DNA from: a virus | Direction: 5' to 3' (one strand) | DNA length: 44,434 nucleotides | Virus record (IMG/VR): IMGVR_UViG_3300025138_000003 | Span: 1 to 44,434 of that record | Shown: piece by piece, positions 1 through 44,434 of the stretch | Numbering within the stretch: position 1 is the first letter of the stretch | How the letters are laid out: each line of letters opens with the position of its first letter | Position numbers and translations under genes: made by a program | The notes under the pieces: model-generated | The model's database searches: none | Told to the model about the DNA's origin: nothing | Seen by the model: only the letters and a program-made list of their open reading frames with translations

Positions 1-87
1 AAAACCTTTGTAACCATTTATATTGTTCTTGATTTTTATAGTTACCACAATATTGACTATCTAAAGCACACATGTGTTCTAATCCAT
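1..87. repeat. Terminal overlap, left copy
   Basis: These 87 bases are identical to the last 87 bases of the window. A reading frame stays open when the two ends are joined, so the overlap most likely marks a closed or circularly permuted genome assembled as a line, with a unique length of about 44,347 bp. A true short direct terminal repeat of the virion DNA is less likely, because it would cut through a coding frame. Confidence 0.9.
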
Positions 88-157
88 TTTTATCATAAAA
101 ATTTTGTAATATTTCACTCATATAATCCATTAAATCAAATTTACTTTTTTTATTCAT
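1..157 (-). CDS. Small hypothetical protein, N-terminal part (spans the circular junction)
   Basis: The start ATG at 157-155 follows a strong ribosome site (AACAAAAGGAGAATAAA) and begins MNKKSKFDLMDYMSEI. The frame runs off the left edge. Joined to the right end of the window it continues without a stop to a TAG at 44291-44289, giving about 71 aa (ending RSFAWK) and overlapping the start of the 44005-44298 gene. The protein is charged, with two Cys (CALDSQYC). Its function is not recognised. It is driven by the promoter at 185-215. Confidence 0.75.
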   Translation of the reverse strand, partial: MNKKSKFDLMDYMSEILQNFYDKNGLEHMCALDSQYCGNYKNQEQYKWLQRF

Positions 158-184
158 TTTATTCTCCTTTTGTTTAACTCTACT

Positions 185-215
185 ATTTATACTCCTCTAA
201 ATGAATAAAGTTCCC
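185..215 (-). promoter_or_regulatory. Phage early promoter (TGGGAAC-N18-TATAAAT)
   Basis: Reading leftward: TGGGAAC, exactly 18 nt, then TATAAAT, about 28 nt before the start codon at 157. It is one of 13 sites in this genome with the same -35-like and -10-like elements and identical spacing. Confidence 0.75.
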
Positions 216-500
216 ATAAATCTTTTGAGGCTTTGTTTATAATCTCGTTTGATACTATCGGAGTCTTGCTAAAAAAAGCGTTGTCGTCCCAGTAGAGCAC
301 AGGTATTATTTAATAGCTTACCTCTTCTATATGCTAACCTCAAATCTAGCGGGGGTTTCTGAATATAATTGCTATGCAATAACTAGTAAGATATTCTTAT
401 TAGCATCCGCAGACGCACATATAACATTTTCTCTCACTACTTACTACCCTAACAAATACTCTCTCGCAAAGAGTAGCGACAATATCCACCACCCCCAAGT
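216..500 (-). ncRNA. Candidate structured non-coding RNA (two multi-stem domains)
   Basis: About 285 bases without a convincing gene, lying between the stop of the 502-957 gene and the promoter at 185-215. Domain 1 is closed by GGGGGT (351-356) with ACCCCC (491-496). It holds hairpins 368-372/376-380, 384-390/440-446 (7 bp, TAGTAAG with CTTACTA) and 457-462/470-475, with a 5-bp stem at 403-416 nested in the second. Domain 2 is closed by TTTGAGG (224-230) with CCTCAAA (338-344) and contains 301-305/319-323. The nested stem has a G.U pair on the minus strand but A.C on the plus strand, which favours leftward transcription. No known RNA family is recognised. A small plus-strand frame here (331-663) runs into a real gene and looks like a shadow. 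Confidence 0.4.
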
Positions 501-501
501 C

Positions 502-957
502 TTACTTTGTTGGTATAAATGCTATCCAATCCCCATCAAGATTCTTAAATACAATCTCTCCGCTATTGGTATAGTCCAACTCAAAATCTTCTTTAAATGT
601 TTTCGTCTTATATCCACTACCCATAGGCAGTTCACTTTTATCTTCTATCATAACACAACCTAATGTTCCGCTATCTACATGAAGCTTTCCTATGTTGTTA
701 TCTTTCATGTTCTTTATATGGTATGTTCCATCTCCGTGTTCAGTTCCATACAAAGATATAATCTTTCCATTTTTTAATGTAAACTTTCCGCCAAGTTCTA
801 CATTAGCTACATCTTTGTGATAATCAGTATCAAAGGGAAAGATTAAATCACATACCTCGTCCCAATCTTTCTCATCTAAGATATAACATAAATCTCCTAT
901 GTAATATCTACCCGCTTTCATAATTTCTTTCTTGTGGTTTTTTCTATATACTTTCAT
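502..957 (-). CDS. Conserved phage hypothetical protein (GDLCYIL / YGTEHGDG type)
   Basis: Protein of 151 aa. The ATG at 957 overlaps the stop of the upstream gene (ATGA) and follows AGAGGTTGGAG; a TTG at 966 is possible but worse placed. An N-terminal stretch AGRYYIGDLCYILDEKDWDEV and a middle YGTEHGDGTYHI are, from memory, hallmarks of a family of unknown function seen in many phages. The composition suggests a soluble beta-rich protein. It is the last gene of the operon started at 1275. Function unknown. Confidence 0.8.
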   Translation of the reverse strand: MKVYRKNHKKEIMKAGRYYIGDLCYILDEKDWDEVCDLIFPFDTDYHKDVANVELGGKFTLKNGKIISLYGTEHGDGTYHIKNMKDNNIGKLHVDSGTLGCVMIEDKSELPMGSGYKTKTFKEDFELDYTNSGEIVFKNLDGDWIAFIPTK

Positions 958-1214
958 TTGCTCCAACCTCTTTTACTATTATTTATATGTTCCATTAACA
1001 TTCTTGTAACATTATAAATATCTCTCGTGTTATCTGTTATTATAGACATTGTTGTCCATACTAAGTTCAGTCTTACTCTATACAAATTATCACCCATATC
1101 CATTACATCTACATTATAATCAGTAAGATTTTCTACACTCTCATCTTTTGCTAACTCATTATGCAACTGAATATTTATGTCATTTGCTAGTGTTTCTACA
1201 TTATATTTATACAT
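954..1214 (-). CDS. Hypothetical protein, 86 aa
   Basis: Starts at ATG 1214 directly after the standard leftward ribosome site (ACAAAAGGAGAACAG) and ends overlapping the next gene by four bases. The protein is acidic and mixed alpha/beta (MYKYNVETLANDINIQ), with no Cys and no membrane segment. The promoter at 1245-1275 lies just upstream, inside the end of the preceding gene. Not recognised. Confidence 0.75.
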   Translation of the reverse strand: MYKYNVETLANDINIQLHNELAKDESVENLTDYNVDVMDMGDNLYRVRLNLVWTTMSIITDNTRDIYNVTRMLMEHINNSKRGWSK

Positions 1215-1236
1215 CTGTTCTCCTTTTGTTTTTGTT

Positions 1237-1464
1237 TCATACTACCTTTAACAATAGTTTTTCTCTTTTGTTCCCAACTATTTTACACTCCCAATTTCCA
1301 TAGAGTAAATAGTTTTCTATAAGTGCAACACGACTTTCTTCTGTGTCTTCCCAATGCAATTCACAATCATTTGTAGTGTCTAAGAAACCATCTTCCCAAC
1401 CATAAGGAAATTTAGTTTTTTCTATCCACTCTTTTATTATTTTAGTTATTTGTTTTTCAGTCAT
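1237..1464 (-). CDS. Hypothetical protein, 75 aa
   Basis: Starts at ATG 1464 after AAACAAAAGGAGAACAG and overlaps the end of the 1461-1751 gene by four bases, so the two are co-translated. Trp-rich acidic centre (YGWEDGFLDTTNDCELHWED). Its last 13 codons contain the full promoter of the next gene (1245-1275), so this coding end is under double constraint. Function unknown. Confidence 0.75.
   Translation of the reverse strand: MTEKQITKIIKEWIEKTKFPYGWEDGFLDTTNDCELHWEDTEESRVALIENYLLYGNWECKIVGNKREKLLLKVV
1245..1275 (-). promoter_or_regulatory. Phage early promoter (TGGGAAC-N18-TTAAAGG)
   Basis: Leftward site with the conserved TGGGAAC and an 18-nt spacer. The -10-like element is a weaker TTAAAGG followed by TAGTATGAAAC, as at 1857-1887. 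It lies wholly inside the coding end of the 1237-1464 gene and drives 1214 and 957. Confidence 0.65.
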
Positions 1465-1751
1465 CTGTTCTCCTTTTGTTTTCTCATTTCATTTACTGAA
1501 GCAACACCAACAGGCAATACATCATAATCTTTTTCAGTTTGCCAATGTAATGCACCTGCGTCATTGCCCTCATCATCACAACTTATATAAAATTGTGTTC
1601 CATCATCCACTTTAAATACTAATCCTGTAGAAGAATATTCATCTTCTGCATCCCATTTTTGCCAACCAACCGCTATTATTTTTTTATTCACTAACAATTT
1701 GAATGCTTTTTCATACCATTTTTTATTTCTTTTATATTCAATAGTGTTCAT
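1461..1751 (-). CDS. Hypothetical protein, 96 aa
   Basis: Starts at ATG 1751 after AACAAAAGGAGAACAG. It is an acidic, Trp-containing soluble protein (VGWQKWDAEDEYSSTG, DDGTQFYISCDDEGND). First gene of a two-gene operon with 1237-1464. Its leader from the promoter at 1857-1887 contains a 15-bp stem (1769-1843). No family recognised. Confidence 0.75.
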   Translation of the reverse strand: MNTIEYKRNKKWYEKAFKLLVNKKIIAVGWQKWDAEDEYSSTGLVFKVDDGTQFYISCDDEGNDAGALHWQTEKDYDVLPVGVASVNEMRKQKENR

Positions 1752-1768
1752 CTGTTCTCCTTTTGTTA

Positions 1769-1843
1769 TTTAATCAAGATGAGTTAGGTATCACAATAAC
1801 GACCTTCTCACTTTTTCTTGTATCATTGCTCATCTTAATTAAA
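1769..1843 (-). promoter_or_regulatory. Structured 5' leader closed by a 15-bp stem
   Basis: TTTAATCAAGATGAG (1769-1783) pairs with CTCATCTTAATTAAA (1829-1843). The one non-Watson-Crick position is a G.U pair in the leftward transcript but a C.A mismatch on the other strand, so the minus-strand RNA is the folded form. It lies between the promoter at 1857-1887 and the ribosome site of the 1461-1751 gene, with a 45-nt loop. It could act on RNA stability or translation, or be a small RNA. Confidence 0.55.
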
Positions 1844-1856
1844 TTGTTTCATACTA

Positions 1857-1887
1857 CCTTATACTATTCTAATTCTCTTTTGTTCCC
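1857..1887 (-). promoter_or_regulatory. Phage early promoter (TGGGAAC-N18-TATAAGG)
   Basis: Leftward TGGGAAC, 18 nt, TATAAGG, then TAGTATGAAAC. Placed just after the stop of the 1895-2341 gene and serving 1751 and 1464 through a structured leader. Confidence 0.75.
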
Positions 1888-1894
1888 AACTATT

Positions 1895-2341
1895 TTACCA
1901 ACTACAAGAATAATACACTCTCTTGTTGTCTTTCAATCGTTGTCTTGCATACTCTACAAACTCTAAGTCTTGCTCTCTATACCAATTCATGCTATCCTCT
2001 TGCCTTTGGTGTCCCCATAAATACCCACCATCACAAAAATATTCATCATAATCAGTTTTAATTGCCTCTTCTAGTTTGTCTATATCTTCTTCTTTCAATC
2101 TCATTCTGTTGTATGCTCCAAACTCTATTGGATACCAACCATCATCTCCTTCAATCCATTTATTTTTAATCCTATATCTTTTCATATATAATCTTGTCAT
2201 AAACTCTTGTAGTCTTGCGTGTTTTCTCCACTCAAAATGCCCTACTCCTATATAACTATGTTTGACTTTTTCCCCTTCTTGGTTCTCAAATTCATACTCG
2301 TATTTATGATTTAATTTTCCACCACTTGCGTCTAATCCCAT
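1895..2341 (-). CDS. Conserved phage hypothetical protein (MGLDASGGK)
   Basis: Protein of 148 aa with its own promoter (2367-2397) and ribosome site (ACAAAAGGAGAATAGATA). The N-terminus MGLDASGGKLNHKYEY, a central EWRKHARLQEF and a late TDYDEYFCDGGYLWGH recall a widespread phage and bacterial family starting MGLD with W-R-K and Y-D-E-Y motifs. That family is sometimes loosely annotated as phosphoglycerate kinase without support. Rich in Tyr and Trp, soluble, probably a single domain. No function is assigned. Confidence 0.75.
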   Translation of the reverse strand: MGLDASGGKLNHKYEYEFENQEGEKVKHSYIGVGHFEWRKHARLQEFMTRLYMKRYRIKNKWIEGDDGWYPIEFGAYNRMRLKEEDIDKLEEAIKTDYDEYFCDGGYLWGHQRQEDSMNWYREQDLEFVEYARQRLKDNKRVYYSCSW

Positions 2342-2366
2342 TATCTATTCTCCTTTTGTTTCTATT

Positions 2367-2397
2367 ACTTATACTATCCTAATTAAATAAAGTTCCC
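2367..2397 (-). promoter_or_regulatory. Phage early promoter (TGGGAAC-N18-TATAAGT)
   Basis: Leftward TGGGAAC, 18 nt, TATAAGTAATAGAAAC, then the ribosome site of the 1895-2341 gene. It is one of the best matches to the family consensus. Confidence 0.8.
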
Positions 2398-2405
2398 ATT
2401 TATTT

Positions 2406-2660
2406 TTATTCATATTCCATACCACCATACATCTCTGCAATTTCACAAGCAATCTCTACTACTCTATCTATTGCTCTTTCTTCTTCGCCTCCCTGATATT
2501 CTTTGGCATCTTCTACATCTCCGCACTCTTCCAATATTGTTAAACAATCTTCTAGCATTGGTTGCGTATTTCTAAACATACAATACGCATAACTTTTAGT
2601 TAAATTTAACTCTCTGTTACTTATTGCCGTTGCTATTTGTTCTCTTCTTTTTTCGTCCAT
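2406..2660 (-). CDS. Acidic hypothetical protein, 84 aa
   Basis: Starts at ATG 2660 after AACAAAAGGAGAACAA. Strongly acidic and probably all-helical (LEDCLTILEECGDVEDAKEY, EEERAIDRVVEIACEIAE). Four Cys are spread without a metal-site spacing. The leader of about 145 nt between it and the promoter at 2805-2835 contains a long structured element. Function unknown. Confidence 0.7.
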   Translation of the reverse strand: MDEKRREQIATAISNRELNLTKSYAYCMFRNTQPMLEDCLTILEECGDVEDAKEYQGGEEERAIDRVVEIACEIAEMYGGMEYE

Positions 2661-2678
2661 TTGTTCTCCTTTTGTTTT

Positions 2679-2793
2679 TTAATAATGCATTGAACCTGAC
2701 TCTACTCCATATCTCTCTGCAAGTAGAATATAGTATACTATATTTTTTATCTACTAGTCAGGGCAATGCAAGATACTCGCAATGCATTATTAA
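2679..2793 (-). promoter_or_regulatory. Large structured RNA element in the 5' leader (14-bp outer stem)
   Basis: The outer stem pairs 2679-2692 with 2780-2793, 14 bp perfect (TTAATAATGCATTG with its complement). A second 7-bp stem pairs CCTGACT (2695-2701) with AGTCAGG (2756-2762). Inside it, AGTAGA and TCTACT flank the self-complementary ATATAGTATACTATAT. The element sits between the promoter at 2805-2835 and the ribosome site of the 2406-2660 gene. It is not a tRNA: there is no T-loop or anticodon arm. A leader riboregulator, RNA-stability element or processed small RNA are all possible. Confidence 0.65.
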
Positions 2794-2804
2794 TTGTTTC
2801 TATT

Positions 2805-2835
2805 ACTTATACTACCTTAATTCTTTTTTGTTCCC
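2805..2835 (-). promoter_or_regulatory. Phage early promoter (TGGGAAC-N18-TATAAGT)
   Basis: Leftward TGGGAAC, 18 nt, TATAAGTAATAGAAAC. It transcribes the structured leader 2679-2793 and the 2406-2660 gene. Confidence 0.8.
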
Positions 2836-2842
2836 ATTTATT

Positions 2843-3151
2843 TTATATATCTTTTAATAATAATCTTTTCCCATTTTTATCTAACTCACTTCTTAACATA
2901 TTATTCATTGACTGAACAACATAATAAAGCTCTCTTTTTGTAAGTCTATGATAAGTTATCTCTCTAACTCCACCACCGCTATTAACTATCTGCTCTAGTT
3001 TGCACCCACCATAAGCCCAACCTATATTATAGTTCCCAATGTTGCTTTTATATTCTCCATTTTCGTTTTTAGAATATGGCTCTTTTGGTTGTCCTGTAAA
3101 TTCATTTAACATTAAAACCTGATTTTCTAAATGTTCTTTCGTAACTCTCAT
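2843..3151 (-). CDS. Hypothetical protein, 102 aa
   Basis: Starts at ATG 3151 after ACAAAGGAGTATAGATT. Mixed alpha/beta and soluble (MRVTKEHLENQVLMLNEFTG, NYNIGWAYGGCKLEQIVNSG). The pattern 'V T K E H L E N Q V' plus 'Y N I G W A Y G G' resembles small phage early proteins I have seen without a function. Single-gene unit with its own promoter (3182-3212). Confidence 0.75.
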   Translation of the reverse strand: MRVTKEHLENQVLMLNEFTGQPKEPYSKNENGEYKSNIGNYNIGWAYGGCKLEQIVNSGGGVREITYHRLTKRELYYVVQSMNNMLRSELDKNGKRLLLKDI

Positions 3152-3181
3152 AATCTATACTCCTTTGTTCGTGTTTATATT

Positions 3182-3212
3182 ACTTATACTATCCTAATTA
3201 ATATTAGTTCCC
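3182..3212 (-). promoter_or_regulatory. Phage early promoter (TGGGAAC-N18-TATAAGT)
   Basis: Leftward TGGGAAC, 18 nt, TATAAGTAATATAAAC, then the ribosome site of the 2843-3151 gene. Confidence 0.8.
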
Positions 3213-3214
3213 AT

Positions 3215-3454
3215 TTATTTTTTTAAGTATTGCCATACTTCATAAAACCCTGTTATATACTGCATTTCATATATATAAAATGTTCTAGTTCCAAAAGATA
3301 AAGATTTTGATATTTTAGGCTTAGCTCCTAGTTTTTTATCATCCATATAATGTATAAACCAAGCATAGTTTTTATTATTTTCAAAACAATATACCATAGA
3401 TTTTTTTACATTTGGGTACTTACTTAAAAAGTTTTCAATATTTTTATTAATCAT
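3215..3454 (-). CDS. Hypothetical protein, 79 aa
   Basis: The best start is ATG 3454 (MINKNIENFLSKYPNVKKS) because AAAGGAG lies just ahead. An upstream in-frame start at 3493 would place the promoter -10 element inside the gene. Basic, Tyr-rich protein with a central YAWFIHYMDDKKLGAKPK. Single gene with the promoter and operator at 3484-3517. Function unknown. Confidence 0.7.
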   Translation of the reverse strand: MINKNIENFLSKYPNVKKSMVYCFENNKNYAWFIHYMDDKKLGAKPKISKSLSFGTRTFYIYEMQYITGFYEVWQYLKK

Positions 3455-3483
3455 TTTAACTCCTTTGTTTTTGTTTGCATACT

Positions 3484-3517
3484 CTTTATACATGGGAACC
3501 GCTAAAAAGTTCCCATG
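3484..3517 (-). promoter_or_regulatory. Phage early promoter with palindromic operator
   Basis: Leftward TGGGAAC, 18 nt, TATAAAG. Here the spacer contains a second, inverted copy of the -35 sequence: CATGGGAAC (3491-3499) and GTTCCCATG (3509-3517) form a 9-bp inverted repeat with a 9-nt gap. This is the only member of the family with such symmetry and suggests a dimeric regulator recognises TGGGAAC. Confidence 0.65.
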
Positions 3518-3530
3518 TTTTTTTTATCTC

Positions 3531-3794
3531 TTATAAATAATCTCCTATAAAATCGCTAGGGTTATTTATATTTATATTTTGTTCGTATTCTTTAAGAGCC
3601 ATTTTAACTGCTCTTGTGGTATCTCTCATTAAATATCTATCCCCTTTCACCATTGGGAATTTTATTCCATTTACTCTAACTATTAATCCATTTTCTACAC
3701 TCATATAATTTCCCTGCATAGTTTTGATTTTCTTTATTTTTAGAGCTTGTATTTTTTTACTTATTCTTTTTTTATCTTGTTTACTTAGTAGCAT
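3531..3794 (-). CDS. Basic hypothetical protein, 87 aa
   Basis: Starts at ATG 3794 after AACAAAAGGAATAAT. The N-terminal third is very Lys-rich (KQDKKRISKKIQALKIKKIK), followed by a beta-rich part (VENGLIVRVNGIKFPMVKGD). It could bind nucleic acid, but no motif proves this. First leftward gene from the central control region, with promoter 3835-3865. Confidence 0.7.
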   Translation of the reverse strand: MLLSKQDKKRISKKIQALKIKKIKTMQGNYMSVENGLIVRVNGIKFPMVKGDRYLMRDTTRAVKMALKEYEQNININNPSDFIGDYL

Positions 3795-3834
3795 ATTATT
3801 CCTTTTGTTAATTGTTAATAAAATTGCTTACACC

Positions 3835-3865
3835 CTATATACTATCAATATAATAATTAGTTCCC
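3835..3865 (-). promoter_or_regulatory. Phage early promoter (TGGGAAC-N18-TATATAG)
   Basis: Leftward TGGGAAC, 18 nt, TATATAG. It starts the leftward arm of the divergent control region, ahead of the 3531-3794 gene. Confidence 0.7.
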
Positions 3866-3980
3866 ATAAAAGATATATTTATTTATTGTTCAGACGATAA
3901 ACCCATTAAATGATAGCTACAAGCCAATAAAAACATTTTTTAATGTTAGCTTATGACAAAATGTAAAAGCGTCTTAAAGC

Positions 3981-3999
3981 CCTATTTTAAAGCGTTCTA
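3981..3999 (+). repeat. 19-bp direct repeat, copy 1
   Basis: CCTATTTTAAAGCGTTCTA recurs at 4452-4470 with one change (G to T). Each copy precedes a rightward TGGGAAC promoter by 20 to 75 bases, which suggests an upstream regulatory site. Confidence 0.55.
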
Positions 4000-4017
4000 G
4001 CCCTATTGTAAATAGTT

Positions 4018-4048
4018 GGGAACCTATTGAATTAATAAGCGTATAAGC
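4018..4048 (+). promoter_or_regulatory. Phage early promoter (TGGGAAC-N18-TATAAGC), rightward
   Basis: Rightward TGGGAAC, 18 nt, TATAAGC, directly followed by the DnaA-box element at 4060-4083. The first gene downstream is 4157-4390. Confidence 0.7.
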
Positions 4049-4059
4049 CAACTTTTACT

Positions 4060-4083
4060 ATGTTAATAACTTGTGGATAACTT
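4060..4083 (+). repeat. 24-bp DnaA-box-containing element, copy 1
   Basis: Contains ATGTTAATAAC then TTGTGGATAACTT, including the consensus DnaA box TGTGGATAA. Near-identical copies lie at 5312-5335 (same strand, two changes) and 8870-8893 (opposite strand). Confidence 0.6.
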
Positions 4084-4097
4084 TATTTAATAAAAGT

Positions 4098-4128
4098 GGG
4101 AACTTAATATATTTGATTGCGTGTAAGT
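4098..4128 (+). promoter_or_regulatory. Phage early promoter (TGGGAAC-N18-TGTAAGT), rightward
   Basis: Rightward TGGGAAC, 18 nt, TGTAAGTAGTAGAAAT, followed by the standard AACAAAAGGAG ribosome site and the 4157-4390 gene. Confidence 0.75.
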
Positions 4129-4156
4129 AGTAGAAATAAAAACAAAAGGAGAATAA

Positions 4157-4390
4157 ATGTTATATAAAAAAACAGAACTAGATATTAAGAGAGAGACAAA
4201 AGAACTAATAGAGACAATAGAGAGAGATGTAGCCCATGATAGAAAAGTATTAGATAGCTTATTTATTAGCTTAAAAGATGTAGAATTAGAGGATGTGTTA
4301 GGAGCAATTAAAACAACTCTATCTGTAAATATGGAGACATTAAAAGAACTAGAAGAAGAACTAGAACAACTAACAAAGGAGAATAAATAA
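4157..4390 (+). CDS. Small coiled-coil hypothetical protein, 77 aa
   Basis: Starts at ATG 4157 after AACAAAAGGAGAATAA. The protein is highly charged and almost certainly helical; the C-terminal half (METLKELEEELEQLTKENK) has a clear coiled-coil heptad pattern. First rightward gene, in the early promoter class, so probably made early. No enzymatic motif. It could be a small regulator or host-modifying protein, but nothing proves it. Confidence 0.75.
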   Translation: MLYKKTELDIKRETKELIETIERDVAHDRKVLDSLFISLKDVELEDVLGAIKTTLSVNMETLKELEEELEQLTKENK

Positions 4391-4395
4391 GAGGC

Positions 4396-4439
4396 TATAA
4401 TATTTTAGGGTATACCAACATATACCCTAGGATATTATA
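4396..4439 (+). terminator. Large hairpin after the first rightward gene
   Basis: TATAATAT (4396-4403) pairs with ATATTATA (4432-4439), and after a 3x3 internal loop AGGGTATA (4407-4414) pairs with TATACCCT (4421-4428), loop CCAACA. It begins six bases after the stop codon. No U-tract follows, so it may be a stability or processing element rather than a classical intrinsic terminator. Confidence 0.45.
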
Positions 4440-4451
4440 ATTGATTGTAGG

Positions 4452-4470
4452 CCTATTTTAAAGCTTTCTA
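4452..4470 (+). repeat. 19-bp direct repeat, copy 2
   Basis: CCTATTTTAAAGCTTTCTA, 18 of 19 bases identical to 3981-3999, upstream of the promoter at 4545-4575. Confidence 0.55.
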
Positions 4471-4544
4471 AGGGCATAGTAATATATCTATTGTGTGTAG
4501 CTTGTGTATAGATATAGGAACTATATAAAGTATTCTATATATAT

Positions 4545-4575
4545 GGGAACTTATTTAGATACATAACGTGTAACT
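4545..4575 (+). promoter_or_regulatory. Phage early promoter (TGGGAAC-N18-TGTAACT), rightward
   Basis: Rightward TGGGAAC, 18 nt, TGTAACT. A weaker, overlapping AGGAAC-N18-TATATGG lies 29 bases upstream. Serves the 4610-4927 gene. Confidence 0.65.
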
Positions 4576-4609
4576 ACTATAAGATAAATTAATAAATAGG
4601 ATATATAAT

Positions 4610-4927
4610 ATGATAACTATAAATAAAACATTGTCTAAGTTAAACCAGTGGGAAGCTCAATTGGAGCATTACACTACTAATTGCGATAATCTGTATCATT
4701 GGGCTAGAGAGATTAAAGCCTATAAGAAGCACCAAGCACCAACACAGGCACAGATTGACAATATTAAAGTAACAGATGAAGAGTTAGATGCTGTTCATGA
4801 ATACCATTTAAACTATTCAGATTATTACAAGATAGTTAAGAACTTAGAAAAGATAATAGCTAAGACTATTTTAGATAGTGAAGAGATTATTATTTATGAT
4901 GGGTGCAGTTATAAAGTAAAGAAATAA
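4610..4927 (+). CDS. Hypothetical protein, 105 aa
   Basis: Starts at ATG 4610 with a weak AGGAT ribosome site. Likely all-helical and soluble (MITINKTLSKLNQWEAQLEH, EDELDAVHEYHLNYSDYYK-like centre), ending in a short beta hairpin (EIIIYDGCSYKVKK). Single gene in the early rightward arm. Not recognised. Confidence 0.7.
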   Translation: MITINKTLSKLNQWEAQLEHYTTNCDNLYHWAREIKAYKKHQAPTQAQIDNIKVTDEELDAVHEYHLNYSDYYKIVKNLEKIIAKTILDSEEIIIYDGCSYKVKK

Positions 4928-4928
4928 A

Positions 4929-4996
4929 ACAGACTGACTAGTCGGGTTGGGGAATCTTAACAGGTTTCCCAATCTCAACTTTTCAACCTAATCTGT
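4929..4996 (+). other. Structured RNA element after 4610-4927
   Basis: GGTTGGGGA (4945-4953) pairs with TTCCCAATC (4966-4974) over 9 bp with two G.U pairs, valid on the plus strand. ACAGA (4929-4933) and TCTGT (4992-4996) could close the element. A perfect 8-bp palindrome GACTAGTC lies at 4936-4943. It starts one base after the stop codon, so it may stabilise or end the early transcript. Confidence 0.4.
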
Positions 4997-5005
4997 AATT
5001 TCTAA

Positions 5006-5023
5006 CCTCGCTTTCGGGCGGGG
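5006..5023 (+). terminator. GC-rich hairpin, possible terminator
   Basis: CCTCGC (5006-5011) pairs with GCGGGG (5018-5023), loop TTTCGG, in otherwise AT-rich DNA. No U-tract follows directly. Together with 4929-4996 it separates the early rightward genes from the late block. Confidence 0.35.
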
Positions 5024-5056
5024 GGCTTTGGCAATGAAACAAGCTGACACATAATC

Positions 5057-5181
5057 CCCTAATATTTTTCTAATATTTTTTTTAAGGTAACCTTACTTCG
5101 GGTTCCCTAATATGTAGTGGGGGTAGGGTTCCTTACGTAAGGTTACCCTAATACGAGTACCCTAATAGGGTTACCCTAATA
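5057..5181 (+). repeat. CCCTAATA iterons and palindromes (late control region)
   Basis: CCCTAATA occurs at 5057, 5105, 5146, 5160 and 5174; the last three are spaced exactly 14 bp. Between them are the palindromes AAGGTAACCTT (5084-5094) and CCTTACGTAAGG (5131-5142). The same octamer, also with a 14-bp period but inverted, recurs at 25522 and 25536 beside the lysis promoter. This looks like a binding array for a specific protein (late activator, initiator or packaging protein) upstream of the terminase genes. No gene lies between 4928 and 5355. Confidence 0.6.
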
Positions 5182-5311
5182 AGCTAGCCCTCAAAACTCT
5201 TGTTTAAAGATAAGGTATTATAAGGCCTTTGTCAAGGATTATTCCTTCCTTCTCTCTATAAAGTAATCTTTTAAAGTAAAAACGCAAAAAGTTCTTGTAA
5301 GTATAAAGGTA

Positions 5312-5335
5312 ATGTTGATAACTTGTGGGTAACTT
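5312..5335 (+). repeat. 24-bp DnaA-box-like element, copy 2
   Basis: Differs from 4060-4083 at two positions, one of them inside the box (TGTGGGTAA). It lies just upstream of the first late gene's ribosome site (CAGGAGAAGTA), so it could also be part of a late promoter (TTGATA lies at 5316). Confidence 0.55.
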
Positions 5336-5355
5336 AATTACACACAGGAGAAGTA

Positions 5356-5604
5356 ATGTCCGATAAAGAACAAGCAGTAAAGATAATGCACAACGAAAAA
5401 GAATATGAATTCCTACTTTCAGAGCTCTCTGAAGAAGGACAAGCACAGTTTCAACGAGCTACGCAGCTTTCAACAAGTTGTATGCGTATGGAACAAGACT
5501 TAACAGAGCGTAGATTTTTAGTGAACAACTACATTAAGTTTGTTGTTGACGAAGTAGATAGTAAAGAACAAGAAGACGCAAGTCACGATAAGCCAGAAAA
5601 ATAA
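5356..5604 (+). CDS. Small conserved phage protein (DUF6447-like), 82 aa
   Basis: Starts at ATG 5356 after CAGGAGAAGTA and ends in TAATG overlap with the next gene. The N-terminal MHNEKEYEFLLSELSEEGQ followed by a helical segment (AQFQRATQLSTSCMRMEQDL) is the layout of small marine-phage proteins annotated DUF6447, judged from memory. First gene of the long late block; probably a small structural or assembly factor, but the role is unknown. Confidence 0.7.
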   Translation: MSDKEQAVKIMHNEKEYEFLLSELSEEGQAQFQRATQLSTSCMRMEQDLTERRFLVNNYIKFVVDEVDSKEQEDASHDKPEK

Positions 5605-5804
5605 TGGAACTTTCTGAAGCAATACACCGCCTTAAGCATATCGTCTTAAAACTAAAAGACGCAGAGATTATGGCACCAAACCCAGTAGTTCTAGAATATA
5701 TAATTGAATTATTCGACATCATAAAGAACATAGAAGAACCTGAAATGATTGACGAAGATAAATTTAAGGAGATTTTTCATGGCACAAACAAAGCAGAAGC
5801 TTAA
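5604..5804 (+). CDS. Hypothetical protein, 66 aa
   Basis: The ATG at 5604 overlaps the previous stop (TAATG), and the end overlaps the metallophosphoesterase start by 26 bases. Acidic, helical (MELSEAIHRLKHIVLKLKDA, VLEYIIELFDIIKNIEEPEM). No family recognised. Translational coupling suggests equal amounts with its neighbours. Confidence 0.7.
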   Translation: MELSEAIHRLKHIVLKLKDAEIMAPNPVVLEYIIELFDIIKNIEEPEMIDEDKFKEIFHGTNKAEA

Positions 5805-6555
5805 ACGAGCAATAGTATTCCCCGATATACACTTTCCTTTACATGACGAGAAAGCGTTATCGTGTGCACTACAAGCAATCGGAATAGTAAAACCAGATAT
5901 TTATATCAACATTGGAGACGTTGGAGAGTGGCATAACTTCTCAGCGTGGAAGTATAAAGGGAAGAAACTACCTTCATTGGAGTTTCAACTACCTTATTGC
6001 GACCAAGACATTAATGATGTGAACGAAGGATTAGATAGAATAGATGCTGAATTAGATAAGCATAACGTTGAAAAAAGATATATGCTGCAAGGCAATCATG
6101 AAATATGGATGGATAACTTTGTAGAGAAGTATCCCTATATGAAAGACTATACGTTTCCTAAAGCGTGTAGAATAAAAGAGCGTGGATATAAATACTACGA
6201 ATACAATGTTCCTTTAAAAATTGGAAAGATTAACTTTCTTCATGGTGCTTATGCAACTACGTACCATGCTAAAAAACATCTCGAGACATATGGAGCCAAT
6301 ATTATGTACGGCCATACACATGACGTACAGAGACATACATTAACAAAACTTGATGCAGGAACAATTGGAGCGTGGGGAATTGGATGTCTTAAAGATATGT
6401 CTCGAGAAAAAAACAAGTGGCTACGTGGCAGACTACACAACTGGAATCACGCATTTAGCATTATTACTTGGTTTCCTAATGGAAACTTTCAAGTAGAAGT
6501 CATTGAAATTGTAAATGGCAAATGCACTGTGTGGGGTAATGTTGTTGAAGCCTAA
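5779..6555 (+). CDS. Calcineurin-like metallophosphoesterase
   Basis: Protein of 258 aa from ATG 5779 (MAQTKQKLKR), chosen because AAGGAG lies eight bases ahead; an upstream in-frame start at 5749 lacks a site. The metal-binding motif set is complete and in order: D16-x-H18 (PDIHFP), G46-D47-x-x-E50, G105-N-H-E108, H155 (FLHGAY) and GHTHD 178-182. It should bind two metal ions and hydrolyse a phosphodiester or phosphomonoester; the substrate cannot be read from sequence. Overlaps the terminase small subunit start (TAATG). Phages often carry such an enzyme near terminase, where a role in DNA end processing or nucleotide metabolism is possible. Confidence 0.9.
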   Translation: MAQTKQKLKRAIVFPDIHFPLHDEKALSCALQAIGIVKPDIYINIGDVGEWHNFSAWKYKGKKLPSLEFQLPYCDQDINDVNEGLDRIDAELDKHNVEKRYMLQGNHEIWMDNFVEKYPYMKDYTFPKACRIKERGYKYYEYNVPLKIGKINFLHGAYATTYHAKKHLETYGANIMYGHTHDVQRHTLTKLDAGTIGAWGIGCLKDMSREKNKWLRGRLHNWNHAFSIITWFPNGNFQVEVIEIVNGKCTVWGNVVEA

Positions 6556-7289
6556 TGCATAAACGAATTGTTAAAGGCGTACCTCGTTATGTATTTAAAG
6601 ACGAAAAAGAATTTCGTTCTACCTTTCCGAATGAAGTCTTAGTTGAAGACTGGAGAAAAGGAGAAGAAAACGATTGGGTCCTTACTGACGATAAGAAGGT
6701 TACTCAAATACTTAAACGTAAAAAAATGAAGAATACTCATATCAGAGCATATGATGACTACTTCATAACATTACTTGGTCCATCGTTTGGTTCTGGTAAG
6801 ATGGAAGGTGAGCCTAAAAAAGATTATCACTCTTTTATGAAAAGAACAAACGTAGAAGAGAAACCATTAACGTGGAGAGAGATACGATTTGTTAAGATGA
6901 TTGCTCATGGAGAGCAACCTATGCAAGCATACCTAGACTGTTTTGAAACTAATAATGAAAAAACAGCAAAGATTAAATCGTCTGTACTCCTAAAACAAAC
7001 AAGGATAAAACAAGAAGTGGAAAAAGAAATAGAAGAACTGCTAAGTGATATTGGTATTGATAAACGATGGACACTAGAGCAAGCAAAGAATATTGTTGAG
7101 AACGATGAAACGTCTGATGCAGTTAAACTACGTGCATTAGAAAACTTTATGAAGATACAAAGTATGTATCCTAAAGAAAAGAAAAGCGAATCATTATTAT
7201 TGGGACAAGCTTTTACTGGATTTAGTAAAGAAGAAATACTTGAAATGAGCACTATGAAACTAATTAAAGATGGAAAAGAAGAGGATTAA
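6555..7289 (+). CDS. terS: Terminase small subunit (putative)
   Basis: Protein of 244 aa. Its position directly before the large terminase, with a 20-base overlap, and a C-terminal half typical of small terminases support the call. A helix-turn-helix-like segment begins at LTWREIRFVKMIAHGEQPMQ (105-124), followed by charged helices (RIKQEVEKEIEELLSDIGID). The N-terminal 100 residues (HKRIVKGVPRYVFKDEKEF) are an extra domain not recognised. Small terminases form rings that recognise packaging DNA and regulate the motor. Which sequence it binds is unknown; the iterons at 5057-5181 are one candidate. Confidence 0.75.
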   Translation: MHKRIVKGVPRYVFKDEKEFRSTFPNEVLVEDWRKGEENDWVLTDDKKVTQILKRKKMKNTHIRAYDDYFITLLGPSFGSGKMEGEPKKDYHSFMKRTNVEEKPLTWREIRFVKMIAHGEQPMQAYLDCFETNNEKTAKIKSSVLLKQTRIKQEVEKEIEELLSDIGIDKRWTLEQAKNIVENDETSDAVKLRALENFMKIQSMYPKEKKSESLLLGQAFTGFSKEEILEMSTMKLIKDGKEED

Positions 7290-8868
7290 CATTATACCTC
7301 CTCCGTCTGTAATGGCGGAGCGTGATGAAGTATTAGCCAAAGCATACAAAGACTTAATATTTTTTGGCCGTGTATTTTTGCCACAAGACTTTCTACATAA
7401 AAGTGAAAGTCCTCAGTTCCACTATGACTTATCTAAAAAGTTAATAGCACATCAACCTGGAGCACGTATTTGTAATATCATTCCTCGTGGTATGGGTAAG
7501 AGTATTTTATCTAAAGCTGCTATTATGCATAAATTTTTGTTTGCTGAAACAGATAAACAAAACTTTGTAGCATGGGTATCAGAAGAACAAGGACAATCTG
7601 TTGACCATTTAAAATATATACGACACCACTTTGAAGAAAACGAAATGATTCGTTACTACTTTGGTAATATGGATGGTGGTAGTGTAGGTAAGAGATGGAC
7701 AGAAAAAGATATTGTTACACCCAAAGGTGATAGAATTATTGCTAAGGGTTCTGCTCAAAGACTTCGTGGTCGTGCAGAAGTAGGTGTACGTTACACTGGA
7801 ATTATTCTTGATGACTTTGAATCAGAGCTAAATACAAAAACTCCTGAAAGAAGAGCAGAGTTAAAGAAGTGGATTGTATCTACTGTATATCCTTCACTAG
7901 AAGAAACACCAGGTAATGAAGGTTGGATATGGTTGACTGGAACTATTGTACACTTTGATTCTTTCTTACAAAACATATATGATGGAGTAAGAGATGCAGA
8001 TAAAAATAATCGTAGCTACCCTTGGAATGTAACATTTCATAGAGCCGTAGAAGATGGAGTTGCTTTGTGGCCAGAACAATTCTCTTTAAAGAAACTAGAA
8101 AACAAAAGAAAAGAATTTATTGAAGCAGGACTAGTTAATAAATTTGCTCAAGAATATATGAATGATGCTCGTGATTCTGCATCAGCTTCTTTTAAAATAG
8201 ATAGAATACAAAACTATAATCATAAATTTGAAGTAAGAAATAATTATGCATACTTAGTAGGAAATAAAGAAGCTATACCAATTAATGTTTACCTAGGAGT
8301 TGATTTAGCAGCAACAGCTACTGCTACTTCAGACTATCAAGTAATTATGGTAATGGGTATAGATGCAAATAAAAATAGATATATTCTTGATTACTTTAGA
8401 GAAAAAATACCTGCGTTTGATATGGCAGAAGAAATTATAAAAATGGCAAAAAAATATTCTCCAGTTAGAAGAGTAACAATAGAAACTGTAGCAGCTCAAG
8501 AAATGGTCAGAGATATGACAACTAGAATTTCTCATAGAGAAAGAAGATTAATGCCAGGAATATTTAAAGGAGTTAAGCCTCCGTATGGAATTAAAAAAGA
8601 AGATAGGCTAGAAACATCTCTTGGTCCTATTGTTAATTCAAAAAAATTGTTTATAAAAAAACACATGACAGAAATAGTGGATGAATTTTTTGAACATCCC
8701 AAACCAAAAAATGATGACTTAATGGATGCTTTGTATTATGCAGATTATTTTGCAAAACCACCAAGCAGTACAGCGATTGAAATAACTCAGTTAAAAGATT
8801 CTGTAAGTAAATCAACTTCATTAAAAGCAAATAAAGTGTATAATTGGATAACTGGTTCAATAAAATAA
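7270..8868 (+). CDS. terL: Terminase large subunit
   Basis: Protein of 532 aa, the packaging motor. ATPase domain: Walker A PRGMGKS (72-78), Walker B TGIILDDFE (176-184) and coupling motif WLTGT (221-225). C-terminal RNase-H-like nuclease: D345 (YLGVDLA), E405 (RVTIETV) and D486 (KNDDLMDA), all present. Length is normal for the family. It cuts concatemeric DNA and threads it through the portal with ATP. The start at 7270 lies inside the end of terS; a later ATG at residue 15 is possible but not better supported. Confidence 0.95.
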   Translation: MEKKRINIIPPPSVMAERDEVLAKAYKDLIFFGRVFLPQDFLHKSESPQFHYDLSKKLIAHQPGARICNIIPRGMGKSILSKAAIMHKFLFAETDKQNFVAWVSEEQGQSVDHLKYIRHHFEENEMIRYYFGNMDGGSVGKRWTEKDIVTPKGDRIIAKGSAQRLRGRAEVGVRYTGIILDDFESELNTKTPERRAELKKWIVSTVYPSLEETPGNEGWIWLTGTIVHFDSFLQNIYDGVRDADKNNRSYPWNVTFHRAVEDGVALWPEQFSLKKLENKRKEFIEAGLVNKFAQEYMNDARDSASASFKIDRIQNYNHKFEVRNNYAYLVGNKEAIPINVYLGVDLAATATATSDYQVIMVMGIDANKNRYILDYFREKIPAFDMAEEIIKMAKKYSPVRRVTIETVAAQEMVRDMTTRISHRERRLMPGIFKGVKPPYGIKKEDRLETSLGPIVNSKKLFIKKHMTEIVDEFFEHPKPKNDDLMDALYYADYFAKPPSSTAIEITQLKDSVSKSTSLKANKVYNWITGSIK

Positions 8869-8869
8869 A

Positions 8870-8893
8870 AAGTTATCCACATCTTATTAACAT
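8870..8893 (-). repeat. 24-bp DnaA-box-containing element, copy 3 (inverted)
   Basis: The reverse complement matches 4060-4083 at 22 of 24 positions and includes an exact TTATCCACA. It lies directly after the terL stop in a gap of about 105 bases before portal; the rest of that gap shows no gene or clear terminator. Confidence 0.5.
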
Positions 8894-8974
8894 TTTACTT
8901 GCAATAACAGAGGACAAAGAGTTAAATTAACGAACGTAACATTGTGTCGTTTTTTATAAAAGTAAGGCTATTAA

Positions 8975-11020
8975 ATGGAATATGATAAAAGAGCATTAAA
9001 AAACCGAGAAACCTATGATAGGTATAGAAACGACAGACAGTCTTGGGAAAGAGATTCTAGACAAGATATAGATTTTTATTTAGGAAATCATTTTACTACA
9101 GATGAATCAACTGAGTTGGCTCAAAAAAATCAAGCAGATGTTCCAATGGATAGAATATCTCCTGCTGTAGAAAGATTAAAAAGTATGTTAACAGCAAGAC
9201 CTCCAGCGTTTACTGTTATACCTAGAGAAGATTCTGATTCATCAATAGCATACTTATGGAGACTTATTATGGGTTTTGTGTGGCAAAACTCAGATGGTGA
9301 TGCACAAATGAAACAAGCCATACACGATTATTGTGTTGTTGGATTAGGATATGTATATGCTTACGTAGACTACGATTCAGATTTTGGTAAAGGAGATGTA
9401 AAGTTTTCCTATGTAGACCCTTTTAGAATTTATGTACCAGCGTCTTCAAGAGATAGATTTTTTACAGATGCAGATAATATTATTTTATCTACAATACTAA
9501 CAAATGACCAAGTGTTAAACTTATATCCAGAACTAGGGGTTGATGTAGACCCAGAAACTCAAGAAGCAATGGAGCCATTAATAAATCAAATATCACCATA
9601 TAGCTTAGAACAAGACTATCCAGAGAATGTTAATGCATCTAGTATTAATATGTATACACCAGACAAAGTTAAAAGCTATACTGATATGCATAATACTAGG
9701 TATCAAATATTAGAAAGATTTTATAAAGTTAAAGTACCATATTATATTTTAAAAGAAAATGAATCTGACGAAGAGTTTATTGTTGATGAAGCAGACTTTT
9801 CATTATTTTTAGAACAAAATAAAAAAATGATAGAAATGGGACAAGTAGATATTACTCAAGTTTTTCAAAATAGAATTAAAGTTACAGCTAGTATAGGAGA
9901 AGTAGTTTTATATGAAACAATTTTAAACACTGATGTTTACCCTATTGTACCAATAGCTAATGTGTGGACTCAAACACCTTATCCTCGTTCAGATATTTCA
10001 AGAGCAAGGCCAATGCAAAGATTGCTCAATAAGCTTTGGTCCTTGGCTCTTTCTCATGCACAAGCGTCAGCTGGTTTAAAACTTATGGTTCCACTAGGTA
10101 GTGTAGAAAGTGTATCTCAATTAGAAAAAGATTGGGCAAATCCAAATGCTGTAATAGAAGTAGACTCTACACAAGGAGAGCCTCACTATCCAGCACCTCA
10201 GCCTTTAACTGGAGAGTTTTACAGATTAATACAACAAGCAGAGTTTTATATTAATTTTATTTTTGGTATACCAGAAATAATGCAGGGTGTTGGAGAAAAA
10301 GCTCCTGATACTGCAAGAGGTACAGAAAGATTAATTGCTCTTGGTAGTGAAAGACCTAAATCAAAACTAAGAGACATAGAGTTTAGTATTAAACGATTAG
10401 GTAAAGTTTTATATAATTATGGTAAAAGTCATTACACTCATAAAAAATTATTTAGGTTAGCACAACCAAATAATGATATGTCAGAAACTATGAGTCAAAT
10501 ATATTCAGATACAACACAAACTATATTTGATTTAAAAAAAGATAAACACAACTTAGAACAACATGATATTGGCATTGAGTCTGGTTCTACTTTGCCTACA
10601 AGTAAATACGCAGAGTTAGCTGTGTATATGGAAGCATTTCAAATGGGTATTGTAGACCAAGTAGAAGTTTTAAAGAAAAATCCAGACATCTTTGATAAAG
10701 AAGGTGTGCTAACAAGAATGAACCAAAGACAGCAAATGGAACAACAAATGGCTTCTATGGGTGAAACAATAAAGAATTTACAGGGAGACCTGCAAACGGC
10801 TACAAGAGAATCTATTTCAGATAGAAAACGAACTGAAGTTGAGAAATTTAAGACTCGTCTAAACGATATAGAATCTAACGCCAATGCCGATAGGCGTGTT
10901 AATAAAAACAAATTAAACGACAAGGTGTTGCTCGAATTAGAGAAATTGCGTGGAGAGATAAAAATAATCGAATCCAATGTACGTAGTTCGGCTCAAAAGA
11001 AAGAGACATCAAAGGAGTAA
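8975..11020 (+). CDS. Portal protein
   Basis: Protein of 681 aa directly after terL. The layout fits P22-type portals: N-terminal RETYDRYRNDRQSWERD and VPMDRISPAVERLKSMLTA, a core with DYCVVGLGYVYAYVDYDSDF and YVDPFRIYVPASSRDRF, a stem and crown region with PEIMQGVGEKAPDTARG, and a long C-terminal coiled coil (about 590-681, ending SAQKKETSKE). It forms the dodecameric ring at the capsid vertex through which terminase packs DNA and to which the short tail attaches. The extended helical tail recalls the P22 portal barrel. Confidence 0.9.
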   Translation: MEYDKRALKNRETYDRYRNDRQSWERDSRQDIDFYLGNHFTTDESTELAQKNQADVPMDRISPAVERLKSMLTARPPAFTVIPREDSDSSIAYLWRLIMGFVWQNSDGDAQMKQAIHDYCVVGLGYVYAYVDYDSDFGKGDVKFSYVDPFRIYVPASSRDRFFTDADNIILSTILTNDQVLNLYPELGVDVDPETQEAMEPLINQISPYSLEQDYPENVNASSINMYTPDKVKSYTDMHNTRYQILERFYKVKVPYYILKENESDEEFIVDEADFSLFLEQNKKMIEMGQVDITQVFQNRIKVTASIGEVVLYETILNTDVYPIVPIANVWTQTPYPRSDISRARPMQRLLNKLWSLALSHAQASAGLKLMVPLGSVESVSQLEKDWANPNAVIEVDSTQGEPHYPAPQPLTGEFYRLIQQAEFYINFIFGIPEIMQGVGEKAPDTARGTERLIALGSERPKSKLRDIEFSIKRLGKVLYNYGKSHYTHKKLFRLAQPNNDMSETMSQIYSDTTQTIFDLKKDKHNLEQHDIGIESGSTLPTSKYAELAVYMEAFQMGIVDQVEVLKKNPDIFDKEGVLTRMNQRQQMEQQMASMGETIKNLQGDLQTATRESISDRKRTEVEKFKTRLNDIESNANADRRVNKNKLNDKVLLELEKLRGEIKIIESNVRSSAQKKETSKE

Positions 11021-11022
11021 TA

Positions 11023-11763
11023 ATGAATAATGAAACATCAACAACCGATACTCAAGCTTTAGAATCCATGGATGGGGTTCAAGCAGAAGGTCAACAAGAA
11101 GGTACTTTAGAAGGAGATGAAAGTATGAATTGGGAAAAAGAAGCTAAAAAGTTTCAGTCTATGTATGATAGAGCTGAATCTGATAAAAAGCATCTAAGCC
11201 AGTACAAACCATTAATTAACTTGCTAGAGCAAAGACCAGACCTTGTAGAAACCTTAAGAGATAATATTGTCGGAAATAATGGTGCAACTAAACCAGCTGA
11301 AGCACAACAGCTAAATGAAGACGAGTTCAATCCGTGGGAAGCGTACAACAAACCTGGTTCTTCATCATACGATTATCGTGTGAACCAAGAAGAAAACAGA
11401 ATAAATAGTGCAGTGCAAAATGCTATGAAAGGTCAAGAGCAAAGACAGTTTTTAAATGAAACTGTTAATAAGTTAAAGAGTGAGTTTGGAATGCAAGAAA
11501 ATGAAGTCCAAGAATTTATGGAATTTACTTCTGCACCAAAAGACTCTGTTCCTCTAGACAATCTGGTTAAGTTATTTAAAATGAATAAAGGTGAATATAG
11601 AGAACCTGTTATTCAAAAACCAGATACATCTAACCAAGCAAGAACCGCAGGGGTATTGCAAGGTGGAGCGGCTCCTACTAAATCTGAACAAGATGGAATG
11701 TGGGACCAAATTCTTAATGCAGCTCAGACTGGTAGCATTAGCAAAGGAATAAAACGTAAATAA
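11023..11763 (+). CDS. Scaffolding protein (putative)
   Basis: Protein of 246 aa from ATG 11023 with a strong AAAGGAGTAATA site, between portal and major capsid. Very acidic, Gln-rich and mostly helical (NEDEFNPWEAYN-like centre, LESMDGVQAEGQQEGTLE start), with a short basic C-terminus (SISKGIKRK). These are features of capsid scaffolds, whose basic end binds the coat protein. No protease gene is seen nearby, so scaffold removal without cleavage is possible. The call rests on position and composition. Confidence 0.7.
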   Translation: MNNETSTTDTQALESMDGVQAEGQQEGTLEGDESMNWEKEAKKFQSMYDRAESDKKHLSQYKPLINLLEQRPDLVETLRDNIVGNNGATKPAEAQQLNEDEFNPWEAYNKPGSSSYDYRVNQEENRINSAVQNAMKGQEQRQFLNETVNKLKSEFGMQENEVQEFMEFTSAPKDSVPLDNLVKLFKMNKGEYREPVIQKPDTSNQARTAGVLQGGAAPTKSEQDGMWDQILNAAQTGSISKGIKRK

Positions 11764-11776
11764 ATAGGAGAATACA

Positions 11777-13144
11777 ATGGCAATAAGCGGACAAATAAAG
11801 TCAACAAACTTGACTGCTGCTACTACTGCTGCTGATTATGGAGTTGCTCCAGATAGAAGAAGATTATATAACTTTTCTGATAGGATTGCTGAACTAGCAC
11901 CTGAAGAAAGTCCTTTCTTCGTATACCTGAGTAAAACCGCAAAACTTCCTACGGATGATTCTTTGTTTCGTTATCTAGAAGATAGAACAAAGATTAATTA
12001 TACAAGTAGAGAGTTTTTATTAAAAGGTAATCACGATAGTAGTGCAGTACAAGTAGCTGGAGATATAGTAGCTTTTACTGTAGATACAGCTGACGGAGCT
12101 GCAGTAGACTTCCTTGTTAAAGGGATGGTCTTTGCAGTTAGAACACTAGGTGGAACTGAAGATGATGCAACTTACGCTAACGTTATAGTTAGAGTAGAAG
12201 ATGCACCTGTTCAAAATTCTGCTGATACAACTTTCACTGGTAAAGTGATTTCTGTATCATCAACAGCAACTAATGCAAATAAACTTTTAGATAATAAAAA
12301 AGGACAAATCATTGGTACAGCTTACGCAGAAGGTTCTGGGTCACCAGATGTTTTCTCAGACAGTTTAGAAGATAATTATGGGTATACCCAGATTTTCAAA
12401 ACAGCTGCTGAGATTTCAAACACAGCATATGCAACACAACTACGTGGAGTATCTAACGAGTTTGAAAGAGTGTTAGCTCAAAAAATGAGAGAGCACAAAA
12501 TAGATATGGAAAGAGCATTTCTTTTCAATCAAAAAGCAAAAGTAGGCGGAGTACAATACTCAGAAGGTCTAGTAGGTCACATCATTAAAAACAGTACAGT
12601 AGTAGGCGGTACAACTAACTTATCTTATGAGTCAGGTAAAGCATACTTCAGAACTGCAAAAGCTTCAGAGCTTACTTATGATAGACTATTATCAGACTTT
12701 GAAGTATTGTTTGACCCTGCTAGAGGTGGAAGTAACGAAAGATTAGCATTAGCTTCTCTTCCTGTTATTTCTTTCTTTAACAAAATGGGTAACGGCTCAT
12801 TTTCTGATATATCAACTGCTAGTACACAATACCAAATAAATATGGATGAACTATCAGGACAGTATGGTCACCAGTTAATGGAGATTAATACAGTTCACGG
12901 TTCAGTATTTTTAGTGAAAGAACCTCTATTTAGAGGACATTCATCTGGTATGATGGCTATGGCTGATATGAGTAAACTATACTACAGACCATTAGTAGGT
13001 AACGGAATCAATCGTGATACTCAAGTCATGACGAATGTACAAAGTGCAGACGAAGACTTAAGAAAAGATATGATTCTTACTGAAGCTGGACTAGAAGTAT
13101 GTCTACCAGAATCACATTACTTAATTAATTTAGAAGGAGTGTAA
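11777..13144 (+). CDS. Major capsid protein
   Basis: Protein of 455 aa with a strong site (AATAGGAGAATACA), after the scaffold. The N-terminal arm (DRRRLYNFSDRIAELAPEE, SPFFVYLSKTAKLPTDDSLF), the E-loop-like region, and a C-terminal half with ERAFLFNQKAKVGG and VNTVHGS-type strands fit an HK97-fold coat protein of the kind annotated in many environmental podoviruses. Residues about 85-160 form an Ala/Val-rich beta insertion that could be surface exposed. Confidence 0.85.
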   Translation: MAISGQIKSTNLTAATTAADYGVAPDRRRLYNFSDRIAELAPEESPFFVYLSKTAKLPTDDSLFRYLEDRTKINYTSREFLLKGNHDSSAVQVAGDIVAFTVDTADGAAVDFLVKGMVFAVRTLGGTEDDATYANVIVRVEDAPVQNSADTTFTGKVISVSSTATNANKLLDNKKGQIIGTAYAEGSGSPDVFSDSLEDNYGYTQIFKTAAEISNTAYATQLRGVSNEFERVLAQKMREHKIDMERAFLFNQKAKVGGVQYSEGLVGHIIKNSTVVGGTTNLSYESGKAYFRTAKASELTYDRLLSDFEVLFDPARGGSNERLALASLPVISFFNKMGNGSFSDISTASTQYQINMDELSGQYGHQLMEINTVHGSVFLVKEPLFRGHSSGMMAMADMSKLYYRPLVGNGINRDTQVMTNVQSADEDLRKDMILTEAGLEVCLPESHYLINLEGV

Positions 13145-13145
13145 G

Positions 13146-13616
13146 ATGGCTAGAAGTAACGTACTTAATAGTAGTAGTGGACAATATGGTAAACAGTATA
13201 AAGAGTGGATTGTAGAAGCAGTAACTGCTGATAAGACATTAGATGCAGACGATTCAGGAAAACTATTCGTAGTTAATCCTGCTGCAGAAACTACTTTAAC
13301 ACTTCCATCTGTTTCATTTAAAGGATGGAATTGTACTGTCGTACTAACTGAAGGAATTGCAGCAACTGATGGTTCTATGAACAACGTTGTTAACATTGCT
13401 TTAGGTCAAGGCGATAACATTGGACAAGCACACGAAGTAGATGGTGCAGCTGGTAACTTTGCAGTTACTGGTGACGATTTCTTTGTGTTTACTGCTGCAG
13501 CTACCCCAGGAGATAGAGTTGAACTTATCTCTGATGGTACTCAGTGGATTATCCAAGCGTTTGTTAAAGACCTTAGTGATGCTGATTTTTCAGCTAACGC
13601 TACAACTATAGCATAA
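13146..13616 (+). CDS. Capsid decoration or head fibre protein (putative)
   Basis: Protein of 156 aa starting two bases after the capsid gene. Beta-rich: ADDSGKLFVVNPAAETTLTL, SFKGWNCTVVL, GDRVELISDGTQWIIQAF. The pattern of a 'zero or default value' beta sandwich is common in phage decoration proteins and in short fibre segments. The position after the coat gene supports a role on the capsid surface. No catalytic motif. A minor tail component is the main alternative. Confidence 0.6.
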   Translation: MARSNVLNSSSGQYGKQYKEWIVEAVTADKTLDADDSGKLFVVNPAAETTLTLPSVSFKGWNCTVVLTEGIAATDGSMNNVVNIALGQGDNIGQAHEVDGAAGNFAVTGDDFFVFTAAATPGDRVELISDGTQWIIQAFVKDLSDADFSANATTIA

Positions 13617-13619
13617 ACC

Positions 13620-13689
13620 AATCCGTGAGGATTAACAGTTTGGGTACTGTGGGGTTATACGTAAAAAGGTGTAACCCCAAACACCCAAA
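13620..13689 (+). terminator. Double hairpin after the capsid genes
   Basis: A small hairpin AATCC/GGATT (13620-13633) is followed by a strong two-part stem: TTTGGGT (13639-13645) with ACCCAAA (13683-13689), and inside it GGGGTTA (13651-13657) with TAACCCC (13672-13678). An AT-rich run (AGAATTTTAAAA) follows. Probably a partial terminator or RNA-stabilising end that raises capsid mRNA over downstream genes. Confidence 0.55.
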
Positions 13690-13717
13690 AGAATTTTAAA
13701 ACTAATAGGAGAATAAA

Positions 13718-13915
13718 ATGGCAGATTATAATACAATTACAAAAGTAATTATTAATGATATCAGTCCAGCAGCAAGTGATGTAGCAGGTTCTTTAGCTAA
13801 AGAAATAAATGACTACATTCAAACTTTAGACAGCACTGACAATGCTATTGTAGATATACAATCAGTAAAGTTAGATGCAACTAGAATTGCATATATTGTT
13901 GTATCTACTGGATAG
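13718..13915 (+). CDS. Small structural-block protein, 65 aa
   Basis: Starts at ATG 13718 after AATAGGAGAATAAA, the same strong site as the capsid gene, so likely well expressed. Sequence MADYNTITKVIINDISPAAS, then a helix and a final beta strand (TRIAYIVVSTG). No function recognised; a small virion or assembly protein is an inference from position. Confidence 0.65.
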   Translation: MADYNTITKVIINDISPAASDVAGSLAKEINDYIQTLDSTDNAIVDIQSVKLDATRIAYIVVSTG

Positions 13916-13918
13916 TAA

Positions 13919-14176
13919 ATGAAAGCGTGTCAACATTGTAATGAGCCTAATCATGGGGGACATTTTAATTGTCCTTCTTGCGGGTTGAGAGCACATCCTG
14001 CAAAATGGAGCACTCAGTTTGTTTTAAGAGATTCTCCAATGGCAACTGCTATTAGAAAAGACCAAATAGATTTTGGAACTATGAGTATGGATAAACATAT
14101 AGAAAGAACCAATAAAAAGAATAAACAAGAACGTGCTAAAAAAGTAGATAGCATGATATTTGGAAAGGATAAATAA
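13919..14176 (+). CDS. Zinc-ribbon protein, 85 aa
   Basis: Four Cys in two knuckles, C4-x2-C7 and C18-x2-C21 (ACQHC, NCPSCGLR), with H12 and H15 between, form a likely zinc site. The rest is basic and helical (KHIERTNKKNKQERAKK). Starts three bases after the previous stop. Similar small zinc proteins occur in head regions of environmental phages. Nucleic-acid binding or an assembly role is inferred, not shown. Confidence 0.7.
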   Translation: MKACQHCNEPNHGGHFNCPSCGLRAHPAKWSTQFVLRDSPMATAIRKDQIDFGTMSMDKHIERTNKKNKQERAKKVDSMIFGKDK

Positions 14177-14283
14177 TGTACGGAACAATTAAAAGCTCAA
14201 AGCTTAATGGAAAAAGAAGAAAAAATGCTATGAGTAAAAAAAAGAAAAAGAAAGTAGTAAAGAAAAAAGGGTATAAAAAATAA
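14176..14283 (+). CDS. Very basic small protein, 35 aa
   Basis: ATG 14176 overlaps the previous stop (TAATG), and its own stop overlaps the next ATG (TAATG). The protein begins MYGTIKSSKLNGKRRK; over half of its residues are Lys or Arg, with a run of KKKKKK. This protamine-like composition suggests DNA or RNA binding, perhaps neutralising packaged DNA. Confidence 0.65.
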   Translation: MYGTIKSSKLNGKRRKNAMSKKKKKKVVKKKGYKK

Positions 14284-15005
14284 TGTTAACTAAAAGTGCA
14301 TACGAAATTGTACAAGAAAATAAACTTAAAGGTAGAAACGATAGTGAGTTTTCAAGAAATTTTATAAATAGCGTAAAAGAAATAAGAGCTAGAGGTAAAA
14401 TTGATGCAGAAAGAAGAAAAAAAATGAGAGAAGATTTATATAAAAAAACATATCCAAATTCAGAACAAGGAAAAGGATTAGAAATTATAGATAAATTTTT
14501 AGATAAATATTTTCCAAAAACTTTATTAGAAAGATTTGAAAATACTAAAGAACAATTTATGAATAAGTTTACATCTTCTGGGCAAAATGATAGGTTAGAC
14601 CAATACAATGTAAAGTATGGAACTAATATTCCTCACATGAAAAGTGAATTTGATATGAGAGTAGAACCTGAGTTAGAAAGAATGAGACAAGAAGAACAGC
14701 CACAAGTATTAGGTTCAGAAGAATCTTCAAGAGAATCTATTGAAAGATTTATGGGAATTTTAAAAAATGATTTTTCAAATCCTGTAGAAACAATTCCAGA
14801 TTCTGTATTACAAGAATTAAATGCAGTTCTACCTTTTATTAATACTGATGGAGATTTTAAAAATTTACCTTATACTGCAGAAGAAGAAGCAGAAGATGAT
14901 TTTAATAATGAGTTTAAAAACCCTTCCGAAGATGATATTCAAATATTTGATATGATAGATAAAGATAAAAGAAAAGTAAGAATAGGGGAGAGCATTAGTT
15001 TTTAA
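14283..15005 (+). CDS. Hypothetical protein, 240 aa
   Basis: Translationally coupled (TAATG) to both neighbours. Highly charged and helical: a basic N-terminal half (RARGKIDAERRKKMREDLYK), a middle with SSRESIERFMGILKNDFSNP, and an acidic C-terminus (AEEEAEDDFNNEFKNPSEDD). The basic-to-acidic split could suit an internal head or scaffold-like factor. No family recognised. Confidence 0.65.
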   Translation: MLTKSAYEIVQENKLKGRNDSEFSRNFINSVKEIRARGKIDAERRKKMREDLYKKTYPNSEQGKGLEIIDKFLDKYFPKTLLERFENTKEQFMNKFTSSGQNDRLDQYNVKYGTNIPHMKSEFDMRVEPELERMRQEEQPQVLGSEESSRESIERFMGILKNDFSNPVETIPDSVLQELNAVLPFINTDGDFKNLPYTAEEEAEDDFNNEFKNPSEDDIQIFDMIDKDKRKVRIGESISF

Positions 15006-15142
15006 TGAGAGGTTTAGTACAGCAAACTAGAAGAACTAATGGGAAGAAAAAAACTAGACAAGGTATGAGTAAGAATACTAAAATGGGAAATAAAATGAGT
15101 ACAAAGAACTATATAAAACCATACAGAGGACAAGGTAGATAA
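15005..15142 (+). CDS. Basic small protein, 45 aa
   Basis: ATG 15005 overlaps the preceding stop and its TAA overlaps the next ATG. Sequence MRGLVQQTRRTNGKKKTRQG and on, ending KPYRGQGR, about one third Lys plus Arg. Second member of a series of small basic proteins in the late block (with 14176, 24731, 24892, 25173). Probably nucleic-acid binding. Confidence 0.6.
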   Translation: MRGLVQQTRRTNGKKKTRQGMSKNTKMGNKMSTKNYIKPYRGQGR

Positions 15143-17730
15143 TGGCTGAAACATTTAAAAATCAAGTAGATGCTTTAACAGGTTTTGCTAGCACAGAAGA
15201 CGATGCATTATCTGATTGGTTAACTGCAGGTGCTCGTTCTATTATGAGTATATTGCCTGGTAACACTCTTCAAAGAGTTGCTTCTACTGATGGTTTTACA
15301 AACACCATAGATATAGAAGGTAAAAAAATAGTATCAGTTACAAGAAAAGATAATAACAACAGTAGTTATCATATGCCTTGTAGACAATTATTACCAAGCC
15401 AAAGAGGTAGAGTTGTGGATTCATCTTATATGGAATACGCTTCTACTAGTGACCCTGCTTATGTAATTGAAGGAGATGTATTACAAACATATCCTGCTAG
15501 TGCAGCATCAACTGACAGCTCACTAACTTATATAAATATGGCAATTACTGTAGCACATGGAGATAGTGCAATAGCTAACTTTCCAGATGAAGGAGAAAGT
15601 GCGGTAGTATTATATGCAGCAAGAAATAGTGTTCAAAGATTAATGAATAATATACAAACTAACTCAGACATTACTACTGCTTTAACTGCAGTAAATACAG
15701 AGTTAGATGAAACTCAAGCTATATGCGACTTAATTAATACGCAGGTAGACACTGCAGTAACAGAGCTAGCAGAGACAGCAGCTAATGTAGACTCAAGCGT
15801 AGATACGGCTTTAGCTGCAATGGCAACTGCTGCAGGAAGAATTAATACTGCGGTAGGTTTAGCAAATGCAGAATTTGATAAAAGCGATGCATTATTAGAT
15901 TTAGGAGAGGCTGACACAGAAGGAGATGTTAATACTGCCTTAACAGCAATTAATACAGAATTAGATGAATTACAATCTATAGCAGATAATATTCATACTG
16001 AAGTAGCATTAATAAATGCTCAGTCAGATTCTGCTCTTACTGAAATAGGATTAGCTAATGCTGAAGTAGACAAGATGGCAGCAGAGACTGCTTTAGATAA
16101 TGCAGAATTAGACTTAGCTAAAGTAGAATTAGCAGAAGCAGCGGTCTTAGTTGATTCTGGTATAGATACAGCTAGTGCAGCTATTAACACTGCGGCAGAT
16201 AAAATGGATGCTGCAGTAGCTTTGGCTAATGGTCAGTTTGACCAAGCTGTTTTAGAATCTGCTCAAGCAGAGTTAGAAGCAGATGATAGTGCAGTAGCAA
16301 CAGCTTTAACAGCTATAAACACTCAAGTAGATGCAGCGGTAGCTTTAATAACTGCAGACCCTGGAGTAACAGATAGATTAGCAGCTGGAGAAGCTGCAGT
16401 AGATTTAGCAGCAGATGAAATAGTATTAGCAAAAGCAGAAGCTGCAGAGATAGCAACTCAGACAGACAGTGATTCAGGTAGTTCTAAATTTAATGTAGCA
16501 TTAGATGCTATAAATACTGCTGTAGATAAATTTCAAGCAGCAAGTGGTGACCCTGCATTATTTGGAGATGAAGATGTTTATACAACTGGTGTAGGATTTA
16601 CTAAGGTAAAAGATGCATTAGATAATGCACAAAAGATTGTAGATGATGGTGCTAACTCTCCAACTCAAGATGCAGCAGGCGATGCAGCAACTTATTTATT
16701 TACAGAAGAAGATGTAGAATTAATGAATGGTGCTTTGTCTATTGCACAAACAGAACAAAATAGAGCACAGATACATATACAAGAATTTCAAGCTAAAGTT
16801 TCAGGACTGTCTGCAGAAATAAATGGATTTGCTACTGAGGTATCTTCAAGAGCGACATTTACTGGAGCAAAAGGACAAGCAGTTCAAGCACATATATCTA
16901 CTGCACAAAATCGTTTATCAGAAGCACAGGCTGAAATAGCCTTAGCTAATGGATACAATGGTGCAATAGGAGCTCATATTAGTGCTGCACAAGGATACGG
17001 GTCTGAAGTGCAAGCATACTTAGCTACAACTCAAATGTTTATTAATACAACAGGAAATAGAATTAATGCTGGTAATGCATTTTTAGCAGAAGCTAATGCA
17101 AGAGCAGGAGAAGCTCAAACCTATATGGGTGAAGTAAGTGCTAAAGCATCTCAAGTCCAAGCACAGATTAGTGTTGCACAAGGGTATATACAAAATGGAG
17201 CTGGATTTTCTAGAGTTGCTGATAGTTTTGCAAAAGCAGCACAAGGGTATTTAGGAACAGCTGGAACATATTTATCTGCAGGGCAAGGGTTTGCATCTAC
17301 AGCACAGGGATATGCCAATGAAATTCAATCTAAATTAGGAATAGCATCAGGATATGGTAATGAAATAAGTGCTAGATTAGCACAGGCTCAAGCTAAAAGA
17401 GAAGAGTCTAATTCTAGATTACAGACTGGTAATGCTTATTTATCAGAAGCACAGATGGCAGTAAACGAAGTAAACTCTTATGGAGCAGAAGTTACACAAA
17501 GACTACAACAAGTAGGTGTTCAAGGTAATATTGCTATTTCTTATATATCTGCAGCTCAAGGGTATTCTAATGAGATACAAACTAAGATTGGAATTGCTTC
17601 AGGATATTTACAAGAAATGCAAGGAAGAGTTGCTGTGGATAATGCAAAATATACTTGGTATACACAGCAGTATCAAATGTTAGACGCTCAATATAAAGAA
17701 CAAATTCAAACACTACAGGCATCTGCATAA
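15142..17730 (+). CDS. Giant Ala-rich helical structural protein with N-terminal adaptor-like domain
   Basis: Protein of 862 aa. Residues 1 to about 175 form a mixed domain (STEDDALSDWLTAGARSIMS, MPCRQLLPSQRGRVVD) like those at the start of tail or connector proteins. From about 180 to the end the protein is a long series of degenerate helical repeats: first units such as INTAVDKMDAAVALANG, then units such as AQGYANEIQSKLGIASGYG. Only one region (about 430-510) breaks the pattern. This predicts a very long coiled rod or bundle: a tail fibre shaft, tape-like or internal protein. No transmembrane segment. Confidence 0.65.
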   Translation: MAETFKNQVDALTGFASTEDDALSDWLTAGARSIMSILPGNTLQRVASTDGFTNTIDIEGKKIVSVTRKDNNNSSYHMPCRQLLPSQRGRVVDSSYMEYASTSDPAYVIEGDVLQTYPASAASTDSSLTYINMAITVAHGDSAIANFPDEGESAVVLYAARNSVQRLMNNIQTNSDITTALTAVNTELDETQAICDLINTQVDTAVTELAETAANVDSSVDTALAAMATAAGRINTAVGLANAEFDKSDALLDLGEADTEGDVNTALTAINTELDELQSIADNIHTEVALINAQSDSALTEIGLANAEVDKMAAETALDNAELDLAKVELAEAAVLVDSGIDTASAAINTAADKMDAAVALANGQFDQAVLESAQAELEADDSAVATALTAINTQVDAAVALITADPGVTDRLAAGEAAVDLAADEIVLAKAEAAEIATQTDSDSGSSKFNVALDAINTAVDKFQAASGDPALFGDEDVYTTGVGFTKVKDALDNAQKIVDDGANSPTQDAAGDAATYLFTEEDVELMNGALSIAQTEQNRAQIHIQEFQAKVSGLSAEINGFATEVSSRATFTGAKGQAVQAHISTAQNRLSEAQAEIALANGYNGAIGAHISAAQGYGSEVQAYLATTQMFINTTGNRINAGNAFLAEANARAGEAQTYMGEVSAKASQVQAQISVAQGYIQNGAGFSRVADSFAKAAQGYLGTAGTYLSAGQGFASTAQGYANEIQSKLGIASGYGNEISARLAQAQAKREESNSRLQTGNAYLSEAQMAVNEVNSYGAEVTQRLQQVGVQGNIAISYISAAQGYSNEIQTKIGIASGYLQEMQGRVAVDNAKYTWYTQQYQMLDAQYKEQIQTLQASA

Positions 17731-17909
17731 TGGCTAATCTTGGAACAGACTGGACAAAAGTAACAAGCATGGAAGATTCTACTTCCTGGTCAAAAGAATT
17801 AAGTTCTGCAATATCTACAACGTGGTCAAGAGTTTTAGTTTTTTTTAGCTTGTGGCAAAATGCAGATGAAGAGTGGGAAAATGTAACATCAATGTATGAG
17901 GAATTATAA
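17730..17909 (+). CDS. Small hypothetical protein, 59 aa
   Basis: Coupled to both neighbours by TAATG overlaps. Trp-rich and acidic. The motif W-x-x-V-T-S-M occurs twice, near the start (DWTKVTSMED) and near the end (EWENVTSMYEEL), so it may have arisen by internal duplication around a hydrophobic centre (TTWSRVLVFFSLW). Position suggests a small connector or tail component; no family recognised. Confidence 0.6.
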   Translation: MANLGTDWTKVTSMEDSTSWSKELSSAISTTWSRVLVFFSLWQNADEEWENVTSMYEEL

Positions 17910-18214
17910 TGGCAGCAATAGAATTTAGTGGTAAAGAAATATATAGTAGAGTGTTGCAGGCAGTTCCTGGAATATCAGAAAACTATGTTATAAACTTAAT
18001 TAACGAAGCATTAGTTGATATGGGAAAATATTCAGTTCAAATTGAATGGGCAAAAACAAACTTAGTTCACAACCAACTATGGTATGGACTAGATGACAAC
18101 AGAGATATAACTGTAAACAAAGTTTTTAAGTGTAGTATTTTAAACTCTGATGGAGAGTATATAAGAATACCACGACTAGTAAACCAAGATATTAAAATAA
18201 CAGATACGGAATAA
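17909..18214 (+). CDS. Head-tail adaptor-like protein, part 1 (101 aa)
   Basis: Sequence MAAIEFSGKEIYSRVLQAVP then GISENYVINLINEALVDMGK and VNKVFKCSIL. This two-helix start with a beta strand matches the N-terminal half of adaptor proteins in environmental podoviruses. The following gene (18218) begins three bases later and looks like the matching second half, so one ancestral gene may have been split, or two subunits interact. Likely in the portal-proximal ring. Confidence 0.6.
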   Translation: MAAIEFSGKEIYSRVLQAVPGISENYVINLINEALVDMGKYSVQIEWAKTNLVHNQLWYGLDDNRDITVNKVFKCSILNSDGEYIRIPRLVNQDIKITDTE

Positions 18215-18217
18215 AAA

Positions 18218-18670
18218 ATGGCAGCAATAAGCAGTGATTACAAAGACCCTTCAGACTCATTTGTATGGTGGGTTGAAGGCGATAAGCTAGCAATAGCTAC
18301 AACTAAAGATGATGGTGGGACTACAGAAACAGCAGAAGGTCAATACAAAGCTGTGCACATTGGCTCTAGTGGAGATGTAATTACAAATGGGTTATTAATT
18401 TCTTATGATGCAGAGCCTGATAAGTTAAGCTCAATTACAGATACTATAGATGTAGACAATGCTTTACAGCCTGCCTTAATAGATTATGTAAAAGCTAAAG
18501 CTTTAATGGATGCGGCTGCAAGAACAAATGACCCAAACATAGCACAAATAAGAATGGCTTCTGGGCAACAATGTTTAGCAAACTATAAAGAAAGTATACA
18601 AAAATTTGGTGCAAAGAAAAGAGATAAAACAGGTGGAACACGAGCTGTTGTTCCAGCAAACTTTAGGTAA
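18218..18670 (+). CDS. Head-tail adaptor-like protein, part 2 (150 aa)
   Basis: Beta-rich first half (DSFVWWVEGDKLAIATTKDD) and a C-terminal helical part LQPALIDYVKAKALMDAAAR, a motif seen in head-tail adaptors and gp4-like ring proteins, ending basic (KFGAKKRDKTGGTRAVV). Works presumably with the 17909 product between portal and tail. Evidence is pattern and position. Confidence 0.6.
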   Translation: MAAISSDYKDPSDSFVWWVEGDKLAIATTKDDGGTTETAEGQYKAVHIGSSGDVITNGLLISYDAEPDKLSSITDTIDVDNALQPALIDYVKAKALMDAAARTNDPNIAQIRMASGQQCLANYKESIQKFGAKKRDKTGGTRAVVPANFR

Positions 18671-18673
18671 AAT

Positions 18674-21600
18674 ATGGCAACATTAACAGGACAAAGAATA
18701 AAAGATAGCTATAAGGACTTATTACAAGTATCTAATAGTAATTCAGGAATCGACTCAACATTAAGGGTAATATCAGATGGAGAAGCTACAGATAGTGTAT
18801 TACAAATTAGCACCACTGCTGTTAATATATCATCAGCAGGTGCGTTACAGTATGCTGGCGTTGCTATTACTTCTACAGCTGCTGAACTAAACATATTAGA
18901 TGGAGCTACTGTAACAGTAGCAGAACTTAATATTCTTGATGGTGTTACAGCTAGTGCAACAGACATAAATCTTATAGATGGAATAACAAACGGAACAGTT
19001 ATAGCAAGCAAAGCTATTATAACAGATTCTAACAAAGATATTACTGGTGGTAGAAATATTACTATTAGCGGTGAGTTAGATGCTGCTACATTAGATATTA
19101 GTGGAGATGCAGACATTGATGGAACTCTTGAAACAGATGCTTTAACTATTGGTGGAGTAACATCTGTTCCTTTTGAAGCAGCAGACCATAGCAAACTAGA
19201 CGGAATAGAAGCAAGTGCTACAGCTGACCAAAGCAATGCAGAGATTGTTGCAGCAGTAGAAGCTGGTTCTGACTCTAACACTTTTACAGATGCTGACCAT
19301 AGCAAACTAAATGCTATTGAAGCAAGTGCAGATGTAACCGATACGGCCAATGTAACAAGTTCTGGTGCGTTAATGGATAGTGAACTTGCAAGTATTGCAG
19401 ATATAAAAGCATTAGACCAATCAGTAGTAAGTGGAGCAACACCTACATTTACAACTACTAATTTTACCGATGCTTCTAATAAAAGATTAATGACTGATGC
19501 TCAAGAAACAAAACTTGACTCAGTTGAAAGTAATGCGACTGCCGACCAAACCGATGAAGAAATACAAGATGTCGTAGGAGCAATGTTTAGTAGTAATACC
19601 GAAACTGGAATTACTGCTACTTATCAAGATGGAGATGGAACAATAGATTTAGTTGTTGGTACACTTAACCAGGATACAACAGGAACTGCATCAAAAGCTA
19701 CAGTAACAGATAGCACAGCAAACACAAACTTTCCAGTTGTCTTTCACGATGAAGGAACAGGAAATGTTTTATTAGACGATACAGGTGCTTTACGATACAA
19801 TCCAAGCACAGGAGAATTATTAGTTCCTAAACTAACCGTAGCAGGAACAACTACTCAAGTAGATACAGTAACAATGGAAGCTGCAAATGCTATTAAGTTT
19901 GAAGGAGCAACAGCAGACGCAAACGAAACTATATTATCTATTGTTGACCCTACCAATGATGACAACACACAATATTTATTAAACGCAAGTGGATATATTC
20001 CACTATTAAACGCAGTTTCTACAACTGTAATTACAGCAACTCCCGCAGAACTAAACTATGTAGATGGAGTAACTTCCAATATTCAAACGCAATTAGACGC
20101 AACACTTGACACGGCAGGTGCATTAATAGATTTAAGTTCAACTACGATTAATGTTGATTTAACCGAAGCAGGAGAAGCTGCTATCGCCAATGGAGATTAT
20201 ATATTATTTTTAGATGGTGGTGCAACAGGAACACACGCAAAAGAAGCAATCGCTGATGTAGCAACTTTATTTGCAGGAGCAGGTATGACAGCTACAAGTT
20301 CTGTTATTAATGTTATAGCTGGTACTGGTATTGATGTAGCAGCAGATGCTATTTCAGTAGATGTATCTGACTTTATGTCTAATGGTAGTAACAACAGAAT
20401 ACTTACTGCTACTGGCACAGATGCTATGAACGCAGAAGCCAATCTTACTTTTGATGGAAGTCATTTAAGACTTCCTAATAATAGTTCTGTAATTATGGGT
20501 GCAAGTGATGCTTTTGTAATAAATCATAATGGTTCTCATAATTATATACAAAATACAAAAAGCGATGCAGATTTTTATTTTACAGTAAACGATGGTGGCT
20601 CTACTATCAATGCACTTATTATTGATTCAAGTGAGGTTGCAAATATTGTTTTACCTAATGATAATCAAAGACTCCTTATTGGTGAAGGAAATGATTTACA
20701 ATTACTTCACAATGGAACAAATAGTTATATTGCCAACTATGTTGGAGATTTAATAATTGAAAATCACGAAGCCGATAAGGACATAATACTTTATAATGAT
20801 GATGGTTCAGGTGGAACAACACCTTACCTAACCTTAGATGGTAGTGCTACTAAAACAATATTTGCTCAAAGCACTCAACACGCAGACAACGCCAAAGCAA
20901 CATTTGGTGCCGCAGGAGATATGGAAATATCTCACAATGGAACACACAACTTCATAGATTTAGACAATGGTAATCTTTATTTTAGAGATGATGCAGATAA
21001 TAATATTTTAATTGTTTATAGAGAGGGTGGTGGAGTACAATTAGCAGAGGGCGATTTAAAAATACCTGCAACTTCTAAACTTTACTTTGATGGTGGTAGT
21101 CATACTTATATCTATGAACAAGCAGCAGATACATTAGATTTTGTAGTTGGTGGAACACAAATGATTAATATTGTAGAGGGTTCTACTAATTATGTTAGAT
21201 TACCTGATAGTGCATTATTAGCAGTTGGTGGAAGTCTTGATTTGTATCAGGTTCACGATGGAACTAATTCTAAAATTCAAAACAATACTGGTACTTTATC
21301 CATAGTTCAAAATACTACCGATTCAGACTTAATACTATCTTGTGATGATGGTTCAGGTGGAACTACAGCTTACATAACATTAGATGGTAGTGCTGTCGGT
21401 ATTAATATGGCTAAGTTTACAAGTTTTAGTTCCAGTATTAGTTTTCCAGCAAGTCATAGTGCAGATAAAATACAGATGTATAGTGGTGGTAACGAAAAGA
21501 TTGGTACAGAAGCCAATACATTATTATTTACTGCTGATAATTATAAATTTAAAGATGTTGCTGGACACGATAATTTATTTATGAATAATTCAGGTAATGT

Positions 21601-22585
21601 AGGTATAGGAACTACATCACCTGGAGTAAAGTTAGATGTAGCTGGTCAAGCAAGAACTACTAATGGTATGTTAGTAGATAATGGAACTACTGCTGGATTC
21701 TTTACAACAGATTCTGATAATGTAAACTTTGGTGCATCAACATCAGGTAAAGGATTAAAATTATTTAGTGCCAATGCAGAAAGAATGAGAATAAACTCAT
21801 CAGGTTGTATTAAAGTAGGACCAAATGGTGGAGATACTGCACATACATTTGAAATAGATACTTCAGGAAATGCAAATCACGGATTGTTTGTTAATGCAGA
21901 CGAAGCAAGAGGAGCTGGAGATTATGCTTTATATGTAGATGATGAAGACCCTAATGCAAGAGGAACTGTTAGAATTGATAGTGCTACTGGAACAGCAGTA
22001 GATATTAATTGTGCTTCAGGTTACTTAGCTTTAGATGTATCTACACCCCTTGATAATGTTGCTAAGTTTACAAGCACAGATGCAAGTGCTGCTATCGTAA
22101 TACAAGATAGTAATTCCACAGATAATTTCAATAGACTTCAAGTCGTTACTAATGATATGTTGTTTGTAACTAATAATAGTGAAAAGTTTAGAATAGCAGC
22201 TAATGGAGATTTGACTGCAACAGATACTTCTATCGCATCTAATTCTGACTTAAGATTAAAGAAGAATATTGAAAATTTTGAAGGCGGTTTGGATATTATT
22301 TCTAAATTACAACCAAGAAACTTTGAGTGGAGAAATCCTGAAATTCACAAAGAAGGAACTAGACGAGGATTTATAGCTCAAGAAGTAAAAGAAGTAGATG
22401 AGTATTGGATTAATACATTAAAAATTCAAGAAGAAAATAAAGATTACGAGTATGTAAAAGATACTGAAGGACAAAGTTTTGTGTCTAAGTTAAGTGACAA
22501 AGATGCAATGTATGTTTCAGCTATACAGGAGTTGAAACGAGAAATAGATGAACTCAAACTAAAACTAGGAGAGAAAAATGGCTAA
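18674..22585 (+). CDS. Tail fibre with C-terminal S74 intramolecular chaperone
   Basis: Protein of 1303 aa. The N-terminal half carries fibre repeats: AELNILDGATVTVAELNILD, and two near-identical units around DHSKLDGIEASATADQ and DHSKLNAIEASADVTD. The centre has many beta-helix-like turns (HNGTNSYIANYVGD, HNGTHNFIDLDNG). The last 115 residues are an S74 peptidase or intramolecular chaperone domain: SNSDLRLKKNIENFEGG with likely catalytic S1191 and K1196, then FIAQEVKEV and a final trimerising helix. The domain trimerises the fibre and cuts itself off. Host-receptor binding is expected. Confidence 0.9.
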   Translation: MATLTGQRIKDSYKDLLQVSNSNSGIDSTLRVISDGEATDSVLQISTTAVNISSAGALQYAGVAITSTAAELNILDGATVTVAELNILDGVTASATDINLIDGITNGTVIASKAIITDSNKDITGGRNITISGELDAATLDISGDADIDGTLETDALTIGGVTSVPFEAADHSKLDGIEASATADQSNAEIVAAVEAGSDSNTFTDADHSKLNAIEASADVTDTANVTSSGALMDSELASIADIKALDQSVVSGATPTFTTTNFTDASNKRLMTDAQETKLDSVESNATADQTDEEIQDVVGAMFSSNTETGITATYQDGDGTIDLVVGTLNQDTTGTASKATVTDSTANTNFPVVFHDEGTGNVLLDDTGALRYNPSTGELLVPKLTVAGTTTQVDTVTMEAANAIKFEGATADANETILSIVDPTNDDNTQYLLNASGYIPLLNAVSTTVITATPAELNYVDGVTSNIQTQLDATLDTAGALIDLSSTTINVDLTEAGEAAIANGDYILFLDGGATGTHAKEAIADVATLFAGAGMTATSSVINVIAGTGIDVAADAISVDVSDFMSNGSNNRILTATGTDAMNAEANLTFDGSHLRLPNNSSVIMGASDAFVINHNGSHNYIQNTKSDADFYFTVNDGGSTINALIIDSSEVANIVLPNDNQRLLIGEGNDLQLLHNGTNSYIANYVGDLIIENHEADKDIILYNDDGSGGTTPYLTLDGSATKTIFAQSTQHADNAKATFGAAGDMEISHNGTHNFIDLDNGNLYFRDDADNNILIVYREGGGVQLAEGDLKIPATSKLYFDGGSHTYIYEQAADTLDFVVGGTQMINIVEGSTNYVRLPDSALLAVGGSLDLYQVHDGTNSKIQNNTGTLSIVQNTTDSDLILSCDDGSGGTTAYITLDGSAVGINMAKFTSFSSSISFPASHSADKIQMYSGGNEKIGTEANTLLFTADNYKFKDVAGHDNLFMNNSGNVGIGTTSPGVKLDVAGQARTTNGMLVDNGTTAGFFTTDSDNVNFGASTSGKGLKLFSANAERMRINSSGCIKVGPNGGDTAHTFEIDTSGNANHGLFVNADEARGAGDYALYVDDEDPNARGTVRIDSATGTAVDINCASGYLALDVSTPLDNVAKFTSTDASAAIVIQDSNSTDNFNRLQVVTNDMLFVTNNSEKFRIAANGDLTATDTSIASNSDLRLKKNIENFEGGLDIISKLQPRNFEWRNPEIHKEGTRRGFIAQEVKEVDEYWINTLKIQEENKDYEYVKDTEGQSFVSKLSDKDAMYVSAIQELKREIDELKLKLGEKNG

Positions 22586-22811
22586 AAAAATAGCAGAAAA
22601 AGCAAGTGATGCAGCAGTTAAAATGGTTGAAATCAAACACCTTCGTTCAATGAAAGATGAAGCAGGTAAAGACGTATCTGTAGTAGATAATATTGAAGTA
22701 CGTCAAGTTGATGAGATGATTACACAAGCAGAAGCACAATTAGTAAATGCAGAAGCAAGAGTAACTGAACTTAAAGCAGATATTGTTGAATACAAGAAAA
22801 TCAAGGGTTAA
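22578..22811 (+). CDS. Small coiled-coil protein after the fibre, 77 aa
   Basis: The ATG at 22578 overlaps the fibre end by eight bases and follows CTAGGAGAGAAA. Lys/Glu/Ala-rich, helical throughout (MAKKIAEKASDAAVKMVEIK; ITQAEAQLVNAEARVTELKA). It may be a fibre assembly chaperone, given its place, but no family is recognised. Confidence 0.6.
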   Translation: MAKKIAEKASDAAVKMVEIKHLRSMKDEAGKDVSVVDNIEVRQVDEMITQAEAQLVNAEARVTELKADIVEYKKIKG

Positions 22812-22817
22812 TAAAGA

Positions 22818-22958
22818 ATGTTTAGGGGTCCCAACGGAGTAGGAAAAGGAGATAAGCCTAGGGATATAGGTATATCTCAAAAAGAATATGCGAAGCGTTG
22901 GGACATAATATTTAATAAAAAAAAGAAAGAAGGAAAAAAAAGTGACAGAACTGAGTAA
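22818..22958 (+). CDS. Small conserved phage protein (FRGPNGVGKGDKPR), 46 aa
   Basis: ATG 22818, overlapping the next gene by 17 bases. The N-terminus MFRGPNGVGKGDKPRDIG belongs to a family of very short proteins with a G-K-G-D-K-P-R motif that I recall from many marine phage genomes; no function is known. The C-terminus is Lys-rich. Short, but the motif makes it a real gene. Confidence 0.65.
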   Translation: MFRGPNGVGKGDKPRDIGISQKEYAKRWDIIFNKKKKEGKKSDRTE

Positions 22959-23232
22959 AAACAGTAAAATGACATTGAGTATTGAAACATTAATATCATT
23001 AGGAACTACACTAGTGTTAGTAGTGGGTATGTGGTTTTCATTACAAGCAGATATTAAAGAAGCAAAAGAATTACCTGAACCTCCAATAGGTAGAACTGAG
23101 TACGACTTAAAGGACCAAATGATTAGAAACACAATCATTGAAACTGAAAAAGATGTACAGGAAATTAAAGAAGAACAAAAAGAAATGCGTACAGATGTGA
23201 AGAACATTGAACGTATGTTGATGCAAAAGTGA
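22942..23232 (+). CDS. Membrane-anchored coiled-coil protein
   Basis: GTG start at 22942 with AAGGA eight bases ahead. One transmembrane segment (about residues 12-33, LSIETLISLGTTLVLVVGMW), then a charged linker and a coiled coil (TEKDVQEIKEEQKEMRTDVK). Similar one-span plus coiled-coil proteins occur in phage lysis and envelope modules as holin-like, spanin-like or anchor proteins. It heads a three-gene envelope module with 23242 and 23640, so an envelope role is likely. Confidence 0.65.
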   Translation: MTELSKNSKMTLSIETLISLGTTLVLVVGMWFSLQADIKEAKELPEPPIGRTEYDLKDQMIRNTIIETEKDVQEIKEEQKEMRTDVKNIERMLMQK

Positions 23233-23241
23233 GGTACAGAG

Positions 23242-23643
23242 ATGAATTGGTTATATGGTATTACATATTTGGTTGGTATTTGTTTATCGGTATCGCCCTT
23301 ATATGCTCAAAGTAGTTTAAAAGATTTACAGCAGATTCAATTATTGAGTCAAGACGAATGTATTATAGTCCAAGTAAATGCAGATTGGAACTTTAAAGCA
23401 TCGTTAGATTTGAATGGCTTAAATAATTGTGTATGGTTTAATGCAAGTATAGATGATAAAGAATACGGTGCAATTATTGCAGATGAGTGGAAGATAGTTT
23501 CTGTGCCAACAATAATTATGTTTGAATATGGTAAAGAAGTAAAAAGATTTGAAGCTGGATTAAGTTTCAATTTAGATAAAGATAAAATCATCAAGGAAAT
23601 CAAAGATGAAATTGATGAAATACAACTAAGGAAGTTTCAATGA
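23242..23643 (+). CDS. Exported thioredoxin-fold protein without CxxC
   Basis: Protein of 133 aa with a signal peptide (hydrophobic 5-20, predicted cut SPLYA/QSS after residue 22). The mature part follows the thioredoxin layout: strand IIVQVNADWN, helix, strand NCVWFNASIDD, then SVPTIIMFEYGKEVKRFEAG with the conserved cis-proline (P89). The active-site WCGPC is replaced by W49-N-F-K, so no thioredoxin redox activity is expected; C40 and C63 remain and could pair. Probably a periplasmic binding or chaperone-like protein. Its stop overlaps the next start (ATGA). Confidence 0.75.
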   Translation: MNWLYGITYLVGICLSVSPLYAQSSLKDLQQIQLLSQDECIIVQVNADWNFKASLDLNGLNNCVWFNASIDDKEYGAIIADEWKIVSVPTIIMFEYGKEVKRFEAGLSFNLDKDKIIKEIKDEIDEIQLRKFQ

Positions 23644-24731
23644 TATATTTAGCAAGATGGTTTAAAAAATTATTTGGTTGCGTGTTATTAATGGGAGCAT
23701 TAACAGCACAAGACTTTTTTAAGTTTAGCACTATATATGGTGCTTATAGCTTTAGCAGTCCTGTAACTAAAGAATTACAATACCAAGTATCTGGTGGACA
23801 ACTACAAGAATTACAAGAGGAGCTAGATGACCATAGTATTATGACATTTGGTATTAGAAAACTAGCAAGGTTTGGCTATGAGAACAAACCAGAAGTTTGG
23901 TATACAGGAGAAGAAGCACCTATAAATGAAAGTGCTGCTATTGGTAATGTACCTACTGGCTGGGAGTATGTAATACAATACTCTGACCACAAAGAGTTTG
24001 AAGAAGAGTTTGTAAACGAACAATATATGTTACGATATATGGGAAAGAATTTTTTAGTAAAAGCTAACTATGATTCCAGAGGATTAGAAGATGTAGAGTT
24101 TGCAGCATTAGATATGCGTTACAAAAAAGATGTAGGTAATCTAGCACTATCATTAGGAGTAGCTGGTAGAATGCATCCAGCATACTTAGACTTTAGACCT
24201 ATTGATTTATGGTGGGCTGAACAAGATATTAACACAGATGAGTTTACACCCTTTTGGGACTTTGCTTATTTCTATGGCTATTCAGATGAGTTTGTAGAAC
24301 AGTTTACACAATATGGATATAGTTACTTTGATTTCAAATGGTATGATGCAGAAGGAAACCTTGTTGCTAATACTGATGAACAATTCTATAAACAAGTATA
24401 TGGAGAGCTTGTTAAACAATATAATGAAGAATATGCAAAAGACTTAGGATACCAGAACGAACTAAGTTTATCAGTAGGTGCAGACTATTATAAATACACA
24501 CCTAAGAACTGGTTGCATATGTGGGTTACAGCTTACCCAGTAACTAAAGGTATGTCTGACTATGCCTTTAACTATGAAGTAGCCGAGAATGGCATTGATT
24601 ACGACTTAGGAATGGTCTATGGTTGGAAGCTTACTAATAAGTTTGGAGTATTTTTAGAAGGTAGATTCTTGTCAATGTACGATGTACAGTCTTATGAGTC
24701 CAAGGTTGGACTTAACTGGTTGATATACTAA
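23640..24731 (+). CDS. Exported beta-barrel-like outer-membrane protein
   Basis: Protein of 363 aa with a signal peptide (cut predicted at GALTA/QDF, after residue 23). The mature protein is rich in alternating aromatic and polar strands (YVIQYSDHKEFEEEF, NEQYMLRYMGKNFLVKANYD, DYDLGMVYGWKLTNKFGVFL) and ends in VGLNWLIY, an aromatic C-terminus as in outer-membrane barrels. A phage-made outer-membrane protein could block superinfection, alter the receptor or aid lysis. It lies directly after the exported thioredoxin-fold gene and is translationally coupled to it. Confidence 0.65.
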   Translation: MIYLARWFKKLFGCVLLMGALTAQDFFKFSTIYGAYSFSSPVTKELQYQVSGGQLQELQEELDDHSIMTFGIRKLARFGYENKPEVWYTGEEAPINESAAIGNVPTGWEYVIQYSDHKEFEEEFVNEQYMLRYMGKNFLVKANYDSRGLEDVEFAALDMRYKKDVGNLALSLGVAGRMHPAYLDFRPIDLWWAEQDINTDEFTPFWDFAYFYGYSDEFVEQFTQYGYSYFDFKWYDAEGNLVANTDEQFYKQVYGELVKQYNEEYAKDLGYQNELSLSVGADYYKYTPKNWLHMWVTAYPVTKGMSDYAFNYEVAENGIDYDLGMVYGWKLTNKFGVFLEGRFLSMYDVQSYESKVGLNWLIY

Positions 24732-24892
24732 TGTCTAAGAAAAAGAAAAGTAAAGGTAGTCCTACTCCTAAAAATAAAGCTTTATACTCTAGGGTTAAGT
24801 CAGCAGCAAAGAGTAAGTTTGATGTATATCCTTCTGCATATGCAAATGCTTGGTTAGTAAGAGAATATAAAAAACGTGGTGGTAAGTATTAA
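24731..24892 (+). CDS. Small basic protein, DUF5872-like, 53 aa
   Basis: The ATG at 24731 overlaps the preceding stop and its TAA overlaps the next ATG. Lys-rich N-terminus (MSKKKKSKGSPTPKNK) and a conserved tail RVKSAAKSKFDVYPSAYANA followed by WLVREYKKRGGKY. This tail is, from memory, typical of small phage and giant-virus proteins grouped as DUF5872. Probably a DNA-binding virion or late protein; no direct evidence. Confidence 0.75.
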   Translation: MSKKKKSKGSPTPKNKALYSRVKSAAKSKFDVYPSAYANAWLVREYKKRGGKY

Positions 24893-25173
24893 TGGCTTAC
24901 CAAGGCGGTCTTAAGAAGTGGTTTAGTGAGAACTGGGTAGATATAGGTTCAAAGAAAAAAGGTGGTGGACATGAGAAATGTGGTCGTTCATCAACAAAGG
25001 GTAGTAAAAGAAAATACCCTAAATGCGTACCTTCTTCTAAGGCAGCAACTATGTCAGCATCACAAAAGAAAAGTGCTGTACAAAGAAAAAGAGCAAAAAA
25101 ACAAGGCGTAGGCGGTAAGCCAACAAATGTAAGAACATTTGCTATGAAACAAAACAATAAGAAAAGAGCATAA
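24892..25173 (+). CDS. Basic Cys-containing protein, DUF5872-like, 93 aa
   Basis: Coupled by TAATG overlaps. The core WFSENWVDIGSKKKGGGHEK, then CGRSSTKGSKRKYPKC, is a well-known motif in phage and virus small proteins (DUF5872-type, from memory); H27, C30 and C44 could bind a metal. The C-terminus is Lys/Arg-rich (KKSAVQRKRAKKQGVGGK). Together with 24731 and 25173 it forms a run of three basic proteins. Confidence 0.75.
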   Translation: MAYQGGLKKWFSENWVDIGSKKKGGGHEKCGRSSTKGSKRKYPKCVPSSKAATMSASQKKSAVQRKRAKKQGVGGKPTNVRTFAMKQNNKKRA

Positions 25174-25457
25174 TGGCTATAAGAAAAACTACTACAGGTA
25201 AAAGTCCTAACTATAGAAAGACTAAAGATGGTGCAGGGATGACTAAAAAAGGTGTAGCTGCTTATAGAAAAGCAAACCCTGGAAGTAAGTTACAAACTGC
25301 TGTTACTGGTAAAGTAAAACCAGGTAGTAAGAAAGCTAAAAGAAGAAAGTCATACTGTGCTAGGTCTGCAGGACAATTAAGAAACAGTTCTGCTGCAACT
25401 AGAAACGACCCTAATTCAAGAATTAGACAGGCACGTAGACGTTGGAAGTGTAGATAA
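25173..25457 (+). CDS. Basic protein, DUF6321-like, 94 aa
   Basis: Contains KDGAGMTKKGVAAYRKANPG, SKLQTAVTGKV, RRKSYCARSAGQ and the C-terminal DPNSRIRQARRRWKCR, a strongly conserved combination in phages and large viruses (DUF6321-type, from memory). Very basic, likely nucleic-acid binding. Last gene before the lysis promoter at 25470. Confidence 0.8.
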   Translation: MAIRKTTTGKSPNYRKTKDGAGMTKKGVAAYRKANPGSKLQTAVTGKVKPGSKKAKRRKSYCARSAGQLRNSSAATRNDPNSRIRQARRRWKCR

Positions 25458-25469
25458 ATTAAAAAAACA

Positions 25470-25498
25470 TTGACAAAAAGGTCATAACCAGTTATCTT
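25470..25498 (+). promoter_or_regulatory. Sigma-70-type promoter before the lysis genes
   Basis: TTGACA (25470-25475), 17 nt, TATCTT (25493-25498): a perfect -35 hexamer with ideal spacing. It precedes the small membrane protein, holin and endolysin. It is different in kind from the TGGGAAC family. Confidence 0.65.
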
Positions 25499-25521
25499 TG
25501 AAGACTACTTCAAGGGACTGG

Positions 25522-25543
25522 TATTAGGGTTACCCTATTAGGG
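25522..25543 (-). repeat. Inverted CCCTAATA iterons downstream of the lysis promoter
   Basis: TATTAGGG at 25522 and 25536 (14-bp period) is the reverse complement of the octamer array at 5057-5181; between them AGGGTTACCCT forms a near-palindrome. The site starts about 23 bases after the -10 element, where a bound protein or RNA hairpin could act as an operator or roadblock. Confidence 0.5.
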
Positions 25544-25574
25544 TTCCTTAGAAAGAAAATAAACGGGAGGATAT

Positions 25575-25724
25575 ATGAAATTTTTATTAGGAATAGGGTT
25601 TGGTTGGGGACTTCAATATGCATGGTGTAAGTATAAAGAAAAGTGTGATTGCGGAGAATACTCAAACATAATGAAATTAAAAAATAAATTAAATAAAATA
25701 AAGAAGAGTAAAAAAAATGCCTAA
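25575..25724 (+). CDS. Small membrane-associated protein of the lysis block, 49 aa
   Basis: ATG 25575 with a strong ACGGGAGGATAT site; overlaps the holin start by eight bases. Short hydrophobic N-terminus (MKFLLGIGFGWGLQYAW), three Cys (CKYKEKCDC) and a very basic tail. It may be a holin partner, antiholin or minimal spanin-like peptide. The function is inferred only from position. Confidence 0.6.
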   Translation: MKFLLGIGFGWGLQYAWCKYKEKCDCGEYSNIMKLKNKLNKIKKSKKNA

Positions 25725-26088
25725 ATTAAATATGATTGCAAATATTATTGATAAAGTAGCTGGTCATGTAGACAAGTTTACTTTAGACAAAGAGGAACAA
25801 GCACAATTAATACAAGAGATAAACAAGGCACAGATAGAAGTCAACAAGATAGAGTCTTCTTCTTCCAGTCTATTCAAGAGTGGTTGGCGTCCGTTCGTAG
25901 GTTGGACTTGTGGAGTAGCTTTATGTTATCACTTCGTATTGCAACCCTTCTTAATGTTTGTACTCTTATCTGTTGGGAAACCTATGGAACTCCCAGTATT
26001 CGATATGAGCACACTAACGACAGTACTTTTTGGAATGTTAGGTCTTGGGGGAATGCGTTCACTGGAAAAAGTGAAGAGGTCAGCTTAG
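25717..26088 (+). CDS. Holin (3-TM gene-transfer-agent type)
   Basis: Protein of 123 aa. An N-terminal amphipathic helix with coiled-coil character (FTLDKEEQAQLIQEINKAQI), then FKSGWRPFVGWTCGVALCYH (53-72) leading the first membrane hairpin (about 59-85), then a second span (TLTTVLFGMLGLGGMRSLEK, 99-118). This matches the Holin_3TM family. It should form the inner-membrane hole that releases the endolysin. The endolysin GTG overlaps its stop by one base. Confidence 0.85.
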   Translation: MPKLNMIANIIDKVAGHVDKFTLDKEEQAQLIQEINKAQIEVNKIESSSSSLFKSGWRPFVGWTCGVALCYHFVLQPFLMFVLLSVGKPMELPVFDMSTLTTVLFGMLGLGGMRSLEKVKRSA

Positions 26089-26576
26089 TGGTAAATCAAC
26101 AACAAGTTAAAGAACTAATTTTTGAAGTATGTAGCAAGCTAGGAGATAGGTATTCTTCTAACGATGCAGTTGAATTAGTTTATAATACAGGATTAGTGGA
26201 GAGCAGATATGAGTACATTAAACAAATTGGAACAGGACCTGCTAAAAGTTTTTGGCAAGTTGAGCCAGAAACAGCCGTTGATAATTGTAAAAACTTTATT
26301 GCAAACCGCCCTGAGCTGGTTGAAAAAGTTGCTTCAATTCTTAACATTGACCCTAGTAATATTACTGAGCCTAACCTTATATTTTGGGATTGGATGCTTC
26401 ATAGTAATAACGCTGCTGGTATTCTACATTGTAGAATTAAGTATTGGAGGATTCAAGAACCTATACAACCAGGCATTGATGGACTAGCTTATTACTGGAA
26501 AAAATATTATAACACAGAACAAGGTGCTGGAACAGAACAACACTTTAAAGATATAGTTAGTAAACATAGTAACTAA
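26088..26576 (+). CDS. Endolysin, lysozyme/transglycosylase-like
   Basis: Protein of 162 aa from a GTG at 26088 (shared base with the holin TAG; GAGG nine bases ahead). The frame is open further upstream, but that part is a shadow of the holin. GLVESRYEYI (35-44) carries the likely catalytic E38, followed by GTGPAKSFWQVEPETA (48-63), a pattern of phage SLT/lysozyme-like endolysins. No signal peptide, so it needs the holin. Degrades host peptidoglycan at the end of infection. Confidence 0.8.
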   Translation: MVNQQQVKELIFEVCSKLGDRYSSNDAVELVYNTGLVESRYEYIKQIGTGPAKSFWQVEPETAVDNCKNFIANRPELVEKVASILNIDPSNITEPNLIFWDWMLHSNNAAGILHCRIKYWRIQEPIQPGIDGLAYYWKKYYNTEQGAGTEQHFKDIVSKHSN

Positions 26577-26577
26577 T

Positions 26578-28758
26578 ATGGCAAAGCAATCATTTAATAT
26601 AAAAAGGTTTGATGCGGGTCTAAACAATAAAGACTCTCAAAAAGATTTAACAGATGGGTTTTTAGCAGAAGCAACTAATGTTAATGTAGGACATCTAGGT
26701 AAGATAATTACCACTGGAAAACTTGATGACCTTAGTAGTTCATTTACCTTAACAGATGATGGTGACGCTGCAATACAACCAGGATATGGATTGTTTAAGT
26801 TTAGTAGTGACATCACACCAGGCGGTGGAGCCGCAGCTGCAGAATATCTAGCTTATACATCTCCAAAGGGAGAGGTGTTTTTAAGCACTAGTGCTACATT
26901 TGGTAGTGCAGCAGTATTTGATTCTGCTACTTTAATAGGTACAGGTAGTGCAACAGACGCACAACCAGTATATTATTATGCTGATGGTGGATTACGCATA
27001 GCAGATTCAGACTTTGGTAATACAGGAAACAAACAGATAGTATTAGCTAGGATTGAAAGAACTAATGATGACCACCCAGATGTTTATGCGGCAGCAGTAA
27101 CAGACCAAATGAAATTTTATACTGGAGGGTTTGTAGCACCAGCTGCTGCAGACTTTGTATTAAACTCTGGAGCATTACACGCACCAGTAGACCCTTCTTC
27201 TAATGTAGAAGATGGAGTAGACCCTGATTCTAAAGATTTTAGAATTGAAATGAGCTCTAGTAGTTCTAAAACAGATGGACTATGGCCAGAAGGAAATTAT
27301 GCTATTGGAGTTAGTTATGTATATTTTGGTGGACAAGAGTCACTATTAACTAATATCTCATCTCCCATTGCTATTGCAGATGCTCAATATTTTATAGCTA
27401 GTATGACTATTGCAGATGATGCCTTAAACTCTTTCTTACAGGGAATGAGAATATATGCAAAGAATTTTAATAATCCAGATGATGAATATAGATTGTTACT
27501 TGATGTTAACTTTGAGTTAGGTTCCAGAGTATCCTTAGCGAATGAATATGATGCCTTTATAAACAAATCAGGGTATGTGGTAACCAATGACACCAATAAC
27601 AGTGCTACCGATGCTAGAGCCTATGCTATCAAATCTCCCGCACTAGATACTTATTCTACTATTAATGGATTTCCACCAGAAGAAAAAGCAATTACATTTA
27701 ATGGAGCTGAAGCATTTTCATATAAGACAGCTACTGTTGCTAATCAAAGAGCATTTGTAGGAAATGTATTGTATGTGAATGACGAAGGAGTTCCAAAAGA
27801 AATGGGAGATAGAATACAATACACTCCTGTTAGAAAGTATGATACGTTTCCACAGACATATTATTTAGATGTAGGAACAAACGATGGTGACGCTATTGTT
27901 AAAATTATAGAGTTTGGAGACAGACTCTTTGTATACAAAAAAAATAAATTATTTATTATTAACATTGCATCTGGTTCTGATGCTGGTTGGTATGTAGAGG
28001 GAGAGTTTGAAAACAGAGGTATCAGTCACCCTGCTGCTGTGGCTAAATCAGATTTAGGATTAGTTTGGGTAAATGAAAATGGAATGTTTAGTTTTTCAGA
28101 TACTGTAAACAAACTAAGTGGAGCCATAGACGAAGATACGTGGGCAACTAATATAGTTGCTACAAGTTGTTCTGTTGGATTTATACCAAAAACAAATCAA
28201 ATATTAGTTATAGGAGATTCTACTTCTACTGTTGATAAGGGATATATATATGACATTGGAACAAAGTCTTTTGTTAACATAGATATTGCTAACACTTTAG
28301 TAAATAAAAAAACTACGAACTTAGTTACTTACAACCAAGAACTAGTATGTATGGAATTAACCACAGGAACAACTGCTGGAGCAGGTAGTAATGATGTCTA
28401 TACTGTTAAAAGATTTAACACAGACCCAAAAGCACAAACAATAGATATACAAACTGGAGAGATTGACTTAGGAGAACCTTCAGTAGATAAAAAGTTTTAC
28501 GCAGTTTATGTAACACATAAGAATGCAGATGATTTAGTTATTACTGGTGGATTTGAAGGTGCTGCACCAACAACAAACATCTTTGATTCAAATACATTTT
28601 CAACAAGTAGTGCAATGGTAACTACAAAGTTTAAAATAGCTAGTGGTTCTAGGGTTAAAAAGAAATCAATACAGCTAAAGATATCAGGAGATTCACAAGC
28701 TGATTTTGAAATACAAGACATAACAATAGTTTTTAGGTCTAGAGGAGTAAGAGGATGA
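26578..28758 (+). CDS. Tail nozzle-like beta-propeller protein (putative)
   Basis: Protein of 726 aa, almost all beta. N-terminal FNIKRFDAGLNNKDSQKDL and TNVNVGHLGKIITTGKL are typical of tail proteins that begin by collecting 'default values'. The second half has repeated strands with propeller-like loops (FGDRLFVYKKNKLFIINI, GLVWVNENGMFSFSD, YIYDIGTKSFVNIDI). This resembles gp12/gp10-type tail nozzle proteins of podoviruses. Placed after lysis genes and before the internal proteins. Confidence 0.6.
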   Translation: MAKQSFNIKRFDAGLNNKDSQKDLTDGFLAEATNVNVGHLGKIITTGKLDDLSSSFTLTDDGDAAIQPGYGLFKFSSDITPGGGAAAAEYLAYTSPKGEVFLSTSATFGSAAVFDSATLIGTGSATDAQPVYYYADGGLRIADSDFGNTGNKQIVLARIERTNDDHPDVYAAAVTDQMKFYTGGFVAPAAADFVLNSGALHAPVDPSSNVEDGVDPDSKDFRIEMSSSSSKTDGLWPEGNYAIGVSYVYFGGQESLLTNISSPIAIADAQYFIASMTIADDALNSFLQGMRIYAKNFNNPDDEYRLLLDVNFELGSRVSLANEYDAFINKSGYVVTNDTNNSATDARAYAIKSPALDTYSTINGFPPEEKAITFNGAEAFSYKTATVANQRAFVGNVLYVNDEGVPKEMGDRIQYTPVRKYDTFPQTYYLDVGTNDGDAIVKIIEFGDRLFVYKKNKLFIINIASGSDAGWYVEGEFENRGISHPAAVAKSDLGLVWVNENGMFSFSDTVNKLSGAIDEDTWATNIVATSCSVGFIPKTNQILVIGDSTSTVDKGYIYDIGTKSFVNIDIANTLVNKKTTNLVTYNQELVCMELTTGTTAGAGSNDVYTVKRFNTDPKAQTIDIQTGEIDLGEPSVDKKFYAVYVTHKNADDLVITGGFEGAAPTTNIFDSNTFSTSSAMVTTKFKIASGSRVKKKSIQLKISGDSQADFEIQDITIVFRSRGVRG

Positions 28759-29129
28759 CGTTAGTTAAAGGAAGAGCCGTAGCTGGAACAAGCAAACAAG
28801 TTAAGCGTGGACCTGTATCTGTTAATCAAATGAAAAACGGTGAAGAGATATTACAATACCACAAAGGAAGACTAAAAGTAATACGAAAAGAATTTGGTAA
28901 AATATTTGAACTAGAGTATAGTAGTCCAGAATTACAAGAATTAAAAACATTTGCAAAGTTTTCTGATATAAAGAAACCAGCAAGAGATGCTATTAAAATA
29001 TTTTCTGGTGGAGTTAGAGCTGGTACTGGTAAAAAGTTCTATGGTTCTGTACCTGATGCTGGAGATTCAAATGTAGTAGGGGGAGAATTTGAAGTTGCTC
29101 CAGATGGAGAAAGCTTAATTTTAAAATAA
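28755..29129 (+). CDS. Hypothetical protein, 124 aa
   Basis: ATG overlaps the previous stop (GATGA). Basic N-terminal half (VKGRAVAGTSKQVKRGPVSV, HKGRLKVIRKEFGKIF) and Gly-rich end (GGVRAGTGKKFYGSVPDAGD). No family recognised. A small tail or ejection-complex component is plausible from position. Confidence 0.6.
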   Translation: MTLVKGRAVAGTSKQVKRGPVSVNQMKNGEEILQYHKGRLKVIRKEFGKIFELEYSSPELQELKTFAKFSDIKKPARDAIKIFSGGVRAGTGKKFYGSVPDAGDSNVVGGEFEVAPDGESLILK

Positions 29130-29130
29130 T

Positions 29131-29259
29131 ATGAATAATAATACACAAACTAATAGCATATTTAATAGAGTAGTTCTTGCATTCATAGAGGATAAAGTGT
29201 TAAATTTATCCCAAAGGTTTATTAAAAAAAATAGAGGGGAACACCTAGATGTCCTTTAG
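29131..29259 (+). CDS. Small hypothetical protein, 42 aa
   Basis: ATG 29131, right after the previous stop (TAATATG), ending 11 bases inside the next gene. Sequence MNNNTQTNSIFNRVVLAFIE then DKVLNLSQRFIKKNRGE; helical with a hydrophobic face. The end encodes the GAGGGGAACA site used by the next gene. It could be a non-coding leader, but coding spacing and coupling favour a gene. Confidence 0.5.
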   Translation: MNNNTQTNSIFNRVVLAFIEDKVLNLSQRFIKKNRGEHLDVL

Positions 29260-30568
29260 TCCTAGAGTTCATAAGAAAAATAATATTAAGTATAGTAATG
29301 CTGCATCAAATGCACTTCTTAATTTAGCACAAACTAAAGCAGCTGAAACTATTATACTTGAAAGTATGCTTCAATCAAGATTAGATAAAATTGAAAGGGC
29401 TAAGAAAAAAGGTAAAAAGTTTGGAATGTTTAAAAGTATTGTTAGTAAAATTATTCCAGGAAAGTTAGATGATGCAATACTAAGCATTGCCGATGCTGCA
29501 TATAAAGATAGATTAAGGTCTTCCGCTTTTGGAGGAATCGATACAGGTGAAGTAACTTTATTAGCAGATGCTGCAAGAGAGATTGACTCACAAGCTAGAG
29601 GATTTTCAGAAGACTTAATGAAAGATATGAAATTTTCTTCTAGTGCAAAAAACTTTGTGTCTGAAAAAATGATGGCTCAACTAGCAGAGCTTCCTGAAAT
29701 AAAAAAAGCCCAAGATAAGTTTAATAGTTTAGGCCTTAAAGAAAAATTTATACCTAAGAATATGTTAGACTTTGTTAAGTCTGCCAGTGATACCACTGCT
29801 CAGTTTATGAAAAATCCTGTAGGATTTATGAAACGATATGAACGAGACCCCATCACAAAAGAATTACAATATAAAGGTACAGCTTCGTTAAATAAATTCT
29901 TTAGTTCTACAGTAGAGTCAGAAAGAAAAAAATACCAAAATGAATTTAACAGGTTAAGAAAAGAAGCTGGATTAGACATGAGTGTTTATAATATGTTAGA
30001 AACACCAGAAGTAGACCTGCAGTTTAGAATGGATACTGAAATAGATGAAACATTATATGACTTTGGGGTTGCCAGTGTGGATGTTCCGTCAGCATTAGAT
30101 GTTATTACTCAAGAAACTGATGCAGGTAGTTTAATGTTGGACAATACTTTATTACAAGATATAAAACAAGGGTTACCTGAGCCTACTCCAGAAGCTATGG
30201 GATTATCTCAAGAGATAGAAAGTATGGTGCCTGAACCATCTATTGATTTACTTAACCCTAATTTTAGTTCACAACTTTCAATGTCTTCTAACACTAATTT
30301 ACCAAAAGAAGTAAGAGAAGATATTTCAAATTTACCTTCAGGTGTTTTTTATAATGTAGATGAGCTGTCTAGAAATAGTGGAAAGTTTCATAGACAAGGA
30401 CAGTTGGGTGCAATGAGAGATTTTGTAGATAATTTTGGTACATATGGTCCAGGAGATAATGACCCTAACGCTGTTGTAAAAATACAAGACGCTTTTAATG
30501 TTTTTAGTAAAAAGTTTAATGAATCAAGAGGGTATAAACTTAACCCAGTTACAGGAAGATACGAATAA
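29249..30568 (+). CDS. Internal virion or ejection protein (putative), 439 aa
   Basis: Mostly helical, basic first third (LDKIERAKKKGKKFGMFKSI), then Ala/Ser-rich helices (ADAAREIDSQARGFSEDLMK). The C-terminus ends NESRGYKLNPVTGRYE. First of four large genes just before the end of the late block, where podoviruses of T7 and P22 type carry DNA-ejection proteins. No enzymatic motif. Its stop overlaps the next ATG. Confidence 0.55.
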   Translation: MSFSPRVHKKNNIKYSNAASNALLNLAQTKAAETIILESMLQSRLDKIERAKKKGKKFGMFKSIVSKIIPGKLDDAILSIADAAYKDRLRSSAFGGIDTGEVTLLADAAREIDSQARGFSEDLMKDMKFSSSAKNFVSEKMMAQLAELPEIKKAQDKFNSLGLKEKFIPKNMLDFVKSASDTTAQFMKNPVGFMKRYERDPITKELQYKGTASLNKFFSSTVESERKKYQNEFNRLRKEAGLDMSVYNMLETPEVDLQFRMDTEIDETLYDFGVASVDVPSALDVITQETDAGSLMLDNTLLQDIKQGLPEPTPEAMGLSQEIESMVPEPSIDLLNPNFSSQLSMSSNTNLPKEVREDISNLPSGVFYNVDELSRNSGKFHRQGQLGAMRDFVDNFGTYGPGDNDPNAVVKIQDAFNVFSKKFNESRGYKLNPVTGRYE

Positions 30569-31818
30569 TGGCCTCAAATTTAAATAGTCTGTTAGCATTA
30601 GGTAGTCTTGAGGGAGCACAAAATAATCTTAAGAAAAAGAAAAACCCTCAGTCTTTTTATAATACTCCTTTTGAAGAAATGAAACCTATCAATACAAACC
30701 TTGAAGGAAACATGGGAGGCAATAATTTTGGTGAACCTATACAACAACAACCATCTTTAAATATTCAAAGCCCTTCACAAATGTCAGCGTCATTGCAAAT
30801 AGATGCTATCGGTGGTCAGGCTCAAGGATTCTCAGGTATGTTTGGACCAGACCAAGCAGGAGATAACTCTGGATTTACAGGAGGCGGTTCATATGGAGAT
30901 ATAGACCCAAATGATACAGGTGCTACACCACCAGCAGGAGGATTTTCTGGAGCAGGTTCAGAGGGTGCAGGAGGGTTTAATGGATACCAGCCTTTCTCTA
31001 CTTCACAAGAATCTTTATTTAGTTCTTTCTTTGGTGGGTTACAAGACCCTTATAGAAGCCAAATTACTTCAGCAACAGGAGCAGACAGTGAGGGTGGAGC
31101 AGCATTATCATTAAAAGAATTAGCAGACTTAGCTGGATTTGACACAAGCAAATTAAGTGCGACAGATTATGAAGCCTTAAGAAAAGCGGGTATTTTACAG
31201 TTTGCAAACTATATGGAAGGTACTGGAGAGCAGTTACAAAATTTACAATCCTATAGAACCATGTTACTAGATACAGCAACAAAAGAAGGAACGTTCCAAG
31301 TAGGAGGACTATTGGGAATGGTAGAGGAAGAATCTGCATCAGGACTTCAGTCAGGTAGACAGTCAAGAAGAGGAAAGCAAGCACGTAAAAGTCTTAGAGA
31401 TGCAATGAAGACTCAGCTACTTGGAGGAGAAGAAGCTTATCAATCAGAACTTGACAGCTTGAGAGGTAGTGTTGTAGGAGGATTACAAGAAGGACTAGCT
31501 AATATAGCAGACAGTGTAATTGGATTGAATGCAGACTTAGGAACAAAATTAAAAGACTATAGCTATCAAGACCCTACTATGACAGGCGGAGCTACTACTC
31601 AAAATTATACAGGTGGAGTTCCAGGAAATTATCAAAGTGTATATAATCAGTATGATATAAGCAATCAAGATATGGGACAGATACAAGGATTTATTTCATC
31701 TCAGTTTGCTGCTAATGGTTCCTTCCCAACATCTGATGATGTTAAATCTTACATAACTGGTACGCTAGGATATAGAAGTGGTTCAGACGAAGAGCAACAA
31801 GAAGGCGATTACTATTAA
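30568..31818 (+). CDS. Gly/Ser-rich internal virion protein (putative), 416 aa
   Basis: The first 170 residues are Gly/Asn/Pro-rich and probably disordered (GGNNFGEPIQQQPSLNIQSP, SGFTGGGSYGDIDPNDTG); the rest is helical (LKELADLAGFDTSKLSATDY). Low-complexity plus helical architecture and the location between other internal protein genes suggest an ejection-complex subunit. No family recognised. Confidence 0.5.
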   Translation: MASNLNSLLALGSLEGAQNNLKKKKNPQSFYNTPFEEMKPINTNLEGNMGGNNFGEPIQQQPSLNIQSPSQMSASLQIDAIGGQAQGFSGMFGPDQAGDNSGFTGGGSYGDIDPNDTGATPPAGGFSGAGSEGAGGFNGYQPFSTSQESLFSSFFGGLQDPYRSQITSATGADSEGGAALSLKELADLAGFDTSKLSATDYEALRKAGILQFANYMEGTGEQLQNLQSYRTMLLDTATKEGTFQVGGLLGMVEEESASGLQSGRQSRRGKQARKSLRDAMKTQLLGGEEAYQSELDSLRGSVVGGLQEGLANIADSVIGLNADLGTKLKDYSYQDPTMTGGATTQNYTGGVPGNYQSVYNQYDISNQDMGQIQGFISSQFAANGSFPTSDDVKSYITGTLGYRSGSDEEQQEGDYY

Positions 31819-31829
31819 AGGAAAAAATT

Positions 31830-33692
31830 ATGGCAAGTAACCCACTAGCAGGACTATCAAGATATATTAACGTAGAGTATGACGAACCAGAAACTAATGT
31901 TGTTGACTCTATCTTTGGTACATACTCAGAAAGAATGGACCGAGATATTGCTAAAGCTAATATTGGATTAGAGAGAGAAAGACTAAGATATAATGCTGAC
32001 TTAGCACAGACTCAGCAACAACAAAAACGTATAGATACAGGTAGAAGAAATTTAAACACTGACATTATTAACACCCTTAATGTAACAAAAGGTTTGCCTT
32101 ATTTTATGAGAGAAAAACAAGTATCAGGAATAGCTAGTAGCTATGTTGATATTTTAGGACAAGATGTTGTAGATGAAGTGGTGGGTGTATCTAACCCTCT
32201 GAGTTTGGCTAAAGGTGATGGATACGCTGGAAAATCAAAAGCTAATTATGAAACTATTCAAAAGATGAGCAGTGTTAAAAATCCAGAAGAATTATTAATA
32301 CTTGAGTCAAACTTTAACTATGATGCAGACCAGCTTGAATCGTTTAAACTTAAAAGAAAAGAAACCGCTCAAACAATAATGAGAGAAAACCCAGATGTAG
32401 CTGAACTATGGAGAGAAGCAACTGGTAGATATAATGCATATGACAAAACGTATGGAGATATTGTAGGAAAAAATAAAAGTCTGAAAGCACAGCTAGGACT
32501 TCTTCCAAGCGGTCTAATGGACACAGAAGAAAATATGAGAGATAGAATGAACACAGTTATGGGTCTGGAAAGTTTATCTGTAGAAAATGGAAATACATGG
32601 AAAGACACAGAAATGGGAAAAACAATACTAGCAAATGAAACTTTCTTAGTTAATGCTGACAATGCAATGTTATCTTATGACAGATACAAAAAAAACCCTT
32701 TCTTATTTATAAAAGAAAATATAGATATGCCTACAGGTCCTTCACCTGAAATTCTTGAAATACAAAGTAACATATCTAAATTAATGGAAGACTTTCCCGA
32801 TGATGTAAAGTTAAACTTAGACTTAGGTTCAATTTTCCCTATGAAAAACATTGGACTTAGTGAAGAGCAGATAGCAATGAGAGACACTGAAGGTAATGTT
32901 GATGTTGCTAAAATGGTTGATGGAAAGTTAGTTCCTATAGTAGATGGAGCTCTTCAGTATGGTAGCCGTGAAGAACTTATGAGTTCAATGTTTCCTAATA
33001 CTTCAGACACTACAGCGGTAGCACAACCTGATACTATGGTAACAGCACAACCTGATACAGTAGAAGCTGACCCTTTAAGAACAGTAGACACTGACAATAT
33101 TTTAAGCAATAAAACAGTAGAGGTAGACAGTGGTGTGTACCCTTCTCCAAAACAAATGTTCGATATAATGGGAATGGCAGAATCATCAGGAAACCCAGAC
33201 TCTACTAGAACAAATGACAACGGGACACTAGACTCTGGTTTAGTACAAATTAATTCATCGAATGTTTTAGAGCCTGGAAATGAATTTGGAGGAAAATCAA
33301 ATATGATAATTTCAGAAGGACTACCAGGTGCAGGTGAACCAGACCCTCTATGGGCAAAAGCACAGACTATGTTTAAAGAAGAAATACCAGACTGGGAAAA
33401 ACTAGACGATGCTGGTAAAATGGAAGCCGTAAAAAATATGACAATTCAAAAGAAATTTTTTGATATGTGGTATCCAGTAAGGCCTGCAGATTTTAGAGGA
33501 TTGCCAAGAGCTATGGAATTGTATAATAAAAACAGACCACTACAAAGTTTAAATCAAGTATCTGATGTATCACTAGGAAATATGTCTTCTGATGATGTAG
33601 TAAGAACAGAGCTAGACAGTCTTGGAATTACTGCTGGTGGACAAAATGTAGAATATAATTTTGAAGAGGCTTCTTCAGATAGCACGAGGTAA
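31830..33692 (+). CDS. Internal virion protein with lysozyme-like (SLT) domain
   Basis: Protein of 620 aa. The N-terminal 380 residues are helical, with coiled-coil parts (ANIGLERERLRYNADLAQ). After a linker with a short repeat (AQPDTMV, AQPDTVE) comes a transglycosylase-like domain: MGMAESSGNPDSTR with likely catalytic E451, then SGLVQIN (469-475), then QKKFFDMWYPVRPADFRG. Such virion lysozymes open the cell wall locally during DNA ejection. Second muralytic enzyme of the genome, separate from the endolysin. Confidence 0.7.
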   Translation: MASNPLAGLSRYINVEYDEPETNVVDSIFGTYSERMDRDIAKANIGLERERLRYNADLAQTQQQQKRIDTGRRNLNTDIINTLNVTKGLPYFMREKQVSGIASSYVDILGQDVVDEVVGVSNPLSLAKGDGYAGKSKANYETIQKMSSVKNPEELLILESNFNYDADQLESFKLKRKETAQTIMRENPDVAELWREATGRYNAYDKTYGDIVGKNKSLKAQLGLLPSGLMDTEENMRDRMNTVMGLESLSVENGNTWKDTEMGKTILANETFLVNADNAMLSYDRYKKNPFLFIKENIDMPTGPSPEILEIQSNISKLMEDFPDDVKLNLDLGSIFPMKNIGLSEEQIAMRDTEGNVDVAKMVDGKLVPIVDGALQYGSREELMSSMFPNTSDTTAVAQPDTMVTAQPDTVEADPLRTVDTDNILSNKTVEVDSGVYPSPKQMFDIMGMAESSGNPDSTRTNDNGTLDSGLVQINSSNVLEPGNEFGGKSNMIISEGLPGAGEPDPLWAKAQTMFKEEIPDWEKLDDAGKMEAVKNMTIQKKFFDMWYPVRPADFRGLPRAMELYNKNRPLQSLNQVSDVSLGNMSSDDVVRTELDSLGITAGGQNVEYNFEEASSDSTR

Positions 33693-33694
33693 CT

Positions 33695-36600
33695 ATGCCT
33701 CATGAACCAAACCATCAATCTGGTAGCAAATATCAACTAAAGGGACCTCAGTATACTGAGCCTGACTTTTCTATAGGACCAGAACCACAAGAAGAAGAAC
33801 CAAAGTTTAGCATCTTTATGCCTGACTATCTTTCTGATATGTTTAAGTCTGGATACAATCAATCTATTACTGCTAATGCTATACACTTATTAGGAGAGGG
33901 AGAAGCAGAGGGTGCAAAAAAGATGGATGCCTATGTGCCTGACATTATGAGAAAGCATGAAGTCTCTGATGATTTTAGTCAATACGATGAGAGTATGTTG
34001 TTTGATATAGGGTCAACCCTTGTAAGTATTGTTGCCGATATTCCTACAATAGCCGCTGCTACTTATGCGTCTGGTGGAGCTGGATTTGTGCCAGCTGCAG
34101 GAGCTAAGGTTGCTCAAGTTACTGCTCTTGCTGCTAGGCTTGCACCAAAGGTAGCACAAGGTGTAATAAAAATGCAAAAAGGTTTTAAGAGTGCAGGAGT
34201 TGGAGACAAGGTTATTAATAAACTATCAAAAAGTGTGTATGAAACTCTTAGCAACCCAACTAATTTAGTAATGCAAGGAAATACGTTGGGTATATATAGT
34301 GCTACTCATGATATAGTGGGACAAAAAGTATATAATGAGGATGGTGCATCATGGCAAAACAAGGTAGACTATTTACAAGCTGTTGATGCTGGAGTTGCAG
34401 GGTGGAAAGGTGGAGCCGCATTCCCTATTGGTGCTGCTATAGGTAAACCAATAGTTGGCGGAACCCTATCTAAGTTTGCACCTGGTACTAAATCAGCTGC
34501 GGTATTGCAAAAAGTTGGAGGAGAAGCAGGGGACATATTAGGTGGAGGATATGCTTTTGTTGTGCCTGAGTATGGAATAGCACCACCTGCCGAAGCATTG
34601 TATCATTCTATTGGTGTTGTTGCAGGATTAAAAGGAATGCAAGGTACGCAAAAACAAATAAGAGAAAGAGTTCTAAATACTAATAAAGCCTTTGACATAA
34701 ATCTAACAGATACAGAAATAGCAAGAGCTCAAGATATAATAGGGGTAAAGATAGAAACAGAGGTAACAAACTCTAATTCAGTATACGGTAGGGATGGAGT
34801 AGAGGTAAGAAAGATAGGAGTTACACCTAAGAACAATGCTAAATACCAAGAAGTAAAGCAAGATGGAACTGTTGGCCCTACAAAATATATGAACAATAAT
34901 AAGTTTCATAAAAAATATAATGTTGAAAATATAGAATCTTTACCAGCAGATACTATAAGAAAAAGAATTGAAGAGCTGGCAACAGACTTAGGAGCATCAA
35001 GTTCCAAAGCAAAAAGTGAGTTATACTATGATGGGATGCCACCCAAAGGATTGACAGAAGGACAAACTGGATTAAGCCGTATGTCTTCAGGTAAACAATA
35101 TGAACTGTTTAAAGATTTAAAAGCACAGAAGATTATGACTGATTATATGAGAGACATATCAGTATCAAAACTACCACCAGCTAGACTTCCTATGATTGGA
35201 AAAATAGTTGATATGCTTACATTAGATGTACCTTTTATGCCTGAAGCTATAAAAAGAATTAGAAGTAATGCAGCCAGAATAAATAAAAGAATAGACTCAG
35301 ACCCTTTTGCTAGAGATATGTGGAGAAAGTTTAATGCACTACCTTCTAAAATTCAAGCTATACAAGGTAGAATCCTATCTGATGCTGGGGTAATAGATTA
35401 TCTTACTAATAAAAAAATAGATGGAGTCCGACTAACAAACGATATATTAACAGGAGTAAAAGATAATCCTGTCGTTAATTCAGTTAGAAATGTGTATGAC
35501 TTTTTAGGTGGAAGACTTAGAGAAAAAGGTATCATACCTAAAGAAGTACCATTAGAACCAAACTATCAGCCGCACTACCCAAGACAATCTGTAATGGAAG
35601 CGTTACAAAGCTTACAATCTAAGATAGCTAACAGCACTTTTAAATTTGAAGGTAGAGACGAATACCTTTCTTTTGTTAAGGAAAACAATAGAGCTGTAGA
35701 AGGAAATAAAAAACTGTCTGAAGCTGAAACAAAACTAGTATCAAAAGTATTACAAGATTGGATGAAGACTGAGAAATCTGTAGGAGCTGTTAAGTATGTA
35801 CAACAGTTTGTAGATAAAAATACAATTACAAAAGGAAAGACAAAAGAAATTCAGTGGGACAAAGCATTCAAAGAAATTAATCAGCATTTAAATACCGTAG
35901 GTAATAATTCATTTCACAACTTTACAAAAGGTAGAACAACACAAATTAAATGGGATGTAGAAAAAGGTGGATACGATGTTGACATTTTTGAAACAAATGC
36001 TTTTAAAAATTTAGAGAAATATAGTAGAGATGCTGCAGAGTCTTTGGCTATTAATGAGCAGTTTGGTACTAACTTTGAAGTGTACAAGAAAACAATAGAA
36101 CAATTAGAGATGCAAGGGAAAGACCAAGATGTTACAGCTCTTACTGATATGTATGATGCGACTTATAACTATAGAAAGTTTTGGACAAAGCCATTAAACA
36201 GTAAACCTTGGGATGTTGCAAGAACAGTAACAGAAAAATTAAACTATGGAGTAGAAGCAATAAACAATGTCTTCTCTGGGTTATTAGTTTCTTTTGGATA
36301 TGGTCCTGCGTATAATGTTACTCAGCCATTGATTTCTTACAACGCAGCTGTAGGGTATATGCCTAGTGTTAAGTCAGGATTAAAAAAGTTGACTGCAGAA
36401 GGTAGGAAAGAACAAAAAAAGATGTTAGATGAAACTGGAATGACACTTCAAGGAGATAAAGAATTGTTTGAATTAACTCATGGTACATTTAATGATGTAA
36501 ATTCTTTTCACAGAAATTTTGCAGCTTGGTCAGCTAAAAGAAGTTTACTTTCTTTAGGTATAGATGTATCAACTACGTCAGGAGCTAGAAGGTTAAGTAT

Positions 36601-37705
36601 GCAAGGTTCTACACAAAAAGTACACGAGTCTGCTGTGCTTGCAGGGTTTGAAGCAATGAACGATTTAATGATTACTGCTAAAACAGGAAGTAACCTTTTT
36701 GAAAGAACTTTTTATTCTGATAAAATAAAAAAGAAAATGGAAGCTGATACACTAGGTAAAGAAGAAGTCGCAGGTTCTAATGCAGTTGAAAGAAGAAAAG
36801 CTTGGGCTAGAGAAAAATTACTTACAGATTTTAATATTACCTATAGTGGTTCACCATTGACTAGGAAACAAGCAGGGGATGGAGCAATATTTTTTGCAGA
36901 TAAAACACAGTTAAAAAGAAATGTAGCTGATGAAGCATATTATATGTCACACCCAATGAGTAGAAATGCTTTTAGATTAAAATCGTTTGTTATAAAACAA
37001 ACAAAGTTAACTCACGATTTAGTTGCCAGACAATTACAGTATGGTAATGCAGTTCCATTATTAAGAATACTTGTAGCTGGAGCAGCTGGTACACAATTAA
37101 TTAAATTTAAAAGATTGTTAGAATCAACATTAAGTGGAGAAGATGTGATTACTAGACAAGATGAAGATAGTATGATTGATGGAGTTGTTGCTATAGGTGC
37201 GGGTGGTTATGTTGCTGATTTAAGTACTGCTGATGATATTTTTAAAGCTTTACAGTTTCAAGCAGAGCCGTTGTTCTGGGCTATCGGTAATGACATAGCT
37301 GATGATATATCTAAATACTATCATGAAACAAGATTGTTAGATATGGAAGACCAACTTTCCTCAGCATCATCAGAATTATCTAAATATTTAGGTGGACCAG
37401 CAAGGGCTACTGTTAGAAGGTTAGAAGGTTTTAAAGAAAAAAGAGATAGGTTAGTTTATATTAAAGGTTTAAAAGAAAAAGAAATTACTAACTTATGGTT
37501 GAAGGCTCAAGATATGCAGAACGAATCTGATAAAGAGAAACTATTAGATAAAGCTCAGAAGAAAGCAAGAGAATGGAATCAAGCTTACGGTGCCTACGGA
37601 GTTACAATAGGTGATGATTACTCCTCTATTTATAATATGGTAGTTAAAAAAAGATTAGCTGATTTAAAAAGAGAGCAACAAAAAGAAAAAGAAAGAAATA
37701 GATAG
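33695..37705 (+). CDS. Large internal/ejection protein (T7 gp16-like in size), 1336 aa
   Basis: Last and largest late gene; GAGG six bases before ATG 33695. A disordered acidic start (EPQEEEPKFSIFMPDYLSD) is followed by hydrophobic stretches that could enter membranes (STLVSIVADIPTIAAATYA; GVVAGLKGMQ). The long helical body has LPPARLPMIGKIVDMLTLDV, and later KPWDVARTVTEKLNYGVEAI. It ends basic (ADLKREQQKEKERNR). Size, position and helix content fit the long ejection protein that forms the channel across the host envelope. No homology can be tested here. Confidence 0.6.
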   Translation: MPHEPNHQSGSKYQLKGPQYTEPDFSIGPEPQEEEPKFSIFMPDYLSDMFKSGYNQSITANAIHLLGEGEAEGAKKMDAYVPDIMRKHEVSDDFSQYDESMLFDIGSTLVSIVADIPTIAAATYASGGAGFVPAAGAKVAQVTALAARLAPKVAQGVIKMQKGFKSAGVGDKVINKLSKSVYETLSNPTNLVMQGNTLGIYSATHDIVGQKVYNEDGASWQNKVDYLQAVDAGVAGWKGGAAFPIGAAIGKPIVGGTLSKFAPGTKSAAVLQKVGGEAGDILGGGYAFVVPEYGIAPPAEALYHSIGVVAGLKGMQGTQKQIRERVLNTNKAFDINLTDTEIARAQDIIGVKIETEVTNSNSVYGRDGVEVRKIGVTPKNNAKYQEVKQDGTVGPTKYMNNNKFHKKYNVENIESLPADTIRKRIEELATDLGASSSKAKSELYYDGMPPKGLTEGQTGLSRMSSGKQYELFKDLKAQKIMTDYMRDISVSKLPPARLPMIGKIVDMLTLDVPFMPEAIKRIRSNAARINKRIDSDPFARDMWRKFNALPSKIQAIQGRILSDAGVIDYLTNKKIDGVRLTNDILTGVKDNPVVNSVRNVYDFLGGRLREKGIIPKEVPLEPNYQPHYPRQSVMEALQSLQSKIANSTFKFEGRDEYLSFVKENNRAVEGNKKLSEAETKLVSKVLQDWMKTEKSVGAVKYVQQFVDKNTITKGKTKEIQWDKAFKEINQHLNTVGNNSFHNFTKGRTTQIKWDVEKGGYDVDIFETNAFKNLEKYSRDAAESLAINEQFGTNFEVYKKTIEQLEMQGKDQDVTALTDMYDATYNYRKFWTKPLNSKPWDVARTVTEKLNYGVEAINNVFSGLLVSFGYGPAYNVTQPLISYNAAVGYMPSVKSGLKKLTAEGRKEQKKMLDETGMTLQGDKELFELTHGTFNDVNSFHRNFAAWSAKRSLLSLGIDVSTTSGARRLSMQGSTQKVHESAVLAGFEAMNDLMITAKTGSNLFERTFYSDKIKKKMEADTLGKEEVAGSNAVERRKAWAREKLLTDFNITYSGSPLTRKQAGDGAIFFADKTQLKRNVADEAYYMSHPMSRNAFRLKSFVIKQTKLTHDLVARQLQYGNAVPLLRILVAGAAGTQLIKFKRLLESTLSGEDVITRQDEDSMIDGVVAIGAGGYVADLSTADDIFKALQFQAEPLFWAIGNDIADDISKYYHETRLLDMEDQLSSASSELSKYLGGPARATVRRLEGFKEKRDRLVYIKGLKEKEITNLWLKAQDMQNESDKEKLLDKAQKKAREWNQAYGAYGVTIGDDYSSIYNMVVKKRLADLKREQQKEKERNR

Positions 37706-37835
37706 TACTTTTAATTTTTTCTACACTTTTCTAAAATTTTCCTTACGAGGATAGGCCTATACGGCCATAACTTTTTCTATTGGATATAACTATCGAGTAA
37801 ATATACTTAAGACTATAGAGATATAGCCTCGTGTA
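37706..37835. terminator. Convergent intergenic region with paired stems
   Basis: Lies between the ends of the rightward late block and the leftward block. GGCC (37754-37757) can pair with GGCC (37763-37766), followed by ATAACTTTTTCT. ACGAGG (37745-37750) and CCTCGT (37827-37832) can close the whole region, and CTATA/TATAG with a GAGA tetraloop lies at 37813-37826. A bidirectional terminator is expected here, but no single stem is strong. Confidence 0.35.
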
Positions 37836-38030
37836 TCATTTATCATTTTCGTATTTTTCGTGCAATTCTAGCATGACACCAGCTAAATAGACACACAAAT
37901 CAAGAACTTCTTCTATGCTTTCCTTAAGATTGTCCCTACTTCCATCGATTGGAACTTGTTCACCATACTTTGCAGCACCGACATCTAGCCGCTGCTTAAT
38001 CATACATAATATTTTATCGTTGTTCTTCAT
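37836..38030 (-). CDS. MazG-like nucleotide pyrophosphohydrolase (putative), 64 aa
   Basis: Helical protein with GAAKYGEQVPIDGSRDNLKE then SIEEVLDLCVYLAGVMLELH. The cluster E37, E40, E41, D44 inside one helix resembles the metal-binding helix of MazG/all-alpha NTP-pyrophosphatases, and the K-Y-G motif precedes it as in phage members. The protein is short, so it would act as a dimer or tetramer. It could clean the nucleotide pool (for example dATP or dGTP). Last gene of the leftward block, far (about 230 nt) from its upstream neighbour. Confidence 0.6.
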   Translation of the reverse strand: MKNNDKILCMIKQRLDVGAAKYGEQVPIDGSRDNLKESIEEVLDLCVYLAGVMLELHEKYENDK

Positions 38031-38038
38031 AATTTTTA

Positions 38039-38137
38039 TGGGGTAATGGTAGCCAACCTTAGTATTGCAAACAATTTTAAAAGTAATAGTATTCCTTTCA
38101 CTTTTTTAATTGTTTAATTTTATACTATATTACCCCA
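38039..38137 (-). other. Intergenic hairpin H3 (9-bp outer stem)
   Basis: TGGGGTAAT (38039-38047) pairs with ATTACCCCA (38129-38137). Inside, an AAACAATT and an AATTGTTT can form a further 8-bp stem. It is one of three hairpins in tandem between 38031 and 38262, a gap with no gene. Function unknown. Confidence 0.5.
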
Positions 38138-38141
38138 ATGT

Positions 38142-38198
38142 TAGCTGTCAGACCAAAAGGAAAAAACTAACTGTATAACAATAAACATCTGACAGCTA
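38142..38198 (-). other. Intergenic hairpin H2 (11-bp perfect stem)
   Basis: TAGCTGTCAGA (38142-38152) pairs perfectly with TCTGACAGCTA (38188-38198); loop of 35 nt containing AAAAGGAAAA on the plus strand. Starts four bases after H3. Confidence 0.55.
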
Positions 38199-38206
38199 TT
38201 AAAGTT

Positions 38207-38259
38207 TTAGGCTAGCACTTGTGTTGATATTTTATACGGAAAATATTCTACTAGCCTAA
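38207..38259 (-). other. Intergenic hairpin H1 (9-bp stem, nested AT stem)
   Basis: TTAGGCTAG (38207-38215) pairs with CTAGCCTAA (38251-38259); an inner ATATTTT/AAAATAT stem lies between. It begins three bases after the stop of the SSB-like gene. CACTT (38216-38220) could alternatively pair with the AAGTG at 38258-38262, a possible pseudoknot. Confidence 0.5.
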
Positions 38260-38262
38260 GTG

Positions 38263-38532
38263 TTAAAAGGGCATATCGTTTTTAGGTGGTGCAGCTTCTT
38301 GAGGTTGAGGTCTTGCTCCGCCTCTTTTAGCTTCGTAAGTTTCTTTGTCTTCAAAGACAATAGATATAAAATCATTTCCATTGCTTGCTTTCTTACTCCA
38401 GCCTGAAACATATCCTTCTACTCCATTAAAAGTTACTGTCCCTATTGTTTTCCAATTAGGTCTTTTTGGATTGTCACCTACATCATTATGAAATAGGTTT
38501 GCTGTATTTGGTTTTGGTACATAATCACTCAT
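38263..38532 (-). CDS. SSB-like single-stranded-DNA-binding protein (putative), 89 aa
   Basis: N-terminal PNTANLFHNDVGDN, then WKTIGTVTFNGVEGYVSGWS and FISIVFEDKE, a small beta domain of OB-like pattern. A Pro/Gln-rich linker (GGARPQPQEAAPP) leads to the C-terminal KNDMPF. Linker plus acidic-aromatic tip (D-M-P-F) is the layout of bacterial SSB, whose DDIPF tip recruits repair proteins. It lies in the operon with the ERF annealing protein and exonuclease. The OB-fold itself is not proven. Confidence 0.6.
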   Translation of the reverse strand: MSDYVPKPNTANLFHNDVGDNPKRPNWKTIGTVTFNGVEGYVSGWSKKASNGNDFISIVFEDKETYEAKRGGARPQPQEAAPPKNDMPF

Positions 38533-38791
38533 TAGTTGTCTCCTTTATGTGTTCAACAGATGTAGGGTTAGCTGAAGCCTCTCTCATATCTTCAGGTGGC
38601 CTTTGTTCTTCTGCTTGTTTTTCTAAAATAATTCTTTCTTCTACTTTAATTCTTATGTTTCTGAGGTCTTGTCTAATACCATCTTCAAGTTCGCCCTTCT
38701 TTGGTTGTCTAGTATACACCTCTATCATATTCTCTAGTTCTTCTAATCTAAATTTAAATGTTATTGATATATCTTTGTAGTTTATTTTCAT
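38525..38791 (-). CDS. Helical hypothetical protein, 88 aa
   Basis: Overlaps both neighbours by a few bases (translational coupling). Starts MKINYKDISITFKFRLEELE, an N-terminal beta strand then long charged helices (DLRNIRIKVEERIILEKQAE), ending acidic. No family recognised. Its place beside the SSB-like gene suggests the DNA metabolism operon. Confidence 0.65.
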   Translation of the reverse strand: MKINYKDISITFKFRLEELENMIEVYTRQPKKGELEDGIRQDLRNIRIKVEERIILEKQAEEQRPPEDMREASANPTSVEHIKETTNE

Positions 38792-38970
38792 TTCTTTACC
38801 TCTATATAAGAAAGTTTTTTTAATCTTTTATAAGACTTTGAGTCTGAAGATTGCATTAGTCTATCTCTGTACTTAGAAACTAATTCATTATGTCTAATGA
38901 TACCAGCACCTGTTATCTTTCCATTTTTATATAAGTCTTTGTATACCTTAATCAAGCCTCTTATCTCCAT
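38788..38970 (-). CDS. Basic hypothetical protein, 60 aa
   Basis: ATG 38970 after AAGAGGCAGAAC; ends in ATGA overlap with 38791. Helical and basic (IKVYKDLYKNGKITGAGIIR, YKRLKKLSYIEVKK). Possibly nucleic-acid binding. Function unknown. Confidence 0.65.
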   Translation of the reverse strand: MEIRGLIKVYKDLYKNGKITGAGIIRHNELVSKYRDRLMQSSDSKSYKRLKKLSYIEVKK

Positions 38971-39298
38971 GTTCTGCCTCTTTTAAAATTTTTAACATTA
39001 ATAAATATCTTTCTAAATCAATAACTATAACTGGTTTAATTCTGTCTGCTCTTACTACTACACCTATCTCTTCTTTTTCAGGTAGCAAATAAGATGGTAT
39101 AGCTTTACGCATCTTACATCCATAATACTTTCCATCAATTAATATGTCTCCTAGTGGATGACAAGCTCCACCCCTGTCTCTGTTGTGAGCATCTAGGTTA
39201 AAATCTTTAGCTAGGTTTACTGACAGCCTTTGTAGCTCTGCTCCCCTTTGCCTGTTTCTTCTTCCCATTTGTTGCGGTGTCATCTTCTTCTTTGGCAT
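38948..39298 (-). CDS. Holliday-junction-resolvase-like (PD-(D/E)XK-fold) protein
   Basis: Protein of 116 aa starting after GGAGAAAGTAA. QQMGRRNRQRGAELQRLSVN (with E21) followed by NRDRGGACHPLGDILIDGKY (with D51) matches the start of Hjc/phage resolvase-like nucleases. The expected E-x-K is read here as G60-C-K62 (YGCKMRK), so a key acidic residue is missing or moved. The C-terminal half (KPVIVIDLERYLLMLKILKE) follows the fold. It may be an inactive or altered nuclease that still binds branched DNA. It overlaps the upstream gene by 92 bases. Confidence 0.6.
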   Translation of the reverse strand: MPKKKMTPQQMGRRNRQRGAELQRLSVNLAKDFNLDAHNRDRGGACHPLGDILIDGKYYGCKMRKAIPSYLLPEKEEIGVVVRADRIKPVIVIDLERYLLMLKILKEAEHGDKRLD

Positions 39299-39476
39299 TT
39301 ACTTTCTCCTCTACATACTTTGTAAGCTTTTCTGTTTTTCCATCCATATCTAATAAAGAATTAAATAAAAAAAACATACTTCTTACTTCATTGTTTAGTG
39401 CTTGAAACTCTTGCCTTGTCTTTACTATCATTGTTGCAAGTTGTTCATAGGTTAATTTAGTTTTTTTTCTCTTCAT
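39207..39476 (-). CDS. Helical hypothetical protein with basic tail, 89 aa
   Basis: MKRKKTKLTYEQLATMIVKT then FQALNNEVRSMFFLFNSLLD and a low-complexity Lys/Ala/Thr tail (NGKKKQAKGSRATKAVSK). The tail part overlaps the start of the resolvase-like gene for 92 bases in another frame. Helical oligomeric protein likely; no family. There is no clear ribosome site, so translation may be coupled to the gene at 39457-39624. Confidence 0.6.
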   Translation of the reverse strand: MKRKKTKLTYEQLATMIVKTRQEFQALNNEVRSMFFLFNSLLDMDGKTEKLTKYVEEKVNAKEEDDTATNGKKKQAKGSRATKAVSKPS

Positions 39477-39624
39477 ATTTTTTATTTGGTTTATAACAAT
39501 CTTCTTCCAATCCTAAATAAGTTCTCATCCACCAATTATATTTACTTGTGTAAATACAATGTTGCATATCAAATAAGTCTTCATTCTTTTTTTGAATTAA
39601 AGATTTTAACTTGGCTCTCTTCAC
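39457..39624 (-). CDS. Small hypothetical protein, 55 aa (GTG start)
   Basis: GTG at 39624 follows GGAGTAAGA with good spacing, inside the end of the upstream gene. It reads KRAKLKSLIQKKNEDLFDMQ, then HCIYTSKYNWWMRTYLGLEE and ends KKYEEKKN, overlapping the next start by 20 bases. The dense aromatic motif NWWMRTYLG looks conserved rather than random. Without this gene there would be a 104-base gap in a tightly packed operon. Function unknown. Confidence 0.6.
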   Translation of the reverse strand: MKRAKLKSLIQKKNEDLFDMQHCIYTSKYNWWMRTYLGLEEDCYKPNKKYEEKKN

Positions 39625-39919
39625 TCTTACTCCACTCAGATAAAGACAAACCTATTTGATTTCCAAAACCTCTATTAAAAGAGAACCCTCTATTACTTAG
39701 GTTCACTATAGACGTATGGTACTCTAAACCAGTTCGTTTATCTTTTACTTTTATTTTACTTGCTCCCATTTCTTTAGCTTTTGACAGAGCCAACTCATCA
39801 AATGCTATTGCACGAGGAGTTCGTAGAAAATCTTTAGAAGAATCTAACTCTTTTGTAAAAGTTTCACCCTCTATTTTTCCTACTACTTTCTTGTTTATCT
39901 TTACTTCTTTTTTCTTCAT
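39581..39919 (-). CDS. Hypothetical protein, 112 aa
   Basis: Beta-rich start (KKEVKINKKVVGKIEGETFT), then RTPRAIAFDELALSKAKEMG and a strand-rich SKIKVKDKRTGLEYHTSIVN; ends FGNQIGLSLSEWSKSEES. No strong ribosome site. Similar short proteins occur beside recombination genes in environmental phages, but I cannot name the family. Confidence 0.65.
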   Translation of the reverse strand: MKKKEVKINKKVVGKIEGETFTKELDSSKDFLRTPRAIAFDELALSKAKEMGASKIKVKDKRTGLEYHTSIVNLSNRGFSFNRGFGNQIGLSLSEWSKSEESQVKIFNSKKE

Positions 39920-39950
39920 TGATTTAATTTAAGTGTTTGACTATATATAA

Positions 39951-40625
39951 TCAACTGAAAACTTTCTCTACCTCTTCTGGTGATAAAGTAGTGTCTTGTG
40001 CATCAATCAATCCTTCTAACCATTTCTTTGTATCTTCAATGTTAGATGCATTTATACGATTACTTTCAAGTCCTTCTCTAACTTTTTCTTTTGTATCTTC
40101 ACTTAACCCTTGACACATACCACGTAATATCACTGCATCGGTGGCTGATATAGATTCACCCTTTACTTTAACTACCTTCTTAGGTTTAGCTGCAGGTTTG
40201 TTTATAGGTTTAGCATCAACCTCTATAGACTTTACATCATTGTCTGCATCACTAGCAATACCCACGAATGCTGACAAGCTGTATCTTCTGAAGTAAGTAA
40301 TAGCTGAACCTACAGACTGATATATGTTCATACCTTTAGAGTCTGCAATCGGTGTCATCATACCGCTACGTATCCACTCTCCTGATGTGTGCATATACAA
40401 AGTCTCAACACCTATCTCACTGCTAGAGCCTACTGGCATCTGAACAAATGATATTCCATGTTTGGTTAGTAATGGTCTAAGGTATTTAACTAGTGCATCG
40501 TATGATGTATAATTATATCCATAGCCTTTACTGTCGTGTGCCATGTCTTCAATCTCTTGTTGAACTTTAACTTGTGCTGATGCTAAGTTCTTGATTGATT
40601 CTGACATTGTTGTTTCTACTCTCAT
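39951..40625 (-). CDS. erf: ERF-family single-strand annealing protein
   Basis: Protein of 224 aa from ATG 40625 (AAAGGAGAAACG ahead; ATGA overlap with the previous gene). The ERF core is clear: YNYTSYDALVKYLRPLLTKH (38-55), then YMHTSGEWIRSGMMTPIADS and QSVGSAITYFRRYSLSAF (103-120) with GIASDADND (122-130). The C-terminal part is a linker and small helical domain. It should anneal complementary single strands for recombination-dependent replication or end joining, working with the Fe-S exonuclease (42211) and the SSB-like protein (38263). Confidence 0.9.
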   Translation of the reverse strand: MRVETTMSESIKNLASAQVKVQQEIEDMAHDSKGYGYNYTSYDALVKYLRPLLTKHGISFVQMPVGSSSEIGVETLYMHTSGEWIRSGMMTPIADSKGMNIYQSVGSAITYFRRYSLSAFVGIASDADNDVKSIEVDAKPINKPAAKPKKVVKVKGESISATDAVILRGMCQGLSEDTKEKVREGLESNRINASNIEDTKKWLEGLIDAQDTTLSPEEVEKVFS

Positions 40626-40765
40626 CGTTTCTCCTTTATTTTATCGTTCTCTTTTTTCATGTCGTTGTATATCTTGACATACTTCTTGTCTTGGAATATA
40701 ATATTGTTTGGATTTAAATGCCCTTCTTTTTTTATATCCCAAGCATTGTCAATTACTTTTTTCAT
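40622..40765 (-). CDS. Small hypothetical protein, 47 aa
   Basis: ATG 40765 in ATGA overlap with the upstream stop, and its TGA overlaps the erf ATG. Sequence MKKVIDNAWDIKKEGHLNPN then NIIFQDKKYVKIYNDMKKEN, basic and compact. The double overlap makes it a convincing gene in a tight operon. Its last codons encode the AAAGGAG site for erf. Function unknown. Confidence 0.65.
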   Translation of the reverse strand: MKKVIDNAWDIKKEGHLNPNNIIFQDKKYVKIYNDMKKENDKIKEKR

Positions 40766-40926
40766 TTTCTTTTCTTTCTTATTGAAGAAGTCATGTTGTG
40801 CTCCATGTATTCATAACCTAAGCTATCTAATTCTTTTAGTTTCTCATCTATCCCAATTAGCATCTTATGTTTTTTAAGCTCATCAATCTCTCTTTGTAAC
40901 TTTATTGCTCTACTAAATTCAGTCAT
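40762..40926 (-). CDS. Small coiled-coil protein, 54 aa
   Basis: ATG 40926 (MTEFSRAIKLQREIDELKKH) chosen for the GGAGG seven bases ahead; longer in-frame starts lack one. Heptad pattern along most of its length, basic end (SSIRKKRK). It overlaps the zinc-type gene upstream. Not recognised. Confidence 0.65.
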   Translation of the reverse strand: MTEFSRAIKLQREIDELKKHKMLIGIDEKLKELDSLGYEYMEHNMTSSIRKKRK

Positions 40927-41089
40927 TATTTTCCTCCATGTCTTTTTCATATTTAAAGTCAGCCCAGTCTCTGCATACCGCACATAGGGCAGACCATATA
41001 TTACATCCTACGTCTTCCATAGGCTCACTACTAGGTGAACCACCGCAATCACAGCAGACTAACACTCCTCTATCTTCATCTTCACTCAT
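40919..41089 (-). CDS. Small Cys-rich (zinc-ribbon-like) protein, 56 aa
   Basis: ATG 41089 after AAGGAGAAACA. Sequence MSEDEDRGVLVCCDCGGSPS then CNIWSALCAVCRDWAD. The Cys pattern C-x2-C and a later C-x6-C-x2-C suggest metal binding. Acidic ends. It overlaps the next gene. Possibly a small regulator; no family recognised. Confidence 0.7.
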   Translation of the reverse strand: MSEDEDRGVLVCCDCGGSPSSEPMEDVGCNIWSALCAVCRDWADFKYEKDMEENND

Positions 41090-41098
41090 TGTTTCTCC

Positions 41099-41305
41099 TT
41101 ATGCTTCTTGAACATCTTTATCTTCTACTTCTACACTCCAAACACACGTATCATCTAATCCTAGCTCAATACATTTATTAGCACAATCTTCGTATGTTGT
41201 AAATTCAAATCTATTATTATCTTTATCGTGTAAGTATTCATTACCATTCAATGAGATACCATTGATTGGTCTTGCTATTAAGTACACTGTATCAGTTTGT
41301 TTCAT
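41099..41305 (-). CDS. Hypothetical protein, 68 aa
   Basis: Starts MKQTDTVYLIARPINGISLN and has two Cys in YEDCANKCIELG and one in DDTCVWSVEVED, ending acidic. A short beta-alpha-beta layout is likely. Its start (after AAGGAAAAACCAAA) lies just past the hairpin 41327-41348. Function unknown. Confidence 0.65.
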   Translation of the reverse strand: MKQTDTVYLIARPINGISLNGNEYLHDKDNNRFEFTTYEDCANKCIELGLDDTCVWSVEVEDKDVQEA

Positions 41306-41326
41306 TTTGGTTTTTCCTTATGTTGT

Positions 41327-41348
41327 GGGCAGGGTTTTACCCCTGCCC
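41327..41348 (-). terminator. Strong GC hairpin between two early genes
   Basis: GGGCAGGG (41327-41334) pairs perfectly with CCCTGCCC (41341-41348), loop of six. It lies between the stop of the 41357 gene and the ribosome site of 41305. No U-tract follows in the leftward direction, so it is more likely an mRNA-processing, attenuation or stability element than a full terminator. Confidence 0.5.
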
Positions 41349-41356
41349 TCTGTTTA

Positions 41357-41776
41357 TTATTTATAGTCTCCAACGTTTTCCCAGTATGAGTTGGCTATCT
41401 TGTAACTACAATTCCAAGTGTCATACAGAGTCATATCAAAGTTATCTCCATTGACATAGGTAAGATGTCTTCTTGTGTGTACAATCAAATCTCTATCACA
41501 CTTGATTTCTCTTAGCCTATACAATCTACCGTTGCTTTTTCTCATAGGTTTTCTTTTCACCCAACCAAGCTCTTTAAGATATACGCCATATGTTCTCCTA
41601 TCATTTGGATAGAATCCAGTCTCAAGACTAATCTCTGTCAGTCTTTTAAACACCTGCATATAATCTATATTAGTAGCGTGTACTATTGCTCTGATGACGC
41701 AATCTTCCGCCATATCTTTTTTGTATTTAGTAGAGTAATACTTGTCTCTACCTCCGTATGATTTTACGAATTTCAT
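41357..41776 (-). CDS. Papain-like fold protein (putative cysteine peptidase-like), 139 aa
   Basis: ATG 41776 (MKFVKSYGGRDKYYS) follows AAAAAGGAAAACAA; a longer frame upstream is not translated from a ribosome site and covers the promoter. Possible catalytic triad: C26 at the start of a helix (MAEDCVIRAIVHAT), H104 (RRHLTYVNG) and D119 (LYDTWNC). The order C, H, D and the strand after H fit small papain-like phage proteins of this type. The role is unknown; host-protein processing is one possibility. Confidence 0.6.
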   Translation of the reverse strand: MKFVKSYGGRDKYYSTKYKKDMAEDCVIRAIVHATNIDYMQVFKRLTEISLETGFYPNDRRTYGVYLKELGWVKRKPMRKSNGRLYRLREIKCDRDLIVHTRRHLTYVNGDNFDMTLYDTWNCSYKIANSYWENVGDYK

Positions 41777-41794
41777 TTGTTTTCCTTTTTGGTT

Positions 41795-41822
41795 TAAGCC
41801 AAGGCACCATTGCTTTGGCTTA
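41795..41822 (-). promoter_or_regulatory. Leader hairpin before the papain-like gene
   Basis: TAAGCCAA (41795-41802) pairs with TTGGCTTA (41815-41822), with an inner 3-bp GCA/TGC stem. It lies in the 5' leader between the promoter at 41827-41857 and the ribosome site, so it could affect translation or RNA stability. Confidence 0.5.
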
Positions 41823-41826
41823 CAAC

Positions 41827-41857
41827 ACTTATATGCCACTAACTTTAAAAAGTTCCC
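41827..41857 (-). promoter_or_regulatory. Phage early promoter (TGGGAAC-N18-TATAAGT)
   Basis: Leftward TGGGAAC, 18 nt, TATAAGT. It drives the operon from the papain-like gene down through erf and the SSB-like gene toward 37836. Confidence 0.75.
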
Positions 41858-41865
41858 AACTATTT

Positions 41866-42195
41866 TTAACTTCTTAAATGATATGTAGCATAATTTCTAC
41901 CTTCACCACCAGTAGTTTCAATCACATACCCTTGTTGCTTTAAGGTAAAGATGATACCTGACAATCTAGTTGCATTATATAATTGTATAGCATCCCAACT
42001 AGTGATAGTCCCATGCTCCTCTAAATGTTTTAACACATATAAAGTTTTGCTTGGTCTACCTTTAGCTGAAGTTATTCTAGCTCTACCTGTCTTTAAGGTA
42101 GGTATGTTAGAATGTTTCTTTCTACCTGTTGCATAGGTCTTTCTCTTAGGTCCTTCTGCGTGTTTCTTTCTTCCTGTTGCATATGTCTTAGCCAT
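41866..42195 (-). CDS. Winged-helix DNA-binding protein with repeated basic N-terminus
   Basis: Protein of 109 aa. The ten-residue unit KTYATGRKKH occurs twice (3-12 and 19-28), followed by an AT-hook-like KGRPSK (45-50). The rest is a small winged helix: LYVLKHLEEHGTITSWDAIQ, LYNATRLSGIIFTLKQQGY and a wing ETTGGEGRNYATYHL. A DNA-binding regulator or nucleoid-type protein is likely; it is the best candidate in this genome for a regulator of the TGGGAAC promoters, but this is only an inference. Confidence 0.75.
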   Translation of the reverse strand: MAKTYATGRKKHAEGPKRKTYATGRKKHSNIPTLKTGRARITSAKGRPSKTLYVLKHLEEHGTITSWDAIQLYNATRLSGIIFTLKQQGYVIETTGGEGRNYATYHLRS

Positions 42196-42210
42196 TATTA
42201 CTCCTTTTTT

Positions 42211-42945
42211 TTATCGTTTACTCCATTTACTCTGACCCTTCAATCCACCTCCGCAGTGGTTGAAGTATCCACAATATTTAACATTACACTCCCACTCATA
42301 TACTGGTGCGGTGCCTAAAGATACCTCTGGTATCCCAATTTTAAATCGTTCATTCACATCTTGCCAATACCTGTAAGCCTTATCAATAAAGGACTTAGGG
42401 ACATTGACTTCCCTCATTAAAGAGTTGTCTTTGTTATAATAAATCAATGCCAACTTCTGTAATTCAACATCATACTTCTGTTGATACCAGTATGCATAGG
42501 TGCCTAGCTGCAACGCATAATTCTCCGCAGGTTCAGGGTCAGGTGTTCTACCAAACAAGTTCCTCCACTTAAAACTATTGCACGTTTTTATATCATACAT
42601 TGCATCGTCATCAACTATACATATATCAAAGAAGCCTCTGACATTTATGTCTTGTATCTGTATCTCTTCTTCAATCAATACGTCTACTCTTTCTTTCTCT
42701 CCATGTAGAGTTAAAGCATCCTGTATATCCCCATGAACCAAATCACCAAGTCTAAATAGCCTCAATGTATTCTCATCTATCTCTGTGCTTTCTACTTTCT
42801 CTACACTGTTGTAATATATCTTACGCATACACATTCCACTAGATGAGGCATGGAACCAATGTTCCCTGTCTTCGTATCTGTTGATACGATTATCCTCATT
42901 TAGTTTCTTTAAGTATCCTGCATATATTTCTTTTACATCAAGCAC
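42211..42945 (-). CDS. Cas4/RecB-like Fe-S exonuclease (PD-(D/E)XK)
   Basis: Protein of 244 aa from a GTG at 42945 (GGAGAGGCAA ahead). The RecB/Cas4 motif set is visible: C39 (SGMCMRKIYY), H71 (LVHGD), D107 (GFFDICIV), D118-x-K120 (YDIKTCN) and Q146-x3-Y150 (LQLGTYAYW). The last Cys cluster C220, C225, C231 with C39 would bind a 4Fe-4S cluster. It is expected to be an exonuclease that resects DNA ends for the ERF annealing protein. There is no CRISPR nearby, so it is a phage recombination enzyme. Confidence 0.85.
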   Translation of the reverse strand: MLDVKEIYAGYLKKLNEDNRINRYEDREHWFHASSSGMCMRKIYYNSVEKVESTEIDENTLRLFRLGDLVHGDIQDALTLHGEKERVDVLIEEEIQIQDINVRGFFDICIVDDDAMYDIKTCNSFKWRNLFGRTPDPEPAENYALQLGTYAYWYQQKYDVELQKLALIYYNKDNSLMREVNVPKSFIDKAYRYWQDVNERFKIGIPEVSLGTAPVYEWECNVKYCGYFNHCGGGLKGQSKWSKR

Positions 42946-43276
42946 TTGCCTCTCCTAATAAGAATAACTTATCCTTATCTATGAATGTTAAGTTGTTCAT
43001 CCTACATATTTTTTGTGTGCAATTCTTTACCAAAGTCATAAACTTATTGTTTGTATTGTCTTCGGTTGTATTGTTCATTACTAATATCTCAAACTCTAAT
43101 ACATTAATAACCTCTCTACAAAGTTCATCACTATCTTTTCTATCCATGTCATCAAACCCCTCTACATAACATCCTATGTCTGTTCTATCCAGTGGTATAA
43201 TCACTGAATAAGTCCCAAGCTTTTCTATGTCTGCTCTATATTTTGATTCAATACTATCTGTTGTGTAATCTCTCAC
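42938..43276 (-). CDS. Hypothetical protein, 112 aa (GTG start)
   Basis: The GTG at 43276 follows GGAGGG and shares its G with the previous stop (TAGTG). A longer frame from 43351 lacks a ribosome site and would overlap the previous gene by 76 bases. Reads RDYTTDSIESKYRADIEKLG, then DRTDIGCYVEGFDDMDRKDS and a helical end FIDKDKLFLLGEASA. No family recognised. Coupled to the exonuclease by an eight-base overlap. Confidence 0.65.
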   Translation of the reverse strand: MRDYTTDSIESKYRADIEKLGTYSVIIPLDRTDIGCYVEGFDDMDRKDSDELCREVINVLEFEILVMNNTTEDNTNNKFMTLVKNCTQKICRMNNLTFIDKDKLFLLGEASA

Positions 43277-43494
43277 TATCTTTCTTTCCCTCCATTGTCT
43301 AGCTCCATATAGTCTTTGTCTGCTTTTCTGTGTGTATAGCTTATGTCCCATACAACTGATATATAATAAGCAAGTTCATTTTTAATTTCGTGAACCTCTT
43401 TACCTTTGCATATCATTTCAAGAAACTTATCTAGCTTAACCATCTCTCTATCTCTTGTTTCTTTTTCTTCGTTCCATTTATTGTATCTTATCAT
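43276..43494 (-). CDS. Hypothetical protein, 72 aa
   Basis: ATG 43494 (MIRYNKWNEEKETRDREM) has AAAGGAG seven bases ahead; an upstream start at 43515 would put that site inside the gene. Charged and helical, with KLDKFLEMICKGKEVHEIKN and AYYISVVWDISYTHRKAD. It looks like small phage proteins of the early region with no known role. Its stop overlaps the GTG of the next gene. Confidence 0.65.
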   Translation of the reverse strand: MIRYNKWNEEKETRDREMVKLDKFLEMICKGKEVHEIKNELAYYISVVWDISYTHRKADKDYMELDNGGKER

Positions 43495-43514
43495 TACTTC
43501 TCCTTTGTCATTCA

Positions 43515-43820
43515 TTATGCCATGCTATCCATAGCATAGTCTTGTTGTTTCTCATTCCATCCATCAACCTCTGCTTGTGTGTTGTCTTCAAGCTCTTTGA
43601 TTTTTTCTTCAAGTTCCTCACGAATACTATCTGTATCGTAGTGTCTGATACCTGTCTCATCATCTATTGTATAATAAGCTGGTATTGTTATACCCCAAGC
43701 TGGTATTGTTATACTTTCTACACTTTGGTTTTTATTATTCACTAGCTCTTCCACTTCTACTTCTCTACATACCTCAAGTAATTCACGTCTCTGTCTATCT
43801 AACTCACTCATCTTACCCAT
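43515..43820 (-). CDS. Acidic coiled-coil protein with an internal tandem repeat, 101 aa
   Basis: Starts after GGGAGAAAGATA (MGKMSELDRQRRELLEVCRE). Helical ends flank a short repeat: the unit I-T-I-P-A-(W/Y) occurs twice (SITIPAWGITIPAYYT), encoded by two identical 18-nt stretches (43676-43693 and 43697-43714) 21 bases apart, a recent 7-codon duplication. Then an acidic helix (SIREELEEKIKELEDN). Function unknown. Confidence 0.65.
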   Translation of the reverse strand: MGKMSELDRQRRELLEVCREVEVEELVNNKNQSVESITIPAWGITIPAYYTIDDETGIRHYDTDSIREELEEKIKELEDNTQAEVDGWNEKQQDYAMDSMA

Positions 43821-43962
43821 TATCTTTCTCCCATTTGTTTATTTGTTCTAATAGTGATACCGCACATTCTTTTCTGCCCTCTGTTATTCTGTCGCATACT
43901 TCGTCTTCTGTGTCGTGTTTTAACCACTCTTTTATTTTATTTACTATTGTTTTGTTATTCAT
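43813..43962 (-). CDS. Small hypothetical protein, 49 aa
   Basis: ATG 43962 (MNNKTIVNKIKEWLKHDTED) is chosen because AAAAGGAG lies 12 bases ahead. The -10 element of promoter 43966-43996 lies between that site and the ATG, so a transcript from this promoter would be almost leaderless. Helical and acidic, two Cys. Function unknown. Confidence 0.6.
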   Translation of the reverse strand: MNNKTIVNKIKEWLKHDTEDEVCDRITEGRKECAVSLLEQINKWEKDNG

Positions 43963-43965
43963 ACT

Positions 43966-43996
43966 ACTTATACTCCTTTTGTTAATTAAAGTTCCC
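43966..43996 (-). promoter_or_regulatory. Phage early promoter (TGGGAAC-N18-TATAAGT) overlapping a ribosome site
   Basis: Leftward TGGGAAC, 18 nt, TATAAGTAGTATG, where the final ATG is the start codon of the 43813-43962 gene. The spacer includes AACAAAAGGAG, which can serve as a ribosome site only for transcripts coming from further upstream. Confidence 0.7.
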
Positions 43997-44004
43997 AACT
44001 TTTT

Positions 44005-44298
44005 TTATCCTTCTTGCTTTCTATCAAAGTCTAATAACTCTGAACCTTTTTCTCTTATAAAGTCATTGTGGTCAATAAAATACTTTGGGCAATGATATGC
44101 TATTCTATGCCTCCATATACCTGTTGGGTCTGAAAACACTTCCATTAGTGTTACTTGTTTTGACAATATCTTTTTATATACCTTTTTAATATTGTCTTTG
44201 TTGTGGCTTATAAAAACTCTATGTTTCTTGTCACCTTTCAACAAATAATATATTGTATATTTAGTTCTATTTGATTTATTACCAAATACTATTTCCAT
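44005..44298 (-). CDS. Hypothetical protein, 97 aa
   Basis: ATG 44298 (MEIVFGNKSNRTKYTIYYLL) overlaps the end of the junction-spanning gene and follows GAAAGGAGTTTTGC. Basic, beta-rich start, then VYKKILSKQVTLMEVFSDPT and an end AYHCPKYFIDHNDFIREK. No family recognised. In the circular genome it is the second gene after the promoter at 185-215. Confidence 0.7.
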   Translation of the reverse strand: MEIVFGNKSNRTKYTIYYLLKGDKKHRVFISHNKDNIKKVYKKILSKQVTLMEVFSDPTGIWRHRIAYHCPKYFIDHNDFIREKGSELLDFDRKQEG

Positions 44299-44434
44299 GC
44301 AAAACTCCTTTCGGAATATCTGTATTCAACTTTATCCCAAGTATTACAAAACCTTTGTAACCATTTATATTGTTCTTGATTTTTATAGTTACCACAATAT
44401 TGACTATCTAAAGCACACATGTGTTCTAATCCAT
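44289..44434 (-). CDS. Small hypothetical protein, C-terminal part (spans the circular junction)
   Basis: This is the second part of the gene whose start is at 157. The frame ends in RYSERSFAWK and a TAG at 44291-44289, and its end overlaps the ATG of the next leftward gene (44298) by a few bases, as expected of an operon. Bases 44348-44434 duplicate 1-87. Function unknown. Confidence 0.7.
   Translation of the reverse strand, partial: GLEHMCALDSQYCGNYKNQEQYKWLQRFCNTWDKVEYRYSERSFAWK
44348..44434. repeat. Terminal overlap, right copy
   Basis: Exact second copy of the first 87 bases of the window. Joining at this overlap restores an intact small gene (157 down to 44289). Confidence 0.9.

Follow-up and report, generated by a model that had tools for sequence, protein, structure and literature searches.

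Promoter-linked octamer boxes at two sites of an uncultured marine phage lineage: a putative operator array at the early/late junction and a two-box copy before the lysis genes

Tandem-operator repressors, such as MetJ on its met boxes and omega on its heptads, cooperatively read short tandem half-sites that lie beside a promoter. At the left end of phage T7, we measured CCTAAAG-type repeats at 13-bp steps between positions 175 and 332, beside the terminal repeat, and the annotated leftward E. coli promoter A0, with its -35 hexamer TTGACT at position 259, reads back through these repeats. The pac site of phage SPP1 contains direct repeats and spans promoters (PMC4737164). The DNA-binding domain of the SF6 small terminase subunit (TerS) has a weak preference for TTAGGTT, and the authors of that study conclude that repeats matter little for its binding (PMC4737164). 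The anatomy of iteron origins of replication is as described in PMC10797057.

The DNA analyzed here, referred to as the window, is the whole 44,434-base record of an uncultured marine virus of bacteria, with an 87-bp overlap of the contig ends that lies away from the first box array and may be an assembly overlap. The interval from 5.36 to 37.7 kb holds the rightward late genes, including those for TerS, TerL, portal, and capsid, and the early genes run leftward, flanking the record ends on both sides. The encoded proteins include an Erf annealing protein, a PD-(D/E)XK exonuclease, an SSB-like protein, and a 3TM holin. The 30-odd proteins scanned, which are part of the open reading frames, include no replicative polymerase, helicase, primase, RNA polymerase, or integrase, and the absence of the first three from this set suggests that replication by the host is needed. 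TerL is only 22 to 26% identical to its counterparts in cultured phages among the best-covered matches, a portal search of phage records gave no match, and TerL, used to search a bacterial genome collection for a host or prophage, recovered no relative. By these comparisons, the lineage appears to be uncultured. The late region also encodes a possible secreted or outer-membrane-like protein (23640-24731) and a thioredoxin-like protein (23242-23643), which may help to find the host.

The window contains seven copies of the octamer CCCTAATA, against 1.68 expected from dinucleotide shuffles, and none of 100 shuffles reached seven. The sequence-only reading had described five copies at 5057-5181, three of them at 14-bp steps and with palindromic pieces between the boxes, and two inverted copies at 25522-25543. 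All of these positions and spacings are confirmed by the octamer count, and the copies fall at two sites only, being numbered here outward from the promoters P1 and P2 described below:

5057-5064, plus strand: box 5 of array 1, distal, CCCTAATA
5105-5112, plus strand: box 4 of array 1, distal, CCCTAATA
5146-5153, plus strand: box 3 of array 1, CCCTAATA
5160-5167, plus strand: box 2 of array 1, CCCTAATA
5174-5181, plus strand: box 1 of array 1, CCCTAATA, closest to P1 and 25 nt past its -10 hexamer
25522-25529, minus strand: box 1 of array 2, 23 nt past the -10 hexamer of P2
25536-25543, minus strand: box 2 of array 2

From left to right, the boxes are spaced by 48, 41, 14, and 14 bp in array 1 and by 14 bp in array 2. 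The 14-bp pair, CCCTAATA-N6-CCCTAATA, is found three times in the window, with 0.00 expected. Copies with random spacing elsewhere, which would count against the arrays, were found neither in this genome nor in its kin: in six near-complete genomes of the clade, the window included, no CCCTAATA lies outside the two sites, where Markov models predict 5.7 to 7.2. This depletion is suggestive, the six genomes being related to each other.

An explanation of the boxes by chance or simple sequence drift has a probability close to negligible. It could appeal to the A+T-rich genome and to the boxes with one mismatch, which are at chance level in the window (35 seen and 40 expected) and thereby indicate that the exact box is what is maintained. 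However, the shuffles never reached the number of exact copies, and the array is conserved in dozens of contigs, which already refutes drift. When 2.9 million viral contigs were scanned for the 14-bp pair, 45 stretches emerged, 40 of which have the promoter-plus-box module of this lineage. The pairs in the other five (L004, L027, L032, L036, and L038) have no promoter context and look like chance, which by our estimate fits a collection of this size.

A different element, AGTTGGGAAC, has exactly five copies (at 1270, 1882, 4014, 41852, and 43991), all of them in the early part of the genome, and six copies if up to one mismatch is allowed, against 2 expected; it is possibly an early-gene control or terminator element. 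At 4396-4439, 3' of the gene at 4157-4390, a 19-pair hairpin with the arms TTTTAGGGTATA and TATACCCTAGGA includes the box-like TTAGGGT and is probably the terminator of that gene.

Both arrays lie just downstream of a promoter of one type, TTGACA-N17-TATCTT, in the same relative orientation, and this linkage of boxes and promoter at both sites is a new point that the first reading had missed:

5207-5235, minus strand: P1, leftward sigma70-like promoter (-35 TTGACA at 5230-5235, 17-bp spacer, -10 TATCTT at 5207-5212)
5194-5205, no strand assigned: inverted repeat AAAC/GTTT, centered about 7.5 nt past the -10 hexamer, near the P1 start point
25470-25498, plus strand: P2, rightward promoter of the lysis cassette (-35 TTGACA at 25470-25475, 17-bp spacer, -10 TATCTT at 25493-25498)
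25498-25513, no strand assigned: inverted repeat TTGAAG-ACTA-CTTCAA, at the P2 start point

Read from the promoter, both sites continue with a short inverted repeat, which surrounds the expected start base, and then with the TATTAGGG boxes. In a leader search that required TTATCTT and permitted 18 to 30 nt between the -10 hexamer and the first box, this distance was 22 to 25 nt in all 26 distinct leaders. The -35 hexamer varies (TTGACA, TTGACT, TTGGAA, and TAGGAA) but keeps a constant distance. TTATCT is invariant also in an alignment of TerL-anchored regions, and P1 is conserved in the relatives.

The leftward direction of the array 1 promoter is the main correction to the sequence-only reading, according to which array 1 controls the block from terminase to capsid. 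The sole conserved promoter there reads away from those genes and does not support this assignment. The P1 transcript would be antisense to two small genes that run rightward, with no evident product, which counts against the operator reading favored below.

The boxes lie in the first transcribed region at both promoters, and the dyad at the start point has compensating arms: in 13 distinct leaders, the arms around position 7 to 8 after TTATCTT are mostly complementary despite their differing sequences (for example, AAAGA/TCTTT and TTAAC/GTTAA in relatives). Both features would suit boxes that act in RNA, as part of a leader or noncoding RNA or in an antitermination-like manner, which we nevertheless consider very improbable. 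The dyad is centered on the expected first transcribed base, the usual start point, so that only half of it would be transcribed, which makes a full hairpin in the RNA improbable. A weak consensus fold was obtained (energy of -9.9, with a covariation of -0.98 over 294 columns), and an Rfam search gave no match, for which reasons the RNA element was rejected as the main reading and the boxes more likely act as DNA.

We favor, with moderate confidence, the reading that the boxes are operator or iteron sites through which a single DNA-binding protein of the phage acts on sigma70-type promoters. The boxes hold a fixed place relative to the promoter at every site, and one protein at both arrays is the simplest reading because the promoter, the first-box offset, and the boxes are all the same. 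A single sequence-specific phage protein would bind at both sites within the first transcribed stretch, with the first box beginning about 16 to 18 bases into the transcript, and by coating the boxes it would most likely block or retune the promoter. Site 1 would be the large version, controlling the leftward promoter in the conserved block at the early/late junction, and site 2 would be the two-box version of the same module, placed before the lysis genes of the closest relatives. The earlier proposal that one phage protein may bind both arrays and time late expression gains from their common design and loses the late control of the terminase-to-capsid block.

Site 2 contains a promoter, a dyad, and two boxes and nothing more, suggesting that these form the smallest conserved unit. 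It precedes varying small genes and the holin gene:

25717-26088, plus strand: holin (GTA_holin_3TM), downstream of P2

Site 2 is present in the window, G001, G002, G014, G015, and a few smaller contigs (L010, L018, L042, and L043). It is missing from G012, though array 1 and a 67%-identical holin are present there, which makes it a lineage-specific addition and no fixed part of a late program. Judged from sequence, array 2 would drive the lysis cassette, in the closest relatives only. The two arrays might furthermore work together as a copy-number timer, which we regard as improbable: array 1, with four to seven boxes per genome, would titrate a limited phage repressor until genome replication frees the two-box lysis operator. 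If this were true, holin synthesis would begin only once enough DNA had been made, and ideally array 1 itself would be the origin or packaging site.

Array 1 is embedded in a larger conserved block. In contigs with a TerL identity of at least 85% that reach that far, it lies about 2.0 to 2.2 kb upstream of TerL in constant orientation, and the relatives keep, from left to right, a G+C-rich hairpin (in most), a G-run, an ACACA motif, paired T-tracts, the boxes, and the leftward promoter. The leftmost elements are found in the window at the following positions:

5006-5025, plus strand: G+C-rich hairpin CCTCGC/GCGGGG, including the G-run GGGGGG at 5020-5025
5037-5056, plus strand: conserved motif AAACAAGCTGACACATAATC (ACACA block)
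5057-5083, no strand assigned: AT-rich T-tract stretch with two copies of CTAATATTTTT, conserved as paired T-tracts

In the most divergent contigs (L053, L055, and L082), many boxes are TATTAAGG or TATGTAAGG. A sister clade, with a TerL identity of about 72%, keeps the element order and the leftward TTGAC[AT] promoter in every one of the 20 regions examined, and its boxes differ, being TACTAT repeats mostly at 8- to 10-bp steps, with another AT-rich repeat in the box slot of L116 and L122. A layout that is kept while the box is replaced is as expected if the box evolves together with its binding protein, and this wholesale replacement between two clades provides a natural experiment for finding the binder. 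An operator alone does not account for the conservation to the left of the boxes (G-run, ACACA motif, and T-tracts), and the array 1 block would probably have a second, genome-handling role in packaging or the start of replication. The suggestion of the earlier reading that array 1 may be an origin or pac site is strengthened by the conserved flanks (G-run, AT-rich tracts, array, and leftward promoter) and by the similar left end of T7. Separately, we observed that L183 and L196, two sister-clade contigs from the same metagenome, share an overlap of about 77 bp within the ACACA/AT-rich block, as though the sample contained two strains that are identical over this stretch and different on both flanks.

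The following proteins were considered as candidates for binding the boxes:

6555-7289, plus strand: terminase small subunit (TerS), candidate box binder with a C-terminal helix-turn-helix in its structure model
41866-42195, minus strand: HTH_39 winged-helix protein, candidate binder

The helix-turn-helix of the TerS model is similar to the DNA-binding domain of the SF6 small terminase (PDB ID 4zc3), with a TM score of 0.80 by target length and a nonsignificant Foldseek E value of 1.8, and the TTAGGTT preferred by that domain is near the box core TTAGGGT, which we treat as a lead only. The HTH_39 protein is weakened as a candidate by its absence from G012, where the boxes are the same. The protein at 39581-39919, which every CCCTAATA phage conserves and the sister clade lacks, was discarded because its AlphaFold model is poor (pLDDT 60) and has no evident DNA-binding fold, and no ribbon-helix-helix or other fitting repressor was identified. 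Ahead of the helix-turn-helix, the TerS model also has an N-terminal domain, beta-rich, about 80 residues long, and predicted with confidence, which seems unusual for a small terminase and gave no significant structural match.

TerS is central to the alternative that array 1 is chiefly a pac site or a T7-like terminus, where TerS would read the boxes, TerL would cut nearby, the leftward promoter would correspond to A0, and site 2 would be a borrowed copy serving as an operator. This is possible by analogy, if on the whole unlikely. The T7 left end likewise combines repeats with the leftward A0 next to a terminal repeat. The distance from the block to terS, which lies downstream, is about 1.3 kb in the window and similar in the relatives. 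TerS is found in all phages of the CCCTAATA clade with 74 to 93% identity and is 39% identical to that of the clade with the swapped box, and both the likeness of its model to the SF6 domain and the weak sequence preference of that domain (PMC4737164) would fit a box-reading TerS. However, the other structural proteins diverge as much as TerS, the SF6 domain is little affected by repeats (PMC4737164), and site 2 would make no sense as a packaging site. Contigs also cross the block freely, with ends not stacked at one base, which argues against a cos-type end and not against pac or terminal repeats. A cos site was accordingly rejected, as many contigs pass through the G-run unbroken and the near-complete contigs end elsewhere. 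Used as a test for a genome terminus, the contig ends show no pileup, and the breaks lie in variable genes or in the strain-shared block.

We judge it unlikely that array 1 is an iteron origin, in which, by analogy, an initiator would bind the boxes, the T-tracts would open with the help of leftward transcription, and the host replisome would be recruited. The direct repeats at fixed spacing do adjoin an 83% AT stretch suited to unwinding, leftward and rightward genes diverge at the block, and the DnaA-box-like TTATCCACA occurs nearby, with tandem copies at 11-bp steps in L053, L055, L061, and L073 and single copies at 4080 and 5332 of the window. DnaA boxes by the block are present in the window, these four contigs, and G001, but G012, G003, and the sister clade lack them. 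The proteins scanned include no Rep-like or O-type initiator, and the small HTH_39 protein is not shared by G012. Nor does the GC skew favor an origin, since it tracks gene direction and not the array, with the rightward genes left of the array staying positive; following the gene strand without an array-specific switch, it was set aside as uninformative. The DnaA-box sequences TTATCCACA and TTACCCACA are part of a 28-nt element at 4060-4087 and 5312-5339, the copies of which are 89% alike, that precedes two rightward genes. Upstream of the array in L053 and L055, this element is expanded to tandem TTGTGGATAAC at 11-bp steps in one orientation.

With the boxes read as promoter-linked operator or iteron sites, an uncultured marine phage lineage gains a defined cis-acting control block, the promoter-plus-boxes module of which is reused at the lysis cassette. 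As with MetJ and omega, short tandem half-sites lie by a promoter, where those of site 2 are alternating TAGGG and CCCTA about 7 bp apart. The origins of the RK2, F, and R6K plasmids and of lambda share the direct repeats at constant spacing by AT-rich DNA, with DnaA boxes near in some of the relatives, whereas here no Rep- or O-type initiator was found among the proteins scanned, the DnaA boxes are not conserved, and a two-box copy lies at the lysis promoter. The SPP1/SF6 pac region may be similar in having direct repeats that span a promoter upstream of the terminase genes, together with the SF6-like helix-turn-helix predicted for TerS, whereas in SPP1, pac and the beginning of the small terminase gene overlap, and the array here lies about 1.3 kb upstream of that gene.

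The closest layout to array 1 that we know is the T7 left end. Both have short direct repeats with a fixed step on the plus strand (13 bp in T7 and 14 bp here), a leftward host-type promoter to the right of the repeats that reads into them (here at 5235 on the minus strand), and a G/C-run hairpin further left. They differ in that the T7 repeats adjoin a terminal repeat, whereas the 87-bp end overlap of the record described here lies away from the array. Here, moreover, the early genes run leftward, the box is different, a second two-box copy lies at the lysis promoter, and no T7-type RNA polymerase is among the 30-odd proteins scanned, which are part of the open reading frames. If the likeness holds, it makes a second, unrelated phage group available for tests of why short repeats are paired with a leftward promoter, an arrangement that is poorly understood.
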